Part shown: one piece after another, positions 1-64,000 of the stretch
Layout: every line of letters begins with the position of its first letter
Position numbering within the stretch: the stretch's first letter is position 1
NCBI GenBank assembly: GCA_026184775.1
Contig: JANCYW010000001.1
Span: forward strand, 310,001 to 374,000
Reading direction: 5' to 3'
From: Cyanidium caldarium
Lineage: Eukaryota; Rhodophyta; Bangiophyceae; Cyanidiales; Cyanidiaceae
DNA: 64,000 nt
The notes under the pieces: generated by a model
The model's input: the letters and a program-made list of their open reading frames with translations, nothing else
Told to the model about the DNA's origin: nothing
Database searches by the model: none
Program-made: the position numbers and the translations under genes

Positions 1-1551
1 CTGGCGCGCCTGCACGCTACGGCGGTGGATGTCAGCGGCGCAGTGATGTTCGACGACACGAACCGGCGCAAAGTGCACGAGTTTGTGGCCACCGTGAAAG
101 CGTGTGCGGCGGCCATCGAGTGGGTGGCCGACTTGCGTCAGGCGGTGGGCAGTGCGCCGTCGGCGTGCCGTTCCCACCGCCTAGCGTGGCTGCTTAGCGA
201 TGCGGCCCTGCCCCTGGGGCGGGCACAAAGCGCCATCGCCACCTTTCGGGACGACTCGCTCTTTGAGTGGGCGACGGGTGAGAGCGAGGGCGTGCTGCGA
301 CCGGCGTCCGGCGCGAACGGCGCCCTGCAAAAGGCGCTGACAGAGAAACGCCGGATGGAGCAGGGCCTGGAGGAGCATCTGCAACAGGTGCGACAAGCAC
401 TGGGCGGCGACGTGCCGGTGCGTTATTATCACCGCATGCGCGAGACGTACCAGATCGAAGTGCCGGCCACGGTGCAGCAGGTGCCCGACACGTTTCTGCT
501 CATGTCGCAGACCAAGCACTGTCGGCGGTACTGGACGCCGGAGATACGGGCGTCGCTCAAGCGGCTGGCGGATGTGGAGGAGCGCATTGCCAAAGCCGAG
601 CAGGATGCCGGCCGCGAGGTGTTGTTGCGCTTTGACGCGCACTATTCCACGTGGCTGGCGGTGTGTCGGGTCGTGGCCGAGCTGGACGCGCTGCTGTCGC
701 TAGTGCAGGTGAGTTTTTACAACGCCGAACCGATGGAGATGTGTCGGCCGGTGTACGATGCGCCGTCCGATGATGAGGGATCGGCGGTGGTGGTGCCGCG
801 CCTGGAGTTGCGCACGCTGCGGCACCCGTGTCTGGCAATGCGCATGGGCGTAGCGCACTTTGTGCCCAACGATCTGATGCTCGACGGTCGTCGCCATCCG
901 GTGTTGGTGCTGACCGGCCCGAACATGTCCGGCAAGTCGGCGCTGCTGCGCGCGGTGTGCATTGCAGTGATCATGGCGCAGATGGGTTGTTATGTGCCGG
1001 CGAGCGCAGCGCGCTTCGGTGCCCCGGCGGATCGCCTCTTCACTCGTATCGGCGCGCGCGACCGCATCACGCGCGCGCAGTCGACGTTTATGGTGGAGAT
1101 GTCGGAGACGGCGGCGCTGCTGCAGCATGCCACCCGGCGATCGCTGGTGATCCTGGATGAGCTGGGCCGCGGCACCTCCACCTTTGACGGATACGCGATC
1201 GCCTATGCGGTGCTGCGGCATTTGCTGCATCGCGTCGGCTGCCTGACCCTGTTCGCCACCCATTACCACATGCTGACCAGCGAGCCGGCACTCACCGGCG
1301 GCGATGGGGGGTGCAGCGTCGCGCTGGGGCACATGACAGCGCTGGCGAGCGAACGCGATCACGACCTGACGTTTTTGTATCGGCTGGCGCCGGGCATCGC
1401 GCCGCGCAGCTGCGGTCTGCACTGCGCGCGCATGGCCGGCGTGGCGCCGCACGTGCTGCAACGCGCGGGCTACCATGCGGACGCGTTTGAGCGCAGCGTG
1501 TGTCAGAGTGGAGAGGGAGAGAACGAAGACGACGGAGAGGGCAGGCAATAG
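1..1551 (+). CDS. MSH6: DNA mismatch repair protein MSH6, 3' part (5' end outside window)
   Basis: MutS-homologue ATPase that pairs with MSH2 in the nucleus to recognise base mismatches and small loops. The frame is open from base 1, so the N-terminal mismatch-binding domains lie off the left edge and the first ATG or GTG seen is not the start. What remains is the lever/clamp region followed by the ATPase domain. Walker A reads GPNMSGKS near base 918. It is followed by the MutS block with FTRIGARDRI and STFMVEMSE, Walker B LVILDELGRGTSTFDG near 1144, and FATHYH near 1252. The late GHM...LTFLYRL block and the CARMAGVAPHVLQRA end match MSH6 (or plant MSH7) better than MSH2, MSH4 or MSH5. The C-terminal tail is short and acidic. 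Family assignment is firm. The MSH6 subtype rests on the motifs around the conserved HY and GHM segments. Confidence 0.88.
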   Translation: MARLHATAVDVSGAVMFDDTNRRKVHEFVATVKACAAAIEWVADLRQAVGSAPSACRSHRLAWLLSDAALPLGRAQSAIATFRDDSLFEWATGESEGVLRPASGANGALQKALTEKRRMEQGLEEHLQQVRQALGGDVPVRYYHRMRETYQIEVPATVQQVPDTFLLMSQTKHCRRYWTPEIRASLKRLADVEERIAKAEQDAGREVLLRFDAHYSTWLAVCRVVAELDALLSLVQVSFYNAEPMEMCRPVYDAPSDDEGSAVVVPRLELRTLRHPCLAMRMGVAHFVPNDLMLDGRRHPVLVLTGPNMSGKSALLRAVCIAVIMAQMGCYVPASAARFGAPADRLFTRIGARDRITRAQSTFMVEMSETAALLQHATRRSLVILDELGRGTSTFDGYAIAYAVLRHLLHRVGCLTLFATHYHMLTSEPALTGGDGGCSVALGHMTALASERDHDLTFLYRLAPGIAPRSCGLHCARMAGVAPHVLQRAGYHADAFERSVCQSGEGENEDDGEGRQ

Positions 1552-2262
1552 CCGCAGGCACGAGAGCATCATCGCCCTCCTCTGTTTCCCCGTCTATGTC
1601 TGCGCTGCGCTATCGTTGCATCCTCCGCGGTTTCTGGCCCGCGGATATAGCACACACAGGGTGTGCCCTTCGCGCGGTTTCCCTCCGGCGCTGATCGCGG
1701 AGGGATTCCCTAAACAATTTTGAAATTCGATGGTGTGGCCGTTCTCGGATCCCGACTTCAAACCGCCTGGCCGATTCGGCACGCCTCCTTGTGGAGACGG
1801 AGGCCGCAGGGCGCCGCTGTGGTCAGGGAGCGTAACGGGCGGCTTGCGGGAGCGGGGCGCGGGCGTTTGAGTTGGGCGACGGTGCGGTCGGTGCGTTGCA
1901 ACACTGTCGGCGGGCGCAGAGCGTGTAGCAAGGTGCATCAGGAGAGGAGCGCAGGGCGGTGTCACGAATCGGGTGCGGATTCGTCGGCGTCGACGCTTCA
2001 TCGGACGCCGAAGGGAGTCATCTCCCGGTGAGGGCGTCGTCGAGGAATTGAAAACGGTCGCGAGGTAACGGCCGCCGTGGCCCCGGTCTGGAGGAATTGG
2101 AGTCTGACTGGGAGAGAAAGCCAAACTGACGAGCGCCACAAGAGGCGTAGCGGGTCGATTCCTTTCCGGTTTGGAGAGAGCTGGGCGGCAAGTCATCCCG
2201 CCGGAACGTTTTCACGCGCACCTCCTCGGGGGCGGTTTCTTGGCGCGTGCCAACCGCTCGCC
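1552..2262. other. Intergenic region upstream of the B-type cyclin
   Basis: 711 bases with no recognisable gene. A short hairpin is visible at 1681-1704 (7-bp stem CCCTCCG/CGGAGGG, 10-base loop). Three AACGG cores, resembling the Myb-binding MSA element of plant G2/M genes, occur on the + strand at 1834, 2053 and 2067. The last two are followed by pyrimidines as the MSA consensus asks. Frames crossing the region have no recognisable protein similarity. Confidence 0.5.
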
Positions 2263-3477
2263 ATGTCGTTCCCCTTCCGCAGCGAGAATGAATCGGGTGT
2301 CGACGGCAAGCAACCGACGGCGGCGATGGCCACGCGACGCGACAAGCGAGCGCTGGGTGATATTTCAAATGTGGTGGCCGGTGCCGTAGCTGCCGCCGCG
2401 GCGGCCGCTGGGAGCAGCGGCGCAGCCGCCGACGCCAAGCTGTCGGCTGCCGCGGGCTTGTCGTCGCTGTCACCCGCGCTGGCCAAGAAGACGCGCCCCT
2501 TCGATTGGCAGACGCGGTCGTTGGCGGCCAAAGAGGCCCTGGCGCCCCGATGGCTTCCGGCGTTTTCGTTGCCACCCGCGCTGCTGCCGCCGCCGCCGCC
2601 GTCGTCACTGTCCTCTTCCTCGTCCTCTGCCACGTATCTTGATCCGAGCACGGTGCGCAACGTGGAAGCGCCCGATATCGACAACCATCTGGCCGTGCCG
2701 CAGTTGGTGAATCATATCTTCACCCATTTCCGCCACTGCGAGCTGGGCCTGATGCCCAACCCCAACTACATGGCCGCCCAGCGCGATATCAACGCCCGCA
2801 TGCGCGCCATCCTGGTAGATTGGCTGGTGGATGTGCATGTGCGCTTCAAGCTGATGCCCGAAGTGCTCTACCTGACCGTCAACCTCATCGACCGTTTTCT
2901 CAGCGAGTGCTCGGTGGTGCGCCAGAAGCTGCAACTGGTAGGCGTCACCGCCATGCTTGTCGCCAGCAAGTACGAGGAGATTTACGCACCCGAGGTGCGC
3001 GACTTTGTGTACATATCGGACAAGGCATACACTCGCGAGGAGATCCTGAAGATGGAGGCGGTGATGTTGAATAGGCTCAAGTTCGACCTCACCATCCCGT
3101 CCGCCCTCAAGTTTGTGGATCGGGCGCTGCGCGTGGCCGGCGCGCCGCCGCAGCAACAGTGGTACGCCAAGTTCTGCGTCGAGCTGGCGCTGGTCGAGTA
3201 CAAGATGTTGCGCTTCCCGCCCAGCCTGCTGGCAGCTGCGTGCGTCAACGTCGCCAGCCGCGTGCTCGATCGCGGCACCTGGGACGCCACCCTCACGGCC
3301 TACACCGGCTACACGGAGGCGGATCTGCTAGAGTGTTGCGACGAGCTGGTGGAGCTGATCCGACGCAGCGAATCGAGCAACCTGACCGCGGTCCGTCGCA
3401 AGTACTCCTCCAGCAAATACGGCGAAGTGGCTAGATCGAGCCTGGATATGTTAATGGAGTACGACCTAAGACAGTGA
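2263..3477 (+). CDS. B-type mitotic cyclin
   Basis: Regulatory subunit expected to activate a cyclin-dependent kinase at G2/M. The frame is open further upstream, but the ATG at 2263 begins a normal cyclin N-terminus and gives 404 aa. Residues 28-36 (KRALGDISN) resemble the cyclin destruction box, but the canonical first Arg is Lys. An alanine-rich stretch follows. The cyclin box begins near M180 (MRAILVDWLVDV), with DRFLS, LVASKYEE and FVYISDKAYTREEIL, the last typical of cyclin B rather than A. The C-terminal cyclin fold follows to about residue 380. A second mitotic cyclin of A type lies at 33368-34882, so both classes are in this window. Subtype call is good, though CDK partner and timing are inference. 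Confidence 0.92.
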   Translation: MSFPFRSENESGVDGKQPTAAMATRRDKRALGDISNVVAGAVAAAAAAAGSSGAAADAKLSAAAGLSSLSPALAKKTRPFDWQTRSLAAKEALAPRWLPAFSLPPALLPPPPPSSLSSSSSSATYLDPSTVRNVEAPDIDNHLAVPQLVNHIFTHFRHCELGLMPNPNYMAAQRDINARMRAILVDWLVDVHVRFKLMPEVLYLTVNLIDRFLSECSVVRQKLQLVGVTAMLVASKYEEIYAPEVRDFVYISDKAYTREEILKMEAVMLNRLKFDLTIPSALKFVDRALRVAGAPPQQQWYAKFCVELALVEYKMLRFPPSLLAAACVNVASRVLDRGTWDATLTAYTGYTEADLLECCDELVELIRRSESSNLTAVRRKYSSSKYGEVARSSLDMLMEYDLRQ

Positions 3478-3752
3478 GGAGCGCAAGAAGATAAATGCCC
3501 CCCAGTTGCCGATGATGATCGCGCCCACACCGGTCGTCGCGGTGGAGGGCGCCTCGCGTCGGTGCGTCCGAGCGTGTCGCGGTCGCGCCAATTTCGGTGC
3601 GCGGCGTGCGTTGCGATTCGTGGCCTCTCGCGGAGCACGACCCGCATGACGTCGCCTCTGCCGAGACGGAAACCGGGCTGAGACGGCCATCAGAAGAATA
3701 CAGAGTTCTTCACGTGTCGAGTCGGAACCAACGACGACTCTCTTTTTCCGAT

Positions 3753-6020
3753 ATGGAGACCGAAGGGGGCGCGCCTGCTGAAGGACAGACGCCGCTGGAG
3801 GCGTTGTTCGCGGCGGTGCGAGCGGGCAACGTGGTGCGCACCGAGGCGGCCCTGGCGTCCCTGGAAGCGAGACAAGCGTTGGAGGCGAATGAAATGAGCG
3901 GCATTCGGGAAGGCACTGCCCCGCAATCTTATTGGGGCGGCTTGTGGGCAGCGACGGGTGGGGGCGCGCGGTCGAGCTCGCCAGGTGGACCGGCGCTCCC
4001 GCCTACCTCCTGGTTGGATGAGGCGCGCGATACCGACGGCCACACTGCGCTACACTGGGCCGCCCTAGAAGGCCATACCGGTATCGTGCGGCGATTGTTG
4101 CAGGCGGGCACGTCGGCGGATGTGCGTTCGCGCGGCGCCGACCAGCTCGGTCAGACGCCGCTGATGTGGGCGGTGGTCGGCGGTCACCTGGAAGTGGTGC
4201 GGCTGCTGGTGGAAGAGGCCGGTTCGGATGCCGCGGCGGTGGATGCGCGTGGGTATTCTCCGATGGTGCATGCGGTGCAGTACGGTTATATCGATATCGT
4301 GCACTGGCTGTCGCAGCTGGGGCGTGCACCAGGCGGACGCACTGGGCGAGCGGCGGAGCCGGAGGGTGGTGAGGACGCGGCGTTGGCGCCCGGTTATGAA
4401 GATCCGGAAATTACTGCAACCGCCACCGACGAAGCGTCCGAATGCGTGTGGGTGCGCGACGCCGAAGAGCACACGTTGCTGCACTGGGCGGCGTATCGCG
4501 AACAGCTGGCGCTGGTGCAGTATCTGATGATCTATCACGGCCTCGATCCCAACGCTTGCGATGCCAGCGGCAACACGCCGTTGCATCGGGCGTTGCAGCG
4601 GAATCACTTCCGGGTGGCCCGTGCCCTGCTACGTCGCGGCGCCTTGGACACCATTCGCAACAAGAGCGGTCTGCTGCCGCACGAGCTGGCGCGCGAGAAG
4701 GGCTACCGCTGGCTCAGCGCGTACGTGCTGGAGTGGAGTCGGCTGGGACGCGAGCCGCCACCTTACAGTGAGACCTGCATCCGGGTGCTGACCCGCAACA
4801 AGGCCAAAGAGGTGCACGCCAGTGCGAGCGGCGGTGGCAGCGGCGGCGGCGGCGACGACCAGGACGCGCGAGCAGATGAACGCGACAGTCCCAGAGCGCC
4901 GCCGCTGCGGGCGCGCTGGCTATCGCTGCGTCGCCACTTGTCTCCGAGCCTGTGGCGCCTGTGGCCCCGCTTCAAGGCGCGCTGCATTTACGGTCGCTAC
5001 GGGCTGCGACTGCACGGCCTGGTCTACTTTTATTATTACCTGATCGTGTTCTCGACCGCCATGTTTTACCGTTGGTTTGTGCGAGTACACGACGGCGTGC
5101 GCTCGTCGCTCAGCACAGCGGTGAACGTGTTCATTGCGGTGAACGTCGTGGCGTCGCTGCGCACCACGTATGGCGATCCGGGGCTATTGGAACGGGTGCC
5201 GGAACCGGTGCTGCTGGCGATGCTGCCGTCGGTCGATTTAGCGCCCCAGCCGGCCAGCACGTTGACGACAGACATCGACTCGGAGACATTCCCACCCAAA
5301 CGCGGCGACCAGTCGCACTGCACGCTGCTGCCGCCGGCGACGGCTGCCGCCGACGCCCGCGCCCGTCGCCTGCTGAATTATCTGTTTGCTGCGCTGGCCG
5401 ACACCCGCTCGGTCAACCGCTACTTTTGCTTTTCGTGTCTGAACATCAAACCGCCGCGCGCCAAGCACTGCGTCCTCCTGGACCGCTGCGTGGCGCGGTA
5501 CGACCACTACTGCCCGTGGATGAACAACACCATCGGGGCGCGCAACCACTCGGCGTTTCTGGTGTGGCTGGCGTCGCTGCTGTGGCTGCAAGGTACGTAT
5601 GTGTACACCATGATGCGGCTGGTGTTTTTCACGCCCGACTATCCCTACGGCGTGGCCAACGTGGGTCTGGCGGGCGCGCTGCGCACCATGCCACAGGCGT
5701 TCGCGCTCTTGGCCTGCCATCTGGTGTTCCCGGTGCTGGTGCTGCCGCTGGCCATCCAACAGGTGTACCTGTACTACGTGGCCGACTTGACCACCAACGA
5801 GAGCATCAATTACGAGCGGTACACGTATCTGAGTGAGCGGCAGATGCGGGCGGCGATGTGCAGCCGGTTTGCGTGGTGGACGCAGCGCGGTCTGTGCGGT
5901 TGCGGGGCAGCAGTGTGGAGCGCACTGAGCGGGTGGTGTCGACGCTCGGTGCACGCTGGCAAGTACCGCCTGTTGGGCAAGCACAAACGCACCGACGGCA
6001 CTGGCGACGCTTCGGTATAA
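3753..6020 (+). CDS. Ankyrin-repeat protein S-palmitoyltransferase, AKR1/HIP14 type, with DHYC active site
   Basis: Integral membrane enzyme that transfers palmitate to cysteines of cytosolic protein faces, usually at the Golgi. The start is the first ATG (755 aa); the frame opens earlier only through a GTG. Ankyrin repeats run from about residue 96 to 310 (GHTALHWAALEGH, GNTPLHRALQRNH). Membrane segments follow (YFYYYLIVFSTAMFYRWF and the next hydrophobic stretch), then the cysteine-rich domain NRYFCFSCLNIKPPRAKHC. The catalytic motif at residues 584-587 is DHYC, with CPWMNNTIG after it, as in yeast Akr1 and unlike the usual DHHC. Two further membrane segments and the TTxE motif (TTNESINYERY) complete the fold. 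A low-complexity linker rich in Gly and Asp lies between the ankyrins and the first membrane helix. Confidence 0.92.
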   Translation: METEGGAPAEGQTPLEALFAAVRAGNVVRTEAALASLEARQALEANEMSGIREGTAPQSYWGGLWAATGGGARSSSPGGPALPPTSWLDEARDTDGHTALHWAALEGHTGIVRRLLQAGTSADVRSRGADQLGQTPLMWAVVGGHLEVVRLLVEEAGSDAAAVDARGYSPMVHAVQYGYIDIVHWLSQLGRAPGGRTGRAAEPEGGEDAALAPGYEDPEITATATDEASECVWVRDAEEHTLLHWAAYREQLALVQYLMIYHGLDPNACDASGNTPLHRALQRNHFRVARALLRRGALDTIRNKSGLLPHELAREKGYRWLSAYVLEWSRLGREPPPYSETCIRVLTRNKAKEVHASASGGGSGGGGDDQDARADERDSPRAPPLRARWLSLRRHLSPSLWRLWPRFKARCIYGRYGLRLHGLVYFYYYLIVFSTAMFYRWFVRVHDGVRSSLSTAVNVFIAVNVVASLRTTYGDPGLLERVPEPVLLAMLPSVDLAPQPASTLTTDIDSETFPPKRGDQSHCTLLPPATAAADARARRLLNYLFAALADTRSVNRYFCFSCLNIKPPRAKHCVLLDRCVARYDHYCPWMNNTIGARNHSAFLVWLASLLWLQGTYVYTMMRLVFFTPDYPYGVANVGLAGALRTMPQAFALLACHLVFPVLVLPLAIQQVYLYYVADLTTNESINYERYTYLSERQMRAAMCSRFAWWTQRGLCGCGAAVWSALSGWCRRSVHAGKYRLLGKHKRTDGTGDASV

Positions 6021-6110
6021 AGCACCGACGCGAGTGAGGATGTGGACAATGCAGAGGGCAGGCCGGTGACGTCGGCGTCCCCATCGGTCTGCGGTCCCTT
6101 TTCGGTCCCG

Positions 6111-6551
6111 TCACTGGTTCTGTAGGCGCTGCACTTCCTTGTCCACCTCGGGCAGCGCAGTCTGCAACGCCCGGAACTGCTTCACGGTCAGCGAGATGCC
6201 CTTCTTGCCCGGTCGCTCCTCGCCGCTCTCGGCATCGCGGTAGTACTCCCGAATATCCACCAAAGTGCTGTTGCGGTATTTGCGCACGGTGACGCGACGC
6301 AAGCTGCTCGCCTCGCCCAGCCGCCAGAAGCAGTCGCCCGCCGTCGACCGCTCGCAGGGGATGGCGTCCGCGGCGGCGCCGGTGGCGTCGGCCTGCGCGG
6401 TGGTGGCGGAGGACTCTTGCACCTCGTCGGATGCACTGAAGTGCGTGGGCGACTCGTGAATGTTTCCCATAGGCGCCGCGGCGTGCGCTTCCGTCAACGA
6501 CGAGGACGGGCGCGCCCGCTTCTCTCCCACCTGCACCCCGTTGCTCGACAT
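6111..6551 (-). CDS. SUB1: Transcriptional coactivator PC4/Sub1 homologue
   Basis: Single-strand DNA-binding coactivator of RNA polymerase II. The ATG at 6551 is the first in frame; upstream codons open only by GTG. Protein of 146 aa with a low-complexity, Ser/Ala-rich N-terminal half and a PC4 domain in the last ~60 residues (VRKYRNSTLVDIREYY, then KKGISLTVKQFRALQ and LPEVDKEVQ). The conserved WKK-like loop is represented by GKKGISL. The gene ends 90 bp from the convergent palmitoyltransferase gene. Its own upstream region carries an alternating TG/CA tract at 6831-6852. Confidence 0.88.
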   Translation of the reverse strand: MSSNGVQVGEKRARPSSSLTEAHAAAPMGNIHESPTHFSASDEVQESSATTAQADATGAAADAIPCERSTAGDCFWRLGEASSLRRVTVRKYRNSTLVDIREYYRDAESGEERPGKKGISLTVKQFRALQTALPEVDKEVQRLQNQ

Positions 6552-6932
6552 GAGGAGGGGATGAACGGGAAGTTTGTTCGGACGATAGAACGGCAGAGAG
6601 AAGGGCGGGACGTGCACCGGTAAGGGAAGATGTTGATGGGCACCGGCCTGCGCTCTCTGTCTCCTCCACTTTTCCCTGTCAACGCCGCTCGCGGACCCAA
6701 TCTTCCTTCACGGCAACGCGAGAGAACGATCCCAGTTCGCCCTTTTCGCGCGCGCCCCGAACGTCGTCGCTCACACGAGACCTGTGCGGGGCGTGCGCTG
6801 ACCTCTGCAGCAAACGAAAAGACAATAAGAGTGTACACACACACACACACGCAAGACTCCCGAGTCGAGTCTGTTGCACCACAATATCTACCAAACCGCC
6901 ACTACCCGCTTTCTCACACACACCTCCCCTGC
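6552..6932. other. Intergenic region between PC4 and G6PD with a CA dinucleotide run
   Basis: 381 bases holding the promoter side of PC4 and the 3' side of the G6PD gene, both on the minus strand. The only structure seen is a 22-base perfectly alternating purine-pyrimidine tract at 6831-6852 (mostly AC repeats). No coding signal was recognised. Confidence 0.5.
6831..6852. repeat. Alternating GT/AC dinucleotide tract
   Basis: Starts GTGT, continues as AC repeats and ends CGC, with strict purine/pyrimidine alternation over 22 bases. Such tracts can adopt Z-DNA. It lies about 280 bp upstream of the PC4 start. Confidence 0.85.
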
Positions 6933-8756
6933 CTACGACGATGACATCTTCCCGGCGAGAAACTTCTTGATCAGCGTCTCCGGCAGGATGGGCCCGGGGG
7001 ATCCGTACGCATACAGCGCCGGTTGCATCGGCGGCGCACTTTCCATCTCCTTCAGGGCCGGATCGAATATCGACCACGCGCGCGATATCTGCTCGTCGCT
7101 TATGAACAGCGTGCGGTCGCCGACGATGGCGTCCAAGATGAGGCGCTCGTAGGCATCGGGCATGTCGCGCGCCTCCTCGACGAAGCTCTCGTTGTACACC
7201 AGGTCGAGTTTGGTCGGCACCACCCGACCGGTCAGGCCAGGCACTTTGCTGATGAAGCTGAGCTCCACGGCCGGTCGGGGCTGAATCTCGATGTAGATGG
7301 AATTGCGGCGGTCCTGCAGCTCCTCGGGCACGAAGCTATGGTTGGGCGTCTCGCGGAAGGTCACTTTCACGTACACCTTCTTCTCGTCGAGCGCCTTGCC
7401 GGCCGACATCACGAATGGCACGCCGCGCCACCGCTCGTTGTCGATCTGCACTACGCAGGCGGCAAACGTGGGTGTAGTGGAACCGGGCGGCACGCCCTGC
7501 TCCGCCCGATACCGATCGTACTGGCCGATGACAAAGTCCTTGGCGCGCAGCGGCCGCATATCCCGCAACAGCTTCACTTTGGCTTCGTTGATGTCGGCCG
7601 CCATGGGCGACGCCGGCGGGTCCATAGCCACGATGCTCATCATCTGCAGCAGGTGATTCTGCATGATGTCGCGCACGATGCCGTACGAGTCAAAGTAGCC
7701 CGCACGTCCCTCCGCCCCAAAGTCCTCCTTGAACACCACCTGCACCGACTCGACGCAATGTCGATTCCACAACACGTCGAACACAAAGTTGCCCAGCCGC
7801 AGCGTGGTCAGATTGGCCACCAACGGCTTGCCCACGTAGTGGTCGATTCGGTACACGGCGTCCTCGGTGAAACACGACGACACCACATCGCGCAGCGCCT
7901 CGTACGACTCGGTGTCACGGCCGAACGGTTTCTCCACGATGACGCGCGTCCAGGCGCCGCGCGACTCGGGCGCCATCGCCTCGCTGCTGATGCCGCCCAG
8001 CGTGTCCGCGAACACCGACGGCGGGATGGCCAGGTAGAACAAGCGACCGGGGACGCGCTCCGTTTGCACATCCCCACCACCACCGCCACCATCACCATTC
8101 GCACCGATAAGGCGTTGCTGCTGCTTGTGGATCATGGGCCACTCGATCTCCTCGGTGAGCCACTCGTGAAACTTGCGCCAGTCCTCGCGATCGTGGTACT
8201 GTCCAGAAAAGTAGAAGCAGCGATCGAGGAACGCAGCCGTCTTGCGCTCACACGTATCACGGTCGGTGATGCGGCACACCAGGTGCGAGCGCACCACGTC
8301 GTGGAACTTTTCGCGGTCCAGCTTGGACCGCGCATACCCCACGACGGCAAACTGGTGCGGCAGCATGTCGTGGTAGTAAAGGGAAAACAACGCCGGCAGC
8401 GTCTTCTTGTGCGCCAAATCGCCCGACGCGCCCACCACCACAATGATGACCGGGTAGTCCTTGGAGCCCTCCACAATCTTCACGTCCGAGTCCAGCAGCG
8501 ACAAGTTCGGGTTGGAGAGCAGCGACAGCTGCGATATGGCCGACGACGCCGACGTCGATCGCACCAACGCCCGTTGTCCCCGTCGTGCACCCCCACACGC
8601 CTGCGGCGTTTCCATGTCCTCTCGCTCGGCGTCTCGGGAGGAGCACCGCGACGTTCCAGCGTCGGTTGCCCCGGCGCCATCGATGTGGTCGCCGCCTCGG
8701 TCGCTCACTCGCTTGCGCAGACCACGCAACATGGACGGCGTCGGCAGCGACGACAT
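6933..8756 (-). CDS. G6PD: Glucose-6-phosphate 1-dehydrogenase
   Basis: Oxidises glucose 6-phosphate to 6-phosphogluconolactone with NADP+, the entry step of the oxidative pentose phosphate pathway. Protein of 607 aa from an ATG at 8756. The Rossmann fingerprint GASGDLAHKK sits at residues 109-118, EKPFGRD at 275-281, and the active-site segment RIDHYVGK at 303-310, with the substrate-binding Lys and the His in place. The first ~95 residues are Ser/Arg-rich and not part of the enzyme fold. They do not look like a clear plastid leader, so the compartment is open. A short Gly-rich insert (about 222-228) is unusual. Divergent from the lysine-biosynthesis gene at 9291. Confidence 0.96.
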   Translation of the reverse strand: MSSLPTPSMLRGLRKRVSDRGGDHIDGAGATDAGTSRCSSRDAEREDMETPQACGGARRGQRALVRSTSASSAISQLSLLSNPNLSLLDSDVKIVEGSKDYPVIIVVVGASGDLAHKKTLPALFSLYYHDMLPHQFAVVGYARSKLDREKFHDVVRSHLVCRITDRDTCERKTAAFLDRCFYFSGQYHDREDWRKFHEWLTEEIEWPMIHKQQQRLIGANGDGGGGGGDVQTERVPGRLFYLAIPPSVFADTLGGISSEAMAPESRGAWTRVIVEKPFGRDTESYEALRDVVSSCFTEDAVYRIDHYVGKPLVANLTTLRLGNFVFDVLWNRHCVESVQVVFKEDFGAEGRAGYFDSYGIVRDIMQNHLLQMMSIVAMDPPASPMAADINEAKVKLLRDMRPLRAKDFVIGQYDRYRAEQGVPPGSTTPTFAACVVQIDNERWRGVPFVMSAGKALDEKKVYVKVTFRETPNHSFVPEELQDRRNSIYIEIQPRPAVELSFISKVPGLTGRVVPTKLDLVYNESFVEEARDMPDAYERLILDAIVGDRTLFISDEQISRAWSIFDPALKEMESAPPMQPALYAYGSPGPILPETLIKKFLAGKMSSS

Positions 8757-9290
8757 CAGCCGGCCAGCTACACCTTACAATCGGACAATATCGAACAATC
8801 CTGAGGGTGAGTACTGAAGTGTTTGAGAGAATCCACCGCGACAGAGGTTGTCGCGAAGGGTTTCACGCTGTGGCGTTCCCTCCCCGCCCCGACGCGTTCG
8901 AGAAATCGGTCGCCGATCGCGGCAAGCACGGCGACGCCGCCGCCGCCGCCGCCGAATCCCACGTCGCGCGCACGACGTTTCGGAGGTATCGATCGGTCGG
9001 TCGGTGGGACCACCTCTGCGGAGGGGCAACTGCGACGAAGGGAGAGGCGCCTTGACGGCTGGGTAATTTGTGCGCCTAGTGAGCTACAACGGTTTCGTGG
9101 GAGTTGATCACCAGGGAGGGGGGACTGGGCGTGTGAAGAGGCAGTGAGGACGGCACGGTGAGATCGGTGTCGTGACGCGAGACCCCATCGCGGAGTGACC
9201 CGTACAAACACCGGGTAGGCCGCTCGGAGGGACGGCGTCGACGCGTTCCATACGCTCGTTGCCACGGCGTGCACTTCTGGTCCGCCGAAC
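8757..9290. other. Divergent promoter region, G6PD / diaminopimelate decarboxylase
   Basis: 534 bases between two divergently transcribed start codons. It must hold both promoters. No recognisable gene, TATA element or repeat was seen. Confidence 0.4.
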
Positions 9291-10814
9291 ATGTTCGTGA
9301 CGACTTGGGGCGTTTGGGAGCGGCGCACGGTGCGACAGACCGCACCGTGGATCGTCTCGCCGCCCGCAACCGGCAGGCAGAGGGACACTCGCTGGGTGGC
9401 CGGTACACCGCGCTGTGCGCGGCATCGGCGTCTCCGACGACCGCACTCCTTCCCCGGTGGCCATTATCTCTCTGGAGGGTACCGATACTCGGTACACATG
9501 CAGGTGGCCACCGGCGCTCAAGTGCTGCCACCGACGCCGCAGTTCACCATCGATGCCAACGGCTACCTGTATTGTGAACAGGTACGCGTCAAGGACGTGC
9601 AGGACGCCATGGGGCCGCTCGGCTCGCCGTTCTATCTCTACTCTCACGCGCGCATCCAGCAAAACTACCGGGCGTACGCCGAAGCGCTGGCCGGCATGGA
9701 CGCCATCATCGGCTACGCGGTCAAGGCCAATAACAATCTGCGCCTACTGGAGATGCTGCGGGGCATGGGCTCGGGCGCCGTACTAGTAAGCGGCAACGAG
9801 CTGCGGCTGGCGCAGCTGGCCGGCTTCGACATGCAAAAGACCGTTTTCAACGGCAACGGCAAGACGCCACTGGAGATCGACATGGCCGTGCACGCCGGCT
9901 GCCTCATCAACATCGACTCCGAGTTCGACTTGGAGAACATCCAGGCGTCGGCGCGTCGCGTCGCCACCCGCGCCCGCGTCATCTTGCGCATCAACCCGGA
10001 CATCGACCCGCAGGTGCATCCGTACGTCAGCACCGGCCTGGCCAGTAGCAAGTTCGGCATCCGCAATGCGCGCCTGGATTGGTTCCTGCAATCCATTCGG
10101 GACAACCACGACGCGTTGGAGCTGGTGGGCGTGCACTCGCATTTGGGCAGCACCATCACCAAGGTGGAACTGTTCCGCGATGCCACCGCGCTGATGTTGC
10201 AGTTTGTGGAGCGCATTCGACAGGCGCGCTTCGACACGCTGCGCTACCTGAATATCGGCGGCGGTCTGGGCATCGACTATCGGCGACAGGGCGTGCGCAT
10301 CCCCACCCCGCAAGAGCTCATCGACGCGGTGCGGCCGATGCTGCGTGGCACCGATCTGACGCTGATCGTGGAGCCGGGCCGCTCGCTGGTGGGCGACGCC
10401 GGCATGCTGGTCACGTCGGTGATCGGCGTGAAGACCAACGGCAGCAAGAACTTTATCGTGGTGGACGGCTCGATGTCGGAAATGATCCGGCCATCGCTAT
10501 ACGATGCCTACCACTATATCACGCTCATCGAGCCGGGCATACCGGGCGAGCCGCCGCACACCTACGACGTGGTCGGGCCGGTGTGCGAGTCGAGCGATTT
10601 CCTGGGCAAGGAGCGCGTGCTGCCGCTTCCGGCGCCTGGCATCGGCCTGGCGGTGATGGACAGCGGCGCGTACTGCATGTCGATGGCCAGCAACTACAAC
10701 ATGAAAGTGTTTCCAGCCGAGGTGTTGGTGGACGGCAATACGTGGCGGGTGATCCGACGGCGACAGAGCTTCGACGATCTGCTACGCGGTTATGGCGAGC
10801 CGCGCAGTCGGTAA
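9291..10814 (+). CDS. lysA: Diaminopimelate decarboxylase, plastid-type
   Basis: PLP enzyme of the last step of lysine biosynthesis, turning meso-diaminopimelate into L-lysine, expected in the plastid. 507 aa from the ATG at 9291. The first ~85 residues are basic, begin MFVTTWGVW and lie outside the enzyme, which fits a red-algal transit peptide with an early Phe. The PLP lysine is K145 in YAVKANNN. HSHLGSTI, the Gly-rich phosphate loop NIGGGLGIDY, EPGRSLVGDAG and the GPVCESSDFLG block with its substrate-binding Cys-Glu are all present. The fold is complete. Assignment is firm and targeting is inference. Confidence 0.95.
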   Translation: MFVTTWGVWERRTVRQTAPWIVSPPATGRQRDTRWVAGTPRCARHRRLRRPHSFPGGHYLSGGYRYSVHMQVATGAQVLPPTPQFTIDANGYLYCEQVRVKDVQDAMGPLGSPFYLYSHARIQQNYRAYAEALAGMDAIIGYAVKANNNLRLLEMLRGMGSGAVLVSGNELRLAQLAGFDMQKTVFNGNGKTPLEIDMAVHAGCLINIDSEFDLENIQASARRVATRARVILRINPDIDPQVHPYVSTGLASSKFGIRNARLDWFLQSIRDNHDALELVGVHSHLGSTITKVELFRDATALMLQFVERIRQARFDTLRYLNIGGGLGIDYRRQGVRIPTPQELIDAVRPMLRGTDLTLIVEPGRSLVGDAGMLVTSVIGVKTNGSKNFIVVDGSMSEMIRPSLYDAYHYITLIEPGIPGEPPHTYDVVGPVCESSDFLGKERVLPLPAPGIGLAVMDSGAYCMSMASNYNMKVFPAEVLVDGNTWRVIRRRQSFDDLLRGYGEPRSR

Positions 10815-10924
10815 GAGAGGAGATGGAGAGGTGGTGAGATGTCAGCGGCAGGCGTAAACCGGAGCAGGCAGTTGGTGTTGGAGACGTCAGAGCCGCACTG
10901 CCCATCAAAGGGCATCCTATCGGT

Positions 10925-11308
10925 TCACATCCTCTGCGAGAGTCGCTGCAAGTTCCACACCCAGAGGGCGTAAAACGGCAGGCTGACGGTGACGCACACG
11001 GGATGCACGGCGCTGGCCAGGAAAGCGCCCAGTGCGCCCGCGGTGAGCACCGCGCCCCAGCCGCACGCCCACGCTTGCTGTCGCTGTCGTGCCCAGTTGA
11101 GCAGCAGCTCTTTGAGCGAGCCGCACGCCACCAACAACCACAGCGGCAGGAACGAGGCGAACAGGCCGCCCACCACCACGGCACGCTCGGATGCGCGAAT
11201 ACGCCCACCGAGCAACTGCAACGCCGAGTAGAGCAGGACGGTGAGCAGTAGAGAGGCGATGAGCGTCCGGAGCGGTGCTCGCGTTGGGAGGCCACGACCC
11301 GCCTGCAT
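10925..11308 (-). CDS. KRTCAP2: KRTCAP2-like subunit of the oligosaccharyltransferase complex
   Basis: Small ER membrane protein that in animals belongs to the STT3A form of oligosaccharyltransferase. Starts at the first ATG (11308), 127 aa. Hydrophobic segments fall at about residues 16-34, 45-62 and two more in the last third. Resemblance to the animal family is seen in the SLLLTVLLYSALQL start, the VVVGGLF...LKELLLN middle, and especially AFLASAVHPVCVTVSL near residues 95-110, where the family has a HxVCVT element. The gene is convergent with lysA. Identification is by recalled family pattern, moderately confident. Confidence 0.72.
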   Translation of the reverse strand: MQAGRGLPTRAPLRTLIASLLLTVLLYSALQLLGGRIRASERAVVVGGLFASFLPLWLLVACGSLKELLLNWARQRQQAWACGWGAVLTAGALGAFLASAVHPVCVTVSLPFYALWVWNLQRLSQRM

Positions 11309-11637
11309 GGTAGGCAAGAAGAGCGTGGAATGAAGCGTGGCCGGTGCGACGAGGTTGGGGACGGAGAGAGGAGGCGCGGCGAGATCGCCTTGATAGATGA
11401 GGTCAGTCGCCGGCTGCGACGGTGGACGCCGGACACAATGTGCCAACCGCAAAAACGGCGACCCGAATAGAGGCGCGCGCGTGCGCGCTGGCGGGAAAGC
11501 TCCAACGCATCACCGCATCTTCGCATCCTCTGCGTGCACGCCCAGCAGTGGAAGTGTTTATCGACACACGGTGCAAAGTGGAGACGCGCAGGTTTTCAAA
11601 CGCGTCGGCCTCCGCCGATGTCCCGTACTCCCTCGCG
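11309..11637. other. Intergenic region between KRTCAP2-like and Grx/CP12 genes
   Basis: 329 bases, upstream of the KRTCAP2-like gene and downstream of the glutaredoxin-like gene on the same strand. A frame is open across part of it from a TTG but has no ATG before the membrane protein. Nothing else seen. Confidence 0.4.
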
Positions 11638-13068
11638 TCACTCATCGTATACGCGGCACTCGTCGGCGGCCGCATTGGCCGGGTCGGAGCAGTACGCCTC
11701 CAGCTTGTCGTCGCGGTCGGCGATGTCGCCCGCTGTGCCGGACGCCGAGGACGGACGCGTGGTGGGCACTGACACCGCCCCGGCGCCACTGCCCCCACTG
11801 CTGCCGCCGGTGCTCGCCGTCGACGGCCGCCGCGACTGGCGTTTGCGCGCATTCGCACTCTCCGGTCCGTACGTCTTGCTCAGGTACTCCACAATGTCGG
11901 CCGACTCGAACATGGCGATGCCGGTGTTGGGATCCATCAAATACGGCACCTGCACCCGTCCGGTCAGGTTCTGCAGCACTCTGCGGTTCACCGAGCCGCG
12001 CGCACAATTGTGTAGCAGGTACGGCAGCTCCAGCTCTACCAGCCGCTCGCGCACCACTTTGGAGAAGGGCGACGCCTCGTAGGCCCACAGCTCCAGCGGG
12101 TATTTGGGCACGGCACACGTGCCCGCTTTGCGCGCACCGTGGCCGCGGCGCGTCAGGCTGGCCAGCCCGGCGCTGAAGGTGGTGAGCGGCCCGAGCGACA
12201 GCGGCAGCGGCACGCGCCCGTCGCCGTAGGTCTGACACAAGTACCGAATGATCTCGTCCGACTCGTAACCCTCAAAGCCGGTGTTCTCATCGATCAAATA
12301 CGGAAACATCTGCTTGCCGCCGCGCTCCTGCACGTACGGGCGGTACCGCTCGCCGCCTTTGGGGCACGGAAACATGAGCACGTCGAGGTCGAGTGCGGAG
12401 GCCGCCTCGCGCACTTTGCGGCAGAACGGACACGCTTCGAATTCGTACAGTTTGATGGTGCCCGGCGCCGGACGAGACGATGGCAGAAACGCCGACGACT
12501 CTTCGATGCGGCTGTAGACGCGCTCCTGCACCTGAGCGCCCCAGTCTTTGGGGTGGGCCGGCTCGGTCGCCGTGGTGGTGGTGGTGGTGGTGGTGCCCGC
12601 CGCCGCGCTCGACGTCGCCCCGGCCGTCCCGCTCCGCTCAGCGTCGTCCCGCATGCGCACCCGATAGCCCGTGACGAACGCGCCGCTGCCAGCACGCAGC
12701 AAGCTGCCCAACACACCCGTGGCAAAGTCCACCATACCGCCCTGCGGCACTTGGAACAGTTTCGGCTCGGGCGCTACAAACCCCACCGGCGGCTCGATGT
12801 CGTCGCCGTCCGCCTCCACGTACGCCACCCGCCGTTGCTCCATCACCACCTGTGACTGACCCGACCGACCCGCGCCCGACTGCACCGCCGCGCCGCCGGT
12901 ATTCGTGCCCGACTCGCCGCCGTTCACCATGCGCAACGCAGGCAACCGCGCTCGAAAAGACGGCCGCCGCGCCGTCCACCGCCAACGCTTGCCGCTCGGA
13001 GCGCCAAACTTGCCTGCCACGATGTGCCCGCCACGCACAAACGTTACCGGTGCCTGCACAAAGGTCAT
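11638..13068 (-). CDS. Plastid tandem glutaredoxin/GST-N-like protein with C-terminal CP12-like tail
   Basis: 476 aa from the ATG at 13068. The start MTFVQAPVTFV plus a basic, Ser/Arg-rich leader fits a plastid transit peptide. A poly-Thr run (residues 159-166) precedes two thioredoxin-fold repeats of the plant plastid 'thioredoxin-family/GST-N' type. Repeat 1 has a CPFC active site at 213-216 and FPYLIDENTG. Repeat 2 has SPFS at 333-336 and VPYLMDPNTG, so its redox cysteines are gone; plant relatives as I recall them keep SPFC. After a Ser/Gly linker the protein ends at 454-476 with DDKLEAYC...DECRVYDE, closely like the C-terminal segment of CP12 and the GapB extension. The Cys pair is C460 and C471 (spacing of 10 rather than the usual 8). 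The repeat fold is firm. The tail's role in binding GAPDH or sensing redox state is inference. Confidence 0.85.
   Translation of the reverse strand: MTFVQAPVTFVRGGHIVAGKFGAPSGKRWRWTARRPSFRARLPALRMVNGGESGTNTGGAAVQSGAGRSGQSQVVMEQRRVAYVEADGDDIEPPVGFVAPEPKLFQVPQGGMVDFATGVLGSLLRAGSGAFVTGYRVRMRDDAERSGTAGATSSAAAGTTTTTTTTATEPAHPKDWGAQVQERVYSRIEESSAFLPSSRPAPGTIKLYEFEACPFCRKVREAASALDLDVLMFPCPKGGERYRPYVQERGGKQMFPYLIDENTGFEGYESDEIIRYLCQTYGDGRVPLPLSLGPLTTFSAGLASLTRRGHGARKAGTCAVPKYPLELWAYEASPFSKVVRERLVELELPYLLHNCARGSVNRRVLQNLTGRVQVPYLMDPNTGIAMFESADIVEYLSKTYGPESANARKRQSRRPSTASTGGSSGGSGAGAVSVPTTRPSSASGTAGDIADRDDKLEAYCSDPANAAADECRVYDE
12571..12595. repeat. (GGT)n trinucleotide run inside the Grx/CP12 gene
   Basis: About eight GGT/GTG units, read on the minus strand as ACC codons giving poly-Thr in the linker before the first glutaredoxin-like repeat. 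Confidence 0.85.
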
Positions 13069-13321
13069 GAACTCGGAATCGGATGGTGGCCAAAGGTCCA
13101 CGGTGCGCGTTGCAGAGAAGCGCAGGGCGTATGCGCCGAACGCGTCCGCAATCTTCGACACGGCAGCCGGCTCCCGAACGATGGGGGAAACGTGAACGTT
13201 CCAGAAAGGAATGGAATGTAAGGGAAGGTGTTTGGGAGCGGGCCAGAACGACGGTCGACGGAGCGACCGTTCCGTCGCCGCTCCGACTGAAGCATCCTCG
13301 TCGCGTCCATGCACAGGTCTG
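13069..13321. promoter_or_regulatory. Shared divergent promoter region, Grx/CP12 and Rab escort protein
   Basis: 253 bases between divergent starts. An in-frame ATG at 13211 could give the Rab escort protein 37 extra residues. No specific element recognised. Confidence 0.35.
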
Positions 13322-15136
13322 ATGCGTCCGGATGGCGGAACGCCACAATTCAATGGGGACAAGGAGTCTCTCTCGGGAGATGAAGTGTTCGACGTGGTGC
13401 TAGAGGGCACCGACTGGCACGTGTGTCTGCTGGCGGCGGCGTTGGCGCACGCGCAACAACGGGTGCTGGTGCTGGATGCGAACGAGGTCTACGGTGGTAC
13501 GGCGTCGGGCACGATCTCGTTCACGGAACTGTTTGGTGATGAGTGCTCCTCCACGTCGGTGCGCGTGCTGCATCGTGGTGGATATGCGGCGGCCGACATG
13601 CTCACAGGTGCGCGGCAGTCGTCATTTTCCGTGGACCGGACACCGCGGTTCCACTTTGCCGCCGACGCGCTTATCGACACGTTGATTAGCAGCGGCGCCG
13701 GTTCGTATCTCGTCTTCCGGCCGGTGGAAGCCATGTACCTGATTTTGCCATCGTGCGCGACCGTCGCACACCCCTCTGGCGCCCGCTGTGTCCGCGTGCC
13801 CTGCAGCAAGGCGGACGTGTTCGGGTGGCGCGAGGCGTCGTTCGCGGAGAAGCGCACGTTGATGAGCTTGCTGCGGCGATGCTATTTGGCGTGCGAGCGG
13901 GACCGCGGCACGGATACCGCCAGCGTGGCTTTCGATGCCAGTGAAGAGGAGCGGTGTGCGGCGCGCGCGTTGCTGCGGGATGCACCACATACACGTCGTT
14001 TCCTGCGCGACTGGGTGGAGCCGGAATGTGCGGCCAGTTTGGGATATCGCCGCGGACTGGTGTCCGATCTGATGTGGTACGCTTTCGCCATGGCCACCGA
14101 CGCCGAGCGGAGCGCGTTGGATATCGCCGAGGGCGTGCAACGGGTGGCACGCTTCTTGCGATCCATCCTGCGGTACGGCACCGCCACACCGTTTCTGTTC
14201 GGCAAACACGGCACTGCCGAGATCGGGCAGGCGCTCGCTCGACGGTGCGCGGTCAAGGGCGGTGCGGTGGCGCTGCGCCGCGGCATTGCCGAGGTGCAGA
14301 TCGCTGGCGAGGTGAACGGGACAGCGACGCCGAGGGCACAGGACATTGCGTTGCGCGTGCACACCAGCTGCGGCGAGTGCGTTGCCGGGCGCGTGGGCGC
14401 GGCCCGCATGAGTTGTTCAGATGCAGAAGAGGAGTCGGCAGTGGCGGCGGCTGCCGACCAAAAGGCGCCGGTCGTGCGCTTTACCGGCATTCGTCATCAG
14501 TCGCTGTTCGAGTCGGTGGCGAGCGACGGCCAGGTGCCCGGTGTGGCGCTGCTGAGGATGCCATTGCATGACGGCGATCAGGCGCCGGGAGGGCACTCTC
14601 ACGCTGTCGCCAGCAGCAGCGGTGTCCTGTGCTTGCGCCAGGTCGATGGCAGCGCGGGCGTGTGTCCCGCGGGCATGTACCTGGTGTACGCGGAAATCGA
14701 GGCGCTCACCGGTAGCACGACCGCCTCGCCACTGTCGCTCGAAATGCAACAGTCCATTCTAGAGGGCGCGCTGCGCCGGGTGCTCCGCACCCTGCAACCG
14801 CCCGGCCACGACACCACTGTACCCGACGCGGACACCCTGGAGCAAGCGTTTGCGGCCTACGCCTTTGTCGGTGCGCCCACCATGCCACCGATGCTGCACT
14901 TGCAGTCGGCGAAAGCGCACTGCCGCCTGCCTGTCCGTTGGCACCCGTGGTTCACCGACTCGACGATCGCGACCTGCCGACAAGCTGCCCACTGGTTCCT
15001 AGCGGCCGGCTCGCCCGACCCTCTCCACGCCCTCGAATCGTTCTTTCCCCCGCCTACCGAGCCGAGTGCCGTGGACGCAACAGCGACGCGAAGCGCCCCG
15101 GCGTCGGCCGCCGCCACCGCCGTCCGCCCTCCCTAA
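13322..15136 (+). CDS. Rab escort protein (Rab geranylgeranyltransferase component A)
   Basis: Presents new Rab GTPases to geranylgeranyltransferase II and delivers them to membranes. Start placed at 13322 (604 aa) because the GDI/REP fold begins shortly after, as in the family; an ATG at 13211 in the same frame is an alternative. Sequence-conserved regions are visible: DVVLEGTDWHVCLLAAALA and the dinucleotide-fold-like VLVLDANEVYGGTASG, FHFAADALIDTLISSGAGSYL, GWREASFAEKRTLM, and YGTATPFLFGKHGTAEIGQALARRCAVKGG. Length, divergence and the insertion after residue ~340 favour REP over the strongly conserved ~450-residue Rab GDI. The protein ends 21 bp from the convergent Tim8 gene. Confidence 0.82.
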   Translation: MRPDGGTPQFNGDKESLSGDEVFDVVLEGTDWHVCLLAAALAHAQQRVLVLDANEVYGGTASGTISFTELFGDECSSTSVRVLHRGGYAAADMLTGARQSSFSVDRTPRFHFAADALIDTLISSGAGSYLVFRPVEAMYLILPSCATVAHPSGARCVRVPCSKADVFGWREASFAEKRTLMSLLRRCYLACERDRGTDTASVAFDASEEERCAARALLRDAPHTRRFLRDWVEPECAASLGYRRGLVSDLMWYAFAMATDAERSALDIAEGVQRVARFLRSILRYGTATPFLFGKHGTAEIGQALARRCAVKGGAVALRRGIAEVQIAGEVNGTATPRAQDIALRVHTSCGECVAGRVGAARMSCSDAEEESAVAAAADQKAPVVRFTGIRHQSLFESVASDGQVPGVALLRMPLHDGDQAPGGHSHAVASSSGVLCLRQVDGSAGVCPAGMYLVYAEIEALTGSTTASPLSLEMQQSILEGALRRVLRTLQPPGHDTTVPDADTLEQAFAAYAFVGAPTMPPMLHLQSAKAHCRLPVRWHPWFTDSTIATCRQAAHWFLAAGSPDPLHALESFFPPPTEPSAVDATATRSAPASAAATAVRPP

Positions 15137-15157
15137 ACGCGCCCACCGGCCGCACCC

Positions 15158-15463
15158 TCACTGCTTCTTCACCATACGCTGCATAACAAACACCGATGCG
15201 TCCAGAAATCGCTCCGCACAGTTCGACAAGCACTCCTCCTCCCCGCTCGACAGCTTGCTGCCCGGCTTGGCCACGCACTTGTCCCAGCAGGTTTCGGTGA
15301 GCTTGGCGATCGCCGCCTGGATAGCCGCCTTCTGATTCTCCTGTTCAATGAAACTGTTAAACTCCTGTTGCGCAGGCGTCGACGTGCTGTCGCCGGGGTC
15401 ATTCATCCCCGCGCCGCCTAGCGATCCGCTGCCGCTACTGCCACTGAAACCATCCAACGACAT
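15158..15463 (-). CDS. TIM8: Mitochondrial small Tim chaperone, Tim8 type
   Basis: Intermembrane-space chaperone that escorts hydrophobic inner-membrane proteins. 101 aa from an ATG. The twin CX3C motif reads CWDKC and CLSNC with 14 residues between, flanked by FIEQENQKAAIQ before and RFLDASVFVMQRM after, a pattern closest to Tim8. The N-terminal ~30 residues are Ser/Gly-rich. Convergent with the Rab escort gene at 21 bp. Confidence 0.92.
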   Translation of the reverse strand: MSLDGFSGSSGSGSLGGAGMNDPGDSTSTPAQQEFNSFIEQENQKAAIQAAIAKLTETCWDKCVAKPGSKLSSGEEECLSNCAERFLDASVFVMQRMVKKQ

Positions 15464-15700
15464 GCCGGGCGGGCAGAGCGCCCGTGCCGATCGCAGCGGC
15501 CGCCGGATCCGAGCGCGCCGGACGGGGCGGCAACATCGCGTCGGATCATGCGGGGAGCGTATACAGTGGATGGGCGGGCACCAGGAAGGGATGGACCGAC
15601 CATAATATACACGTAGAGGCGCTGCTATCGCGTCTGTCGGCTGCTGGACAGTGGTGGTGGGCGAGTGGCCAGGTCGTTCCAGCCCGGGCCTCGATGCGCT

Positions 15701-15970
15701 TTACGTTCCACTCCCTGACGAGTCCTTGTTTCGCCTCCACGCCGGATGCGTGTACGGGTCCGCCTGCACGAAAAAGTCCTTGGTGACCGGATCGTAACGC
15801 TTGGGGTCACTGGGGTCGGCGGTGGGCGGCGGTGCCAGCCAAGCCATCGGAGCTCGAAAGGTAGCCCCGTTGGCCAGCACGATGCGCATATAGTCCCGGC
15901 GCGGGTGGATGGCGCGGCGCACCAGTCTGCGCACGCCTCGCGCGGCCTCTCCCGCTGCTTTGCCGGACAT
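15701..15970 (-). CDS. Mitochondrial ribosomal protein bL31m-like
   Basis: Predicted large-subunit protein of the mitochondrial ribosome. First ATG is at 15970 (89 aa); upstream codons open only by GTG. The core RRAIHPRRDYMRIVLANGATF followed by the end DPYTHPAWRR matches the alphaproteobacterial bL31 pattern (IHP...VV..DGT...DPxTHPAWTG). The zinc cysteines of other bL31 types are absent, as in the alphaproteobacterial kind. A basic N-terminal stretch could serve targeting. Recognition rests on two short motifs, so moderate confidence. Confidence 0.65.
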   Translation of the reverse strand: MSGKAAGEAARGVRRLVRRAIHPRRDYMRIVLANGATFRAPMAWLAPPPTADPSDPKRYDPVTKDFFVQADPYTHPAWRRNKDSSGSGT

Positions 15971-16650
15971 GCTGGTGTCGAATGTGGATGAGGTTAGTCC
16001 CCGAAAGTGTGCTCCACGCTTTCTCCCAAAGGCTGCGCTCAGACGTAGTGACAAGAGTACACGAATCCGTTCGCTCACCGACCGCGCTTGCTGCGGCCGC
16101 CTCGGCGAGATTCCCAGTTGATTTCAGTGTTGCATCCCTGCGCCCGCCGACCTCTTCAACGCACTCTCCACACCTCACTTACTACAACGAACGCACTGCA
16201 CTCGATCTGGTCCCCCTCTCCCGCACTCCCACTCGACAAAATCCAACAGACGCGCGCACGACGCTTGCGAATGGAGTGCCCCTTCGGCAGCACGCGCACT
16301 CCCGCAAACCGAAACTATCGACGCCGACGCCGACGCGCGCTCGCCCGTGCCGGGCGGTGCGCTTGCGAGGGTGTCGCTGCGGCTGTGACACCGCAGTACG
16401 CGTCGCGTGACATTGCCATCGGGGAGCGTGCAGAATACACCCTGCAGCGGCATCGGGTGGTGCACGGCAAGGGGAATGTGGTGAGCGGTTGGTGGCAGTG
16501 ACACAACGCTGTTGTAAGAGGCGCCGAGCCGACGGAGAATTCCCTTGTGGGACTGCAGCAGCGTTCGCCCCTCCCGGGCGCCGTGGCTCCGCGTGCTCCT
16601 GCACCGGCGGTCGTGACGGAGGGGTGCCGTTCGGGGCGGCTTCGGGGCGC
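15971..16650. other. Divergent promoter region, bL31m-like / TFIIB-family gene
   Basis: 680 bases, long for this window. Frames run through it in both directions but begin with non-ATG codons and show no recognisable family. No repeat or RNA gene seen. Confidence 0.4.
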
Positions 16651-18849
16651 ATGCCCGCGCCTGCGACTGCTGCTACGGACGTCTCGGTGGTTGTACAGTG
16701 TGCGTTTTGCGGGGGCACTGCTTCAGCGGGACGCCCCGAGAGTGTCCCCGGTCGACGACCGCGACCAGCGCGAAGCGAGGAGGACGCGCCAGTCACACTG
16801 CAAGAGTATGTGTCACGGCCGTGGCGTCTGGTGCGCTGTGCGCGTTGTCAGCGGGTGGTGGAGGAGCGGTTGATTTCCGTGGCCGACGTCGTTTGTACGA
16901 TGTTGTGCCGACGACACGCCCCTTTCGCTGCCGAGGTTGCAGCAGGGGAAGCGACACCCGCAACCAGCGACGCTGTGGAGCTGGGCACGCCGCACGGCAC
17001 CAACGAACTGGTGGCGCTGCATTATGCGGTGATGCCCGACTTTCAGCAGCCGCCTTTCGATACCCTGGGGCGCACCGTCGGCCCCGATGACCCGTACATA
17101 TCCGTCGGCATGACGACGGCACTGTCGGTGATGTTGCCGCGGGTGTACAGCACCCCGATGATGGTGGTGCGTCGGATGAGCGGCGCGTTGGCCGAACTGG
17201 AGCGTCTGAGTGCGGATCTGGGTCTGACGTCGTCGTCGACGACGACGACGACGAGTGCCGGCGAGGAGGCGGAGGCCGGCGGCGAGCGCCACGCCAGCGC
17301 GCTGCGCGACTCGGACCTCTCCTCCAGCGCCTCCGAGGCAGTACACGGGGACGGTGCGGCGCGCAGCAACAAACGGCGCGCGCAACGAAAAGTGGCGCGC
17401 GCGGCTGATGCCCCCGGGGCGGATGGCCCGGCCGCCGTGGCAGCCGACGAGCAAACCGCCACCGTCGACGATGCCTCCCTGCAGAATGTGGCGTTGCGCA
17501 CGTTTCTCATGGTGTACTTTGTGGTGACCGACGTGGTGATGCGATTGCAACCGATATCGCCGCATCACGAGAAGCGCCTGGTGGAGACCGCCATGCACCT
17601 CTACCGCGCCTGCATGGGCAAGCTGTCGTTGCGCAACCGCATCATCGAGGCGCTGAGCGTGGCGTGTGTGCTGCTGGCGTGCGAACGACTGTGCGCCCAG
17701 GGCGTGGAGGTCGGGCTGGCGGTCGGCACGGAGGCGTGTCGCGCCTCGGACCGCGCGTTCGTCCAGCGAGTGTACGAGGCGGTGCGCCCGGTGTGGCCGT
17801 CGGCATCGCTGCCGCTCATCTACGAATACACCCGAGCGGTGTTGAATTTGCTGTTGGAGCGACGGCTGGACACCGTGGCCGCCATTCGCGCCGAGATGCC
17901 CAAGTACTGCGCGGCGCTGGGCGTCGGCGAACCGGTGCAACGCGTCGCCCAGAGCATTGCCGAGCGCTCCATGGTGCATCCGGTGTGCGTGCGTCGCAAC
18001 AGTGTGAGCGTGTGTGCGGCGGCGATATACCTGGCGGCGCATTTGGAAGAGGGCGGCAGCGGCAGTGTGCAGCGGTCTGCGAGTGGCGAAGGCGCGACGA
18101 CGACGGCGGCGGCGGCGGCGACAGTTGCCCCGAATGGCGGAGGTGACGCGGCGGCGCGGGAGGCCGCGCGCCTCAAACAGAAACAGATCGTGGACGTTTT
18201 ACAAGTGTCGGAAGTGACGTTGCGCAAGGCGCACAAGGAGATGCTGGCGCATTTGGATCTGGTGATGCCGCCCGGTTATCGATCGCTGAGCGCCGTACAG
18301 AGCGCGTTGCCGCCGAGTTACCAGAAAGTGGCCGCGGCCGCCATCGAACGGCAGCAACAACAACAGTCGATGCGAGAGCAGGTAGAGAACCCCACAGTTC
18401 AGGGGGAGGAAGCAGCGAACGAGTCGCCGCATCTGGAGTCGTCTTCGTCATCATCATCATCATCATCATCATCATCGTCTAGGACACCCTGGGACACGGT
18501 GATACCGCACGATGTTCTACTACAAGAGCACCTGCGGGTGCGATTGCCGCCGCTTCCCGCTCCCGGCACGGCCGTCGTGCGCATGTGGCTGGCACCGCGG
18601 GAGACGCTGTCGGCCGATCTCCGCGACAAGGCGGTGCAGATGGCCGCCCGCCGCCAATTGCCCATCCCGCTGCCGCTGTTGCTGCGATTGGTGGAGAACG
18701 ATCGCGTGCCACCGACGACGACGACGACGACGACCAACACGCGAGCGGCCGCAGAAGCCGCGACACCGCTGCCTCCGCCGCTCCCGCCGCTACCTCGCGG
18801 CCCGCCGACGGACGACACCACCGTGGCCGACGCGTCGCCGCCCGCCTAA
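16651..18849 (+). CDS. TFIIB/BRF-family general transcription factor, divergent and enlarged
   Basis: 732 aa from the first ATG. An N-terminal zinc ribbon is visible: CAFC at residues 17-20 and CARC at 63-66. It is followed after a long spacer by two cyclin-like folds (about 309-345, HLYRACMGKLSLRNRI, and about 419-545, including QSIAERSMVHPVCVRRNSVSVCAAAIYLAAHLE and KQIVDVLQVSEVTLRKAHKEM). This order is that of TFIIB, the Pol III factor BRF1 and plant TFIIB-like proteins. Differences are the 35-residue loop inside the ribbon, a low-complexity insert before the core, poly-Gln, poly-Ser (near 18440) and poly-Thr (near 18715), and a ~200-residue C-terminal extension. Which polymerase it serves cannot be told. 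The gene ends 32 bp from the convergent PPR gene. Confidence 0.75.
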   Translation: MPAPATAATDVSVVVQCAFCGGTASAGRPESVPGRRPRPARSEEDAPVTLQEYVSRPWRLVRCARCQRVVEERLISVADVVCTMLCRRHAPFAAEVAAGEATPATSDAVELGTPHGTNELVALHYAVMPDFQQPPFDTLGRTVGPDDPYISVGMTTALSVMLPRVYSTPMMVVRRMSGALAELERLSADLGLTSSSTTTTTSAGEEAEAGGERHASALRDSDLSSSASEAVHGDGAARSNKRRAQRKVARAADAPGADGPAAVAADEQTATVDDASLQNVALRTFLMVYFVVTDVVMRLQPISPHHEKRLVETAMHLYRACMGKLSLRNRIIEALSVACVLLACERLCAQGVEVGLAVGTEACRASDRAFVQRVYEAVRPVWPSASLPLIYEYTRAVLNLLLERRLDTVAAIRAEMPKYCAALGVGEPVQRVAQSIAERSMVHPVCVRRNSVSVCAAAIYLAAHLEEGGSGSVQRSASGEGATTTAAAAATVAPNGGGDAAAREAARLKQKQIVDVLQVSEVTLRKAHKEMLAHLDLVMPPGYRSLSAVQSALPPSYQKVAAAAIERQQQQQSMREQVENPTVQGEEAANESPHLESSSSSSSSSSSSSSRTPWDTVIPHDVLLQEHLRVRLPPLPAPGTAVVRMWLAPRETLSADLRDKAVQMAARRQLPIPLPLLLRLVENDRVPPTTTTTTTNTRAAAEAATPLPPPLPPLPRGPPTDDTTVADASPPA
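17229..17255. repeat. (TCG)/(ACG) trinucleotide run in TFIIB-family gene
   Basis: Nine triplets switching from TCG to ACG, read as Ser then Thr codons in a low-complexity insert. Confidence 0.8.
18437..18480. repeat. (TCA)n trinucleotide run coding poly-Ser
   Basis: About 14 consecutive Ser codons, mostly TCA, in the C-terminal part of the TFIIB-family protein. TCA is a rare choice in this GC-rich gene, so a recent slippage expansion is likely. Confidence 0.85.
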
Positions 18850-18881
18850 ACCACCTCCCGCACCAGCACACCCGTTCTGTA

Positions 18882-21515
18882 CTACACTCCGACGCTGCGC
18901 GGTGCCGTCGGCACCGGCACGCCCCACTGCCCCATCTGTTCGCGCAGCCGCCGCGCATCCTCGATTCGCGACGCCCGTAGACACGTATGCACCACCAGCG
19001 CGCACACCACCGCCGACGGCCGATACTGATACCGCACCGCGTACTCGTTCAGCAGGCCGATGGCGGTGTCCACCGCGCCCGCTTTGCGCAACGTCAGAAA
19101 TAGCGCTCGAAACGCGCGCTCACTGGGCATGCGCGGCGCTCTCGTCGTCGACGCCGCCATCCCCGCCGCCTCCCCCTCCGACGACGGTGATGATGCGCCC
19201 GACCAGCTGGCCGGCGGACACGCCACCTGTTCCTCCCGCTCTACCTCCCGCACCGCCTCCCGTCCGGCACTGCTGGGCGGTCGCCGCTCCACCGCATCCT
19301 TCTCCAGCGCCCGCATCCAGTGCATCGCCGCCTCCACATCGCCGCGCGCCGCCGCCAAGTGCATCATGGCCACGTAGGCGGTCTCGGTCGGCCGCACGCC
19401 GGGCACGCTGCGGATCAGCTCGATGCCTTGGCGCGCACGCTCCTCATTGCCCACCTGCGCCCAGTAACGCACCAGCAGCGATAGCATCTCGGCGTGTTCG
19501 GCGGCGTCGCGCGGCCGTAACGCGCCGGCCCGCTCGGCCACGTCCTCAAAGATGGCCCGCGCGGTGCGGTTATGGCCGCGCGCGAAACACAGCGACGCCA
19601 GCGCATTGGCCGCCTCCAGGCGCAACACCTGACCTTGTTCGGCCAGGTGCGTGTACAACGTGAGCGCGCGGCGCACATCGCCGCCGGCAATACACGTCAT
19701 CATCGCCTGGTGCAACAGCGGCTCGGTGAGCGGCAGGTTGCGCCGCCGCGCCTCTTTCAGCACCGAAAAGGCGCGCTCGGCCCGCTGTTCGTACGGACGC
19801 GCCGCGGCGATGGCCCGCAACAGCGCCACCAGCACGTCGTTCCAGTGCGGTGAGAGGCGCGTGCGGCCGGCTCGCTCGATCAGGCAGAACAGCAGATCGT
19901 GCGTGACCGGCGGCGGCGGGGCGACTGCGGCTACGGCCGCGTCGGTGACGAGCGTCGGTGTCGATGCCAGCGCTGCGGCGAGGGTGCTGGAGGCGGACGA
20001 GTCAGTGTCGATCTCCAGCTGCACCGACAGCGGCAGACAGGCGGTCAGCGTGGTGGATCGCATCCCAGCAGCGGACGACGAGCAAGACGCAGACGTCAAT
20101 GCAGACAGCGATGCCGATAACGGTGCGGTCGCGTGGCCTCGGCGACCGGCCTCGGCGGCCGCGTCCAGCACACAGATCAGGTCGCGCCGTCGCGGTCGAT
20201 GCCCGATGCGCCGGGCAAACGCCAGCAACTCCAACGCCTCGATGTGCAGGCCGTGCGCCGCGCAGCGATGCACCAGCGAATGAATGAGGCTCGGCGGAGG
20301 CGGTGGCAGTAGCGCCTGCTCCCCGGCGCTCTCGACGGATAGCGGCACCACCGCCCGGTATCGATACCACATCGCTGCTGCATCCCGCAGGCGATCCAGG
20401 CGAATCGCCGCGCCCACCGCCAAGTCGGTGATGGATACCGGTGGTGACAAGTCGCGCGCCTCCACCGCCGCAACGCCACTGTTGGGCGCCTGGGCGGCGG
20501 TGATCGCGTGCGCAGTCGGCGCGGCCACGAAATACTGCGTGTCGGACGTCCAGTCCCGTCGTGAAGCGTCGGCGACCAGCGTGCTCAGCCACGTCAGAAT
20601 GCGCGCGTCGCACTGTCGTCGTCGCGGCCCCGGCATGGGCGCGGTGCTCAAATCGATGATGTAACGGTAGGTCAGGTGGCGGTATTCGCGCCATACGTGC
20701 GCCTCCGCCTCCATGGCGGGTGTGGGTGGCTGTCCATTCAGGGCGGTACGTCTTGCTTGCACCGCGGCGGTCAGCCACGCTTCCCGCACCGCCCGCATGA
20801 GGGTGTCGCTCCAGCGCAGACCGTACCCCGAGCGCACCTCGGTACACAACCGCAACATTTCAGTGATGCAGCCGACGTTGGGCGGCGCGTCGTGCACTTG
20901 GTGAAGGTATTGCAGCAGGCGCGCCGCTTGCCAGATGCCGGCGCGGGACCGCTCGCACACCGCCAGCAGCGGTTGCACGTCAGCAGCGGTTCGCGGTGCC
21001 CATGTCGGTCGATCCAACTGCCGGCGGCGCACCAACGCGTACAGCCCCGGGTTGCGCTTGTCGCTGTATCGAAAAAGTGCGGCGCGAGTGATGGATGGGG
21101 CAGGCGAGCGCGGTGCCCGCGCCTGCCACAACGGCGTCTCCGCAAACGCCCGCGCCGTATCCGGCACGGTAGCGCCCTGTGCCGCCAGCGCCGCAATTTG
21201 TCGTTCGCGAAACTGCTGTCGCCGCTGCGCCTGCCCGTCGCAGTGCCACGCCAGCCACTGGCGCATGTCCCGCCGCGTCGGCGGCGAGCGCGAGTGCGCG
21301 GAAGCCTCCGCAGGAGCGCGAGGTGGAGCTGCGCGACTGCCGAACGAAGCCGTCGGTCTCGCAGACAGCACTCGTAAGTGCTGTTGATGTCGCAATAGAC
21401 TTCGTATGGAGGATGGCCGTCGAGCGCGATGAACCCCCAGCACGTCGTGGAAAGGCTGTCGGGCTGTGTGTGCCCAGCGGCGCCCAGACCGTTCCAGCCA
21501 CCTCCCAATGGCCAT
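18882..21515 (-). CDS. Pentatricopeptide-repeat protein, predicted organellar
   Basis: 877 aa from an ATG at 21515. The N-terminus (MAIGRWLERSGRRWAHTARQPF) is basic and amphipathic, fitting mitochondrial or plastid import. Helical repeats of about 35 residues run through the second half, for example LHQAMMTCIAGGDVRRALTL, EMLSLLVRYWAQVGNEERAR, AYVAMMHLAAARGDVEAAMH and RAFRALFLTLRKAGAVDTAI, with the PPR spacing and the A/G-rich turn. Repeats earlier in the protein are weaker and interrupted by Ser/Pro-rich inserts. No catalytic domain is seen. Such proteins bind organelle RNA; the target cannot be read from this sequence. Confidence 0.75.
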   Translation of the reverse strand: MAIGRWLERSGRRWAHTARQPFHDVLGVHRARRPSSIRSLLRHQQHLRVLSARPTASFGSRAAPPRAPAEASAHSRSPPTRRDMRQWLAWHCDGQAQRRQQFRERQIAALAAQGATVPDTARAFAETPLWQARAPRSPAPSITRAALFRYSDKRNPGLYALVRRRQLDRPTWAPRTAADVQPLLAVCERSRAGIWQAARLLQYLHQVHDAPPNVGCITEMLRLCTEVRSGYGLRWSDTLMRAVREAWLTAAVQARRTALNGQPPTPAMEAEAHVWREYRHLTYRYIIDLSTAPMPGPRRRQCDARILTWLSTLVADASRRDWTSDTQYFVAAPTAHAITAAQAPNSGVAAVEARDLSPPVSITDLAVGAAIRLDRLRDAAAMWYRYRAVVPLSVESAGEQALLPPPPPSLIHSLVHRCAAHGLHIEALELLAFARRIGHRPRRRDLICVLDAAAEAGRRGHATAPLSASLSALTSASCSSSAAGMRSTTLTACLPLSVQLEIDTDSSASSTLAAALASTPTLVTDAAVAAVAPPPPVTHDLLFCLIERAGRTRLSPHWNDVLVALLRAIAAARPYEQRAERAFSVLKEARRRNLPLTEPLLHQAMMTCIAGGDVRRALTLYTHLAEQGQVLRLEAANALASLCFARGHNRTARAIFEDVAERAGALRPRDAAEHAEMLSLLVRYWAQVGNEERARQGIELIRSVPGVRPTETAYVAMMHLAAARGDVEAAMHWMRALEKDAVERRPPSSAGREAVREVEREEQVACPPASWSGASSPSSEGEAAGMAASTTRAPRMPSERAFRALFLTLRKAGAVDTAIGLLNEYAVRYQYRPSAVVCALVVHTCLRASRIEDARRLREQMGQWGVPVPTAPRSVGV

Positions 21516-22067
21516 GGCGGGGCTTTCAGTCCCGTCAACTCCTAGGCGTGTATTTTTCCCAACGACTACTTTCTTGGGATCATCAAGTGTGGCTCAGGGA
21601 CCCATTGCACACCTCCACGTCCCTCATGGAGCGCTGTTGTGCTCCTCAACCGCTCCGCGCGGACGCCGTTCCTCATGTCCGCTCCCCGTGTGACCATTCG
21701 CAACGTCACACGCGCCATCTTCAATCAACTCCGCGCGGACGCCGTTTCTCGGTCGTCATCGCGCGCGAGCGCGGGAGAGGTTGTCTGTCGGGAGCACGCG
21801 GTTGTGCGATCGGGTCAGTTGCGGTGACCGAGACGTCCATCGGTGTTGCCGCGGACGTGTTGAGGGAGTGTGCGTGCGCTAGAGCCGGATCGTGTGTTCT
21901 GTGCGTGTGTGCTTGGCGACGAGCTCCGACGCAGTTCTGAGGAGAGGCGATCGCGCGCGCTCTTCTCGGCACCACTGCGAACACCACACACTTGTACGTC
22001 GATCGCGTAGGTGAATCGGATCTGTCTCGAGTGTCATCTACCCTTATCTCGTTCTCATCGGAGCATC
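21516..22067. other. Divergent promoter region, PPR protein / calnexin, with a short direct repeat
   Basis: 552 bases between divergent starts. An 18-base sequence (CTCCGCGCGGACGCCGTT) occurs twice in direct orientation, at 21653-21670 and 21729-21746. No gene recognised. Confidence 0.5.
21653..21746 (+). repeat. Pair of 18-bp direct repeats, 76 bp apart
   Basis: CTCCGCGCGGACGCCGTT at 21653-21670 and again at 21729-21746, exact as read. The unit is itself partly palindromic (CCGCGCGG). Could be a paired protein-binding site of the calnexin or PPR promoter. Confidence 0.75.
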
Positions 22068-24071
22068 ATGTGCGTCCGTGCGGTTGGTGATGGTCGGCGG
22101 CGGTGGTTGCTGACGCTGTTGTGGGCGGTGATGTGTTTGGCGCTGGTGGCGAGTCGGCTGCGTGCGGTGCGCGCGGCGGCCGGTGCTGACGGCGACGACG
22201 ACGACGTGGACGTGAGTGACTATTTCGGCGCTGGGGATGAAGCTGGTGGCACCGATGCGGTGCCGGTGCATCCGTCGCTGGGCGACGACGACAACAACAA
22301 GGAGGAGGCGGAGCCGACCGCCAAGATCGATCCGGCAGCACGCGGCGGGGACTACTCCGTGCAGGTGCCGGTGTCCGAGGGCGATCGCCTGCGCGTGCTT
22401 CTGGCAGAGACGTTCCAAGACGACAGCGGCGCGGTGTTCTCGCGGTGGATGCGCTCGTCGGTGGACAAGTACACGGGCGAGTGGGCGGTGGGTGGCGGCG
22501 AAGACGCGGCCCTGGCCGGCGACAAGGGCCTATTGGTGACGCGCAAGGCGCAGAACTACGGCATCGCCCGTGCGGTGGAGAGCGGCCCGCTCCGCGCCGG
22601 CAAGCTGGTGCTGCAGTACGAGGTGAAACACGAGGAGACGCACACTTGCGGCGGCGCGTACCTGAAGCTGCTGACGGAGCCGTTTGGCAAGGGTGGCGCC
22701 GGCCTGGACAAGCTCGAAGGCGCCACGCCCTACTCCATCATGTTCGGCCCGGACAAGTGCGGCGAGACCAACAAGGTGCACTTTATTTTTCAGTCGCGCA
22801 ACCCCAAGACCGGCAAGCTGGTGGAGCACCACCTGCAGAAAGCGCCCACCATGCCCGTGCTGGACCGCAACACGCACCTGTACACGCTGGTGGTGGACTT
22901 GGACGAGGGCACGTTCCAGGTGCTGATCGACCAGGAGGCGCGTCGCAACGGCTCGCTGCGCACCGATTTCCAGCCGCCGGTGGAGCCGCCCAAGGAGATC
23001 GACGACCCGAAAGATAAGAAGCCGGCCGACTGGGTGGACACCAAGATGATCGCCGATCCGGCCGCCAAGAAACCCGACGACTGGGACGAGGACGCGCCGC
23101 GCGAGATTCCCGACCCTCAGGCAGTCAAACCGGCGGGATGGCTGGATGACGAGCCGGCCAAAGTACCCGATCCGGAGGCGATCAAGCCGGCCGCCTGGGA
23201 TGACGCCGAAGACGGCGAGTGGACGCCGCCGCTCGTCGCCAACCCCAAGTGCGCCGACGCACCCGGTTGCGGCGAGTGGAAGCCACCGATGATCCGCAAC
23301 CCGGCCTACAAGGGCAAGTGGAAGGCGCCGATGATCACCAACCCGGCCTACAAGGGCGAGTGGAAGCCGCGGCGCATCGCCAACCCCGAGCATTACACAG
23401 TGGCGCACGTGGAGCTGCTGCCGGTGACTGCGGTGGGCGCGGAACTGTGGACCATGGATCAGGGCATTCTCTTCGACAATGTGTTGTTGCTGAGCGGGGA
23501 GCAGGCGCCGGCGGCAGCGGCATCGTTCGCGCAGACCACCTGGGCGCGCAAGGCGGCCGTCGAGAAGGAGCGAGCGCAGCGCGCTGACGAGAAGAAGAAG
23601 AAGAAGGCGGCGACCGGTGAGAGAAGTGGCGGTATGCAGCAGGCGGTGTTGCGGGCGGCCAAGCGCGCGTTGGCGCAGTTGGAACGGGCCGCAGAGGCGG
23701 CAGACCACGTATTGGCGCGCATCGGCCTGCAGACGCCACTGCACCGCCTCGTGTCGTTTATGCAACAGCAACCGCTGATAGCGGTGGCACTGGTTCCGCC
23801 GGTGTTGGTCAGCTTGTTCCTGGTGTGCATGGGCGGTATCGGCGGCGGCGGCGGCAATGCGGCGGCCGCTAAGCGCCGCGGCGCCCGCAAGGCGGCCCGC
23901 GCCAAAAAGACCGACGAACGCGTGCCGGATGCCACCACGGCGGCAGCAGCAGCAGCCGAGGAGGAAGACGAGGGCGACGAGGTGTCCGGCGAAGCGGAGG
24001 CGCGCCACGAAGACAGCACCGGCGGCAGTGTTCGCAAGCGCACGGCGCGCGCCCAGAAATCCGACGAGTAG
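22068..24071 (+). CDS. CNX1: Calnexin, ER lectin chaperone
   Basis: Type I ER membrane chaperone that binds monoglucosylated N-glycans of folding glycoproteins. First ATG is at 22068 (667 aa); it begins a signal peptide with a basic n-region and a hydrophobic core [16 protein letters not shown]. The lectin domain includes CGGAYLKLL and [11 protein letters not shown]. The P domain holds four type-1 repeats (DPxxxKPxxWxD) and four type-2 repeats ([15 protein letters not shown]), the calnexin number rather than the three of calreticulin. A membrane segment lies near residues 569-590 ([20 protein letters not shown]). The cytosolic tail is highly charged. Fits with the OST subunit at 10925 as part of the N-glycan quality-control system. 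Confidence 0.96.
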
Positions 24072-24112
24072 TGCGGACGGTAAACACCCGACGATATCCC
24101 AGCGACATGCCT

Positions 24113-24922
24113 TTACGGGCGAGTTGTCCAAGATGGTGATGATGGCGGGCCGTCGTCACCGGCCATCACGCCGTCGCCATCGTCGACGGCCGTTTCCGCC
24201 TCGTGCCACGGTATGTGTCCCCAAGCGGGCCGCTCCAATAGCGCCTTGCCGTACGAGGCGATGCCGTCGGGTTTGGCACGGTGGCTCACGCGTCGCAGCA
24301 ACCACTGCGGCGGTGCTCGCATGCTGAGGGCGAAGCGCTGGCGTTCGCAGTCCACCGACAGCAGCCGCACCGACACGGTGGCGCCGAGCGTCGGCGTCGT
24401 CGCGGATGACGAGCCCGAGTCCGCGCAGAACTGTGCGGGGAATTCGCGCCGAGGCACCAGACCCGCCCGCACCGCGCCGATATCCACCATGAAGCCGTAC
24501 GGCAGCACCGCCACCACCACGCCCGAGCGCCACGCACACGGATCGGTGCGTAGTTGGTGCTCCAGGTCGGTCAGGCTGAGTAGACTGGTAGTCTGAGAGG
24601 CGGTGGCGGGTGTAGAGGGCGGAGAACGATCCCGGCGGTGGCGCTGCGGGTGAGGCAACTGTGCCGGACGCGGCGGCGTGAACGCGGACGCCGAGGATAA
24701 CGGTGGGCGCGGTGTAGCCCACGGCGGACGCGGGCGACGACCGCGAGCGTACGACACGGAGCGGTCACGGGAGGGGTACTCGGTTCTGGTCTGCCGCGCC
24801 GCATTTCCCGGTGTCGACGAGGAGGCCATGAAATGGAGCGGCCGGCCCGCGCCGCCGGAAATGTTGCTCGTCGTCGTCGTCGTCGTCGTCAGCGGCAACA
24901 CCGCCCAGCCCAACTGGCGCAT
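24113..24922 (-). CDS. S1 RNA-binding domain protein
   Basis: 269 aa from an ATG at 24922. After a Ser/Thr/Pro/Arg-rich N-terminal half there is one S1-like OB fold near residues 125-205: WRSGVVVAVLPYGFMVDIGAVRAGLVPRREF, then LGATVSVRLLSVDCERQRFALSM. Proteins of this shape are found in plastids and mitochondria of algae and plants. The leader is compatible with import but not decisive. A (GTC)n run at the start gives poly-Thr. Function beyond RNA binding is unknown. Convergent with calnexin at 41 bp. Confidence 0.72.
   Translation of the reverse strand: MRQLGWAVLPLTTTTTTTSNISGGAGRPLHFMASSSTPGNAARQTRTEYPSRDRSVSYARGRRPRPPWATPRPPLSSASAFTPPRPAQLPHPQRHRRDRSPPSTPATASQTTSLLSLTDLEHQLRTDPCAWRSGVVVAVLPYGFMVDIGAVRAGLVPRREFPAQFCADSGSSSATTPTLGATVSVRLLSVDCERQRFALSMRAPPQWLLRRVSHRAKPDGIASYGKALLERPAWGHIPWHEAETAVDDGDGVMAGDDGPPSSPSWTTRP
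24867..24891. repeat. (TCG)n trinucleotide run near start of S1-domain gene
   Basis: Eight triplets; on the minus strand read as ACG/ACC codons giving poly-Thr just after residue 10. Confidence 0.8.
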
Positions 24923-25427
24923 GGGAGCGAGTCTCGCGCCGACGACCTGCCACCCAAGGAGTGGCTCAGCGGCAAGTCATGCGCCCGTCCCAATAAGCAG
25001 ACGCGATTCGGAAGGGCGTCTCTCGGGCGCCCTGTTGCACGCGCACGAGATGCTCGCAACGTTGACGCTCTGATCAAGGTGCTCGCCCAGCAGCACCGCG
25101 CGCGGGGTGGCTCGCGAGCGTCTCCAACGTCACACCGAGGAGGCGGCGGTGGAACACGGTGAGATCGGCGACACCGTGTCGAATGGAATCATCGCGTGTA
25201 CGTGAGACGACACTTGAAGATGTGTTTAACAGACCATGAGACGAGCGTCCTCGTTGCCGGACCGCGTTCAGGCCCGGTGGCCCACCGCCGTTCCGTGCAG
25301 GCTTCCCACCCATAACCTCCACAGAACGCACACCACTTCCGACAGGAAAAGCAGCCTAGCCTAGCCTAGCCTACACCGTTCGCACATCTCCCTCCGCCCT
25401 CGGCTGGCCCTGCACCTGCTGCCCGCC
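24923..25427. other. Intergenic region with a (AGCCT)4 repeat
   Basis: 505 bases upstream of the S1-domain gene and downstream of the DUF2470 gene. It contains four copies of AGCCT at 25353-25372. No coding signal recognised. Confidence 0.5.
25353..25372. repeat. (AGCCT)4 pentanucleotide repeat
   Basis: Four perfect tandem copies of AGCCT, about 55 bp beyond the stop of the DUF2470 gene, so probably in its 3' untranslated region. Confidence 0.9.
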
Positions 25428-25831
25428 TCAGATATCCCCGTCCAGTCCGCACTGGCGCGACAGGTCCGACAGCAGGTGGATGCACTGCTCGCCGCTCTCG
25501 CACTTTCTGCCCTCTTGCCATTCCAACCGCTCGTGCAGACACACGCAGTTGTTGTCGGCGTCGCTGCACAGCACGAGGTCCACCTCGAAACCGTCGCGAT
25601 CCACCTGCGTCATCTCGATGCGCTCCAGCTCGGGCAGGTTATCGTAGCGCTCCGGCGGGCCGAACCGCCGCAGATACATCAGCAGGTGGTCTGAATGGTG
25701 CTCATTCATAAAACGACATATCTGCGGCGACTCCTCAATCATCTCATGCGCCGAGCCGTGGGAGAAGAGATCCGACAGCCAAGCCGGCTCCGACGAGAAC
25801 CCGCCATCCACCGCGGTGTCCCGCCAGGAGG

Positions 25832-25865
<34 letters not shown>

Positions 25866-26273
25866 AACGCCCGCGTCACTCCCGCCCGGCGCCGGCACCT
25901 CCCGCAGCATCCTCAGGGATGTCACCCGCGATGCATGTCGTGCACCCCACGTGACGGGACGTGCCCGGACGCCCCCATAGCGCCAGGCGCCATCCGCCCA
26001 CCGCCCCCGTTCCGCCTCCCTCGTCCGGTTCGCCCAACCCGTCGCCGTCGACACGAACAAACAGCTCCGCCGTGGCATGAACGCCTCACGCGCACTCTCG
26101 GTTACCGCTCTGTGTTGGTTGCCAGTGCCCCTCCACACACGCCTCGGCAAGGTGGTGCGTGCTCCCGCACAGCGCGTCCCACAAGCGCACCGCCTGCGGG
26201 AGCGCCAACGAGAACCGCTCGGCCGGGGCGACGATGGCCACCGGTCGGCGGAGGGATGCGTGCAGAACACCAT
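25428..26273 (-). CDS. DUF2470 (HugZ-like, haem-binding-type) domain protein
   Basis: 281 aa from an ATG at 26273; an internal ATG at 26078 (MPRRSCLFVST) is a possible alternative. The N-terminal ~120 residues are Arg/Ser-rich and could be an organelle leader. A poly-Ser run encoded by a TCG repeat precedes the domain. The DUF2470 fold covers about residues 183-245: CRFMNEHHSDHLLMYLRRFG, then IEMTQVDRDGFEVDLVL. In HugZ-type proteins this domain carries a haem-contact His, and MNEHHSDH has the matching position. The usual N-terminal split-barrel partner domain of HugZ is absent. The C-terminal ~35 residues contain several Cys (CVCLHE, CESGEQC). Function unknown. Confidence 0.68.
25831..25864. 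repeat. (GAC)n trinucleotide run in DUF2470 gene
   Basis: About eleven triplets; on the minus strand read as TCG codons giving poly-Ser of about 12 residues. Confidence 0.85.
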
Positions 26274-26400
26274 GCAGCGAGCGACACGGGGAGAAAAGCT
26301 ATCGGCATTTTGGGTGGAGCGTCAAGCGGCCAGTTACGCACCGGTTCATTCACCACCGATCCACCCATTCACTCCCTACCTTGCGCTGATCCACCTCTCT

Positions 26401-28407
26401 TTATATCGCTCGGAAGGCGCCGGCGCCGAGGAGTAGATTCCGCCAGGTGAATTTCACCGCATACACCGGCGTGCTCTTGGTGCGCAGTACTCGCGACGAC
26501 TTGTTGCTCGCGGTGCCGCCCGCCCAGCCTGCCGCGTCGGCATCCCACAGTCGGATGCTCCCGTCGCCGGAGCCGGTGGCCAGCAGCGCGCCGCTGCCTC
26601 GGCTGAAATCCATACTCCACACGGCATCGCCGTGTTCGACCCAGGTGGCTGCCCGCCGACCGCCAGCAATATCGTGCACCAGCACCGCCCCGGCTGCATC
26701 GCCCGACGCTAAGTATCGGCCGTCGGGCGCAAACGCCAGCGAGGTGAGCGGCGCGCGGTGGCCGCAGAAGATGCGCACGCAGTCGCCGTGGCGCACGTCC
26801 CACAGGCGCACCGTGCGGTCCGTGGAGCCGGTGGCCACGTAATTGCAGTTCGGGTGCCAGGCGACGCAGTCCACATCGGTCATGTGGCCGGCGAGAATGC
26901 GCAGCGGCGATACGCGGTCGGTGCAGTAGAGCAGCGCGGTGCGGTCGTGCGAGACGCTCACGAAATATCGTCCCAGCGGCGCGAAGCGCACGTCCCACAC
27001 TGGGTAACTGTGGCCGCGATACGCCACCAGGTCCACGCCGCGCTGCAGATCCCACAGTCGCACCGTACCGTCCTCCGATGCCGACAGACAGTGACGCCCA
27101 TCGGCCGAGGCGTGCACGCCGTACACCGGACCGGAGTGACCCACCAGCGTCTGCAACGCCGGAGCGCTGATCAGCGAGGATGCCGGTGCTGTTGTTGTTG
27201 TTGCTGCTGTCGCCGTGTCCCCGGGGCCGTTTTCGACTGGGGCCGTCGGCTCCGGTTTCGCCGCCGGTAACGCCGCCTCTGCGGCGGATGACGATGCAGA
27301 GGATCGTCGGGCGGCCGCGAAAACCCGCACCGCCGAGTCATCACACCCGGCCACCAGCGCCGATCCGTCCGACAGAACATCCACCGCGTTGATGTTGCCG
27401 TGTGAATTGAGCAGGGTATAAAACAGCACCGACGGCAGCGCTGTCGACGACAGCTGCACGCGCGCCCGCAGATCTTCCAGCTGCGGCAGCATGCCCGAGG
27501 AGCGCCACACCTGTGGCAGCGGAATGGATTCAGAACGCTCCAAATAGGCGGCGGCAGCTTCTTCTGCGGCGTGGGCGGCGGCGGCATCCGCGCCGGCTCG
27601 GGCGCGCCCACCACCACGGGCACCGCCCGCATCTCGTTCCGCCGCCATGCGCTGCGTGTACGCCTGCTCCAGGTCCACTTCGGTGTCCTCGATAACATAA
27701 TCCGCCTCGCGCAATACGCCCCAGTGGACCGGAACGCGCAACAGGGCCAACTGCTCGCTGGCGCTCACGAAACCGCCCTCGCCGTCCAGCCCGGCGTCGA
27801 TACCGACGCCGTCCTCGCCCAGCGCGTCGGGATGCGCCGTGTCCACGCGCACGCTGCAGTGCTCGTTGAGGATGCGCAGGAAGAAAAAGTTGCTGGCGTC
27901 CCGCAGGTACGTGACCAGCAGCTGCCAGCCGTACGCCGATAAGCGCAGGTTGTAGCGGTGGCGCAAGAACAGCTGCGCCACCTCGTTCTCCGCAGCCTGC
28001 TCCGGCGTGCTCACGTTGGCCAGCGCGCCGAGCTCGTCGCGATGCCCGCGATCCTGAAACTCGCCCCCGAAGCGATCCAGAAACCGTGCGGCCGCCTCGC
28101 CGTGCCCCCGACGCACCAGATCCAGGTACGCGTGCACCAGCACCGGGTACAACACGCTGTACAGCTCGCCCTTGTACATATCCAGCGAGTTTTCCATCCA
28201 AGATCGCAACTCGGCGTACATGGCGCTGATGCGAGACGGGTCCACGTGGTAGCCCTGCCGCTCGATGGTCAAGATGACGTTGCGCGCCTGCTCGTCGAAA
28301 TCCAGGGCGGCGGCGTTTGCAGGCGCACCATGCTCGCCGGGCGCCACGGCAGAGAAGCCCCGCGACTCCAGGTACTCTTTGGCGATTTGCTCCGCCTCGT
28401 TCTGCAT
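26401..28407 (-). CDS. TAF5: TFIID subunit TAF5
   Basis: WD40 scaffold subunit of the general transcription factor TFIID. 668 aa from an ATG at 28407. The TAF5 N-terminal helical domain is clear at about residues 70-200 (AELRSWMENSLDMYKGELYSVLYPVLVHAYLDL and FLDRFGGEFQDRGHRDEL). The second half holds six WD40 repeats, with units such as GHSGPVYGVHASADGRH, GHMTDVDCVAWHPNCNYVATGSTDRTVRLWD and DAVWSMDFSRGSGALLATGSGDGSIRLWD. No LisH motif was made out at the very start. Divergent from the CAP-H2 gene. Confidence 0.93.
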   Translation of the reverse strand: MQNEAEQIAKEYLESRGFSAVAPGEHGAPANAAALDFDEQARNVILTIERQGYHVDPSRISAMYAELRSWMENSLDMYKGELYSVLYPVLVHAYLDLVRRGHGEAAARFLDRFGGEFQDRGHRDELGALANVSTPEQAAENEVAQLFLRHRYNLRLSAYGWQLLVTYLRDASNFFFLRILNEHCSVRVDTAHPDALGEDGVGIDAGLDGEGGFVSASEQLALLRVPVHWGVLREADYVIEDTEVDLEQAYTQRMAAERDAGGARGGGRARAGADAAAAHAAEEAAAAYLERSESIPLPQVWRSSGMLPQLEDLRARVQLSSTALPSVLFYTLLNSHGNINAVDVLSDGSALVAGCDDSAVRVFAAARRSSASSSAAEAALPAAKPEPTAPVENGPGDTATAATTTTAPASSLISAPALQTLVGHSGPVYGVHASADGRHCLSASEDGTVRLWDLQRGVDLVAYRGHSYPVWDVRFAPLGRYFVSVSHDRTALLYCTDRVSPLRILAGHMTDVDCVAWHPNCNYVATGSTDRTVRLWDVRHGDCVRIFCGHRAPLTSLAFAPDGRYLASGDAAGAVLVHDIAGGRRAATWVEHGDAVWSMDFSRGSGALLATGSGDGSIRLWDADAAGWAGGTASNKSSRVLRTKSTPVYAVKFTWRNLLLGAGAFRAI

Positions 28408-28966
28408 GGGGGCGGTTTGCGGAGGGCTCGGACGGCGGCCAGAGGCGCTCTCGCGGGGAGGCGCTCGGCGACGACAGGCGCTTCAGGATGCGGGACGTTG
28501 CGGATCCGCCCTCGACACTGCCGCATGCGATGGGAATGCCGTGTGAGCGAGGGATGCCAGCGAACGAGAGAGGTGGCAGGAAGACTCATGGGCACTTGTG
28601 TTGGGCAGCGGGCTCAGCCCATGGACGGGGACGGTGTGCAAGCTGCATTTCCTGGAGCCGCATCAGGCCTCTTATCGACGTTCCCGACACCGACCGAGTC
28701 CAACCAATTCATGGAATTTCATCTCACTCCACCCACAGCCGTACCTTGACCCTCCCGTGCTGCTCCGCGCTGTTTCACGGGTTGTCGACCGGGCCCGACG
28801 CCCGATCCTCCGTGTGCTCTGCAGCAGCGGACTCCCGGACCGGCGATTTCGAATCGCCAACCGGGCGGACTCGTTCTCCGGCGCTCTGCTTTCGTGGGGC
28901 ACATCAGGGCCTCTGTCCTGACTCCCCCCGCGACTCCACCACCCATCGGACTCATATCTCTCCGCC
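28408..28966. other. Divergent promoter region, TAF5 / CAP-H2
   Basis: 559 bases between divergent starts. No repeat, RNA gene or clear binding site recognised. Confidence 0.4.
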
Positions 28967-30991
28967 ATGGAGAACCTGATGGCTGGCCGTGCGGCCAAAC
29001 TGTTGCGGCCGATACGCGAACTGGCCGAGAACTGGTCGGTGGACGTGGCCGCGGAGCTGGAGACGTGCCTGGCCGAACTGGAGGCGATGGCGTCCGACGG
29101 CGAGTACCGCTTTGCCGAGGCGGCGTTGGTGGTGCACGGCTCGGCCCAAGTCTACTGCCGCAAGGTGGAGCACTTGTATCAGTTAGTGTTTCGTGCGCTC
29201 GATTTGGTGGCAGTGCGGGACGAGCGCGGGCAGCGACCGGGCAAGCGGCGCGCCGGGCGCGATCAAGACGACGAGGGCGACGATGCGTACCCGCTCGGAG
29301 GCGAAGACGGCATGGCACAATACGGCAGCCAATCGCTGCGGGTGCGAGACGGGCGCAACGTGGCCAGTGCAGCGGTGCGCGGGCACCTGACCATGGCCGC
29401 TTACCGCAAGTACTTGGAGGCAGAGGAGGAATTCCTATTCTTGGACGAGCTGGTGCCAATGGCCAAGCCTGAGACCATCGAGCTGGAACCGTACGCGGGG
29501 GAGGAGGAGGAGGAGGAAGTGAATGAATGGGAGGGTGCGGATGGACGGCGGCGCGAGGTCACCATCGCCACGCCAGCGACGCCAGCGATGTTCGCGACGA
29601 GTGGTCGGCGGCGACGAAGGTCGGCGGGCGCCGGCGACGAGGTGAATGAGGACGCCGAGCAGGGCGCTGCCGCCGAGGCGCTGCTATCGCGGGCTCATGC
29701 CGTCGGCGATACGGACAATTTGTGGGTGCAATGGACGCACATTCACGGTCCGACGGGCGCGTTGTTGTTGGACGTGGTGCCGGCCGAGGCCGAACAGGAG
29801 CTGGCACTGCTGGGCGGTGCAGGTGCGCCTGGCCATGCGTGCGGCGTCTTCAGTGATGTGGCGCAAGGTGACCCGACCGTGCCGCTTGCTGACGCGCTCG
29901 ATGAGCTCGGCGATGCACCGTGGGAGGCGGGTGACCAAGGACTACCCGCCGCGGCAGATCCCTTGGAGGTCGACGTGCGGGCGGCGGCGCCCGGTCCGCG
30001 ACGAGAACGACGTCGACGCCGAGCGGCACGCAATGTCGATACCGACCCGTGGCGCGAGCTGTGCGAGCCGGACGGGGGGCAGGGCGAGACATCGAAAGGC
30101 GGAACAGTGCGCCCGTTCCGCCGCGGCCGCACCTATGCACTGCCCGAAGCGACACCCGAGGTAGAGGAGGCAGCCGCACTGGCCAAACGCGTCTTGCGCG
30201 AGTTGTGCGGTTGGGCGCAGAGGGTCGAGCAGAAGCCGCAGTCACCGGCACCCGAGGCGAACTTGTGGGCGCGAGCCAAGCGGCTGCTGAGGGCGCCGCT
30301 GCTCTCACTGCCCGGCGAGGCGCACAATCGTGGGAGACACCGTCGATGGGGCGGTGGCGGTCGTCGGAATCGCCGCCGTGCGGCGGGTGATGATGGTGAC
30401 GGCGATGAGACCGACAGCGCCAGCGATGTCGACGACAACCTCGATGCGGCGTCCGTAGCAGAAGCTGCCGGCGCATCGGATCCCCTGGCACCCTGCATGG
30501 CAACGGATGGGGCCGGACTGCCCGATACCGACTGGCCGATGCCCGACACACCGCTCGATGGCCTGCAAGATTGGCCGCCACCGACGGCGCCCGTGGATAT
30601 GGATGCGGCGGCACAGCGCACCGCCACTTACGAACAGCTCTGTCGGCAGTACATGGAACAGACGGCGCATGCGTGGCGCCGTCTGCAGGTGGAGAACGAT
30701 CTGGTGCAGCGCGTGCAGGCGTGGCACTTGAGTTTGGAGCCGCAGTTTCAGGCGGAAACGGCACGACCGCCGTTTGCCTGGCGCACGTGTCGCGAACAGC
30801 TGTTGCGGCGATTGCGCCAAGAGGCCAGTCCCAGTGGTTGTTTGGCGCTTAGGGACCTATGTGGTGATGCCTGCCGTGAGCTGGTCTGTCGCAACTTTGT
30901 GGTCGCGCTGCAGCTCGCCGCCGAGGGTCTGGTGCACATTCAACACGACGCAACAGCGGACGAGCCGGTGATGCAGTATCTGACAGCGTAA
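28967..30991 (+). CDS. NCAPH2: Condensin II kleisin-side subunit CAP-H2
   Basis: Kleisin of the condensin II complex, joining SMC2 and SMC4 in mitotic chromosome formation. 674 aa from an ATG at 28967. The N-terminal block matches the CAP-H2 family (LLRPIRELAENWSVDVAAELE, EAALVVHGSAQVYCRKVEHLYQLVFRALD). The family's C-terminal winged-helix end is recognisable (CREQLLRRLRQEASPSGCLALRDLC, then NFVVALQLAAEGLVHI). The middle is low-complexity with acidic and basic runs. Its presence means the organism has condensin II, along with the cohesin subunit SMC1 found at 57265. Confidence 0.9.
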   Translation: MENLMAGRAAKLLRPIRELAENWSVDVAAELETCLAELEAMASDGEYRFAEAALVVHGSAQVYCRKVEHLYQLVFRALDLVAVRDERGQRPGKRRAGRDQDDEGDDAYPLGGEDGMAQYGSQSLRVRDGRNVASAAVRGHLTMAAYRKYLEAEEEFLFLDELVPMAKPETIELEPYAGEEEEEEVNEWEGADGRRREVTIATPATPAMFATSGRRRRRSAGAGDEVNEDAEQGAAAEALLSRAHAVGDTDNLWVQWTHIHGPTGALLLDVVPAEAEQELALLGGAGAPGHACGVFSDVAQGDPTVPLADALDELGDAPWEAGDQGLPAAADPLEVDVRAAAPGPRRERRRRRAARNVDTDPWRELCEPDGGQGETSKGGTVRPFRRGRTYALPEATPEVEEAAALAKRVLRELCGWAQRVEQKPQSPAPEANLWARAKRLLRAPLLSLPGEAHNRGRHRRWGGGGRRNRRRAAGDDGDGDETDSASDVDDNLDAASVAEAAGASDPLAPCMATDGAGLPDTDWPMPDTPLDGLQDWPPPTAPVDMDAAAQRTATYEQLCRQYMEQTAHAWRRLQVENDLVQRVQAWHLSLEPQFQAETARPPFAWRTCREQLLRRLRQEASPSGCLALRDLCGDACRELVCRNFVVALQLAAEGLVHIQHDATADEPVMQYLTA

Positions 30992-31030
30992 ACAGAGAGT
31001 GCGGGTTGGTGGGGTAGAATTTTGATGGCG

Positions 31031-31055
31031 GACGGACGGACGGACGGACGGACGG
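31031..31055. repeat. (GACG)6 tetranucleotide repeat
   Basis: Six tandem GACG units 40 bp past the CAP-H2 stop, in the short gap before the eL24 gene. Confidence 0.88.
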
Positions 31056-31266
31056 GATGACTGCCTGTGGAGCGCTCGCCCTAGCGTGCGGTGGGCGGAG
31101 CGCGTGAAGTGTCGCCCATGCGACCGATTCGGATTCTCCCTCTCTGTCATACCTTGCCCCATTTCACTCCGCGATCCCGGCGCCGCTCCTTCCGCTCGGC
31201 GCGCCGCCCGCTCCCACACCTCCGCGCTCTCGGTTCCGCGCTCCGCAACGCGTTCCCTCTCTCGCC

Positions 31267-31659
31267 ATGGTGATCAAAACACAAATCTGCAACTTCTCCG
31301 GCTTCAAAGTGTACCCCGGTCACGGCTCTACGTTTGTGCGGGGCGACGGCAAGACGTTCGTCTTTGCCAACTCCAAGTGCAAGTCGTCGTTCCACATGCG
31401 CCGCAAGCCGGCCAACCTCAACTGGACCTACCTGTACCGCCGGCTGAACAAGAAAGGCCAACTGGAGGAGGAGAAGAAGCGGGTGAAGCGGCGATCGGTG
31501 AAGACGGTGCAGAAGCCGGTGGAGGGCGCGTCGATCGAGGTGCTGCGGGCGAAGCGGCAGACGCAGCGGCCGGAGGTGCGCACTGCGGCCCGATCGGCGG
31601 CGCTGAAGGAGATCAAGGCGCGCCAACAACAGGCCCGCGCGAGAGGGAAGAATACATGA
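31267..31659 (+). CDS. RPL24: Cytosolic 60S ribosomal protein eL24
   Basis: 130 aa, close to the family length. The family signature is intact: TQICNFSGFKVYPGHGSTFVR, GKTFVFANSKCKSSF and RRKPANLNWTYLYRRLNKK, then a basic helical tail. The ATG follows a pyrimidine-rich leader (TTCCCTCTCTCGCC), as is common in ribosomal protein genes. Confidence 0.96.
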   Translation: MVIKTQICNFSGFKVYPGHGSTFVRGDGKTFVFANSKCKSSFHMRRKPANLNWTYLYRRLNKKGQLEEEKKRVKRRSVKTVQKPVEGASIEVLRAKRQTQRPEVRTAARSAALKEIKARQQQARARGKNT

Positions 31660-31758
31660 GGAGAGTGGAGGAGGCGCTTTTCATCGCGGCGCCTGAGGCG
31701 CTAGTGGGGGGTTGGGCGGCGGTTTCGGTGCGTCGACACATCTCTCTCTGCGGCGCGT

Positions 31759-32382
31759 TTACCTCACAAAACCGCGTCGCAGCAGTTCTCGTCGCACCTC
31801 CTCATACACTTGCTCTACGTCTCGCTCGGCGTTCAGGCGCACCAGCTTGCCCTGCTGCTGGTACCGCTCGATGACCGGCATGCTGGTGGTGTAAAAAGTG
31901 CGTAGCCGCATGCGGATCGTCTCCATGTTGTCATCGGCTCGTTGACTGGTCTGTCCGCGGGCCAGCAATCGCCCCATCAGCACTTGCTCGGAGCACTCAA
32001 AGTAGAGCGCAAAGGCGCACCCGGCGCCGGCTTCGCGTTCAAACGCTTCGGCCTGCTCGATAGCGCGCGGGAAGCCGTCCACCAGGATGCCGCGATGCGT
32101 GCCTACGTGCTCCGTGCACGCCTTGTGCAGCAGTCGCATGGTGATGGCGGTGGGCACGATTTCGCCGCGCTGCAGCACCTCTTCGATGTACCGCCGCAGC
32201 ACCGGATCGTCGCCGCCGTGGGCCTCGCGCCGCAACAGCTCGCCCACGCATATCGAGTCAAAGTGAAACTCCTCGACGATCTTGCGACACTGCGTGCCCT
32301 TGCCCGAGCCCGGCCCGCCTAGCACAAATACCAACGGCGGCGCGCCGTGGAGAAACCCCTGCGGGCGCTCCGTCTCCGGCAT
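31759..32382 (-). CDS. Nucleoside monophosphate kinase (UMP-CMP / adenylate kinase family)
   Basis: Transfers phosphate from ATP to a nucleoside monophosphate. From the ATG at 32382 it is 207 aa, the usual length of the short-lid family. The P loop GGPGSGKGT is at residues 22-30. The NMP-binding part (GELLRREA, EIVPTAIT), DGFPRAIEQAEAFE and the lid RGQTSQRADDNMETI follow, with a short lid as in eukaryotic UMP-CMP and cytosolic adenylate kinases. UMP-CMP kinases usually have Asn after DGFPR; here it is Ala, so the substrate is not settled. The frame stays open upstream with ATGs at 32526 (adding MFLAPPN and an Arg-rich stretch that could be an organelle leader) and 32787. Confidence 0.88.
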   Translation of the reverse strand: MPETERPQGFLHGAPPLVFVLGGPGSGKGTQCRKIVEEFHFDSICVGELLRREAHGGDDPVLRRYIEEVLQRGEIVPTAITMRLLHKACTEHVGTHRGILVDGFPRAIEQAEAFEREAGAGCAFALYFECSEQVLMGRLLARGQTSQRADDNMETIRMRLRTFYTTSMPVIERYQQQGKLVRLNAERDVEQVYEEVRRELLRRGFVR

Positions 32383-33367
32383 GATGGCCACCAGGAGGGT
32401 GAAGGTGGCGGGCCGCGCCGTCCGCCGGGATGACCGGGCGGGAACGGAGAGCGGACGGCATCGCCGCGTGCACGCGTTTGTAAGCGGGCACCGTCGGGGG
32501 ATGGCGTTGGGTGGCGCAAGAAACATGGGCAGAAGGTGAATCGCCTCAGCGCCGGCGGGATGGCTGACCCGGCGGACGTCGGGAGTTGCTGGACTGCGCT
32601 CGTGGGTCGCCAAAAGTCGTCCAGTTGCGTGACGAGGATGTCGCCTGATGGTGCGCTTGTGTGACCCTCCGAAAACTCGGCAGTCGGCAGCGGCGCTCGC
32701 AGTGGCGAAACACGCTGGCGTGGCGCTCGACCGGCCGATGCGTTCGCCGTCCCGACCGGCCAACGAACCGACACGAGCGTGTTGCATACGCCAGCGATAG
32801 GGACAAAGTCGCGCCTTAACAACTGAGCCGTTTACGACGCGTGTGCACGTAGCTCACTTCTGTCTCTCCACTCCCAGCCGAGCCGAGCCCCATGGCTTCA
32901 TGGATAGTTGGCTGGACACACCACAAGCCAACGTCAAGCCATTCATCCTCTTCACATTCACTTCGAACATTGGCGATAGCGCGCCTCCTCGTCGCCACGC
33001 TCGCACGCTCCGTCTCCCTGTTCCTCTCCACCGTCTCCCCTCCACGCCTCGTCCCCCGAAAACGAAAGCCACGCGGCACGCAAGCGCGCGCGCGCGCCAC
33101 ATCGCCCGACCGATCCGCAGCATCGCACGGGCCGTCGCATTGGCGCGCACCCGCGCTCGCTGCCTCGCACCCGATCGGCAGGCGGTGCATGGGCCTACAG
33201 ACGATGGCAGGGGAGATGGCAGCCACAGGATTGTAGGTGGTGGAGGTAGAATTGCCGGAGGTTATCGATCGAGGTGAAGAATTGCGCGAAAGTGGAGGCG
33301 GTGGCTTGGCGGGTTGGCTTGGCGCCAAGTGGCTGGGTGGGCGTGCGCTGGCGCCAAGCCGAGCAGC
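32383..33367. promoter_or_regulatory. Long divergent region, NMP kinase / A-type cyclin, with E2F-like sites
   Basis: 985 bases, the longest gap here if the shorter kinase start is right. Frames crossing it show no recognisable protein. Just upstream of the cyclin ATG are a perfect 12-base palindrome CTTGGCGCCAAG at 33318-33329 and a second GGCGCCAA at 33351-33358. Both contain the E2F-type core TTGGCGCC, 40 and 10 bp before the start codon. Confidence 0.5.
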
Positions 33368-34882
33368 ATGCAGCGCAATCGCCGGCGCGCGACTTCCTCG
33401 CGCGTCAGTGGTCGCAATCGGAGCGGTGCCAATGGTTTGTGCGCCGAAACGGATCCGAATGGCGCCTCGTCGAGCCGATCGGCGGCGAGCGGCCGGGAGC
33501 GACGCGCTCGCGCCCACCGCACAGCGTCGGCGGAAAATGCCGCGACCAGCTCGTGCAGTTCCACCGACAGCCAAAAGGAGGATGGCGTCGGTGTGGTCGA
33601 CGCGCTGTCGAACGAAACAGAGCAGCTGCAGGTGGGCGTCGTGGTGCGCACCCGCCGACGCATCGCGGCTCCCTTCCACCCGAACCGTGCTGGTGTAGAC
33701 CGCGCTGCTGCCCCGCTGCAGTCGCGAGAGAACCGTCAGGACGCACCCGCCGTCGCGACACATTCGCGCAGTCAGGCCGCGAACGCCACATGTGCGCCGC
33801 GCTGGGCACCCATCTGCGTGCCCGAGCCCGCTGTGCCGCTGTTCACCGAGCCGGCTCCGTGTCCGCTGCTGCAGCACGTGGCACAACAACCGATGCGATG
33901 GCCGGATGCCGCGGTAGCGGCGAGCGCACCGCGTGCGGGCGTGCTGGCGGCGACCGCCCGCGCTGCCGCCGACAGCGCCGTGGACCCGCTCGAGCTGCAC
34001 TGGTGCAACGCCGCCACCCATTGCTGCGCGGATGACACCGCCTGCATTTATGCGGCGTTGCACGAAATGGAGAGCCGGCGCCGACCGCGGCCCGATTATC
34101 TCCTCGCGCTGCAGAGCCCGCACCTGAACGCGCGAATGCGCGCCATTCTGGTGGACTGGCTGGTGGAGGTGGCCGAAGAGTACCGCTTCAGCAACGAGTC
34201 GCTGCATCTGGCCATCGCCTACATGGACCGCTACTTGTCCCGCAAGACGGTGACGCGGGAGATGCTGCAGCTGTTGGGCGTGGCCTGCATGCTGGTCGCC
34301 GCCAAGTTCGAAGAGATCGTCGTGCCGCTGGTGGACGACTTTGTGTTTATCAGCGCCGAGACGTACACCCGTGAACAGGTCAAAGCGATGGAGGCGGAGT
34401 TGTTGAATGCGTTGCAGTTTGAATTGTGTGATGCCACGGCGCTGCCGTTTCTACATCGGTACATGCATGCGGCGCGGTTGAGCCGGCCGCAGGCGTGTCT
34501 GGCCACGTTTCTGTGCGAGCTAGCGCTGTTGGATTACCAGGTGTGCGCACATGCGCGTCCGAGCCACCGCGCAGCCGCTGCCGTGTGGATCGCCGCCGAA
34601 GGCGCGTGGACCGTTGAACTGCAGCGTGCCACCTTCTACCGCATCGATCCGCTAGCCGAGGAGGCGGTGGTGCTGGCCGCGCGCACCATGATGCACCTGT
34701 GGCATCAGTGCTGCGGATGCAACGAGGGCGCGGTGCACCTGCCAGCCCTGGAACAGCTGCCGCAGCACTTGCGGTGTATGGTGGAAAAGTTCGCCAAGCC
34801 CGAATGGTGTGCGGTGGCACGGCAGCCAGCGACGGGAGCGTTCTCGTCGGCGCTTGCCAGTGCGCTGTCGGCGTCACCGTGA
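33368..34882 (+). CDS. A-type cyclin
   Basis: Cyclin expected to act with a CDK in S phase and G2. First ATG is at 33368 (504 aa); earlier codons open only by TTG. A ~230-residue, Arg/Ser/Ala-rich N-terminal part has no RxxL destruction box or KEN motif that I can find. The cyclin box starts near M257: MRAILVDWLVEVAEEYRF, DRYLS, LVAAKFEEI and FVFISAETYTREQV. The VEVAEEYRF segment is diagnostic of cyclin A over B. The second fold (FLCELALLDYQ, HRAAAAVWIAAE) follows. An E2F-like palindrome lies 40 bp upstream of the start. Confidence 0.9.
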   Translation: MQRNRRRATSSRVSGRNRSGANGLCAETDPNGASSSRSAASGRERRARAHRTASAENAATSSCSSTDSQKEDGVGVVDALSNETEQLQVGVVVRTRRRIAAPFHPNRAGVDRAAAPLQSRENRQDAPAVATHSRSQAANATCAPRWAPICVPEPAVPLFTEPAPCPLLQHVAQQPMRWPDAAVAASAPRAGVLAATARAAADSAVDPLELHWCNAATHCCADDTACIYAALHEMESRRRPRPDYLLALQSPHLNARMRAILVDWLVEVAEEYRFSNESLHLAIAYMDRYLSRKTVTREMLQLLGVACMLVAAKFEEIVVPLVDDFVFISAETYTREQVKAMEAELLNALQFELCDATALPFLHRYMHAARLSRPQACLATFLCELALLDYQVCAHARPSHRAAAAVWIAAEGAWTVELQRATFYRIDPLAEEAVVLAARTMMHLWHQCCGCNEGAVHLPALEQLPQHLRCMVEKFAKPEWCAVARQPATGAFSSALASALSASP

Positions 34883-35109
34883 AACCCCGACGGCCACGAT
34901 GGCAACGCCGGCAGCACCGCCGTCGCCCAACCCAGCTTGGCGTCGCCCAGGATCGCCTCCACCGCCTCTCATCGGGAGCTGCCCCTGCGCGCCTCTCCTA
35001 AAAGTGTCTCGATCGGTGCAGTCGTAGAGCCCGATCGACGTGTCGCTCGCTCGCTCGCTCCTCCAAAAAGTGCCTCGGCCGGAACACCACCCGCTCAACC
35101 TCGATCGCA

Positions 35110-35502
35110 TCAGTAATAGAATCCGATCAGCTTTCCGCCCGCGTGCCGCCGCCGCATCTCCGTGTCGTTCATGATGCCCGCGCTGGTGGTGCAGATCAGC
35201 CCGCCGAACTGCTTCGACGGCAACAACGCGTCGCACCACTTTTGCACGTCCCGCAGCGACAAATCATACCGCGGCGATATCGCCGCCACTTTGTTCAACC
35301 GCCCGATCAGCTGCACCACGATCTTGCCGTTGCGATGGTCGTCGATGAGCACAAACTCGCCGAGGTAGCCTTCGCGCTGCAGCAACCGCAACACCCGGAT
35401 GATGACGTTGCTCGCCGGCCGAATCAACACCTGCCGCTTCCCACGCTTCTCCGCGTTGGTGATCGCTTTCAGTGCGTCCGCCAACACGTTGACGCGAGTC
35501 AT
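35110..35502 (-). CDS. RPS15A: Cytosolic 40S ribosomal protein uS8 (RPS15A)
   Basis: 130 aa, exactly the length of eukaryotic RPS15A. Begins [20 protein letters not shown] and ends [19 protein letters not shown]...GGKLIGFYY, matching the family along its length. The ATG at 35502 follows a pyrimidine-rich leader. Divergent from GPN2. Confidence 0.97.
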
Positions 35503-35810
35503 GTCGAGGCGAGAAGGTGAGGGAGAATAAGGGTGAGGCGGGACACGCAGGACGCGCATCCGCGGCGGAGAGGCGCGGCCGTGGCGCCCGTCGTCGACGG
35601 CCTCGTCGCAGGAATGATATGATACAATAAAGTACCTACAGGAGCGAAATATGACACACATGGGCGTTCGAGCGAGTCAGGCGTGCACGCTCTGCGGCAT
35701 GCAACGTCGTGGTTTGTCCTCTACTCGCCGCGCGGTAAACTGCCTCAAACACGCCCTCCAGAGTGCCGCTCCTGGTGCGCTTATGACTCCTCGCATGCCC
35801 TCTGTTTCCT
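35503..35810. other. Divergent promoter region, uS8 / GPN2
   Basis: 308 bases. The uS8 side is pyrimidine-rich on its sense strand, and an AT-rich patch (TGATATGATACAATAAAGTA) lies at 35614-35633. No gene recognised. Confidence 0.4.
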
Positions 35811-36821
35811 ATGACCGAAGCAGCCGCTGCACGTGATTCCACCTCGGCCGAATCTCCCACCTCACCCGATGACCCGCCATCTTCCTCGTCGCCGCGACCA
35901 CTCTTCCTGCAACTGGTGGTAGGCCCGCCGGGCAGCGGCAAGACCACCTACTGTGCGGCCATGTCGCAGTTGTGCGCGGTGTTAGGGCGGCGACACTTGG
36001 TGGTGAATCTGGACCCGGCAGTGGACCACCAGGAGTCGCCCCCGTACACCGCGGACGTGGACGTGCGCGATTTGGTGGCGGCGGAAACCGTCATGCAGCG
36101 GTGGGCGCTGGGCCCGAACGGTGCCCTGACGTATTGTCTGGAGTACTTGTTGGAGAATGTAGATTGGCTACAGACGCGGCTGCAGACGTTGCGCGAGGGT
36201 GATTCCGGCGACCCGGTCGACTATGTCATCGTGGACATGCCTGGCCAGGTGGAACTCTACTCGCACCACCACGCCGCCAGCGAGCTGGTGCGACGACTGT
36301 GCCGATCGACAGACGCCGCGCCGGCGCTGGATGTGCGCGGCGTGTGCGTCAACCTGATCGACTCGCAGTGCTGCGCAGACGCCGGCAAGTATCTGGCGTC
36401 GTCGCTGGTGGCGCTGATGACCATGCTGCGCATGGAGCTGCCGCACGTAAACGTGCTGAGCAAAGTGGATCTGTTCGAGGCGGAGTATGCGCGGCAGATG
36501 GCGGCGTTAGACCACGACGACGACGAGGAGGGGCGAACGGCGCCGGGCGCGTTATTCGCGTTGGATTTTTACACCGAGGCGATGGACTTGGACACCCTGC
36601 TGCCCCACCTGGATGCCAAATATGCGCGCCTGAACCGGGCGGTGGTAGCGCTGCTGAACGATTACGGGTTGGTGCGGTTTCATCCGGCCAGCGTCGCCGA
36701 CATCGCTTCTTTGCAGGCGGTGCTGGAAGCCGCTGACCGCGCTTGCGGCTACTGCTTTGCGGAGCGGGACTGGCGGCGGCAGGCCGCAGATGCCGAGGCG
36801 GCGCCCGCCAGTGACAAGTGA
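35811..36821 (+). CDS. GPN2: GPN-loop GTPase 2
   Basis: GTPase of the GPN family, linked to assembly and nuclear import of RNA polymerases. 336 aa from an ATG. The P loop GPPGSGKTTY is at residues 38-47, VVNLDPAVD follows, and the defining Gly-Pro-Asn is at 101-103 (ALGPNGALTYCLEYL). DMPGQVELYSHH and NVLSKVDLF give the G3 and G4 motifs. The CLEYLLENVDWLQ and VNLIDSQCCADAGKY segments point to GPN2 over GPN1 and GPN3. A short acidic run (DHDDDEE) interrupts the C-terminal half. Confidence 0.92.
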   Translation: MTEAAAARDSTSAESPTSPDDPPSSSSPRPLFLQLVVGPPGSGKTTYCAAMSQLCAVLGRRHLVVNLDPAVDHQESPPYTADVDVRDLVAAETVMQRWALGPNGALTYCLEYLLENVDWLQTRLQTLREGDSGDPVDYVIVDMPGQVELYSHHHAASELVRRLCRSTDAAPALDVRGVCVNLIDSQCCADAGKYLASSLVALMTMLRMELPHVNVLSKVDLFEAEYARQMAALDHDDDEEGRTAPGALFALDFYTEAMDLDTLLPHLDAKYARLNRAVVALLNDYGLVRFHPASVADIASLQAVLEAADRACGYCFAERDWRRQAADAEAAPASDK

Positions 36822-36909
36822 TGAGGCGTCGGATGACGGGCGTGGCGCCGGCAGACACCCCAAATCTCCTCCCCCTGTTTGCTCGTTCGCGCACATACTT
36901 GCCGGCGCC

Positions 36910-37242
36910 TCATACGACATCCGCCAGTTGATGCCGCCGCATGAGCGGATCCAGCGGCGGCGTCACCGCCACCATCTGCTCCAACAGCCGCATCACTCCG
37001 TCAGCGCTCTGGCCGCCCGCTTCCCGCTTCAAGTACTCCCCGCCGCCGATCCGCGCGGCCACGTACGGCTCCGGCACGCCGTCGCTCGGCCGGACGTAAA
37101 TCGGCAGACCCGGATTCAACTCCTTCACCGTCGCGTAGTGCCGCTCGAGGAAGGCCCGCACACCCGCCGAGGACGGCGCCTGCGTGTGGTAGATGAATCG
37201 CAGTTCGTGGAACGTTATGGAAAGTCGCGCCACCCACGCCAT
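36910..37242 (-). CDS. NDUFA2: Mitochondrial complex I subunit NDUFA2 (CI-B8)
   Basis: Accessory subunit of NADH:ubiquinone oxidoreductase with a thioredoxin fold. First ATG is at 37242 (110 aa); upstream codons open only by TTG. The match runs from SITFHELRFIYHTQAPSSAG through FLERHYATVKELNPGLPIYVRP to AARIGGGEY, the CI-B8 pattern. Length is normal for the family. Confidence 0.9.
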   Translation of the reverse strand: MAWVARLSITFHELRFIYHTQAPSSAGVRAFLERHYATVKELNPGLPIYVRPSDGVPEPYVAARIGGGEYLKREAGGQSADGVMRLLEQMVAVTPPLDPLMRRHQLADVV

Positions 37243-37562
37243 GAGGTAGAGCGTTGCGATCGGCTGACGAGGAGGGAGGCGGCGGCGGTCGACCGAGGTG
37301 TGCCCTGCCTGCAACTACGCCCCCGTTGCAGATTGGAACGATCAGGACGCCTTGCAACCCTTGCCCTCCGCACGATTCTCCGATCCGACGACCACGCCTC
37401 TCGTCTTCCCTGCGCGATCGACCCGTGCCGACCCACAGCGACGACAGCGGCGACGCCCCGCACGGTCGAAACGACGTGTGGAGCGCTGACGGCCGACAGG
37501 TGGCCGTTCTGTGCAGGGCGCTCTAGGAGCGGCGCTCGTGGCACCATCTCGTCGCATAACCC
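37243..37562. other. Divergent promoter region, NDUFA2 / bS1m-like gene
   Basis: 320 bases between divergent starts, both genes being nuclear-encoded mitochondrial components. No specific element recognised. Confidence 0.4.
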
Positions 37563-38930
37563 ATGTGGCACTGGCAACGATTGGCCCGGCGCTCGTCTAT
37601 GCGCCGCTTTATCTCGGCCATATCGTCTCAGAGCGCGAGATACTTTCGGGGATGGAGTGCGGTGCGGTGGGCGCCTGCCGCGGCCGGCTTGTCCTCCCCG
37701 TCGACCGGCGCGTCATGGCGACTCGGCCGGACACGGAACGCGTCCACAGAAGGGAATGACGCACCTCCTTCCCCATCGATGGATAGCACCAACCATTTGT
37801 CACCCGATGGTGTCCCCGGCAACACGCTCAACGACGCTACTGCGACCTCCTCCGACGAGCCTGCGTCCTTCGCCCGCCTCTTCGCCGACTCCTCCTTTGC
37901 GGGCGCCTTGCCGCGCGGCACGCTGTTGCGCGGGCGGGTGGTGTCGGCCAAGCCGCCGTTTATCCGCGTGGACTTTGGTCTGAAGCGCGAGGTGCCGTTC
38001 GTGCCCGCGGAGCTGCTGGGATGCGGCCAGGTGGGCGACGAGGTGGTGATGCCGCTGATGCAGATGGAAGACGACTTTGGCGAGCCGGTGATGGACCACT
38101 CGGGGCAATATCTGCTGCCGCAGTTGGCGGCGCAACGATATCGCCTGCTGGAGCCGCCGCCGGCGGACGTCCAAGAGGCGGAGCGTCGCCAGGGCCAGTT
38201 GCGATTCGTTTTCGGGCGCGTACTGGCGGTGAGGCGCGGCGGAATGACCGTGAAGGTGTTGGGCCTGGAGATGTTTGTGCCGCGGTCACACTGCCTGTTG
38301 CTGGTGCCTTCGGCGGAGTATCGCTCCGATGACGAGCCGCTCATCGGCAGCTACGTGCCGCTGGCGCTGCTATCCACCAATTTTTATCTCGAGGGCGCGG
38401 ACGCCTGGGCGACGGCGGCCGCCGTCGGCGCCAATATCGCATCCGCGGGCGCCAGGCCGGAGCGCTCCGCGTTTGGCACGCGGCGCGTGCGCGTACTGCC
38501 GGTGGCGTCCACGTACGCCGGCTATGTGTACATTTTGACGCAGATGCTGCGACACGCGGACACACTGCAACTGAATGGCGAGGAGCGCGTGGCTTACTTG
38601 CGATTGCTGACGCGCGTCTTGTGGGATCGCAGCGGGGTGGTGCGGCGGTTCCACATGGGCACCGCGCTGCCCGAGCTGCGCCGACTGGCCGGCAAACAAC
38701 TGCTGGTGGAGTCGCAACACTATCGCATGCGCGAGTATGAGCCGCCGTGGCGACGGACACCGCGGGCGCCCCCGGCCGCTGCCGATGCCGACGGGCGGCG
38801 GCCGCTGCAGGTGCCGCTGAGCGAGCAACGCGGCGCAGCCGTGGAACAAGAGGTCAGCGAGATGCGCCGCCGTCGCGCCTTCCGCTTTCGCTCCCTCCTC
38901 GAGTCGCGACGCAGGGATGGCAAGAAGTGA
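37563..38930 (+). CDS. Mitochondrial ribosomal small-subunit protein, bS1m/MRPS28-like (S1 domain)
   Basis: 455 aa from an ATG. The N-terminus (MWHWQRLARRSSMRRFISAI) is a typical Arg-rich mitochondrial presequence. A first OB fold, SFAGALPRGTLLRGRVVSAKPPFIRVDFGLKREV (residues ~108-145), resembles MRPS28/bS1m. A second, weaker S1-like segment FGRVLAVRRGGMTVKVLGLEMFVPRS is near 218-243. The C-terminal ~150 residues match nothing I recognise and end in a basic tail. A plain organellar S1 protein is the alternative. The mitochondrial location is supported by the leader. Confidence 0.65.
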   Translation: MWHWQRLARRSSMRRFISAISSQSARYFRGWSAVRWAPAAAGLSSPSTGASWRLGRTRNASTEGNDAPPSPSMDSTNHLSPDGVPGNTLNDATATSSDEPASFARLFADSSFAGALPRGTLLRGRVVSAKPPFIRVDFGLKREVPFVPAELLGCGQVGDEVVMPLMQMEDDFGEPVMDHSGQYLLPQLAAQRYRLLEPPPADVQEAERRQGQLRFVFGRVLAVRRGGMTVKVLGLEMFVPRSHCLLLVPSAEYRSDDEPLIGSYVPLALLSTNFYLEGADAWATAAAVGANIASAGARPERSAFGTRRVRVLPVASTYAGYVYILTQMLRHADTLQLNGEERVAYLRLLTRVLWDRSGVVRRFHMGTALPELRRLAGKQLLVESQHYRMREYEPPWRRTPRAPPAAADADGRRPLQVPLSEQRGAAVEQEVSEMRRRRAFRFRSLLESRRRDGKK

Positions 38931-39386
38931 TGGGAGACGGGAGATGGATGTGAGCGAGTGGGATGGAGGAGGCGAGGACATCCTCGAAAATGCCGCTCTG
39001 CCCCCAACTGCGGAACCGAGTAGGAGGAGGAGGAGGAAGAGGAGATGCAGGATACGATTGGCTCAACTTGTTGACGACATTGCCGCAGCCTCATCTCTGT
39101 TCGGATCACCGCTCTAAACCGGCATCTGCCCGTCCGTTCCGCATGCCCACCCGGCTCGGCGAGCGGCGTGCAGAAATCCGCGCACGCACGCGTTCCACGT
39201 GGGCGCGATTTTTCGGCGAGGCCGCGCCGGCCGCGCCACGAGATTCGAACACCGCCGTTGGCGGACGTTTGCGCGAAAGCGGTTGTGTGTGTGTGTGTGC
39301 GTTTCCGGACTGTGTTGTGGCTTTGGCGGCAAGGGGGAAACGAGGTCGTTGGCGCGCCACCGTCAAGTTTTGGTGTTGGTGACAGG
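38931..39386. promoter_or_regulatory. Intergenic region upstream of DAG-lipase-like gene, with TG run and E2F-like site
   Basis: 456 bases. A TG dinucleotide run lies at 39284-39302, and TTTGGCGG, which fits the plant E2F consensus, at 39322-39329, 58 bp before the ATG. No gene recognised. Confidence 0.5.
39284..39302. repeat. (TG)n dinucleotide tract
   Basis: Nine TG-type dinucleotides in strict alternation, 85 bp upstream of the lipase-like start. Confidence 0.88.
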
Positions 39387-41603
39387 ATGCGCCTTGCGGC
39401 AACATCCGCGTCGGGGCGGGAGACAAGAGGCGAAGACAGCGCTGCCAAGATGGGAGACGCCAGCGACCGTGCGGCCGCTGGCGCGCCACCGTCCAGGCGC
39501 CGCACGCGGTTCGATGTGAAGGAGGGCGCGAAGCGCGAGCTTTCGCCGAGCCTGGCACAACGAGATCACGAGACCAGCAACGTGTCGTCGGTGTACTGGG
39601 ATGCGCGGGACGGCCGCTCGTTGGACTTGAGCGAGCTGCAGGAGGCACCGCCGCCGGACGAGGCGGGCAAAGCCGCTGCGCCCGCCGCCGGCCACGACCA
39701 CCTCGCGGACGCGCCGCTGGCCATCGACACCACCGAGGGGCTGGCGTCGGTGAATGAAACCCTAGCGACCGAGACCGGCGAGGAGGGTTACGATGCGGAG
39801 GTGCACGATCGGTACGTGGAGCAGATGAGCAACTGGTGCATGATCTTTTGTTGTCAGTGCAGCGGAGCGTGTTGCGGCTGCTTTTCGACCGCAGACACGC
39901 GCCGCCAACGAAGAGGGATGCGGCGCAAGACGCTGGAGCGGCAGGCGGTGTTGATCGGCGAGATGCTGTCGGCGTACGATTTTCGCGATGGCACCCCGAG
40001 CAACTCGCGCCCGCAGACGCCCAACGCCCCGGTGCGCCAGTCATCGCTGCATACCCCGCGCCGAAAACCGCAACAGCCAGATGAGGTGGCGGTGCGGCAG
40101 GCACTGCTACAAAAGATCGGCATGCTGTTTGAGAGGTCGCCGCGCGCTCGCCGCGACGCGAGCAAGTATCCGGTGTTGCTGCCGCAGGACTGGCTACGCG
40201 GCATCGAACTGTACATCACACTGGGCGCCTTTGCGGACGAGCCGATGCGTCTGCAGCGCCTGTGCATGCAGTTGCCGCCGGTGCCGACGATCGACTTGCA
40301 GCGGCTGCACCATTGGATGCGCTTCGCGGCGGCGCCTCTCGGTCAGTACTTGCTCATACTGGAGAGGCCGTTCTCGGCGATGATGAATTACCCCAAAGCG
40401 GTGGGCCACGCGGTGAGCACGCGCAGCACGCCCAGCTCGGGCCTGCTGGCGGTGGCGCGGCGGTGTCGCGTCAGCCCGGATCGCATCCTGCTGGCCAGGC
40501 TGCGCGCTAAGACGTATCGGCCGGCGTTTGTGGTCGTGGAGGATCCCATCACCGACAGTTTTGTGGTGACCATTCGCGGCACCATGTCGGTGAGCGACTG
40601 CTTCACCGACCTCGAGGGCATGCCCGAACGCTTTGAGGTGCACTGCTGCGCCGGCTCGCCGGCCGGCGAGGGCACCGTGATTTCGGGCACGGCACACGGA
40701 GGCATGTTGCGGTCAGGTATCAACTTGTGTCAGCGGGTGCTGCCGACGCTACAACATGCGTGTGAGCGGCGTGGCGGTCAGCCGCGCATTGTGGTCACCG
40801 GCCACTCGTTGGGCGGCGGGGCGGCCACCACGCTGGCCATCCTGTTGCAGGCGCACCTGCCCAACGTGCGTGGGGTGTGCTTTGCGCCGCCGCCCTCGGT
40901 GAGCATTGAGGCGGCCGAGGCGTGTGACTCGTTTATCGACTCGGTGGCGCGCGGGAACGATAGCGTGCCGCGCATGTCACTGCCGGCCATGGCGCACTTT
41001 CTGCGCATCGCCTACCTGGGCAAGTTGCGCCTGAATGCGTTTCAGCGCGCGGCGCTGTTGATACGATGCGGCGGCGCCTGCACGTATCCACCGGAGATGT
41101 ACGAAGAGGTGCGGCGGGTGACGTACTCGTTGGAGAATCGCCGCATGTTCCTGGCCGGCCGCATCTACTACATCACCGAACCGCCCGAGCGCAGCCGCTG
41201 TGACGGCGACCGCGCCTGTGGTTTCTGGCGCCTGCTGGCGCGATGCGGTCGTTCGTCGTCGTCGTCGTCGTCGTCGGGAGCGACCCAAGATGGGGAATCA
41301 GAGGCGCGGTTGCACCAACAGTTGATCCGGGTGATCGACCGCCGTGAGCTGCGCTGCCTCATCGGCCGCAAGGGCATCCTCGAACACCACATGCCCTGGG
41401 GCTACGAGCAGGCGCTGCTGTCGCTGCTGCGCGAGGAAAAGTCGCCCTCGTTGCGCCGGCAGGAGATCGAAGCGCGCCAACGACTGCAATTCGGACGCGC
41501 TGAGGAACGTCGCGAGGTGTCGTCCCAACGCCTCGACGAATACACGGAGGGCGCCATCCCAGGACCGCGGGCCACGTCTGGACACAGCACTGCACCGCCG
41601 TAG
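39387..41603 (+). CDS. sn1-specific diacylglycerol lipase-like class 3 lipase
   Basis: 738 aa from the first ATG (39387); another in-frame ATG is at 39450. The alpha/beta-hydrolase core has FVVTIRGTMSVSDCFTDL, the oxyanion region, and the nucleophile elbow VTGHSLGGGAA with Ser474. CFAPPPSVSIE and a later His-bearing segment complete the lipase-3 pattern, closest to DAG lipases. The usual N-terminal membrane helices of animal DAG lipases are not seen. Instead residues 151-165 carry seven cysteines (CMIFCCQCSGACCGC) followed by Arg-rich sequence, a plausible palmitoylation site for membrane attachment. A poly-Ser run (TCG repeat) lies in the C-terminal regulatory part. Confidence 0.82.
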   Translation: MRLAATSASGRETRGEDSAAKMGDASDRAAAGAPPSRRRTRFDVKEGAKRELSPSLAQRDHETSNVSSVYWDARDGRSLDLSELQEAPPPDEAGKAAAPAAGHDHLADAPLAIDTTEGLASVNETLATETGEEGYDAEVHDRYVEQMSNWCMIFCCQCSGACCGCFSTADTRRQRRGMRRKTLERQAVLIGEMLSAYDFRDGTPSNSRPQTPNAPVRQSSLHTPRRKPQQPDEVAVRQALLQKIGMLFERSPRARRDASKYPVLLPQDWLRGIELYITLGAFADEPMRLQRLCMQLPPVPTIDLQRLHHWMRFAAAPLGQYLLILERPFSAMMNYPKAVGHAVSTRSTPSSGLLAVARRCRVSPDRILLARLRAKTYRPAFVVVEDPITDSFVVTIRGTMSVSDCFTDLEGMPERFEVHCCAGSPAGEGTVISGTAHGGMLRSGINLCQRVLPTLQHACERRGGQPRIVVTGHSLGGGAATTLAILLQAHLPNVRGVCFAPPPSVSIEAAEACDSFIDSVARGNDSVPRMSLPAMAHFLRIAYLGKLRLNAFQRAALLIRCGGACTYPPEMYEEVRRVTYSLENRRMFLAGRIYYITEPPERSRCDGDRACGFWRLLARCGRSSSSSSSSGATQDGESEARLHQQLIRVIDRRELRCLIGRKGILEHHMPWGYEQALLSLLREEKSPSLRRQEIEARQRLQFGRAEERREVSSQRLDEYTEGAIPGPRATSGHSTAPP
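41252..41277. repeat. (TCG)n trinucleotide run in lipase-like gene
   Basis: Eight triplets coding poly-Ser in the C-terminal part of the lipase-like protein. Confidence 0.85.
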
Positions 41604-42085
41604 ACGCGGCCGCAACAGACTTGGCACCACGATATGACTGTGCCCGCTTGTACGCACGCATTGAATATGCCCCGCATAACTGCGCCCACGCTAAACAACG
41701 CTCACCAGTCGGCGCAACTCCGACTCGTGTCACGTTCCCACGCTCGCGAAGCGTATCCCCCAGCGACCCCAACAGCCACACTGCTGCTCTCAGCCGACAA
41801 CGGATCGGGCAACGCCATCGATCGCCCTATGCCGTTGCCCTCCCGTGCGCCCCGCTCCCCTTGGCGCATCCCCGGCGGGTGCGTTCTCGCAGCGATGCCG
41901 CGCCGATCGAGTCGTGTGTGTGTGTGCGCGCGCACACGGATCGGCCCCGAAACCGAAAATCGCGCGCGTTCGAGCGCCGAACGATTTGGCGGGGGCGCGC
42001 GCGCGTCTGCCTCGGCGCGACGGCGCGCTGGCCACGGTGAGGCCGGTTCGACGGGGTGTGGCTCTTGCAACGGACACTGGAAAGC
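41604..42085. promoter_or_regulatory. POLA1 upstream region with alternating tract and E2F-like site
   Basis: 482 bases. Contains a 26-base strictly alternating pyrimidine-purine tract at 41913-41938 and, nearer the start, TTTGGCGG at 41985-41992 within GAACGATTTGGCGGGGG followed by a CG-repeat. A near-identical block is found before SMC1 (57111-57133). No gene recognised. Confidence 0.55.
41913..41938. repeat. 26-bp alternating CG/TG/CA tract
   Basis: Perfect pyrimidine-purine alternation composed of TG, CG and CA steps; a strong Z-DNA-prone sequence 148 bp before the POLA1 start. Confidence 0.88.
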
Positions 42086-44191
42086 ATGCGAGATCGATTC
42101 AACAGGGGAGTTGATGGGCGTGCAAGCGCCTTGGAGCAGCTACGAAAGGCACGGGAGGGAGGTGGGAGGCGTTCGGACACGTACCGGGTGGAGGAGGCGG
42201 GTGCTGTGTACGACGTGGTGGACGAGGAGCAGTACGAGACGGCGTTGGCGGATCGGCGGCGCTTGGCGCGAAGTTTTATGGAGAGAGATACGGAAGAGGG
42301 AGATGGGGGTGTCGGATGCACCGACGAGGAGGATGACGTGGTGCTTGGCGGTGTCGACGACGAGGGAGCGAGGGAGTGGCGAAGACGCTCTCGCGTTGTG
42401 GCCAAGTCGCGCGCGCGGAAGATCACGGCATCGTGCCAGCGCCGAGAGCAGGCGGCGCGTCCGGAGAAGCGGCAGGCGAAGTTGATTCTTTTCGGCGGGC
42501 GCGGTGCGGCGACGACGACAGCGGCACCGCGGCTGCCCAGCGGCGAGGGCGAGAGGCCCATTGGCCGGGTATTTCATGGCGGCGGCGGCGGCGGCGGCAC
42601 AAAAAGCCTGGTGGATGAACTGGTGACCGACGACCGTGCTCTGGATGATGAGATGGAAGAGGAGGATGAGGAGAGCACGTGGGCCATCGCCGCCACGCCC
42701 GGTACGTCCGCGCGAGATGCGCAGTGGCCACCAGCAGCAGCGACGTTCACGCCAGCTCTTGGCGATTCGGCAGGGCGTTGTGCGGCCGTTCTCGCCGGCC
42801 TGGATGCGCGCGAGACGACGACGCCTGGAGCATCCGGTACGCCACAGACGTCTTATCGCTCGACAGAGACACCCATGTCGACGGCGGACGGTGAGACTGG
42901 AGCGGCAGCGGGTTTGTTGCCGCCGGAAGACAGTTTGGACGGGCCATTGGGTGCGCTGGTGGATGCAACCCCAGAATCATGCACCACTCCACCATCGAAA
43001 CCGGGGACGACCGCCGCATCGCCCATGGTATGGCCGGTGGCACCGCCGGCGACAGCATGCGAAGCAGAGGCTTGCACCGAGGCGGTGGCGGCGTCGGGGG
43101 CGGCCGACGACGTCTTCGATCTGTACGTGCTGGACATTCAAGAGGTGCGCGACCAGGTATACGTCATCGGCAAGCGCCAACTGCATACCCCTGCCAAGTA
43201 CGTACCGGCGTGCGTTCAAGTGACCGGCATGCAGCGAGAGGTGTTTTTCCTGCCGCGAGCATACGCTTTGCCAGAGCGAGCCGGTGCGCCGACCGACATG
43301 CCCGTGCAGGTGATGCCGCGCGTCGACGCCGTCGGCAGCGCCTGTGTATACGACGAGGTGAAGCAGCTGCTGGCGGCCCGCGGTGTCGACGAGTTCCGCG
43401 CCAAGGAAGAGCGCCGGTTGTACGTTATGGAGGAGCACGGAGTGCCGCGCGACGTCAACACCGCCTACTTGCGGGTGACGTTCCCGGCGCGCCATCCACC
43501 GTTGCCGGCGCACTTGGAAGGGCGCACCTTCTCGCAGGTGTTCGGTTGCGGCACAGCGCTGAGCGAGCGCCTGGTGTTAGAGAACCGCATCATGGGACCG
43601 TGTTGGGTGCGCGTGTCGGGCGCCACCGCGGTCACCGGCCTGTCGTTCTGTGGCCATTGCTATCGGGTGCCCGCGCCGAGCCATCTGCAGCCGCTCGTTG
43701 ACTTGGCGGCCGGCGCCAGTGAGCCGCCGCCGCCGCCACCGTTGCGATGTCTGGCGCTGTCGGTGCGCACCGTGTTGGATGCGTCGACCCAACAACACCA
43801 GATCGCCGTGGTGGCCGGCGTGTTGTGCGACGACCTGCCCAGCAACCGGCCGGCAGCGGATGCCGCGTTGACGCCCGGCAGCCGCTCGTGCCACTCGTTC
43901 GTGCTGGTGCGCCCGCTCGCGCAGCAGTCGTTGCCGTTCGGGTTCGAGCGGCAGGCGGTGCAGCGCGGCATCGAATGCGAGCGCAACGAGACCGCCCTGC
44001 TGGACAAACTGCTGCACAAGCTGTGCCGCTACGACCCCGACCTGGTGATGGTGCACGGCCTGCTGGGACACACATTCGAGGTGCTGATGCACCGGCTGCG
44101 CGAGCTGCAGGTGCGCAAGTGGTCGCGGCTCGGCCGTCTGGTGCAGATGCGCAGCGTGGAGGATGTGCGGCGGGCGTTGAACGCCACCGGA

Positions 44192-44224
<33 letters not shown>

Positions 44225-45775
44225 TCGTGGACTTGCGCCTGGTGCGCGGCGGCATTCGCCGGGCGGCTGGTGTGCGATACGGAGGCCGCGGCGCGTGAAT
44301 ATGCCCCGCGCGAGAAGGATTATCGTCTGGCTGCGCTGCGGGCGAGCGTGTTGGCTGGCAACGCCGAAGGCGCCGCGGCCGCCGCCTCCGATGAGCCCGC
44401 CGCCCTGGCATTTACGGATGCGTCGCGATTGCTGCGGCTGGCCAGTGCCGGGGTGAGCGACGCCCATGACACCCTGCGCCTGGCCAATCGCCTCTCGGTG
44501 GTGCCGCTGTCCAACGAGCTGGCCAGCATCAGCGGCTATCTGTGGGGCCGCACGCTCCTCGGCGGCCGCGCCGAGCGCATCGAGTACCTCCTACTGCATG
44601 AACTGCACCGCGCGGGCACCTTCATCGCACCCGACAAGCTGAACAAGCGCGAACGGGCCGCGCGGGACGCTCGCGTCGCCGCCGCTGCCCAACGCGGCTC
44701 CGTCACGGAACCAGGCGGGGCAGCGGCACTGCCGCGCGACACCCCCTCCGGCACCCTGTCCAGTCACCGTCGCAAGCCGGCCTACCAGGGCGGTTTCGTG
44801 TTGGAGCCGGTGCGCGGCCTGTACACCCATTGCATTCTGCAGTTGGACTTCAGCTCCTTGTATCCGTCCATCATCCAAGAGTACAACATCGACTTTACCA
44901 CCGTGGAGCGCGATGGCGACGGCGCGGCCCGTCTGCCCGCCGCGCATCGGCCGCCGGGTGTGCTGCCGCAAGTGCTGCGACGCCTGGTGGAGCGGCGGCG
45001 CCAGGTGCGCGCTGCCATGAAAGGCGAGACCGATGCGGTGGCGCTGGCGCAGCGCAATCACCGCCAGCTGGCGCTGAAACTCACCGCCAACGCCATGTAC
45101 GGCTGTCTGGGATACCCGGGCTCGCGGTTCTACGCGCCCGCCCTGGCCGAACTGGTGACGCGACTGGGGCGCGAGACGCTGGAGCGCACCGTGGATATCG
45201 CCCGCGGCCAGGGTGTGCAGGTGGTGTACGGCGACACCGACTCGATATTTGTGAACACCGACATGCCGTTTCAGCGCCCGCGGCTGTCCGCTCTGCTGCA
45301 CATCGGTCACCAGCTGCGCCGCCTCGTCAATCGGCAGTACAAGACGCTGGAGATCGAGATGGAGGCCGTCTACGTGCGCATGCTGCTGCTGCACAAGAAA
45401 AAGTACGCCGGGCTCAAGTACGACCCGGTGAACGACACCACCGTGAAAGAGGTGAAGGGCATCGAAGTGGTGCGGCACGACTGGTGTGCGCTGGTGACGC
45501 GCACCGGTCACTACGTGTTGGATCAGGTGCTGGATCCGGCACTGAGCCACGAACAGGCCGTCGCCAACGTCCACGCCTACTTGCAGCAGGTGAGCCGCGG
45601 TATGCGCGACGGCGCGGTGCCGCTGCACGATTACGTCATCACCAAGCAGTTGTCGCAGCGTCCGGAGGAGTATCCCGACGCCCACATCCAGCCGCACGTG
45701 CAGGTGGCGCTGCGCCGGCGCGCCGCCGGGCATGCCGTACCGCCCGGCACCTATATACAATACGTGATTGTGGAA

Positions 45776-45809
<34 letters not shown>

Positions 45810-46663
45810 GTACTACTTCCGGCGACACGTTGGCCACGCGAGCATACCATCCAGATGAGGTGCGTGAGGCGGCCGCCGCCGGCCAGACGCTGCGGGTGGA
45901 CGTGTCGTGGTATCTGGCCAATCAGATCCATCCGTGCCTCGCGCGTATCGTGGAGAGCGTGCCGGGCACCGACGCCGCTCGGTTGGCGGAGGCGCTCGGG
46001 TTGGATCCGCGACGCTATGCGCCGGCGGTGAAAGACGCCCGGACGGAACGCACGCTCGGCCGCGGCGACGCTACCCAACCGGCGTTGCGCCTGGAGGATC
46101 TCTACGGGGCGTACAGCAATCCTCAGGTGAAGCCCTGGCGGGTGACCTGTCCGGCCTGCCAGAACGAACGGGCGTTGGAGGGTATCGACCTGACGGCAAC
46201 GGTAGACGGGCGTCCGACGGTGAATGAATGCGCGGTGCGATGTCCGACACCCGGTTGCGGCCACGTGTTCTCGGCACCCGAGTTGGCCAACAGTCTGGTG
46301 CGGGCGGTGCGCTGCGCCATTCGCGACCACTACACCGCACCGTATCGGACGGCGGATGGTCAGCGCACGGTGCGCGGTCTGTGGTTGAAAGGCAACGGCG
46401 AGTGGGCCCGACCGACGCTCTACGAAGCGCACGATGCCGATGCGGAGGCGGCAGGGATGCCGTCCGAGCGTCTGGAGCGGGTGCATCGGGCATACGATGA
46501 AGTGACGCTGTATGCGCAGCTGCAGCGATACCAACGCGCAGTGCAGCAGTTGTCGCGCTGTGTCATGGCGCCGGGCGATGCGGCGTGCCTGCAAGCGGCC
46601 TGGATGCCGTACTGGAACGCCTGTGCCTTTCGCTACATCCGCCCGGCCGACCGCATTCCCTAA
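42086..46663 (+). CDS. POLA1: DNA polymerase alpha catalytic subunit
   Basis: Family B polymerase of the primase complex that starts every Okazaki fragment. First ATG is at 42086 (1525 aa). The conserved N-terminal segment (ALEQLRKAREG, VYDVVDEEQY) is followed by a long acidic, low-complexity region, the exonuclease-like region and the polymerase core. DFSSLYPSIIQEYN starts at D921, KLTANAMYGCLG is near 998, YGDTDSIF is at 1048-1055, and KKYAGLKYDPV follows. The last 170 residues keep the first cysteine module (CPAC at 1355-1358 and CPTPGC), but the region of the second module has lost all four cysteines while flanking helices align. A poly-Gly run (near 44190) and a poly-Thr run (near 45780) are insertions. 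Ends 19 bp from the convergent SLX4-like gene. Confidence 0.96.
45777..45808. repeat. (ACG)n trinucleotide run in POLA1
   Basis: Ten triplets coding poly-Thr in a surface insertion downstream of the polymerase active-site motifs. Confidence 0.85.
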
Positions 46664-46682
46664 AAGAGGCGCCGACGGCCGC

Positions 46683-47762
46683 TCAGTCTTTGGCGTACGC
46701 GATGCCCTCGCGTTTCAGAAACTGCACCAGCTGATGCCGCGACGCCGACACGCCAGCGCCTCGCACACACTGCTGCACCTCGTGCACCGCCACCGTGTCC
46801 ATGGTCAGGATGCGGTTATGCAGATGCGGGTCGTCGCGTATGGCGATGCGCAGTCGTTGGGACAGATCGAACGCTGCAGAGGGTGACCGGGGCGGGAGCG
46901 TGTGGGTCACCGGCTCGTCGACCGGGAGAGCCGTCCGGTCATCGGGTTCGAAACGCCCGGTGACAACGGCTCGGGTGTCCGTGTCTCCAGCAACCGATAC
47001 CACCGACGTGTCGCTCAGCAGCACGACGCTGACCTCCCTCGGTGCCGATGTCACCGCCTCGCCCATCCACCCGCCGACGTCCACCACCTCCATCGCGAAA
47101 CGGTCCGATACTGCGGTTGTCGAAGCGTCGATGCTCTCCACCGTGTGCGCCTCGTCGGGTGCTCCCTCCACCCTATCCGGTGCCGACGCTCCCCTTCGTC
47201 GCCGCTCCGTCCCCAGACGCGATGGCGGCCAGATGAGGCGCCAGCGACGCTTCTCCACCCAGCAACGTCCGCCGGCCATGCGACCAAACCACTCCATCTG
47301 TTGCAGTGCCCGTCGCCAGCGACGCGCTGCCACACCCGACATGCCCAACCGGTCGGCATCGCGCCAGTGCAGCACGCGCAGCGCACCCTCATCCACCTGC
47401 TGCGCGATAAAAGCGTTGAGGTAACGCGCCAGACCCAGCGAGGCACACCATGAACGCATCGACGCGTAGCGTCGCGCCACCACAGCCGCCTCGCGTTCTT
47501 GACGCGCGCGCTCCGCCTCCACCAACCGTTGCACCTGCTGCGACGCTAGACAGCGCTCGATATGCCGCTGTCGCCACTCCCCGCTCCAGTGCTCCATCGT
47601 CTTGCCGCACAGGAAACAAGTTGATGGGGAGGAGAGGAAGAGGGAAGAAGCGTGCTCTCGATCGGACGCAGGCCGTTCCCCGTCCAGACAGGCGTTGACG
47701 TGCAGCTGACGTTGATACGGCGTCAGCCAGTGCAGATCGTCGCCGCACACCGCACAAGACAT
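46683..47762 (-). CDS. SLX4: SLX4-like structure-specific endonuclease scaffold
   Basis: 359 aa, start chosen at the ATG 47762 directly before the first zinc finger; the frame is open further but without similarity. Two tandem UBZ4-type C2HC fingers are visible: C3, C6, H21, C25 and C49, C52, H67, C71, as in human SLX4. A SAM-like helical segment (SLGLARYLNAFIAQQVDEGALRVLHWRDADRLGM) follows at about 108-150. After a variable acidic region the last ~55 residues (LRIAIRDDPHLHNRILTMDTVAVHEVQQCVRGAGVS...) fit the SLX4 C-terminal domain that binds the SLX1 nuclease. It would organise nucleases for replication-fork and Holliday-junction repair. Much shorter than animal SLX4. Convergent with POLA1. 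Confidence 0.7.
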   Translation of the reverse strand: MSCAVCGDDLHWLTPYQRQLHVNACLDGERPASDREHASSLFLSSPSTCFLCGKTMEHWSGEWRQRHIERCLASQQVQRLVEAERARQEREAAVVARRYASMRSWCASLGLARYLNAFIAQQVDEGALRVLHWRDADRLGMSGVAARRWRRALQQMEWFGRMAGGRCWVEKRRWRLIWPPSRLGTERRRRGASAPDRVEGAPDEAHTVESIDASTTAVSDRFAMEVVDVGGWMGEAVTSAPREVSVVLLSDTSVVSVAGDTDTRAVVTGRFEPDDRTALPVDEPVTHTLPPRSPSAAFDLSQRLRIAIRDDPHLHNRILTMDTVAVHEVQQCVRGAGVSASRHQLVQFLKREGIAYAKD

Positions 47763-48088
47763 GAGGAGGAGTCCGTGAGGGTGTCTGACACACGTATTGC
47801 CTATTGCGCTACTGGAGGCGATCTTCCGTGCAGCATCTCTCCGGGGCCATCCGATTCGCCGCTTGACAGAGCGGAACGCGGCGATGGCATCGCGCGCACC
47901 CGCACACGCACACGCACACGCACTTTCAAAACCGCGCGCCCGTTCGCCCGTCCGACACGGCGGTGCCTTGTGTTGGTGTGTCGTGTACTCGGGCGTGTGC
48001 GTGTTGTGTCGCTTCGATATCGGGCAGCGCGGTGAACCGTCGAGCAACCGCTGACGCGACGGGCCCATGAGGAGAGGATCGGGTTGAA
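47763..48088. other. Divergent promoter region, SLX4-like / RqcH-like, with CA-rich tract
   Basis: 326 bases. Contains an alternating CGCACA-type tract at 47901-47923. No gene recognised. Confidence 0.5.
47901..47923. repeat. Alternating (CACACG)n tract
   Basis: 23 bases of strict pyrimidine-purine alternation with three CACACG-like units, midway between two divergent starts. Confidence 0.85.
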
Positions 48089-50227
48089 ATGCTCGTTGCG
48101 CCCATCCTGACGTTTATTCCAGGCCTCTCTACAGCGCCTGCTGCCCGATGGAGCGGTGGGCGACATGCTGGCCGCCCGCCGCTCCGCCGACTGGGCCCTC
48201 CGGGTTCGTCGTCCTCGTTGTTCATGTCCGTGCCGTCGGTGGATTACACCACGTTGGCAGCTCTGGTGCAATCGGTGCGGGTGCGGGCAGTTCCGGGACG
48301 GCTGGAGGCGGTGCTGCAACCGAGCGCGCACACGGTGTACCTCGGTCTGCGCACGGAGCGGCACGCGCGCGTATGGCTGACGCTGTCGTGGCACCCGCAG
48401 TTGGCGCGACTGACTGCAGTGCCCGCGGCGCCTTCCCATGAAATCGGTGATGCATTTCCTGGCGCTTCCGAGTGGTACGGAATTCCGCGTTCTTTTCACC
48501 GCGAGGAGCACCCGTATACGGTGGCCGGCGCGTTGCGCTCGAGCGAGTTTCGTCACCAGGTGCTGACGGCGTGCACGCTGATGGCGCCGTGGGAGCGCGT
48601 GGTGGAGCTGCATTTTGCGCGCCGGCCGGGTGAGTCGGCCACTGCCCGTATCGTGCTGGAGGTGATGGGCACGCGCAGCAACGTGGCGGTGTTGGGCGCG
48701 GAGGTGGAGGAGGCGACGACGCTGCCAAACGTGCTGCGCGCGTGCGGCTATCAAGTGTCGGCGAACAAGAGCGTGCGGCCGCTGCGGGTGGGCAGTGCCT
48801 ACGAAGCGCCGCCACGGCGCACCGACAGTCGGGCGCCGTCGCGGCAACAGAGCGCGTCGGAGTGGTGTGCCTACGTGGAGTCGATCGGGCGCGGCGATCG
48901 GTTGCAGCGGGCGCTGGTGCGCGGCTTTCAGGGCACCAGCCCGGCGCTGGCGCGCGAGCTGATCGGCCGGGTGGTGGGTGCGGAACGGGCGGCGAGCGTA
49001 CGCCCCGAGGAGGTGAGCGCGACGCAATGGCAAGCGCTGTATGTGCATTGGCAGGCGTGGTTGCAAGCACTGGAGGGCGATTGCTTTGCACCGCGCCTGT
49101 GGGGGGATGCGTCGGTGGCCTACTCGGTGATTGCCTGGCCGGGCGAGACGGTGGAAGCGTGTCGCGACGCGTCTGATGTGGTGGCGCAGGTGTATGAGCG
49201 CGCCGAGCTGACGGCCCAAGCGGAGGAGTGGCTGCGGCGCATCCGCGCGGCGGTGTCGGCCAAGACCGACAAGGCACGCAATACGTTGGCGTCGTTGCAG
49301 GCGCGCGCCGATCAGGCGCAGCACGCCGACGAGTATCGCCAGCGGGCGGATTTGTTGCTGTCTTGGCAGCACCTGTGGCGGCCCGGCGCGCCGCATGTCG
49401 AGGTGCCGGCCGAGGCGGCACCGGCGGTAGCAAGCGCTGTGGCGTCCCGGGATGCACGGCGAGCGATGACGGATGCCGCGGCGGAATCGGTCGCCACGCC
49501 GCTGCGCGTTCCGGTCGCTGCATCGCGCACGCCGGTGGAGGAGGCGCGAGCGCTCTACGCCCAGAGCCGCAAACTGCGGCGGGCGGAGCACGTGCTGCAG
49601 ACGCTCATCCGCGCCACGCAAGACGAGCTGGCGTATCTGGAGAGTCTCGACTATCACGTGTGTGCCCTGACGAGTGGCCCGGGCGCACCCGATATGGAGT
49701 CGCTGCGGGAGATCGCTCAAGAGGCGGGCGTGGTGGGCGGCGGGGAGCAGGTGAAACAGACCGGAGCGAGAGGCCGCCGCGGCGGCAGTGGCCAGGGCAA
49801 CGCCCCCAAACCCTCCTCCTCCCGCCGGCGCGCCACCGCGGAGCTGGAGCGCCGACTCTGGCGCTACGCCGCACCCACCCCCGAGGCGGTGGTGCTGTGC
49901 GGCAAGAACAACCGCCAGAATGATGCGGTCACCTTCACACTGGCCCGCAGTCACGACCTGTGGTTTCACGCTGCGGGCACCGCTGGCGCTCATTGTGTTT
50001 TACAGTTGCCGGGCGGAGTGACCGCCACCGACGCGGACGTCCAATTCGCCGCCGACATCGCCGCCTACCACAGTCGCGCCCGCCTGGCGAAGAATGTACT
50101 CGTGCATTATTGTGCAGTCAAGAGCGTGAGGCGCCTCGGCGCGCCCGGGATGGTCACGTTCAGCGGGGAGCGGACAATATACGCTCGACCCGACCGCGTC
50201 GCCGATCGACCGAGGTCGGATGCGTAG
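48089..50227 (+). CDS. Bacterial-type RqcH/FbpA (NFACT) protein, predicted plastid
   Basis: 712 aa from an ATG. The first ~45 residues (MLVAPILTFIPGLSTAPAAR, then Arg/Gly/Ser-rich) look like a plastid leader. An NFACT-N domain begins at MSVPSVDYTTLAALVQSVR (VYLGLRTERHARVWLTL, VLEVMGTRSNVAVL). Helix-hairpin and coiled-coil parts follow, then an NFACT-R domain at about 589-700: VVLCGKNNRQNDAVTFTLARSHDLWFHA, and DIAAYHSRARLAKNVLVHY. Domain content and ending match bacterial RqcH, not eukaryotic NEMF/Rqc2, which has an extra C-terminal domain. RqcH adds Ala tails to stalled nascent chains on large ribosomal subunits. A plastid ribosome rescue role is inference. Confidence 0.82.
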   Translation: MLVAPILTFIPGLSTAPAARWSGGRHAGRPPLRRLGPPGSSSSLFMSVPSVDYTTLAALVQSVRVRAVPGRLEAVLQPSAHTVYLGLRTERHARVWLTLSWHPQLARLTAVPAAPSHEIGDAFPGASEWYGIPRSFHREEHPYTVAGALRSSEFRHQVLTACTLMAPWERVVELHFARRPGESATARIVLEVMGTRSNVAVLGAEVEEATTLPNVLRACGYQVSANKSVRPLRVGSAYEAPPRRTDSRAPSRQQSASEWCAYVESIGRGDRLQRALVRGFQGTSPALARELIGRVVGAERAASVRPEEVSATQWQALYVHWQAWLQALEGDCFAPRLWGDASVAYSVIAWPGETVEACRDASDVVAQVYERAELTAQAEEWLRRIRAAVSAKTDKARNTLASLQARADQAQHADEYRQRADLLLSWQHLWRPGAPHVEVPAEAAPAVASAVASRDARRAMTDAAAESVATPLRVPVAASRTPVEEARALYAQSRKLRRAEHVLQTLIRATQDELAYLESLDYHVCALTSGPGAPDMESLREIAQEAGVVGGGEQVKQTGARGRRGGSGQGNAPKPSSSRRRATAELERRLWRYAAPTPEAVVLCGKNNRQNDAVTFTLARSHDLWFHAAGTAGAHCVLQLPGGVTATDADVQFAADIAAYHSRARLAKNVLVHYCAVKSVRRLGAPGMVTFSGERTIYARPDRVADRPRSDA

Positions 50228-50300
50228 GAATCGCGCGTGTCCATCCCATCGACAACGCCCTCCATGTGCCCGGCCTATCCGCGCGTGCTCGTCAAACCGT

Positions 50301-52328
50301 TCAGGTTTTCATCAGACCAGCATACCGCGCCCAGCCGTAAAACGCGGCCACCGTCAGCACCAGCAGCACGCACGACGTCACGGTCAGCCCGTAGAACCAC
50401 CTCTCACTCCCATTCACTGCCTGATACACTGGCAGCTTCAAGTTCATGCTAAACCAGCGATTCACCAGGGCGCCACCGGCAAACGCCATCGTCAGAATGG
50501 TGAGCATCAGGCCGAGCCGCAGCAGGCGGTTGCGCATGGTGTCCAGTTGCAGGCCGACCGTGTCCTCGGTGTCGTCGATGGCGGCGCCGAGCAGGTCGGC
50601 GCGGCTCACCAGGTGATCCACCACGTGCAGATACGACTCGAGCACGATCTCCACCTCCTCGTGGTGGGCCGGCGAACGATCCACCGCCGGGTGCCGGCGC
50701 AGCTCGGTGAGGTACATGCGCGCCATGTCCTCGTCCTCGCGCAGCAGGTCCTGCAGGCCGTGACGCACGCCGCGAGCACGGGCCACAAAGTTGCTCAGCT
50801 GCTGTTTCATGGCCATCAGGCTCTCCAGCCGCCGATCGCTGATCTTGCGGGTGATCTCGATCAGCAGCTGCATCATGCGCGGCTCAAACGCCGCCAGGTC
50901 GCGCTCCAACGCCGCACACACCTCGATCAGCAGTGCCTCCAGCGCGCGCAACTCGAAAGGCGCGTAGGTGCTGGCGTCGAGCTTGGCCACCGCCAGTCGA
51001 TCCTCCAGCGCGCGCGCCGATGCCTGCACCCGCGGATTGCCCGGATCGAACAGAAACAGACGGTCGGCCAGTACAATAGCCCGGATATGTTCAAAACACA
51101 TGATAAAGAGGTGTCGCCGCACCATCACCACCGGTTTGGCGCGCATCGACGGGTGCACGTAGCGGATATCGCGCGCTCGGACCAGGCCGTGCAGGCGCAA
51201 GCGCTGGCGTTTGCGCTGTTTGCGTTTGGGGTGCCGAGCGCCGTTCGGCGCGGCGGCAGCAGGAGACGTCGACGCGGGCAGCGAAGTTGTAGCCGCGTTG
51301 GTGGTATCGGCAGCGCCGGAAGCGTCCTCCACTGCGCGGGCTAGGTGTGCCGACCGCTCCTCCTCTTCTAGCGTGCGCGCCGTCAGCAAAATCTCCGAGC
51401 TCAGCACCGTGGTCAGCTGCACATTGCCCAGTCGGTCGAACAGGAAACACAGCAGGGCGTTCAGTGGGCGCTTGGGTTTCTTCAGCAGCGGCCCTGTGGT
51501 CTCGGGCACCGCACTCTCGGCGGCCGCTCCACCGGCCAGCGCCAAGTCGCCTTCGGAGTGCATGCGTCGCAGCAGCGGCGAGGTGGGTGGCGGCGGGGTG
51601 GGTGTGCGTTCCAGCATCGGGATGAAACCCGATTTGGAGCGACGGCCGCCGACATCATCCAACGTCAACGCCAACGCCAGCGACTCTGAGGAGGAGGCGC
51701 GCTCCGGCCGTGCGAAGGAATCGGCAGTGGCCGATACGGGAGCGGTGCACGCAGCACCGTCGTCGACCCGCATTGCCCATGGCGGTAGGGTGAGCGGTGG
51801 TGCTGCGTGCACCGCTCCCGGGGTTGCCCAAGCGCTGGCACTGGGCGTATGCAGCGCTCGCGTCCACGGGGCCGCTCCCAGCTCGATGGAGTGGCGGTCC
51901 GTGGCGCCGACCGCTCCGCCATCGCTCTCGAGCAGCGCATCTCGGTCGGTCGCCTCGGCCACGCGCGCCACATCGTTCGCCGAGAGCGCTCGCCGCATAC
52001 TCCGCTCCGCCGCCGGCGCCGCCGCAGGGACCGACTCGGGTGGTCGTGGGGAGCCCAGGCTGGCGGCGACAGCGCCCTCTGCCCATGGGCTCTCGTGTCC
52101 AGCAGCGTCGGTTTCGGCGACGTTGGCGTCCCCCTCCAGCAGCGCCATCTCGCCCTCATCCGACGAAGACGTATCCCGCAACGAGAATTCGTCCTCAGAA
52201 GAACCGTCCGTGTCCGCCCACCGGAACATGGGCACGGTGGCGTGCGCCGGCCCGGAGGAGTATTCGCCTCCGGCCGCCGTCGGCCGCTGCGACCGCGGAC
52301 TGCGTAACCTGTCGTCCGTTCCGTCCAT
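50301..52328 (-). CDS. MRS2/CorA-type magnesium channel with SMN motif
   Basis: 675 aa from an ATG. A long Ser/Ala-rich N-terminal region (about 270 residues) precedes the CorA fold (PLNALLCFLFDRLGNVQ, IRYVHPSMRAKPVVMVRRHLF, LPFELRALEALLIEVCAALE-like helix, and DNA-like long helices). Two membrane segments lie at the end (LRLGLMLTILTMAFAGGALV and WFYGLTVTSCVLLVLTVAAFYGW). The loop between them, where the superfamily has Gly-Met-Asn, reads Phe-Ser-Met-Asn (S627, M628, N629; bases 50442-50450). MRS2 in algae is found in mitochondria or plastids; no clear leader is visible here. Short 73-bp gap to the convergent RqcH gene. Confidence 0.85.
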   Translation of the reverse strand: MDGTDDRLRSPRSQRPTAAGGEYSSGPAHATVPMFRWADTDGSSEDEFSLRDTSSSDEGEMALLEGDANVAETDAAGHESPWAEGAVAASLGSPRPPESVPAAAPAAERSMRRALSANDVARVAEATDRDALLESDGGAVGATDRHSIELGAAPWTRALHTPSASAWATPGAVHAAPPLTLPPWAMRVDDGAACTAPVSATADSFARPERASSSESLALALTLDDVGGRRSKSGFIPMLERTPTPPPPTSPLLRRMHSEGDLALAGGAAAESAVPETTGPLLKKPKRPLNALLCFLFDRLGNVQLTTVLSSEILLTARTLEEEERSAHLARAVEDASGAADTTNAATTSLPASTSPAAAAPNGARHPKRKQRKRQRLRLHGLVRARDIRYVHPSMRAKPVVMVRRHLFIMCFEHIRAIVLADRLFLFDPGNPRVQASARALEDRLAVAKLDASTYAPFELRALEALLIEVCAALERDLAAFEPRMMQLLIEITRKISDRRLESLMAMKQQLSNFVARARGVRHGLQDLLREDEDMARMYLTELRRHPAVDRSPAHHEEVEIVLESYLHVVDHLVSRADLLGAAIDDTEDTVGLQLDTMRNRLLRLGLMLTILTMAFAGGALVNRWFSMNLKLPVYQAVNGSERWFYGLTVTSCVLLVLTVAAFYGWARYAGLMKT

Positions 52329-52628
52329 GAGGTCAGCTTGTGAGATGAGAAAGTAGATTCAGCGATAAAATCCAATTCTCGTCCACGTTTCGAGCACCAC
52401 ACCCGTTCCACGCGCGCGCGCGCTCTCTCCTCGGGTTACGCCCTCCGCCACGCCTTTTTCGACGCGCCGACCTTTTTCGCCGTCGCCGCCGTCCGCATCG
52501 AATCGTCGGCCGCGTCGGCTCGCGGCGCAAATTCCCTTCACACAGACGGTGCTCACGGTGGCAGAGCGCTCCGGTCGCTGCATCGCGACCTTTTTGGGGT
52601 GGGAGGGCGGCAACCCCATTGCCTACTC
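52329..52628. other. Divergent promoter region, MRS2-type / GAR1
   Basis: 300 bases between divergent starts. Rich in CG steps; no repeat or clear element recognised. Confidence 0.4.
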
Positions 52629-53333
52629 ATGTTTCGTGGTGGGCGAGGTAACGGCCGTTGGGTGCCGCGCGGCAGCAACGGGGCGCGCGGTGGACGCGGA
52701 CGCGGCGGTGGTATCGCCGGGCGACCGGGCAGCAGTCGCGGCTACAACCGGGACAACGGGCCGCCAGCCACTGTGGCGCACTTTGGCGAGTTCACGCACG
52801 CCTGTGAGGAGGAGATGGTGTACAAGGCGGTGTTGCCGGATCGGGTGCCGCAGTTCAACGCGGCGGTGTACCTGGAGAACAAGGTGCAGATAGGTCGGGT
52901 GGAGGAGGTGTTCGGCCCGCTGAACGCGGTGTATTTCACGGTGAAACCGGTGCCAGGGGTGGTGGCCAAGAGCTTTCGTGCTGGAGACGGGGCGTTTATG
53001 GATCCAATGCGGCTGATGCCGCTGGAGCGGTTCTTGCCGAAAGCGCTGCCGAGCGGCGCGGGCGGCCCGAAAGCGATCGTCAAGCATGCAGGTCGGGGTC
53101 GCGGCGGTCCGCGCGGGGCGCGACGCGCTCGCGGCGACCGACGACCACCGCTGCGCGGTGGATTCCGTGGCGGCCGAGGCGGCGGGGCGTATCGCGGAGG
53201 CGGCGACCTGTCCAGTGCCCAACGACATGCGCACGGCATCCGGCAGGAGGGCTATCCACAGCGCAACAGCGGTGCCGGTGTCTTCAAGCCGCGCGGGCGG
53301 CCGCGACCCTCTGGCGACCACAGACGATTTTAG
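52629..53333 (+). CDS. GAR1: H/ACA snoRNP protein GAR1
   Basis: Subunit of the pseudouridine synthase particle in the nucleolus. First ATG is at 52629 (234 aa). RGG-rich arms flank the core at both ends. The core (FGEFTHACEEEMVYKAVLPDRVPQFNAAVYLENK, QIGRVEEVFGPLNAVYFTVKP) is the GAR1/NAF1 fold. The glycine-rich arms and small size separate GAR1 from NAF1. Confidence 0.95.
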   Translation: MFRGGRGNGRWVPRGSNGARGGRGRGGGIAGRPGSSRGYNRDNGPPATVAHFGEFTHACEEEMVYKAVLPDRVPQFNAAVYLENKVQIGRVEEVFGPLNAVYFTVKPVPGVVAKSFRAGDGAFMDPMRLMPLERFLPKALPSGAGGPKAIVKHAGRGRGGPRGARRARGDRRPPLRGGFRGGRGGGAYRGGGDLSSAQRHAHGIRQEGYPQRNSGAGVFKPRGRPRPSGDHRRF

Positions 53334-53473
53334 GAGCATGCCTGCAAGAGGAAGAACGGGAAGTGGCCCGGTGCCCCTCGAGCGTGATAGGCGGGTGGGC
53401 GGATGCAGAACGCTCTCCGCCTCAGGGCAACCCCTCCTTTATTTGCGCCCCCCGATAACACACCCTCTTGTGG

Positions 53474-55432
53474 TCACGCCTCGAGGACCCGGTGCACCAG
53501 TTCGATCAGCGTCCGCGTGGGTGTGCCGGTGGCGCCGCTGCCCTTGTCGTTCCACACCGTCCCGGCGATGTCCAAGTGCGCCCACGGCACCTGCTTGTCG
53601 ACAAACTCCTGCAGAAACAGCGCTGCGGTGATTGCCCCGCCAAACCGCCCGCCGCCGATGTTCTTCAGGTCGCTCACTTTGCCCTGGAGGCCTTCGCGGT
53701 ATTCGGGCGCCAGCGGCATCCGCCATACCCGCTCGCCGACTGCCTTGCTGGCGCCGTCGATGTGCTGCGCCAGGGCGTCGTGCGAGCTCCACATGCCGCT
53801 GTATTCGTTGCCCAGCGCCACCACGCAGGCGCCCGTCAGGGTGGCGACGTCCACCATGGCATGAATGGGCTTGACGTTGCGCTGCACGTACACCAGCGCA
53901 TCGGCCAGCGTCAGCCGCCCCTCAGCGTCCGTGTTCAGCACCTCGATGGTCTTGCCGTTACTCGCGGTGAGGATGTCGCCCGGGTGGTACGCCTTGCCGG
54001 ATATCATGTTCTCGCAGCAGGCCGCCACCACCGTCAACTCCAGACCGGGTGGCGCCAGCGCGGCGACCGCTTTCATGGTGCCCAGGCAGGCGGCCGCTCC
54101 GCCGCAGTCGAACTTCATCAGTTCGATCATCGAGCCGGCAGTCTTCAAGTTGTAGCCGCCGGTGTCGTGCGTAACGCCCTTGCCGATGAGACACACGCGC
54201 TTGCGCTCGCCGGCGGCGTCGTTTTCCGGCGAGGTGTACGTGAGGTGGATAAACTTGGGCGGCAGGTCCGATCCCTGCGCCACGCCCAGGTACGCGCCCA
54301 TGCCCAGGCGCTCGCAGTCCTCGCGCTCCAGCACGGTGCAGCGCACGGTGCCGTTGGCGTTGCGGGCGATGTCCGCGGCGGTGTCGGCGAAGAACTGCGG
54401 CGTGGCCACATTGGCGGGCGCGTTCACCAGCTCTTTGGTGAGGATGACGCCCTCGGCAACGCAGGCGCCGCGGCGCACGCCCTCGGCATCCGCCCCGAAC
54501 AGTTGAACGGTGCTGGGCTCGGGTCGCGGAGGCGCAGATGGCGATGGGGCGATCGCAGCGCCGTCACCATTGTCGCTGTCAGCTGACGCCGACGTCGTCC
54601 TGAAGCGATCGTCGGCAAACGCCGCCAACAGAATGCCCTCGGTGAGCCGTTGCGACGCCAAGCGCGCCGACAAACCCTGGCCGCCGCCACGGTCAATCGA
54701 TTCTATGGACGGCACGTATACCCCGACGCGCTCTCCGCGGCGTTTGTCCAACTTCACGTTGGCGGCGACAAAGTTGGCAAACTTGTTCAGGGCATCGGCG
54801 TTCAGCTCGTCCTCCTTGCCCAGGCAGAACAGCGCCAGCCGCCGCGGCCGAATGCGCGCACCAGCAGGCGTCGCGCTGCCGCCGACTCCCGGCACCGCCG
54901 TAAAGCGGGTCACCACCGAGGCGCCCTTTTTCGGCTTGAACTCCACATCGGCCAGCAGTTGGGCGGTGGCGGCCGCCAGCGCCTCGCCCAGGCTCGCCGT
55001 CAGCCGCGGAGACAGCGTCGCCGTCGTCGCGCTATTGTCGGTAGCGGACGCACTGTTACCACTTGTCTGGGATGGTGACGATACGTCATCGGTAAACAGC
55101 GCCACAAACACCGCATCGCCTTCGTACTCTTGCAGCGTCCCGCTGAGCGTCTCGGCGCGCACCACCGGCAGTGGCTGCCGCTCCGAAGGCGGCCGCACCC
55201 GCGTCGACACACTCATTCTAAGCTGCGTTGCCACTGCCGGCGGCGAGGAGGGCGCACGCGGCTGCCACGGCGTAGTTGCCCGCACTCCGGGCCGGATCGA
55301 CAACCGCCGCCGTCCCAATGGCCAGGCCGTCGCCGAACTCGCCCGCCCACCCCACCTGAACCTGCCCTGCAACGCCCGTCTTGCCCAGCTCCAGCTGCTG
55401 ACACCCACACCCAATGCATCAAGGAATGCCAT
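53474..55432 (-). CDS. Leucyl aminopeptidase, M17 family, predicted plastid
   Basis: Di-metal aminopeptidase releasing N-terminal residues. Start placed at the ATG 55432 (652 aa), giving a leader beginning MAFLDALGVGVSSW and rich in Arg/Ser/Thr, consistent with plastid import. An ATG at 55216 (MSVSTRV) would give a leaderless 580-aa form. The catalytic domain carries GKGVTHDTGGYNLK, MKFDCGGAA, the metal-binding signature NTDAEGRL at residues 500-507, and GACVVALGNEYSG. The N-terminal macro-like domain lies before it. Catalytic residues appear complete. Confidence 0.92.
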   Translation of the reverse strand: MAFLDALGVGVSSWSWARRALQGRFRWGGRASSATAWPLGRRRLSIRPGVRATTPWQPRAPSSPPAVATQLRMSVSTRVRPPSERQPLPVVRAETLSGTLQEYEGDAVFVALFTDDVSSPSQTSGNSASATDNSATTATLSPRLTASLGEALAAATAQLLADVEFKPKKGASVVTRFTAVPGVGGSATPAGARIRPRRLALFCLGKEDELNADALNKFANFVAANVKLDKRRGERVGVYVPSIESIDRGGGQGLSARLASQRLTEGILLAAFADDRFRTTSASADSDNGDGAAIAPSPSAPPRPEPSTVQLFGADAEGVRRGACVAEGVILTKELVNAPANVATPQFFADTAADIARNANGTVRCTVLEREDCERLGMGAYLGVAQGSDLPPKFIHLTYTSPENDAAGERKRVCLIGKGVTHDTGGYNLKTAGSMIELMKFDCGGAAACLGTMKAVAALAPPGLELTVVAACCENMISGKAYHPGDILTASNGKTIEVLNTDAEGRLTLADALVYVQRNVKPIHAMVDVATLTGACVVALGNEYSGMWSSHDALAQHIDGASKAVGERVWRMPLAPEYREGLQGKVSDLKNIGGGRFGGAITAALFLQEFVDKQVPWAHLDIAGTVWNDKGSGATGTPTRTLIELVHRVLEA

Positions 55433-55737
55433 GCTGCTGCTGCACCAGTTCACTACCGGTTGCACGCTGTGGTCATCCACAACGCTGGTCGCTCCAGCAC
55501 GCACACGTTCACCAGCGTCTCTCGTCGCCGCGCCGCGATGACCGATTCGGGGAGCGGCGGCGAGCCGGTGGCCCGCAGGGACTGGCGCAGGACGCCTGCA
55601 GAGACGCCAAGGGGCACACGACAGCCTGCGTGAGGCAAGTGGGGTAGACGAAGCACGCAGTCTGTTGGGAGGAAAAGGTGCAGTTGCTGGCGGTGCGTGA
55701 GTGTATCGTCGGGAACCTGTGGACGGTTGCTGGCGCC
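55433..55737. other. Divergent promoter region, leucyl aminopeptidase / CcmE
   Basis: 305 bases. The aminopeptidase frame remains open across the first part but has no family-like sequence there. No element recognised. Confidence 0.4.
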
Positions 55738-56478
55738 ATGCAACGCTGCCGGCTGTGGTTGCGCGGGGGCGCTCGCGTTGTGGAGAGACTGCGACCGGCC
55801 GGGCGCGCAGCTGAGCAACTCGCCCGGAGATCGCGACCGCCGTTTGTACAGCGAATTGTCCCTTCACGTCGGTGGGGCAGCGCCTCCTCAACGAGTCCGC
55901 CGGGTGGGGCGGCGGCGGCGGCGGCGGCAACGAATAGCTTGTTCACCGAGTCGGACGAGGCGCTGTGGAAGTTGCGGACGCGACGCAATCAGAGGCGACG
56001 ATTTCTGTCGCTGCTTGGCCTGCTGACGGCCACGGGCACGATTGTCTTTATGGCGCTACGCACCATCGAGGACAACCTGTTGTTTTTCATGACGCCCACG
56101 CAGGCGCTGACGCAGTCGCCACCGGTGGAGGCCACGCGACGATTCCGCCTGGGTGGACTGGTGGTGGAGGGCAGCGTGCGACGGCTCACGCACGGCAAGG
56201 TGGAGTTCGATATGACCGATCTGGAGCACCTGGTGCATGTCAACTTTCAGGGCGTCCTACCGGACCTGTTTCGCGAGGGCCAGAGCGTGGTGGTGGAGGG
56301 ATACCTGGTTGACACCGGCGATGCCGATGCCGACCAGCTGCCGCAATTCAAAGCGGTGGAGGTGCTCGCCAAGCACGACGAGAACTACATGCCGGCGGAA
56401 GTGCGGCGCATGGTCGAGGCCAACCGCGCCGCCCAAGAGCAGCAGACGACGTCGGTGGATCCGGCGAGGGCCTCGTGA
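55738..56478 (+). CDS. CCME: Cytochrome c maturation haem chaperone CcmE, mitochondrial
   Basis: System I haem chaperone that receives haem from CcmC and passes it to apocytochrome c. First ATG is at 55738 (246 aa). An Arg-rich presequence fits mitochondrial import. A membrane anchor lies near residues 89-107 (FLSLLGLLTATGTIVFMAL), then the OB-fold (FRLGGLVVEGSV, VHVNFQGVLPDLFREGQSVVVEGYL). The covalent haem His is H213 in AKHDENYMP. Nuclear-encoded CcmE is a lineage marker for System I users such as red algae and land plants. Confidence 0.94.
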   Translation: MQRCRLWLRGGARVVERLRPAGRAAEQLARRSRPPFVQRIVPSRRWGSASSTSPPGGAAAAAAATNSLFTESDEALWKLRTRRNQRRRFLSLLGLLTATGTIVFMALRTIEDNLLFFMTPTQALTQSPPVEATRRFRLGGLVVEGSVRRLTHGKVEFDMTDLEHLVHVNFQGVLPDLFREGQSVVVEGYLVDTGDADADQLPQFKAVEVLAKHDENYMPAEVRRMVEANRAAQEQQTTSVDPARAS

Positions 56479-56580
56479 GCCCAATAAAAGCAAGACACGA
56501 CAGCACCAGGTGGTAGAGGCAGACGGCGATGGTTCATCCGGTGGAGCCGTTGAAGGAAGCGCATGCCGCCAGATGGCCAG

Positions 56581-56997
56581 TCATCGCGGCGGCTTTGCCG
56601 AAGAGGGCGCAGCCGGTTTGGGCACCTCTGTCGTGCTTCCAGCAGCTTCCCGTCGGCGGCACTGAGCCGGAAAGCGACGAAAACTGCCGCAAACGTTGCA
56701 GTGCACGATGATCGTGCCTCGGCGGACGCGAACGGTGGCCGTCGTGCCCGGGCGCAACACCGCATTGCAACGACGACAGACGCGGCGCTTGACAGCATCC
56801 CTGTCGAGGCGGTGATTGAGCCGCACGGCGATCTTCTTCATCAACCACACCAAGTGGCGCGACGCCGGTCCGCTGACGTCGGCCACCGTCCGCGCCGCCG
56901 TCCACAAAAAGTTGATGCGCGCCTCGGCGTCCCTCGAACGCTTCAACTTGTCCTTGCCACGACGCTTGGCCTGACGCGACTGCCGCCGCGCTGCCAT
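56581..56997 (-). CDS. RPR2: Ribonuclease P/MRP protein subunit Rpp21/Rpr2
   Basis: 138 aa from the ATG at 56997. Basic N-terminal helices (RINFLWTAARTV, SRHLVWLMKKIAVRLNHRL) precede a zinc ribbon with C74, C77, C100 and C103 (CRRCNAVLRPG and CNVCG). This is the Rpr2/Rpp21/SNM1 layout and length. It helps mature tRNA 5' ends in the nucleus. Shares a 267-bp divergent promoter with SMC1. Confidence 0.9.
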   Translation of the reverse strand: MAARRQSRQAKRRGKDKLKRSRDAEARINFLWTAARTVADVSGPASRHLVWLMKKIAVRLNHRLDRDAVKRRVCRRCNAVLRPGTTATVRVRRGTIIVHCNVCGSFRRFPAQCRRREAAGSTTEVPKPAAPSSAKPPR

Positions 56998-57264
56998 AAG
57001 AGAGAGGCGCAGTGGGAGGGGAGCAGATCGTGCCCTCGCGAGACGACGAACGAAGGACTGCCGAGCGCCGGGCGTCAACCCGAAACCGCCAACAAGATCG
57101 AAATTGGCGCGAACGTTTGGCGGGCGCGCGCGCTCGTTTTGGTGATGCGAAGGGGGGCGCCGTGGGGGCGGTTCGGCTCCTCTCCCAAACGACACGCGCC
57201 CTCCGCACGGCTCTGCTACGCAACACCTTCGCTGCCGCCGTGCACTGCGTGGCTCTCCATCAGG
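56998..57264. promoter_or_regulatory. Divergent promoter RPR2 / SMC1 with two E2F-like sites
   Basis: 267 bases. ATTGGCGC at 57103-57110 and TTTGGCGG at 57116-57123 both fit the plant E2F consensus WTTSSCSS. The second sits in GAACGTTTGGCGGGCG followed by a CG-repeat, almost the same as the block before POLA1. Confidence 0.55.
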
Positions 57265-60200
57265 ATGGGGCGTCTGTTGCGTATCGAGCTGGAAAACTTC
57301 AAGTCGTACGCGGGCAAGGTGACCGTGGGGCCGTTTCCGCCGGGGTTCTCGGCGGTTATCGGGCCGAACGGCGGCGGCAAGTCCAACTTGATGGATGCGA
57401 TCAGTTTCGTGTTGGGTCTGCCTTCTCGGCAACTCCGCGGCGGTTTTCTGGGCGACGTGGTCTATCGGGGCAACTTGGCGGCCGGCGAGGCGTACACTTT
57501 TCTGGCTGAGGAGCCGGCACCGCAGAGCGCCGTGGTGCGCCTGGTGTACGAACACGAGCCGGATCGCGAGACGGTGTTTTCGCGCACGGTGACAGTCTCT
57601 GGCGTCTCCACCTACCGTGTTGACTCGCGGGCAGTGTCACTGGAGACGTATTTGAGGCGGCTGCAGGCGGTGCACTTGTCGGCCGGCCCGCAGAGCTTTC
57701 TGGTGTTTCAGAATCAGGTGGAGGAGATTGCCAACCGATCGCCGCAACAACTGGCGGCACTGTTCGAGGAGACATCGAACTCGGTGGAGCTGCGCGACGA
57801 GTACGAGCGCTTGCGGCAGCGTTTGGAGGCGGCGCAGCAGGAGGCTGCCTTTTGTCTGCAGAAGAAGCGCGGTATGCTCGCCGAGCGCAAGCAGTACCGC
57901 GAACAGCAGGATGAGGTGGAGCGTTATCAGGCACTGGAGCAGCGCCTGGCACAGACGCGCACGGAACGCATGCTGTTCCGTCTGTTCCATGTGGAGCGTG
58001 ACCTGAATGAGCGCCACACAGAGTCGGTGGCTCTGGCGGACGAGGTGACCCGTCTGCAGCAGGAGCACGCCAGCATCGGCGATGCCGTGGAGCAGCACAA
58101 AAAAGAGTTGGCGAGGTGTCGCAAAGCGCAGGCTGCGTTGGAGAAACAGATCACCCAGCTGCGCAGTGCCCAGGAGCAAACCGCGGCGGCGGTAGCGGGC
58201 ACACAGGCGCAAGTGCAGCAGCTGACCAAGCGGACAGCGGCGGATCGGCAACGTCTGACAGAGGCCGAGCGCAGCGCGCACGAGGCGCGCTCCGAGCTGC
58301 AGCTGCTGCAGACGGCCATGCGCGACGTGGAGGAGGCGATGCGCACGCTGGAACGCGAGGAGCAGCAGCGTCGCCAATCGGAGAGCGGTGCGCGACTGGA
58401 TGCGGCTCGGTTGGCGGCTCTGCAGGAGGCCGCAGCTCGCCGCACCGCCTCACTGCAAGAGGAGCTGGCGGCAGCAGAGCGCACCGCGCTGGTGGCGAGT
58501 CAGGCGCTCAATGCTGCCGAGCGCACGATGCGCAACGTGGCGCAGCAGGCAGCCGAGACCGAGCGAGAGTGGGAGCAGCAGCGCCAGCGCTACCAAACAC
58601 TAGAGGACAGGGCGCGCGAGGAGGAGCGCACTGCGCAACGCCTCACTGCGGAGAACGAGTCGAATCAGCGACGCGCCGCCGAACGAGCTGCACAGAGGCG
58701 CGAGCTGGAGCACATCGTCGAGCAGTGTAGCGAGGCGTTGCGCGCCGCCAAGGCCGAACGTGTCGAGAGTGCTCGCGAACAACGCCTGTCCGAAGCGGTG
58801 ACCACCATGCGGCGCTTGTTCCCGGGCGTGCGCGGCCGCATCGCCGACCTCTGCCGACCGGTGCAGCGCAAGTATCACGAGGCCGTGGCGGTGGCGCTCG
58901 GCAAATCGATGGGTGCCATCGTGGTGGACACCGAGGACACCGCCGGCGAGTGCATCGCTTACTTGAAAGAGCAGCGGGCGGGCACGGCCACGTTCATCCC
59001 GCTGCGGGAGATTCGAGCGCCCACCGTGCAGGCGGCGTTGCGCAGTCTCGGCGGCACTGCGCGTCTGCTGATCGATGTGCTGCAGTTCGACCGGAGCATC
59101 GCCGCCGCCGTCCAGTACGTGGCCGGCAACACCGTCGTGTGCGATACACTGGACGAAGCTCGGCGCATCGCCTACGCCGCCGGCAGTGATGCCGGAGCGG
59201 GTGACGCTCGCAAGGTGTGCACCGTAGACGGCACCCTGATTCATCGCAGCGGCTTTATCACAGGCGGCGCTGACGATAGCGCGAGCGGCGGCGGTGCATC
59301 GCGCTGGGACGAGGCCGAGACGGAAGCGCTGCGCCGGCGGCGGCAGCAGGCGTTGGAAAAGCTGGCGGAACTGGCGGCCGGCAGCGCCCTGCACGAGCGC
59401 GCACGCGATCAGGAACTCCAGGAGCGCGCTGCGGCGGCCGTCAAGCGCGCCAGCGTGTTGCGCGAGGAGGCGCAGCGATTGCGCGACAAGATACGGCGCC
59501 TGGAGGCATCGCGCCAAGCCGCCCAGGCGAGCCAGCAACGGGCGGCGGCCGAGGTGGAGGCGGCGCGCGCACAGTCCGCGCTGGCCGCGGAGGCAGTAGC
59601 CGCTGTGCGCGGCCGCATCGAGGCCGTGGAGGTGGAAGTGTACGGCGACGTGCCCCGCACCGACATCCACCGCGCCGAGCAGCACCGAGAGCGGCGCCTG
59701 GAGTTGGAGTCGCAGCGGGCGCGCTTGCAAGCACGTATCGAATATGAGCAGAGCCGCGATCACGACGCCCCGTTGGCGCAGCTGCGCGACAAGCTGCAAC
59801 GCGACGAGGAGGTGCTGGCCGCAGCACAACAGCAGCACCTTCTGTTGGGCGAGGAGGCGGCACAGCGAGCACAGCAACTGTCGGAACTGGAGGAGCAGTT
59901 GGCTGCCGAGGCCCGGCGCATCGCCGACGTCGAGGGCGTCCTGGCGCAGGCGCTGCAGCGTGAGCGTCTGCTGGCGGATGAACTGGCCGACAAGCGCAAA
60001 GCGCAGAGCGCCTGCACCGGCTCTGTGGATGAGCTGCGCGCCCGTCGCGCCGCCCTGCTCACCGAGTGCCGCGTTGAGGACATTTCGGTGCCGCTGGCCG
60101 ATGGCGGGGATTGGACCGAAGTGGGCGATTCGAATCGTCATGGCGGCAGGCAGCGCTCACGCCGACAACCGCAGCAACCACCAGCGGCCAGGCGTCCCAG

Positions 60201-61143
60201 ACGCACGGCCGCCGCCGAGGATGTGGATGACGACGACCGTGATGCGGCGGCGATGTCCATCGACGCTGTCGCAGCCGATGCCGAAGCGCTCGCCATCGAC
60301 TATGCCCGCCTGTCGGAGACGCAGCGGGCGGCGCACACCGCCATGGAGCAGAGCGCCCACGAGCAGGCGTTTATGGAGCGTGAGCGCTCGGTGTTGGCCG
60401 AGATGGAGCGGCTGTCGCCCAATCTCAAAGCCGGCGAGCGCATGGGCGAGCTGCAGCGCCGCTTCGATGCGCTCACCGCCGAACACGAACGCGCCCGCCG
60501 CGCCCTGGCCGATGTCACCCAAGCGTGGGAACGCGTGCGCACCGAACGCACCCGTCGCTTCCTGGAATACTTTCGCACCGTGTCCGCCGCCATCGACGGC
60601 ATCTACAAACAGCTGACACGCGCGCCGACCGCACCACTGGGCGGCATCGCGCAGCTGCAACTCGAGTCGGAGCGCGAGCCGTATCGGTACGGCGTCAAGT
60701 ACTACGCCATGCCGCCTGGCAAGCGATACCGCGATATGGAGCAGTTGAGCGGCGGTGAGCGCAGCGTGGCCGCGCTTGCGCTGCTGTTCGCCCTGCAAGC
60801 GGCGCGTCCCAGTCCGTTCCTGGTGATGGACGAGATCGACGCCGCGCTGGACCCGCTCAACGTACAGCGCGTATCGCGGTACCTGCGCGAACGCGCCGCC
60901 GACGAGTCGCCCGCGCAAAGTGTGGTCATCTCGCTCAAAGACGCCTTTTACGAGAACGCCAACGCGCTGGTGGGCATCTATCGCGACCCGAGCGCCGGCC
61001 ACGCCAGCCGCGTGCTCACCCTCGACCTGGACGCGTTCGGCGCGGTGTCGCTCGGGGACGAGGGCGGCGGCGCGACGGCGGCAGCGGAGACATCGTCGGT
61101 GGCCGCGACGGAACGACCGGCCACCTCGCTCCCGGTGGCCTGA
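57265..61143 (+). CDS. SMC1: Cohesin subunit SMC1
   Basis: ATPase arm of cohesin, holding sister chromatids together. Start at the ATG 57265 (1292 aa) because the SMC1 N-terminus begins there (MGRLLRIELENFKSYAG); the frame is open upstream without similarity. Walker A GPNGGGKSN begins at residue 33, followed by LMDAISFVLG. Two long coiled coils flank a hinge (VRGRIADLCRPVQRKYHEAV, AIVVDTEDTAGECI, FITGGADD). The signature LSGGERS starts at L1161 and Walker B is FLVMDEIDAALDPLNVQRV. A short Arg/Gln/Asp-rich insert near 60150-60240 lies in the second coiled coil. SMC1 is favoured over SMC2, 3 and 4 by its N-terminal FKSYAG...GPF block and C-terminal pattern. Confidence 0.94.
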   Translation: MGRLLRIELENFKSYAGKVTVGPFPPGFSAVIGPNGGGKSNLMDAISFVLGLPSRQLRGGFLGDVVYRGNLAAGEAYTFLAEEPAPQSAVVRLVYEHEPDRETVFSRTVTVSGVSTYRVDSRAVSLETYLRRLQAVHLSAGPQSFLVFQNQVEEIANRSPQQLAALFEETSNSVELRDEYERLRQRLEAAQQEAAFCLQKKRGMLAERKQYREQQDEVERYQALEQRLAQTRTERMLFRLFHVERDLNERHTESVALADEVTRLQQEHASIGDAVEQHKKELARCRKAQAALEKQITQLRSAQEQTAAAVAGTQAQVQQLTKRTAADRQRLTEAERSAHEARSELQLLQTAMRDVEEAMRTLEREEQQRRQSESGARLDAARLAALQEAAARRTASLQEELAAAERTALVASQALNAAERTMRNVAQQAAETEREWEQQRQRYQTLEDRAREEERTAQRLTAENESNQRRAAERAAQRRELEHIVEQCSEALRAAKAERVESAREQRLSEAVTTMRRLFPGVRGRIADLCRPVQRKYHEAVAVALGKSMGAIVVDTEDTAGECIAYLKEQRAGTATFIPLREIRAPTVQAALRSLGGTARLLIDVLQFDRSIAAAVQYVAGNTVVCDTLDEARRIAYAAGSDAGAGDARKVCTVDGTLIHRSGFITGGADDSASGGGASRWDEAETEALRRRRQQALEKLAELAAGSALHERARDQELQERAAAAVKRASVLREEAQRLRDKIRRLEASRQAAQASQQRAAAEVEAARAQSALAAEAVAAVRGRIEAVEVEVYGDVPRTDIHRAEQHRERRLELESQRARLQARIEYEQSRDHDAPLAQLRDKLQRDEEVLAAAQQQHLLLGEEAAQRAQQLSELEEQLAAEARRIADVEGVLAQALQRERLLADELADKRKAQSACTGSVDELRARRAALLTECRVEDISVPLADGGDWTEVGDSNRHGGRQRSRRQPQQPPAARRPRRTAAAEDVDDDDRDAAAMSIDAVAADAEALAIDYARLSETQRAAHTAMEQSAHEQAFMERERSVLAEMERLSPNLKAGERMGELQRRFDALTAEHERARRALADVTQAWERVRTERTRRFLEYFRTVSAAIDGIYKQLTRAPTAPLGGIAQLQLESEREPYRYGVKYYAMPPGKRYRDMEQLSGGERSVAALALLFALQAARPSPFLVMDEIDAALDPLNVQRVSRYLRERAADESPAQSVVISLKDAFYENANALVGIYRDPSAGHASRVLTLDLDAFGAVSLGDEGGGATAAAETSSVAATERPATSLPVA

Positions 61144-61174
61144 CCCGAGCCATACACTCCTGGTGCTCTCTCCC

Positions 61175-62692
61175 TCACGGATTCGATTCGGACACGTCCT
61201 TGAACTGCGATTTGGGCGCCTGGCACTGCGGACACACAAAGTCGTCGCCGTAAAACTTCCACTCCCGTCCGACCGCCGGGAATATGGTGTAACCGCATCG
61301 CTGGCACTCGTAACGGTGTCGCACGGCGCCTTTCCCCTCGTCTCCGCTTTCGCGGTCGTTGCTCGGTCGCTGTTTGCCCTCCGACGCATCGCGCAGCATA
61401 TCCTGCAGCTGTTGCACGGACATGCGCCTCTTGATCGCCAACGCCTGCACCGCCTCGGTGTGTATCTGGCGTTTGGCGTCGGTCGCCGCTTGCACCAGCT
61501 TCCGCGCCGCCTCTTCGCTCAGCCCCAGATCCGCATACCCCGGCAGCAGCGGTTCGGACTGGGCGAGCGCCTCGGCCAGCTGCGCCTCTTCGTCGCTAAG
61601 CGGCACGAGCTGCTGCAGCCGCGGCTCGGTCAGCAGGGAGATGTGGCGACGGCCGTATGCGCCGTAGATGTTGGCGGCGGTGGTGGCCGATCGTCCGCGC
61701 TTCTCTTTCAGTAGCGCGGCCTGTTTCGCCTCGATCATATCCCGGTAACAGGTCTCCGCCATGCTGCTCAGCAAGCTGTCCACCACCTCCGGCCCGTACC
61801 CCATCTTGTCGCGTATGCGCAGCGACGAACGGTCCAGCGGCATACGCTCGGCCACGAACAGCAACTTGCTCAACAGCGTGCCGGCCGGTTTGCGAGGCGG
61901 CGATGCCGCCAGCGCGTTCAGCACCGCCACGGTCTCGGCGTCGCTGCAGCGGAGGAGACGCGGCGCCAGGCGCGCCGCCTCCACACACGTCAACGACATC
62001 TTGGTGTCGTTCGCCAGGTGAAAGAAGAACGACGACAACAATCGAGCGCGCGGTGTCCATGGCAGCACGCGCCGACGATACACCCGGGTCACCTCGGCCA
62101 GTTCGGTCTCCAGCAAGTCGCGGCGCACACCGTCCACGCTGCGGTTTTGGACGTAGCGGATGGCGCGCACCATCTCGGCGCCGTACTCCTCCACGAGGCG
62201 ATGTTGGCGCCGACGTATACGCTGCACGCTAAAGTAGCCTACGGCGCCGGTGGCCATGGCGACGGCTAGGGAGATGATGACGGTGGCCAACAACGACGGG
62301 CCGGCCATGTTGGGCTCCTGCTGTTGACCGGGGTGACGCCCGCCGCCGTCCGCCGCATCCATGCCCTGCACGTGCCGCTGCGCGTCGCTACGCTCGTAGC
62401 GTTGATACCGACGGCGTGTCGGTCGCCGCGTATCGATCGCCGGCGCTGTCGCCAACGGCAACGCGGTGGCAATGCGGATGCGGTGAGGCGTGGCCGGGGA
62501 TAGGAGCGGTGTCGATTCCGCCGGCATCCCGTCGGAAGCAGCAGGCAGTGGTTCCGTCATAATGAGAGCTTTGCGGGTATGGCAGGCCGGTTTCCGGAAA
62601 TGCCACAGCCTCCTCGACCCATTCTGGGTCGTCGAGGCGAGTCGGCCCCGTCTGGACAGCGGCACTCCGGCCGGCGCCACAAAATGCCACAT
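61175..62692 (-). CDS. Membrane protein with C-terminal rubredoxin domain, predicted plastid
   Basis: 505 aa from the first ATG (62692); the leader MWHFVAPAGVPLSRRGR is basic with early aromatic residues, fitting plastid import. A single hydrophobic segment lies at about 134-154 (LLATVIISLAVAMATGAVGYF). A large soluble helical region of about 280 residues follows; I do not recognise it (landmarks: FFFHLANDTKMSLTCVEAARL, DKMGYGPEVVDSLLSSMAETCYRDMIEAK, and SVQQLQDMLRDA). The end is a rubredoxin-type iron site with C463, C466, C487 and C490 (YECQRCGYTIFPAVGREW, DDFVCPQC), like the plastid rubredoxin-family proteins of plants. Expected to sit in a plastid membrane with redox function; partner unknown. 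Convergent with SMC1 at 31 bp. Confidence 0.7.
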   Translation of the reverse strand: MWHFVAPAGVPLSRRGRLASTTQNGSRRLWHFRKPACHTRKALIMTEPLPAASDGMPAESTPLLSPATPHRIRIATALPLATAPAIDTRRPTRRRYQRYERSDAQRHVQGMDAADGGGRHPGQQQEPNMAGPSLLATVIISLAVAMATGAVGYFSVQRIRRRQHRLVEEYGAEMVRAIRYVQNRSVDGVRRDLLETELAEVTRVYRRRVLPWTPRARLLSSFFFHLANDTKMSLTCVEAARLAPRLLRCSDAETVAVLNALAASPPRKPAGTLLSKLLFVAERMPLDRSSLRIRDKMGYGPEVVDSLLSSMAETCYRDMIEAKQAALLKEKRGRSATTAANIYGAYGRRHISLLTEPRLQQLVPLSDEEAQLAEALAQSEPLLPGYADLGLSEEAARKLVQAATDAKRQIHTEAVQALAIKRRMSVQQLQDMLRDASEGKQRPSNDRESGDEGKGAVRHRYECQRCGYTIFPAVGREWKFYGDDFVCPQCQAPKSQFKDVSESNP

Positions 62693-63004
62693 GGCGATAC
62701 AGTCTCTCAGAGGGGTGAAAGCCAGTTCGTATCGCGTCAAGCCCTGAATACCTTCCCCTCCAAGACAACCAGTTCACAGTGCACGACTCCCTCGTCGTCC
62801 CGCGCTCGGTGACAACCGCTCTCTCAAGGGCGCCCCACTGGCGTGACTCGGAGCACCGCCCGTGTTGTCAAGCGGCCGGCCGTCCCTTCCACGGCTCCCC
62901 GATCCGCCATCCGCACCGCTCGATCCATCCGCAGCGTTCGCTCGGCTGGGGAGTCGCTTGTCGTCCACTGGGCAGCTCTATTGCGTGGCCGTCCGGGGCA
63001 CGCC
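62693..63004. other. Divergent promoter region, rubredoxin-domain protein / unknown coiled-coil protein
   Basis: 312 bases; no gene, repeat or recognisable element. Confidence 0.35.
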
Positions 63005-63949
63005 ATGGACGTGACGGTGCTGGGGTATGTGGCACCGACCTTTCCATGCGCACGTTATGCACAGGGTCACGGCTGGGGACGTGTGGAAGGGCAGCACCGA
63101 CGTCGGTCGACCCCTTCTTCCGGTCGGTTTCGGTGGTGGGCGCGGGTGCGCGGCAGCAACCCGTCGCGCCGACTGCGACTGTTCGAGTGGTTTCGGGCGC
63201 TGCGCAAAAAGACTATGGCGTTGCGGCGGCGACAGCTGCCGAAAAATGACGCCGGAGGTGTGCCGGTCGTGGAGGACGACGAAGAGGCGGAGTTGATCGA
63301 GTCGGACTGGCTGTCGGAGGTGGTCGTCGACGACGCGAACGAATGGGACGCCGTCGTCGACGCAAACATGTCGGATCGTCCACGCTCGCGGCCGGTGGAC
63401 GAAGGTACGCGTCACCACCGCCAAATTGGCGACCAAGCGGCACGGGGGACGGCAGAGGCGGCGTTGCGGGCAACGCATCCCCTCGCGGGTGTGAATACCG
63501 ACCCGGCGGCGGGTGACGGTCGGTCGGCATCGGCGCCGCCGGCGGAGAACGTAGTGGACCGATCGGCACCATCGAATACTGGCGCTGCCCGCGAGGCATA
63601 TGCGCGCGAGAAGCAAGCGCCGCGGGACGATTTCGAGCGACGGCAGTGGGCGTTGGAAGAGAGCATTCTGCAACGCATGCGCGCCAGCCGGGAGAAGATC
63701 GCGCGCTTACAAGAGCGCATCGATCGGTTTCCCGAACAGATGGAGGCCATCATTCGCGAGCTGGACGAACATCGCTGCGCCGGCCGGCACGACCTCGTCG
63801 AGCAGTTGGCTGATCGCGGCAACCTCCTCTGGCTCGAGTTCGATGTAGCCGTGAGCGATCTGTCGCTGGAGGAGGCTCAGCTGGAGGAGCGGCTGTACGA
63901 GCTGGAACGTCACCGGTCCGCTGCCGACCTGCGCCCGCCGTACTACTGA
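63005..63949 (+). CDS. Hypothetical protein with C-terminal coiled coil
   Basis: Not recognised. From the first ATG at 63005 it is 314 aa; an internal ATG at 63215 (MALRRRQLPKND) would give 244 aa. The first ~70 residues are basic and aromatic (FRWWARVR), compatible with a leader or noncoding sequence. An acidic stretch (VEDDEEAELIESDW, DDANEWDAVVDANM) is followed by a variable linker. From about residue 215 there is a long charged helix typical of a coiled coil (FERRQWALEESILQRMRASR, IARLQERIDRFPEQMEAII, LDLSLEEAQLEERLYELE-like heptads), ending PPYY. The regular heptads favour a real gene, but no function is proposed. Confidence 0.6.
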   Translation: MDVTVLGYVAPTFPCARYAQGHGWGRVEGQHRRRSTPSSGRFRWWARVRGSNPSRRLRLFEWFRALRKKTMALRRRQLPKNDAGGVPVVEDDEEAELIESDWLSEVVVDDANEWDAVVDANMSDRPRSRPVDEGTRHHRQIGDQAARGTAEAALRATHPLAGVNTDPAAGDGRSASAPPAENVVDRSAPSNTGAAREAYAREKQAPRDDFERRQWALEESILQRMRASREKIARLQERIDRFPEQMEAIIRELDEHRCAGRHDLVEQLADRGNLLWLEFDVAVSDLSLEEAQLEERLYELERHRSAADLRPPYY

Positions 63950-64000
63950 GGGAAGGTGAGGTTGTGCGGCAGTCGCGTGACTGTGTAGAGGTTGGCGTGG

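What the first reader, a model, noticed from the sequence alone, without database searches (positions are those of the whole stretch)
11638..13068. CP12-like redox tail fused to a plastid tandem glutaredoxin-like protein
The last 23 residues (from Asp454; C460 and C471, ending DECRVYDE; bases 11641-11709) copy the C-terminal half of CP12, the Calvin-cycle linker that binds GAPDH when its cysteines are oxidised. Such tails are known on GapB and, in Chlamydomonas, on adenylate kinase 3, but I know of none on a glutaredoxin/GST-N-like protein. Here a CPFC redox domain and a potential disulfide sensor are in one chain, joined by a flexible Ser/Gly linker. The suggestion is a dedicated thiol enzyme recruited to, or tuned by, the GAPDH/PRK complex. 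The spacing is C-x10-C rather than C-x8-C, so the loop may differ.
Basis: partly seen in the sequence, partly recalled or inferred. Interest (0 to 1): 0.78.

Follow-up and report, generated by a model that had tools for sequence, protein, structure and literature searches.

The report
CP12-like tail on a glutaredoxin-like protein
A gene of what is probably the hot-spring red alga Cyanidium caldarium encodes a glutaredoxin-like protein whose last 25 or so residues look like the GAPDH-gripping end of CP12, the dark switch of carbon fixation, so this thiol protein may dock on GAPDH in a redox-dependent way.

Summary
An intronless 476-residue ORF (11638-13068, minus) carries two thioredoxin-fold GST_N/glutaredoxin-like domains (CPFC, then SPFS), a disordered Ser/Gly-rich linker and the tail DKLEAYCSDPANAAADECRVYDE. 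The tail alone matches Pfam CP12 (E 6.9e-4; 20.8 bits, below the 22.7 cut-off), only over the last third of the profile, ending where CP12 ends. It keeps 8 of 9 conserved CP12 C-terminal columns if one 2-residue insertion is allowed; 0 of 300,000 shuffles do. Spacing is C-x10-C with the central proline displaced, whereas 43 of 43 cyanobacterial CP12s examined with both C-terminal cysteines have C-x8-C. Of 56 bacterial loci related to the core, 54 reach the end of domain 2 and none has the tail. Published CP12-type tails sit on GapB, adenylate kinase 3 and argininosuccinate lyase; my paper searches found none on a glutaredoxin-like protein. Best reading: a CP12-derived, redox-switched tether that docks this thiol protein on A4-GAPDH, perhaps to reverse glutathionylation. 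GAPDH binding, disulfide formation and conservation in relatives are untested; no eukaryotic genomes could be searched.

The parts
11638..13068 (-). ORF, 476 aa plus stop: tandem GST_N/glutaredoxin-like protein with a CP12-like C-terminus
12931..13068 (-). residues 1-46: putative plastid transit peptide (Phe at position 3, no acidic residue in the first 50; the targeting rule is recalled, not tested)
   Evidence: for composition; pLDDT about 30-38 here; interpretation is inference
12223..12459 (-). residues 204-282: first thioredoxin-fold GST_N/glutaredoxin-like domain
   Evidence: GST_N_3 207-282; pLDDT 84-96 in blocks 201-300
12421..12432 (-). residues 213-216: CPFC motif; CPFC in 46 of 46 bacterial relatives that translated cleanly
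11863..12096 (-). residues 325-402: second thioredoxin-fold domain
   Evidence: (GST_N_2 332-398)
12061..12072 (-). residues 333-336: SPFS, degenerate second active-site motif; SP[FYW]C in 31 of the 37 relatives where the motif pattern was found, Ser or Ala in 6
11731..11862 (-). residues 403-446: linker rich in Ser, Thr, Gly, Ala, Pro (0.70 of residues 403-452), predicted disordered in its second half (424-448)
11641..11730 (-). residues 447-476: CP12-like C-terminal tail; helices 447-461 and 469-475 in the model (block pLDDT 45-81)
11689..11691 (-). Cys460, first cysteine of the tail pair
11656..11658 (-). Cys471, second cysteine of the tail pair
11677..11682 (-). Pro463-Ala464, the two residues aligned as an insertion relative to C-x8-C CP12s
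   Evidence: alignments

Best explanation
A C-terminal, CP12-derived redox peptide has been joined through a flexible linker to a chloroplast-type tandem thioredoxin-fold (GST_N/glutaredoxin-like) protein. In the dark or under oxidation C460-C471 forms a disulfide, the tail folds into the CP12 helical turn, and its acidic end (R-V-Y-D-E) enters the coenzyme/active-site cleft of A4-GAPDH (GapA), tethering the CPFC domain to that enzyme; thioredoxin reduction in the light releases it. The likeliest purpose of the tether is to bring a thiol-reducing domain to GapA, whose catalytic cysteine is prone to glutathionylation, and secondarily to inhibit or compete with free CP12. SHOWN here by sequence: the ORF, the tandem domains, the CPFC site, the linker and the statistically significant CP12 resemblance. 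INFERRED: plastid location, disulfide, GAPDH docking, enzymatic activity, GAPDH as substrate.
For: CP12 similarity beyond chance, in the right place (extreme C-terminus, profile end) and with both cysteines and the Y-C / E-C-R-x-Y frame. Only the GAPDH-binding end of CP12 is present, as in GapB and adenylate kinase 3: 'only the C-terminal region ... [quoted passage not shown] PMC9406205, passages). Both C-terminal residues are acidic, fitting the last/penultimate Glu that contacts Arg77/Arg82 of GAPDH (PMC4436894, passages). A4-GAPDH is said to be the only photosynthetic GAPDH of red algae, and glutathionylated A4-GAPDH is reactivated by glutaredoxins (PMC3838966, passages), so a glutaredoxin-like partner docked there makes sense. 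Core well modelled, linker not.
Against: Two residues too many in the disulfide loop and no proline at the CP12 place: 43 of 43 CP12s examined with both cysteines are C-x8-C with Pro fourth in the loop, and the C-x8-C, CxxxPxxxxC form is what binds GAPDH in the literature seen. Below the Pfam curated cut-off. No orthologue with the tail was available. No evidence of plastid import or of thiol activity; the family is not a curated glutaredoxin. A fusion can be cotransport of a relic.
Confidence: 0.5

Rival explanations
1. The tail is CP12-derived but acts within the molecule: oxidised, it folds back on the CPFC domain (its own or that of a second copy) and gates it, as the GapB extension and the alpha-Rubisco-activase tail gate their own enzymes; GAPDH is not involved.
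For: GapB and Rubisco activase tails act on their own enzyme (PMC4436894, passages). A long flexible linker allows it. The altered loop could reflect release from the GAPDH-fitting constraint.
Against: The residues kept (YC, N, A, ECR, Y, acidic end) are those of the GAPDH-binding end, which a purely internal switch need not keep. No model of the tail on the core: tail and core are joined by a stretch with pLDDT below 50.
Confidence: 0.2
2. The tail is a CP12-derived relic: captured once, still coding, but its loop insertion has spoiled GAPDH binding and it now has no role.
For: C-x10-C and the displaced proline are seen in none of the 43 cyanobacterial CP12s with both cysteines; score below the Pfam cut-off.
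Against: Eight of nine chosen columns survive, including both cysteines and the final Y-D-E; a relic should decay more evenly. Diatom CP12s lack the central proline and still count as CP12 (PMC7992989, passages).
Confidence: 0.18
3. Chance: an acidic, Cys-containing disordered C-terminus that resembles CP12 by accident.
For: Single hits are weak: E 0.025 for the whole protein in Pfam, 0.097 at best in PDB sequences. Among about 25 genes and any family a reader might think of, one E 0.025 hit is not remarkable by itself.
Against: 0 of 200,000 and 0 of 300,000 shuffles reach the observed values; all 5 PDB hits are CP12; the match is at the C-terminal end of both sequences; the host is a redox protein.
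Confidence: 0.08
4. Annotation artefact: the tail is outside the true gene (wrong frame, unspliced intron or chimeric assembly).
For: No transcript evidence could be examined; 41 genes of Cyanidium caldarium do have introns (PMC13353863, Table 1 passage).
Against: One uninterrupted ORF with steady third-position GC through the tail; the tail ends exactly at a stop codon as CP12 does.
Confidence: 0.04

Closest known systems
Adenylate kinase 3 (ADK3) of Chlamydomonas with its CP12-like tail
   Same: An enzyme not of the Calvin cycle proper carries only the C-terminal Cys-pair end of CP12 at its own C-terminus; the ADK3 tail binds GAPDH (PMC9406205 and PMC8151241, passages)
   Different: Host is a tandem thioredoxin-fold protein, not a kinase; loop is C-x10-C with displaced proline, not CxxxPxxxxC; GAPDH binding untested here; the ADK3 papers themselves were not read
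GapB subunit of plant A2B2-GAPDH (C-terminal extension)
   Same: C-terminal half of CP12 fused to another protein, Cys pair and acidic end (PMC4436894, PMC3906501, passages)
   Different: GapB is itself GAPDH and regulates itself; here the host is not GAPDH. Red algae are said to have GapA only (PMC4436894, passage)
CP12 (PF02672)
   Same: Last 23 profile positions, both C-terminal cysteines, Y-C and E-C-R-x-Y, acidic end
   Different: No AWD_VEEL core, no N-terminal Cys pair, loop of 10 not 8, central Pro displaced, below Pfam cut-off
CBS-CP12 fusions of cyanobacteria
   Same: CP12 region at the C-terminal end of another domain (PMC9406205, PMC3906501, passages)
   Different: Those keep AWD_VEE; 8 of 20 regions fetched had CP12 ends without the second cysteine, and a studied CBS-CP12 does not form the GAPDH/PRK complex (PMC9406205, passage)
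Tandem GST_N/glutaredoxin-like proteins of Myxococcota, some Gammaproteobacteria and Candidatus Cyanaurora; plant At5g03880/At4g10000-type proteins (the plant kinship is recalled, from no call)
   Same: 45-60% identity over the two domains to 46 bacterial relatives; invariant CPFC
   Different: 54 of 54 bacterial relatives that reach the end of domain 2 stop within 21 residues, without a cysteine there

Membership tests
CP12 proper (PF02672) | Pfam curated cut-off 22.7 bits | tested here: not met
   20.8 bits tail alone, 15.8 whole protein
CP12 proper (PF02672) | AWD_VEEL core and N-terminal cysteine pair | tested here: not met
   match covers only profile positions 48-70 of 70; no such motif in residues 401-476 printed
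CP12 proper (PF02672) | C-terminal cysteine pair eight residues apart with central proline (CxxxPxxxxC) | tested here: not met
   pair present but C-x10-C, proline third in the loop; 43 of 43 comparison CP12s are C-x8-C with Pro fourth
CP12-like C-terminal tail (as GapB, ADK3) | CP12-homologous peptide at the extreme C-terminus of another protein | tested here: met
   (homology inferred from significance)
CP12-like C-terminal tail (as GapB, ADK3) | two cysteines in CxxxPxxxxC spacing | tested here: not met
   both cysteines present, spacing and proline differ; so it is described as CP12-derived and CP12-like, not filed as a canonical CP12 tail
CP12-like C-terminal tail (as GapB, ADK3) | acidic last residues | tested here: met
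   ends Y-D-E; 43 CP12s compared end D/E then D, E or N
CP12-like C-terminal tail (as GapB, ADK3) | thioredoxin-reducible disulfide and binding to photosynthetic GAPDH | not testable with these tools
Tandem GST_N/glutaredoxin-like proteins | two thioredoxin-fold domains, CPFC in the first | tested here: met
Tandem GST_N/glutaredoxin-like proteins | glutathione-dependent oxidoreductase activity | not testable with these tools
   no biochemical data
Glutaredoxin 2 (GrxB) equivalogs | NCBIfam cut-offs 133 (NF007702) and 186.65 (TIGR02182) bits | tested here: not met
   45.2 and 28.1 bits

The most novel reading that the evidence does not exclude
A red alga has built a GAPDH-docked thiol repair enzyme: CP12's GAPDH-binding end is used as a thioredoxin-controlled address tag that carries a glutaredoxin-like domain to A4-GAPDH in the dark or under oxidative stress, so that the enzyme can be de-glutathionylated while it is held inactive and released ready to work when the light returns. 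The longer C-x10-C loop would be a tuned variant of the CP12 switch. That would make the CP12 end a portable docking module used on unrelated enzymes in separate algal lineages.
Probability: 0.25. Interest if true: 0.8.

Novelty: new variant of a known kind. Interest (0 to 1): 0.55.

Why it matters
CP12-type tails are known on few proteins (GapB, ADK3, argininosuccinate lyase; PMC9406205, passages). One on a glutaredoxin-like protein would link the thioredoxin switch (CP12/GAPDH) with the glutathione system (glutathionylation of A4-GAPDH) in a single chain, in red algae that are said to rely on A4-GAPDH alone (PMC3838966, passage). It would support the idea that the CP12 end is a reusable GAPDH address tag, an idea raised as a question in PMC4436894 (passage), and it can be tested with two purified proteins.

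Tried and rejected
Tried without result: whole-genome look-up for the window's own organism (none held); relatives of the core in viral contigs (2 pattern matches, no relative). Papers on the plant homologue I recalled (At5g03880): one search listed 6 papers, none opened, none about its function from title and abstract start; (At4g10000, AT5G03880, GST-N domain, tandem glutaredoxin, GreenCut; at least 2 terms) found 0. Structural papers on the CP12-GAPDH complex were not held, so contact residues come from reviews' passages only. Foldseek: only 3 matches with E at or below 0.001, all one protein (Leishmania TDR1, 4ags); the rest are single GST_N domains with low whole-chain TM; the tail gives no structural match. 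The second aligner was not available. The tail modelled alone (residues 406-476, no alignment) gave pLDDT 55, too low to use, though with the same two helices.

Considered and rejected: artefact of frame or intron (steady third-position GC, single ORF); a full CP12 hidden upstream in the linker (profile match starts at position 48); a cyanobacterial origin of the fusion (core in 1 of 386 genomes of the phylum searched, and there it ends without a tail, with CP12 as a separate 77-aa ORF).

Limits of the counts: the 31 CP12s are the best-scoring loci, a biased sample; the 20 were picked by me from the first 150 or so listed matches; in 8 of those 20 the second C-terminal cysteine is gone and they are left out of the 43. 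Two cyanophage CP12-like ORFs, looked at besides, are also C-x8-C (2 of 6 records listed). Of 54 loci given to (of 56), 46 translated cleanly and entered the alignment.

Full report
What is there. The window is compact, about 66% G+C (0.647-0.677 in 8-kb blocks), with long uninterrupted ORFs for eukaryotic nuclear proteins: MutS family, cyclin, ankyrin-DHHC, G6PDH, PLP decarboxylase, GDI family, calreticulin, TFIID WD40 subunit, condensin II CAP-H2, DNA polymerase alpha and others (20 ORFs scanned, 16 with a Pfam match at E 1e-5 or better). Cyanidium caldarium has 65.7% G+C, 8.7-8.8 Mb, about 4,900 genes and 44-46 introns, against 37.6% for Galdieria partita and 54.6-55.0% for Cyanidiococcus and Cyanidioschyzon (PMC13353863, Table 1 passage). 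So Cyanidium is the likely source; this is inference, since no whole genome is held for the window and no eukaryotic collection could be searched.

The protein. The minus-strand ORF 11638-13068 has a basic N-terminus (10 Lys/Arg, no Asp/Glu in 50 residues) that would suit a plastid transit peptide (recalled rule, not tested), two GST_N/glutaredoxin-like domains (204-282 and about 325-402), a linker 70% Ser/Thr/Gly/Ala/Pro (403-452) and the tail. The AlphaFold model has block pLDDT of 80-97 across the core, below 50 at 424-448, and 64-81 from 451 to the end, with helices 447-461 and 469-475. The alignment behind the model has no relative with a tail, so the tail part rests on one sequence; modelled alone it is poor (pLDDT 55). 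The first active site CPFC is present in 46 of 46 clean bacterial relatives; the second, SPFS here, is SP[FYW]C in 31 of 37 where the motif pattern was found.

The tail is CP12-like beyond chance. Pfam CP12 is the only family found for the 29 residues alone (E 6.9e-4), but at 20.8 bits it is under the curated 22.7, and within the whole protein it falls to E 0.025. Five of five PDB sequence hits are CP12, weakly. Against a profile of 31 cyanobacterial CP12 ends the tail scores 22.2 bits, above all reported shuffles of 200,000 (best 19.9), and no other C-terminus among 3,919 ORFs, apart from the 31 training CP12s, passes 6.2 bits; true CP12s score 54.7-65.6, so this is a distant or altered copy. 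Counting columns, CP12 ends read Y-C-x-x-N-P-x-A-x-E-C-R-x-Y; the tail keeps 8 of these 9 if two residues are inserted, and 0 of 300,000 shuffles keep 8 (5 keep 7). The insertion is Pro463-Ala464 and the lost column is the central proline, now Ala466 (alignment).

What differs. All 43 cyanobacterial CP12 ends examined that keep both cysteines are C-x8-C (31, 12, recounted); another 8 lack the second cysteine. A review defines the CP12 pair as eight residues apart around a central proline, CxxxPxxxxC, and says this end is what binds GAPDH (PMC9406205, passages). Diatom CP12s lack the proline (PMC7992989, passage), so the proline is dispensable for the name at least; I saw no case with a longer loop. 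The AWD_VEEL/PRK-binding part is absent, as in GapB and ADK3.

Where the core comes from. The only scan of bacterial and archaeal genomes gave 56 related loci, mostly Myxococcota and 'Deltaproteobacteria', some Gammaproteobacteria, and one cyanobacterium, Candidatus Cyanaurora vandensis. Fifty-four reach the end of the second domain and stop within 21 residues with no cysteine. In the phylum of Cyanaurora 1 of 386 genomes has the core and 188 of 386 have CP12; in Cyanaurora they are separate ORFs. So the tail is absent from every bacterial relative seen. Whether other red algae and plants have it is not known from these tools; I recall that Arabidopsis At5g03880-type proteins end after the second domain, but no call shows it.

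How it most likely works. [quoted passage not shown] the same end fused to GapB or ADK3 carries the interaction with it (PMC8151241, passages; PMC9406205, passages). The last or penultimate Glu meets an arginine in the coenzyme site (PMC4436894, passages); this tail ends Asp-Glu. Red algae are said to have only A4-GAPDH, and glutathionylated A4-GAPDH is reactivated by glutaredoxins (PMC3838966, passages). The simplest joint reading is a redox-controlled tether that brings a glutaredoxin-like domain to A4-GAPDH. Shown: sequence, domains, resemblance. Inferred: location, disulfide, docking, activity, substrate. The longer loop is the strongest point against, and lack of orthologues the largest gap.

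Is it known? Paper searches: CP12 with red alga and glutaredoxin (4 papers, passages read in 2 of them); CP12 with fusion/CP12-like/domain architecture (12 papers, passages read in 4); CP12 tail/extension phrases (30 papers, passages read in 5); CP12-like with glutaredoxin (2 papers, passages read in 1). In what I saw, no CP12 tail on a glutaredoxin- or GST-like protein is described. The library holds open-licence papers only, and sequence databases with eukaryotes could not be searched, so an unremarked annotation may exist.

Verdict. A real, statistically supported CP12-like tail on an unexpected host protein: a new variant of a known kind (CP12-tailed proteins), with an altered disulfide loop that leaves GAPDH binding open.

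Noticed in passing
L001-L056; The core of this presumably plastid protein has its closest bacterial relatives in Myxococcota (up to about 60% identity), while only 1 of 386 genomes in the cyanobacterial phylum searched has it: a possible non-cyanobacterial origin or transfer between bacteria and algae, direction unknown.
   Followed up: partly
plasmids collection: Three Acinetobacter baumannii records of 3.7-4.1 Mb in the plasmid collection match the core at 43-46% identity with no gene listed under the match; by their size they look like chromosomes filed as plasmids.
   Followed up: no
L099-L106: Eight of 20 cyanobacterial CP12 regions fetched end in C-x8-[AS]-R: first C-terminal cysteine kept, second lost; the open frames of these were listed at 205-263 aa, which would suit CBS-CP12 fusions.
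   Followed up: no
window 12567-12596: A run of eight threonine codons (GGT/ACC-type repeat) in the variable region between transit peptide and core of the same protein; similar homopolymer runs (Ser) lie in the ORF at 16651-18849.
   Followed up: no
window 13069-13210: Only 142 bases separate this gene from the divergent GDI-family ORF at 13211-15136, suggesting a shared promoter region.
   Followed up: no
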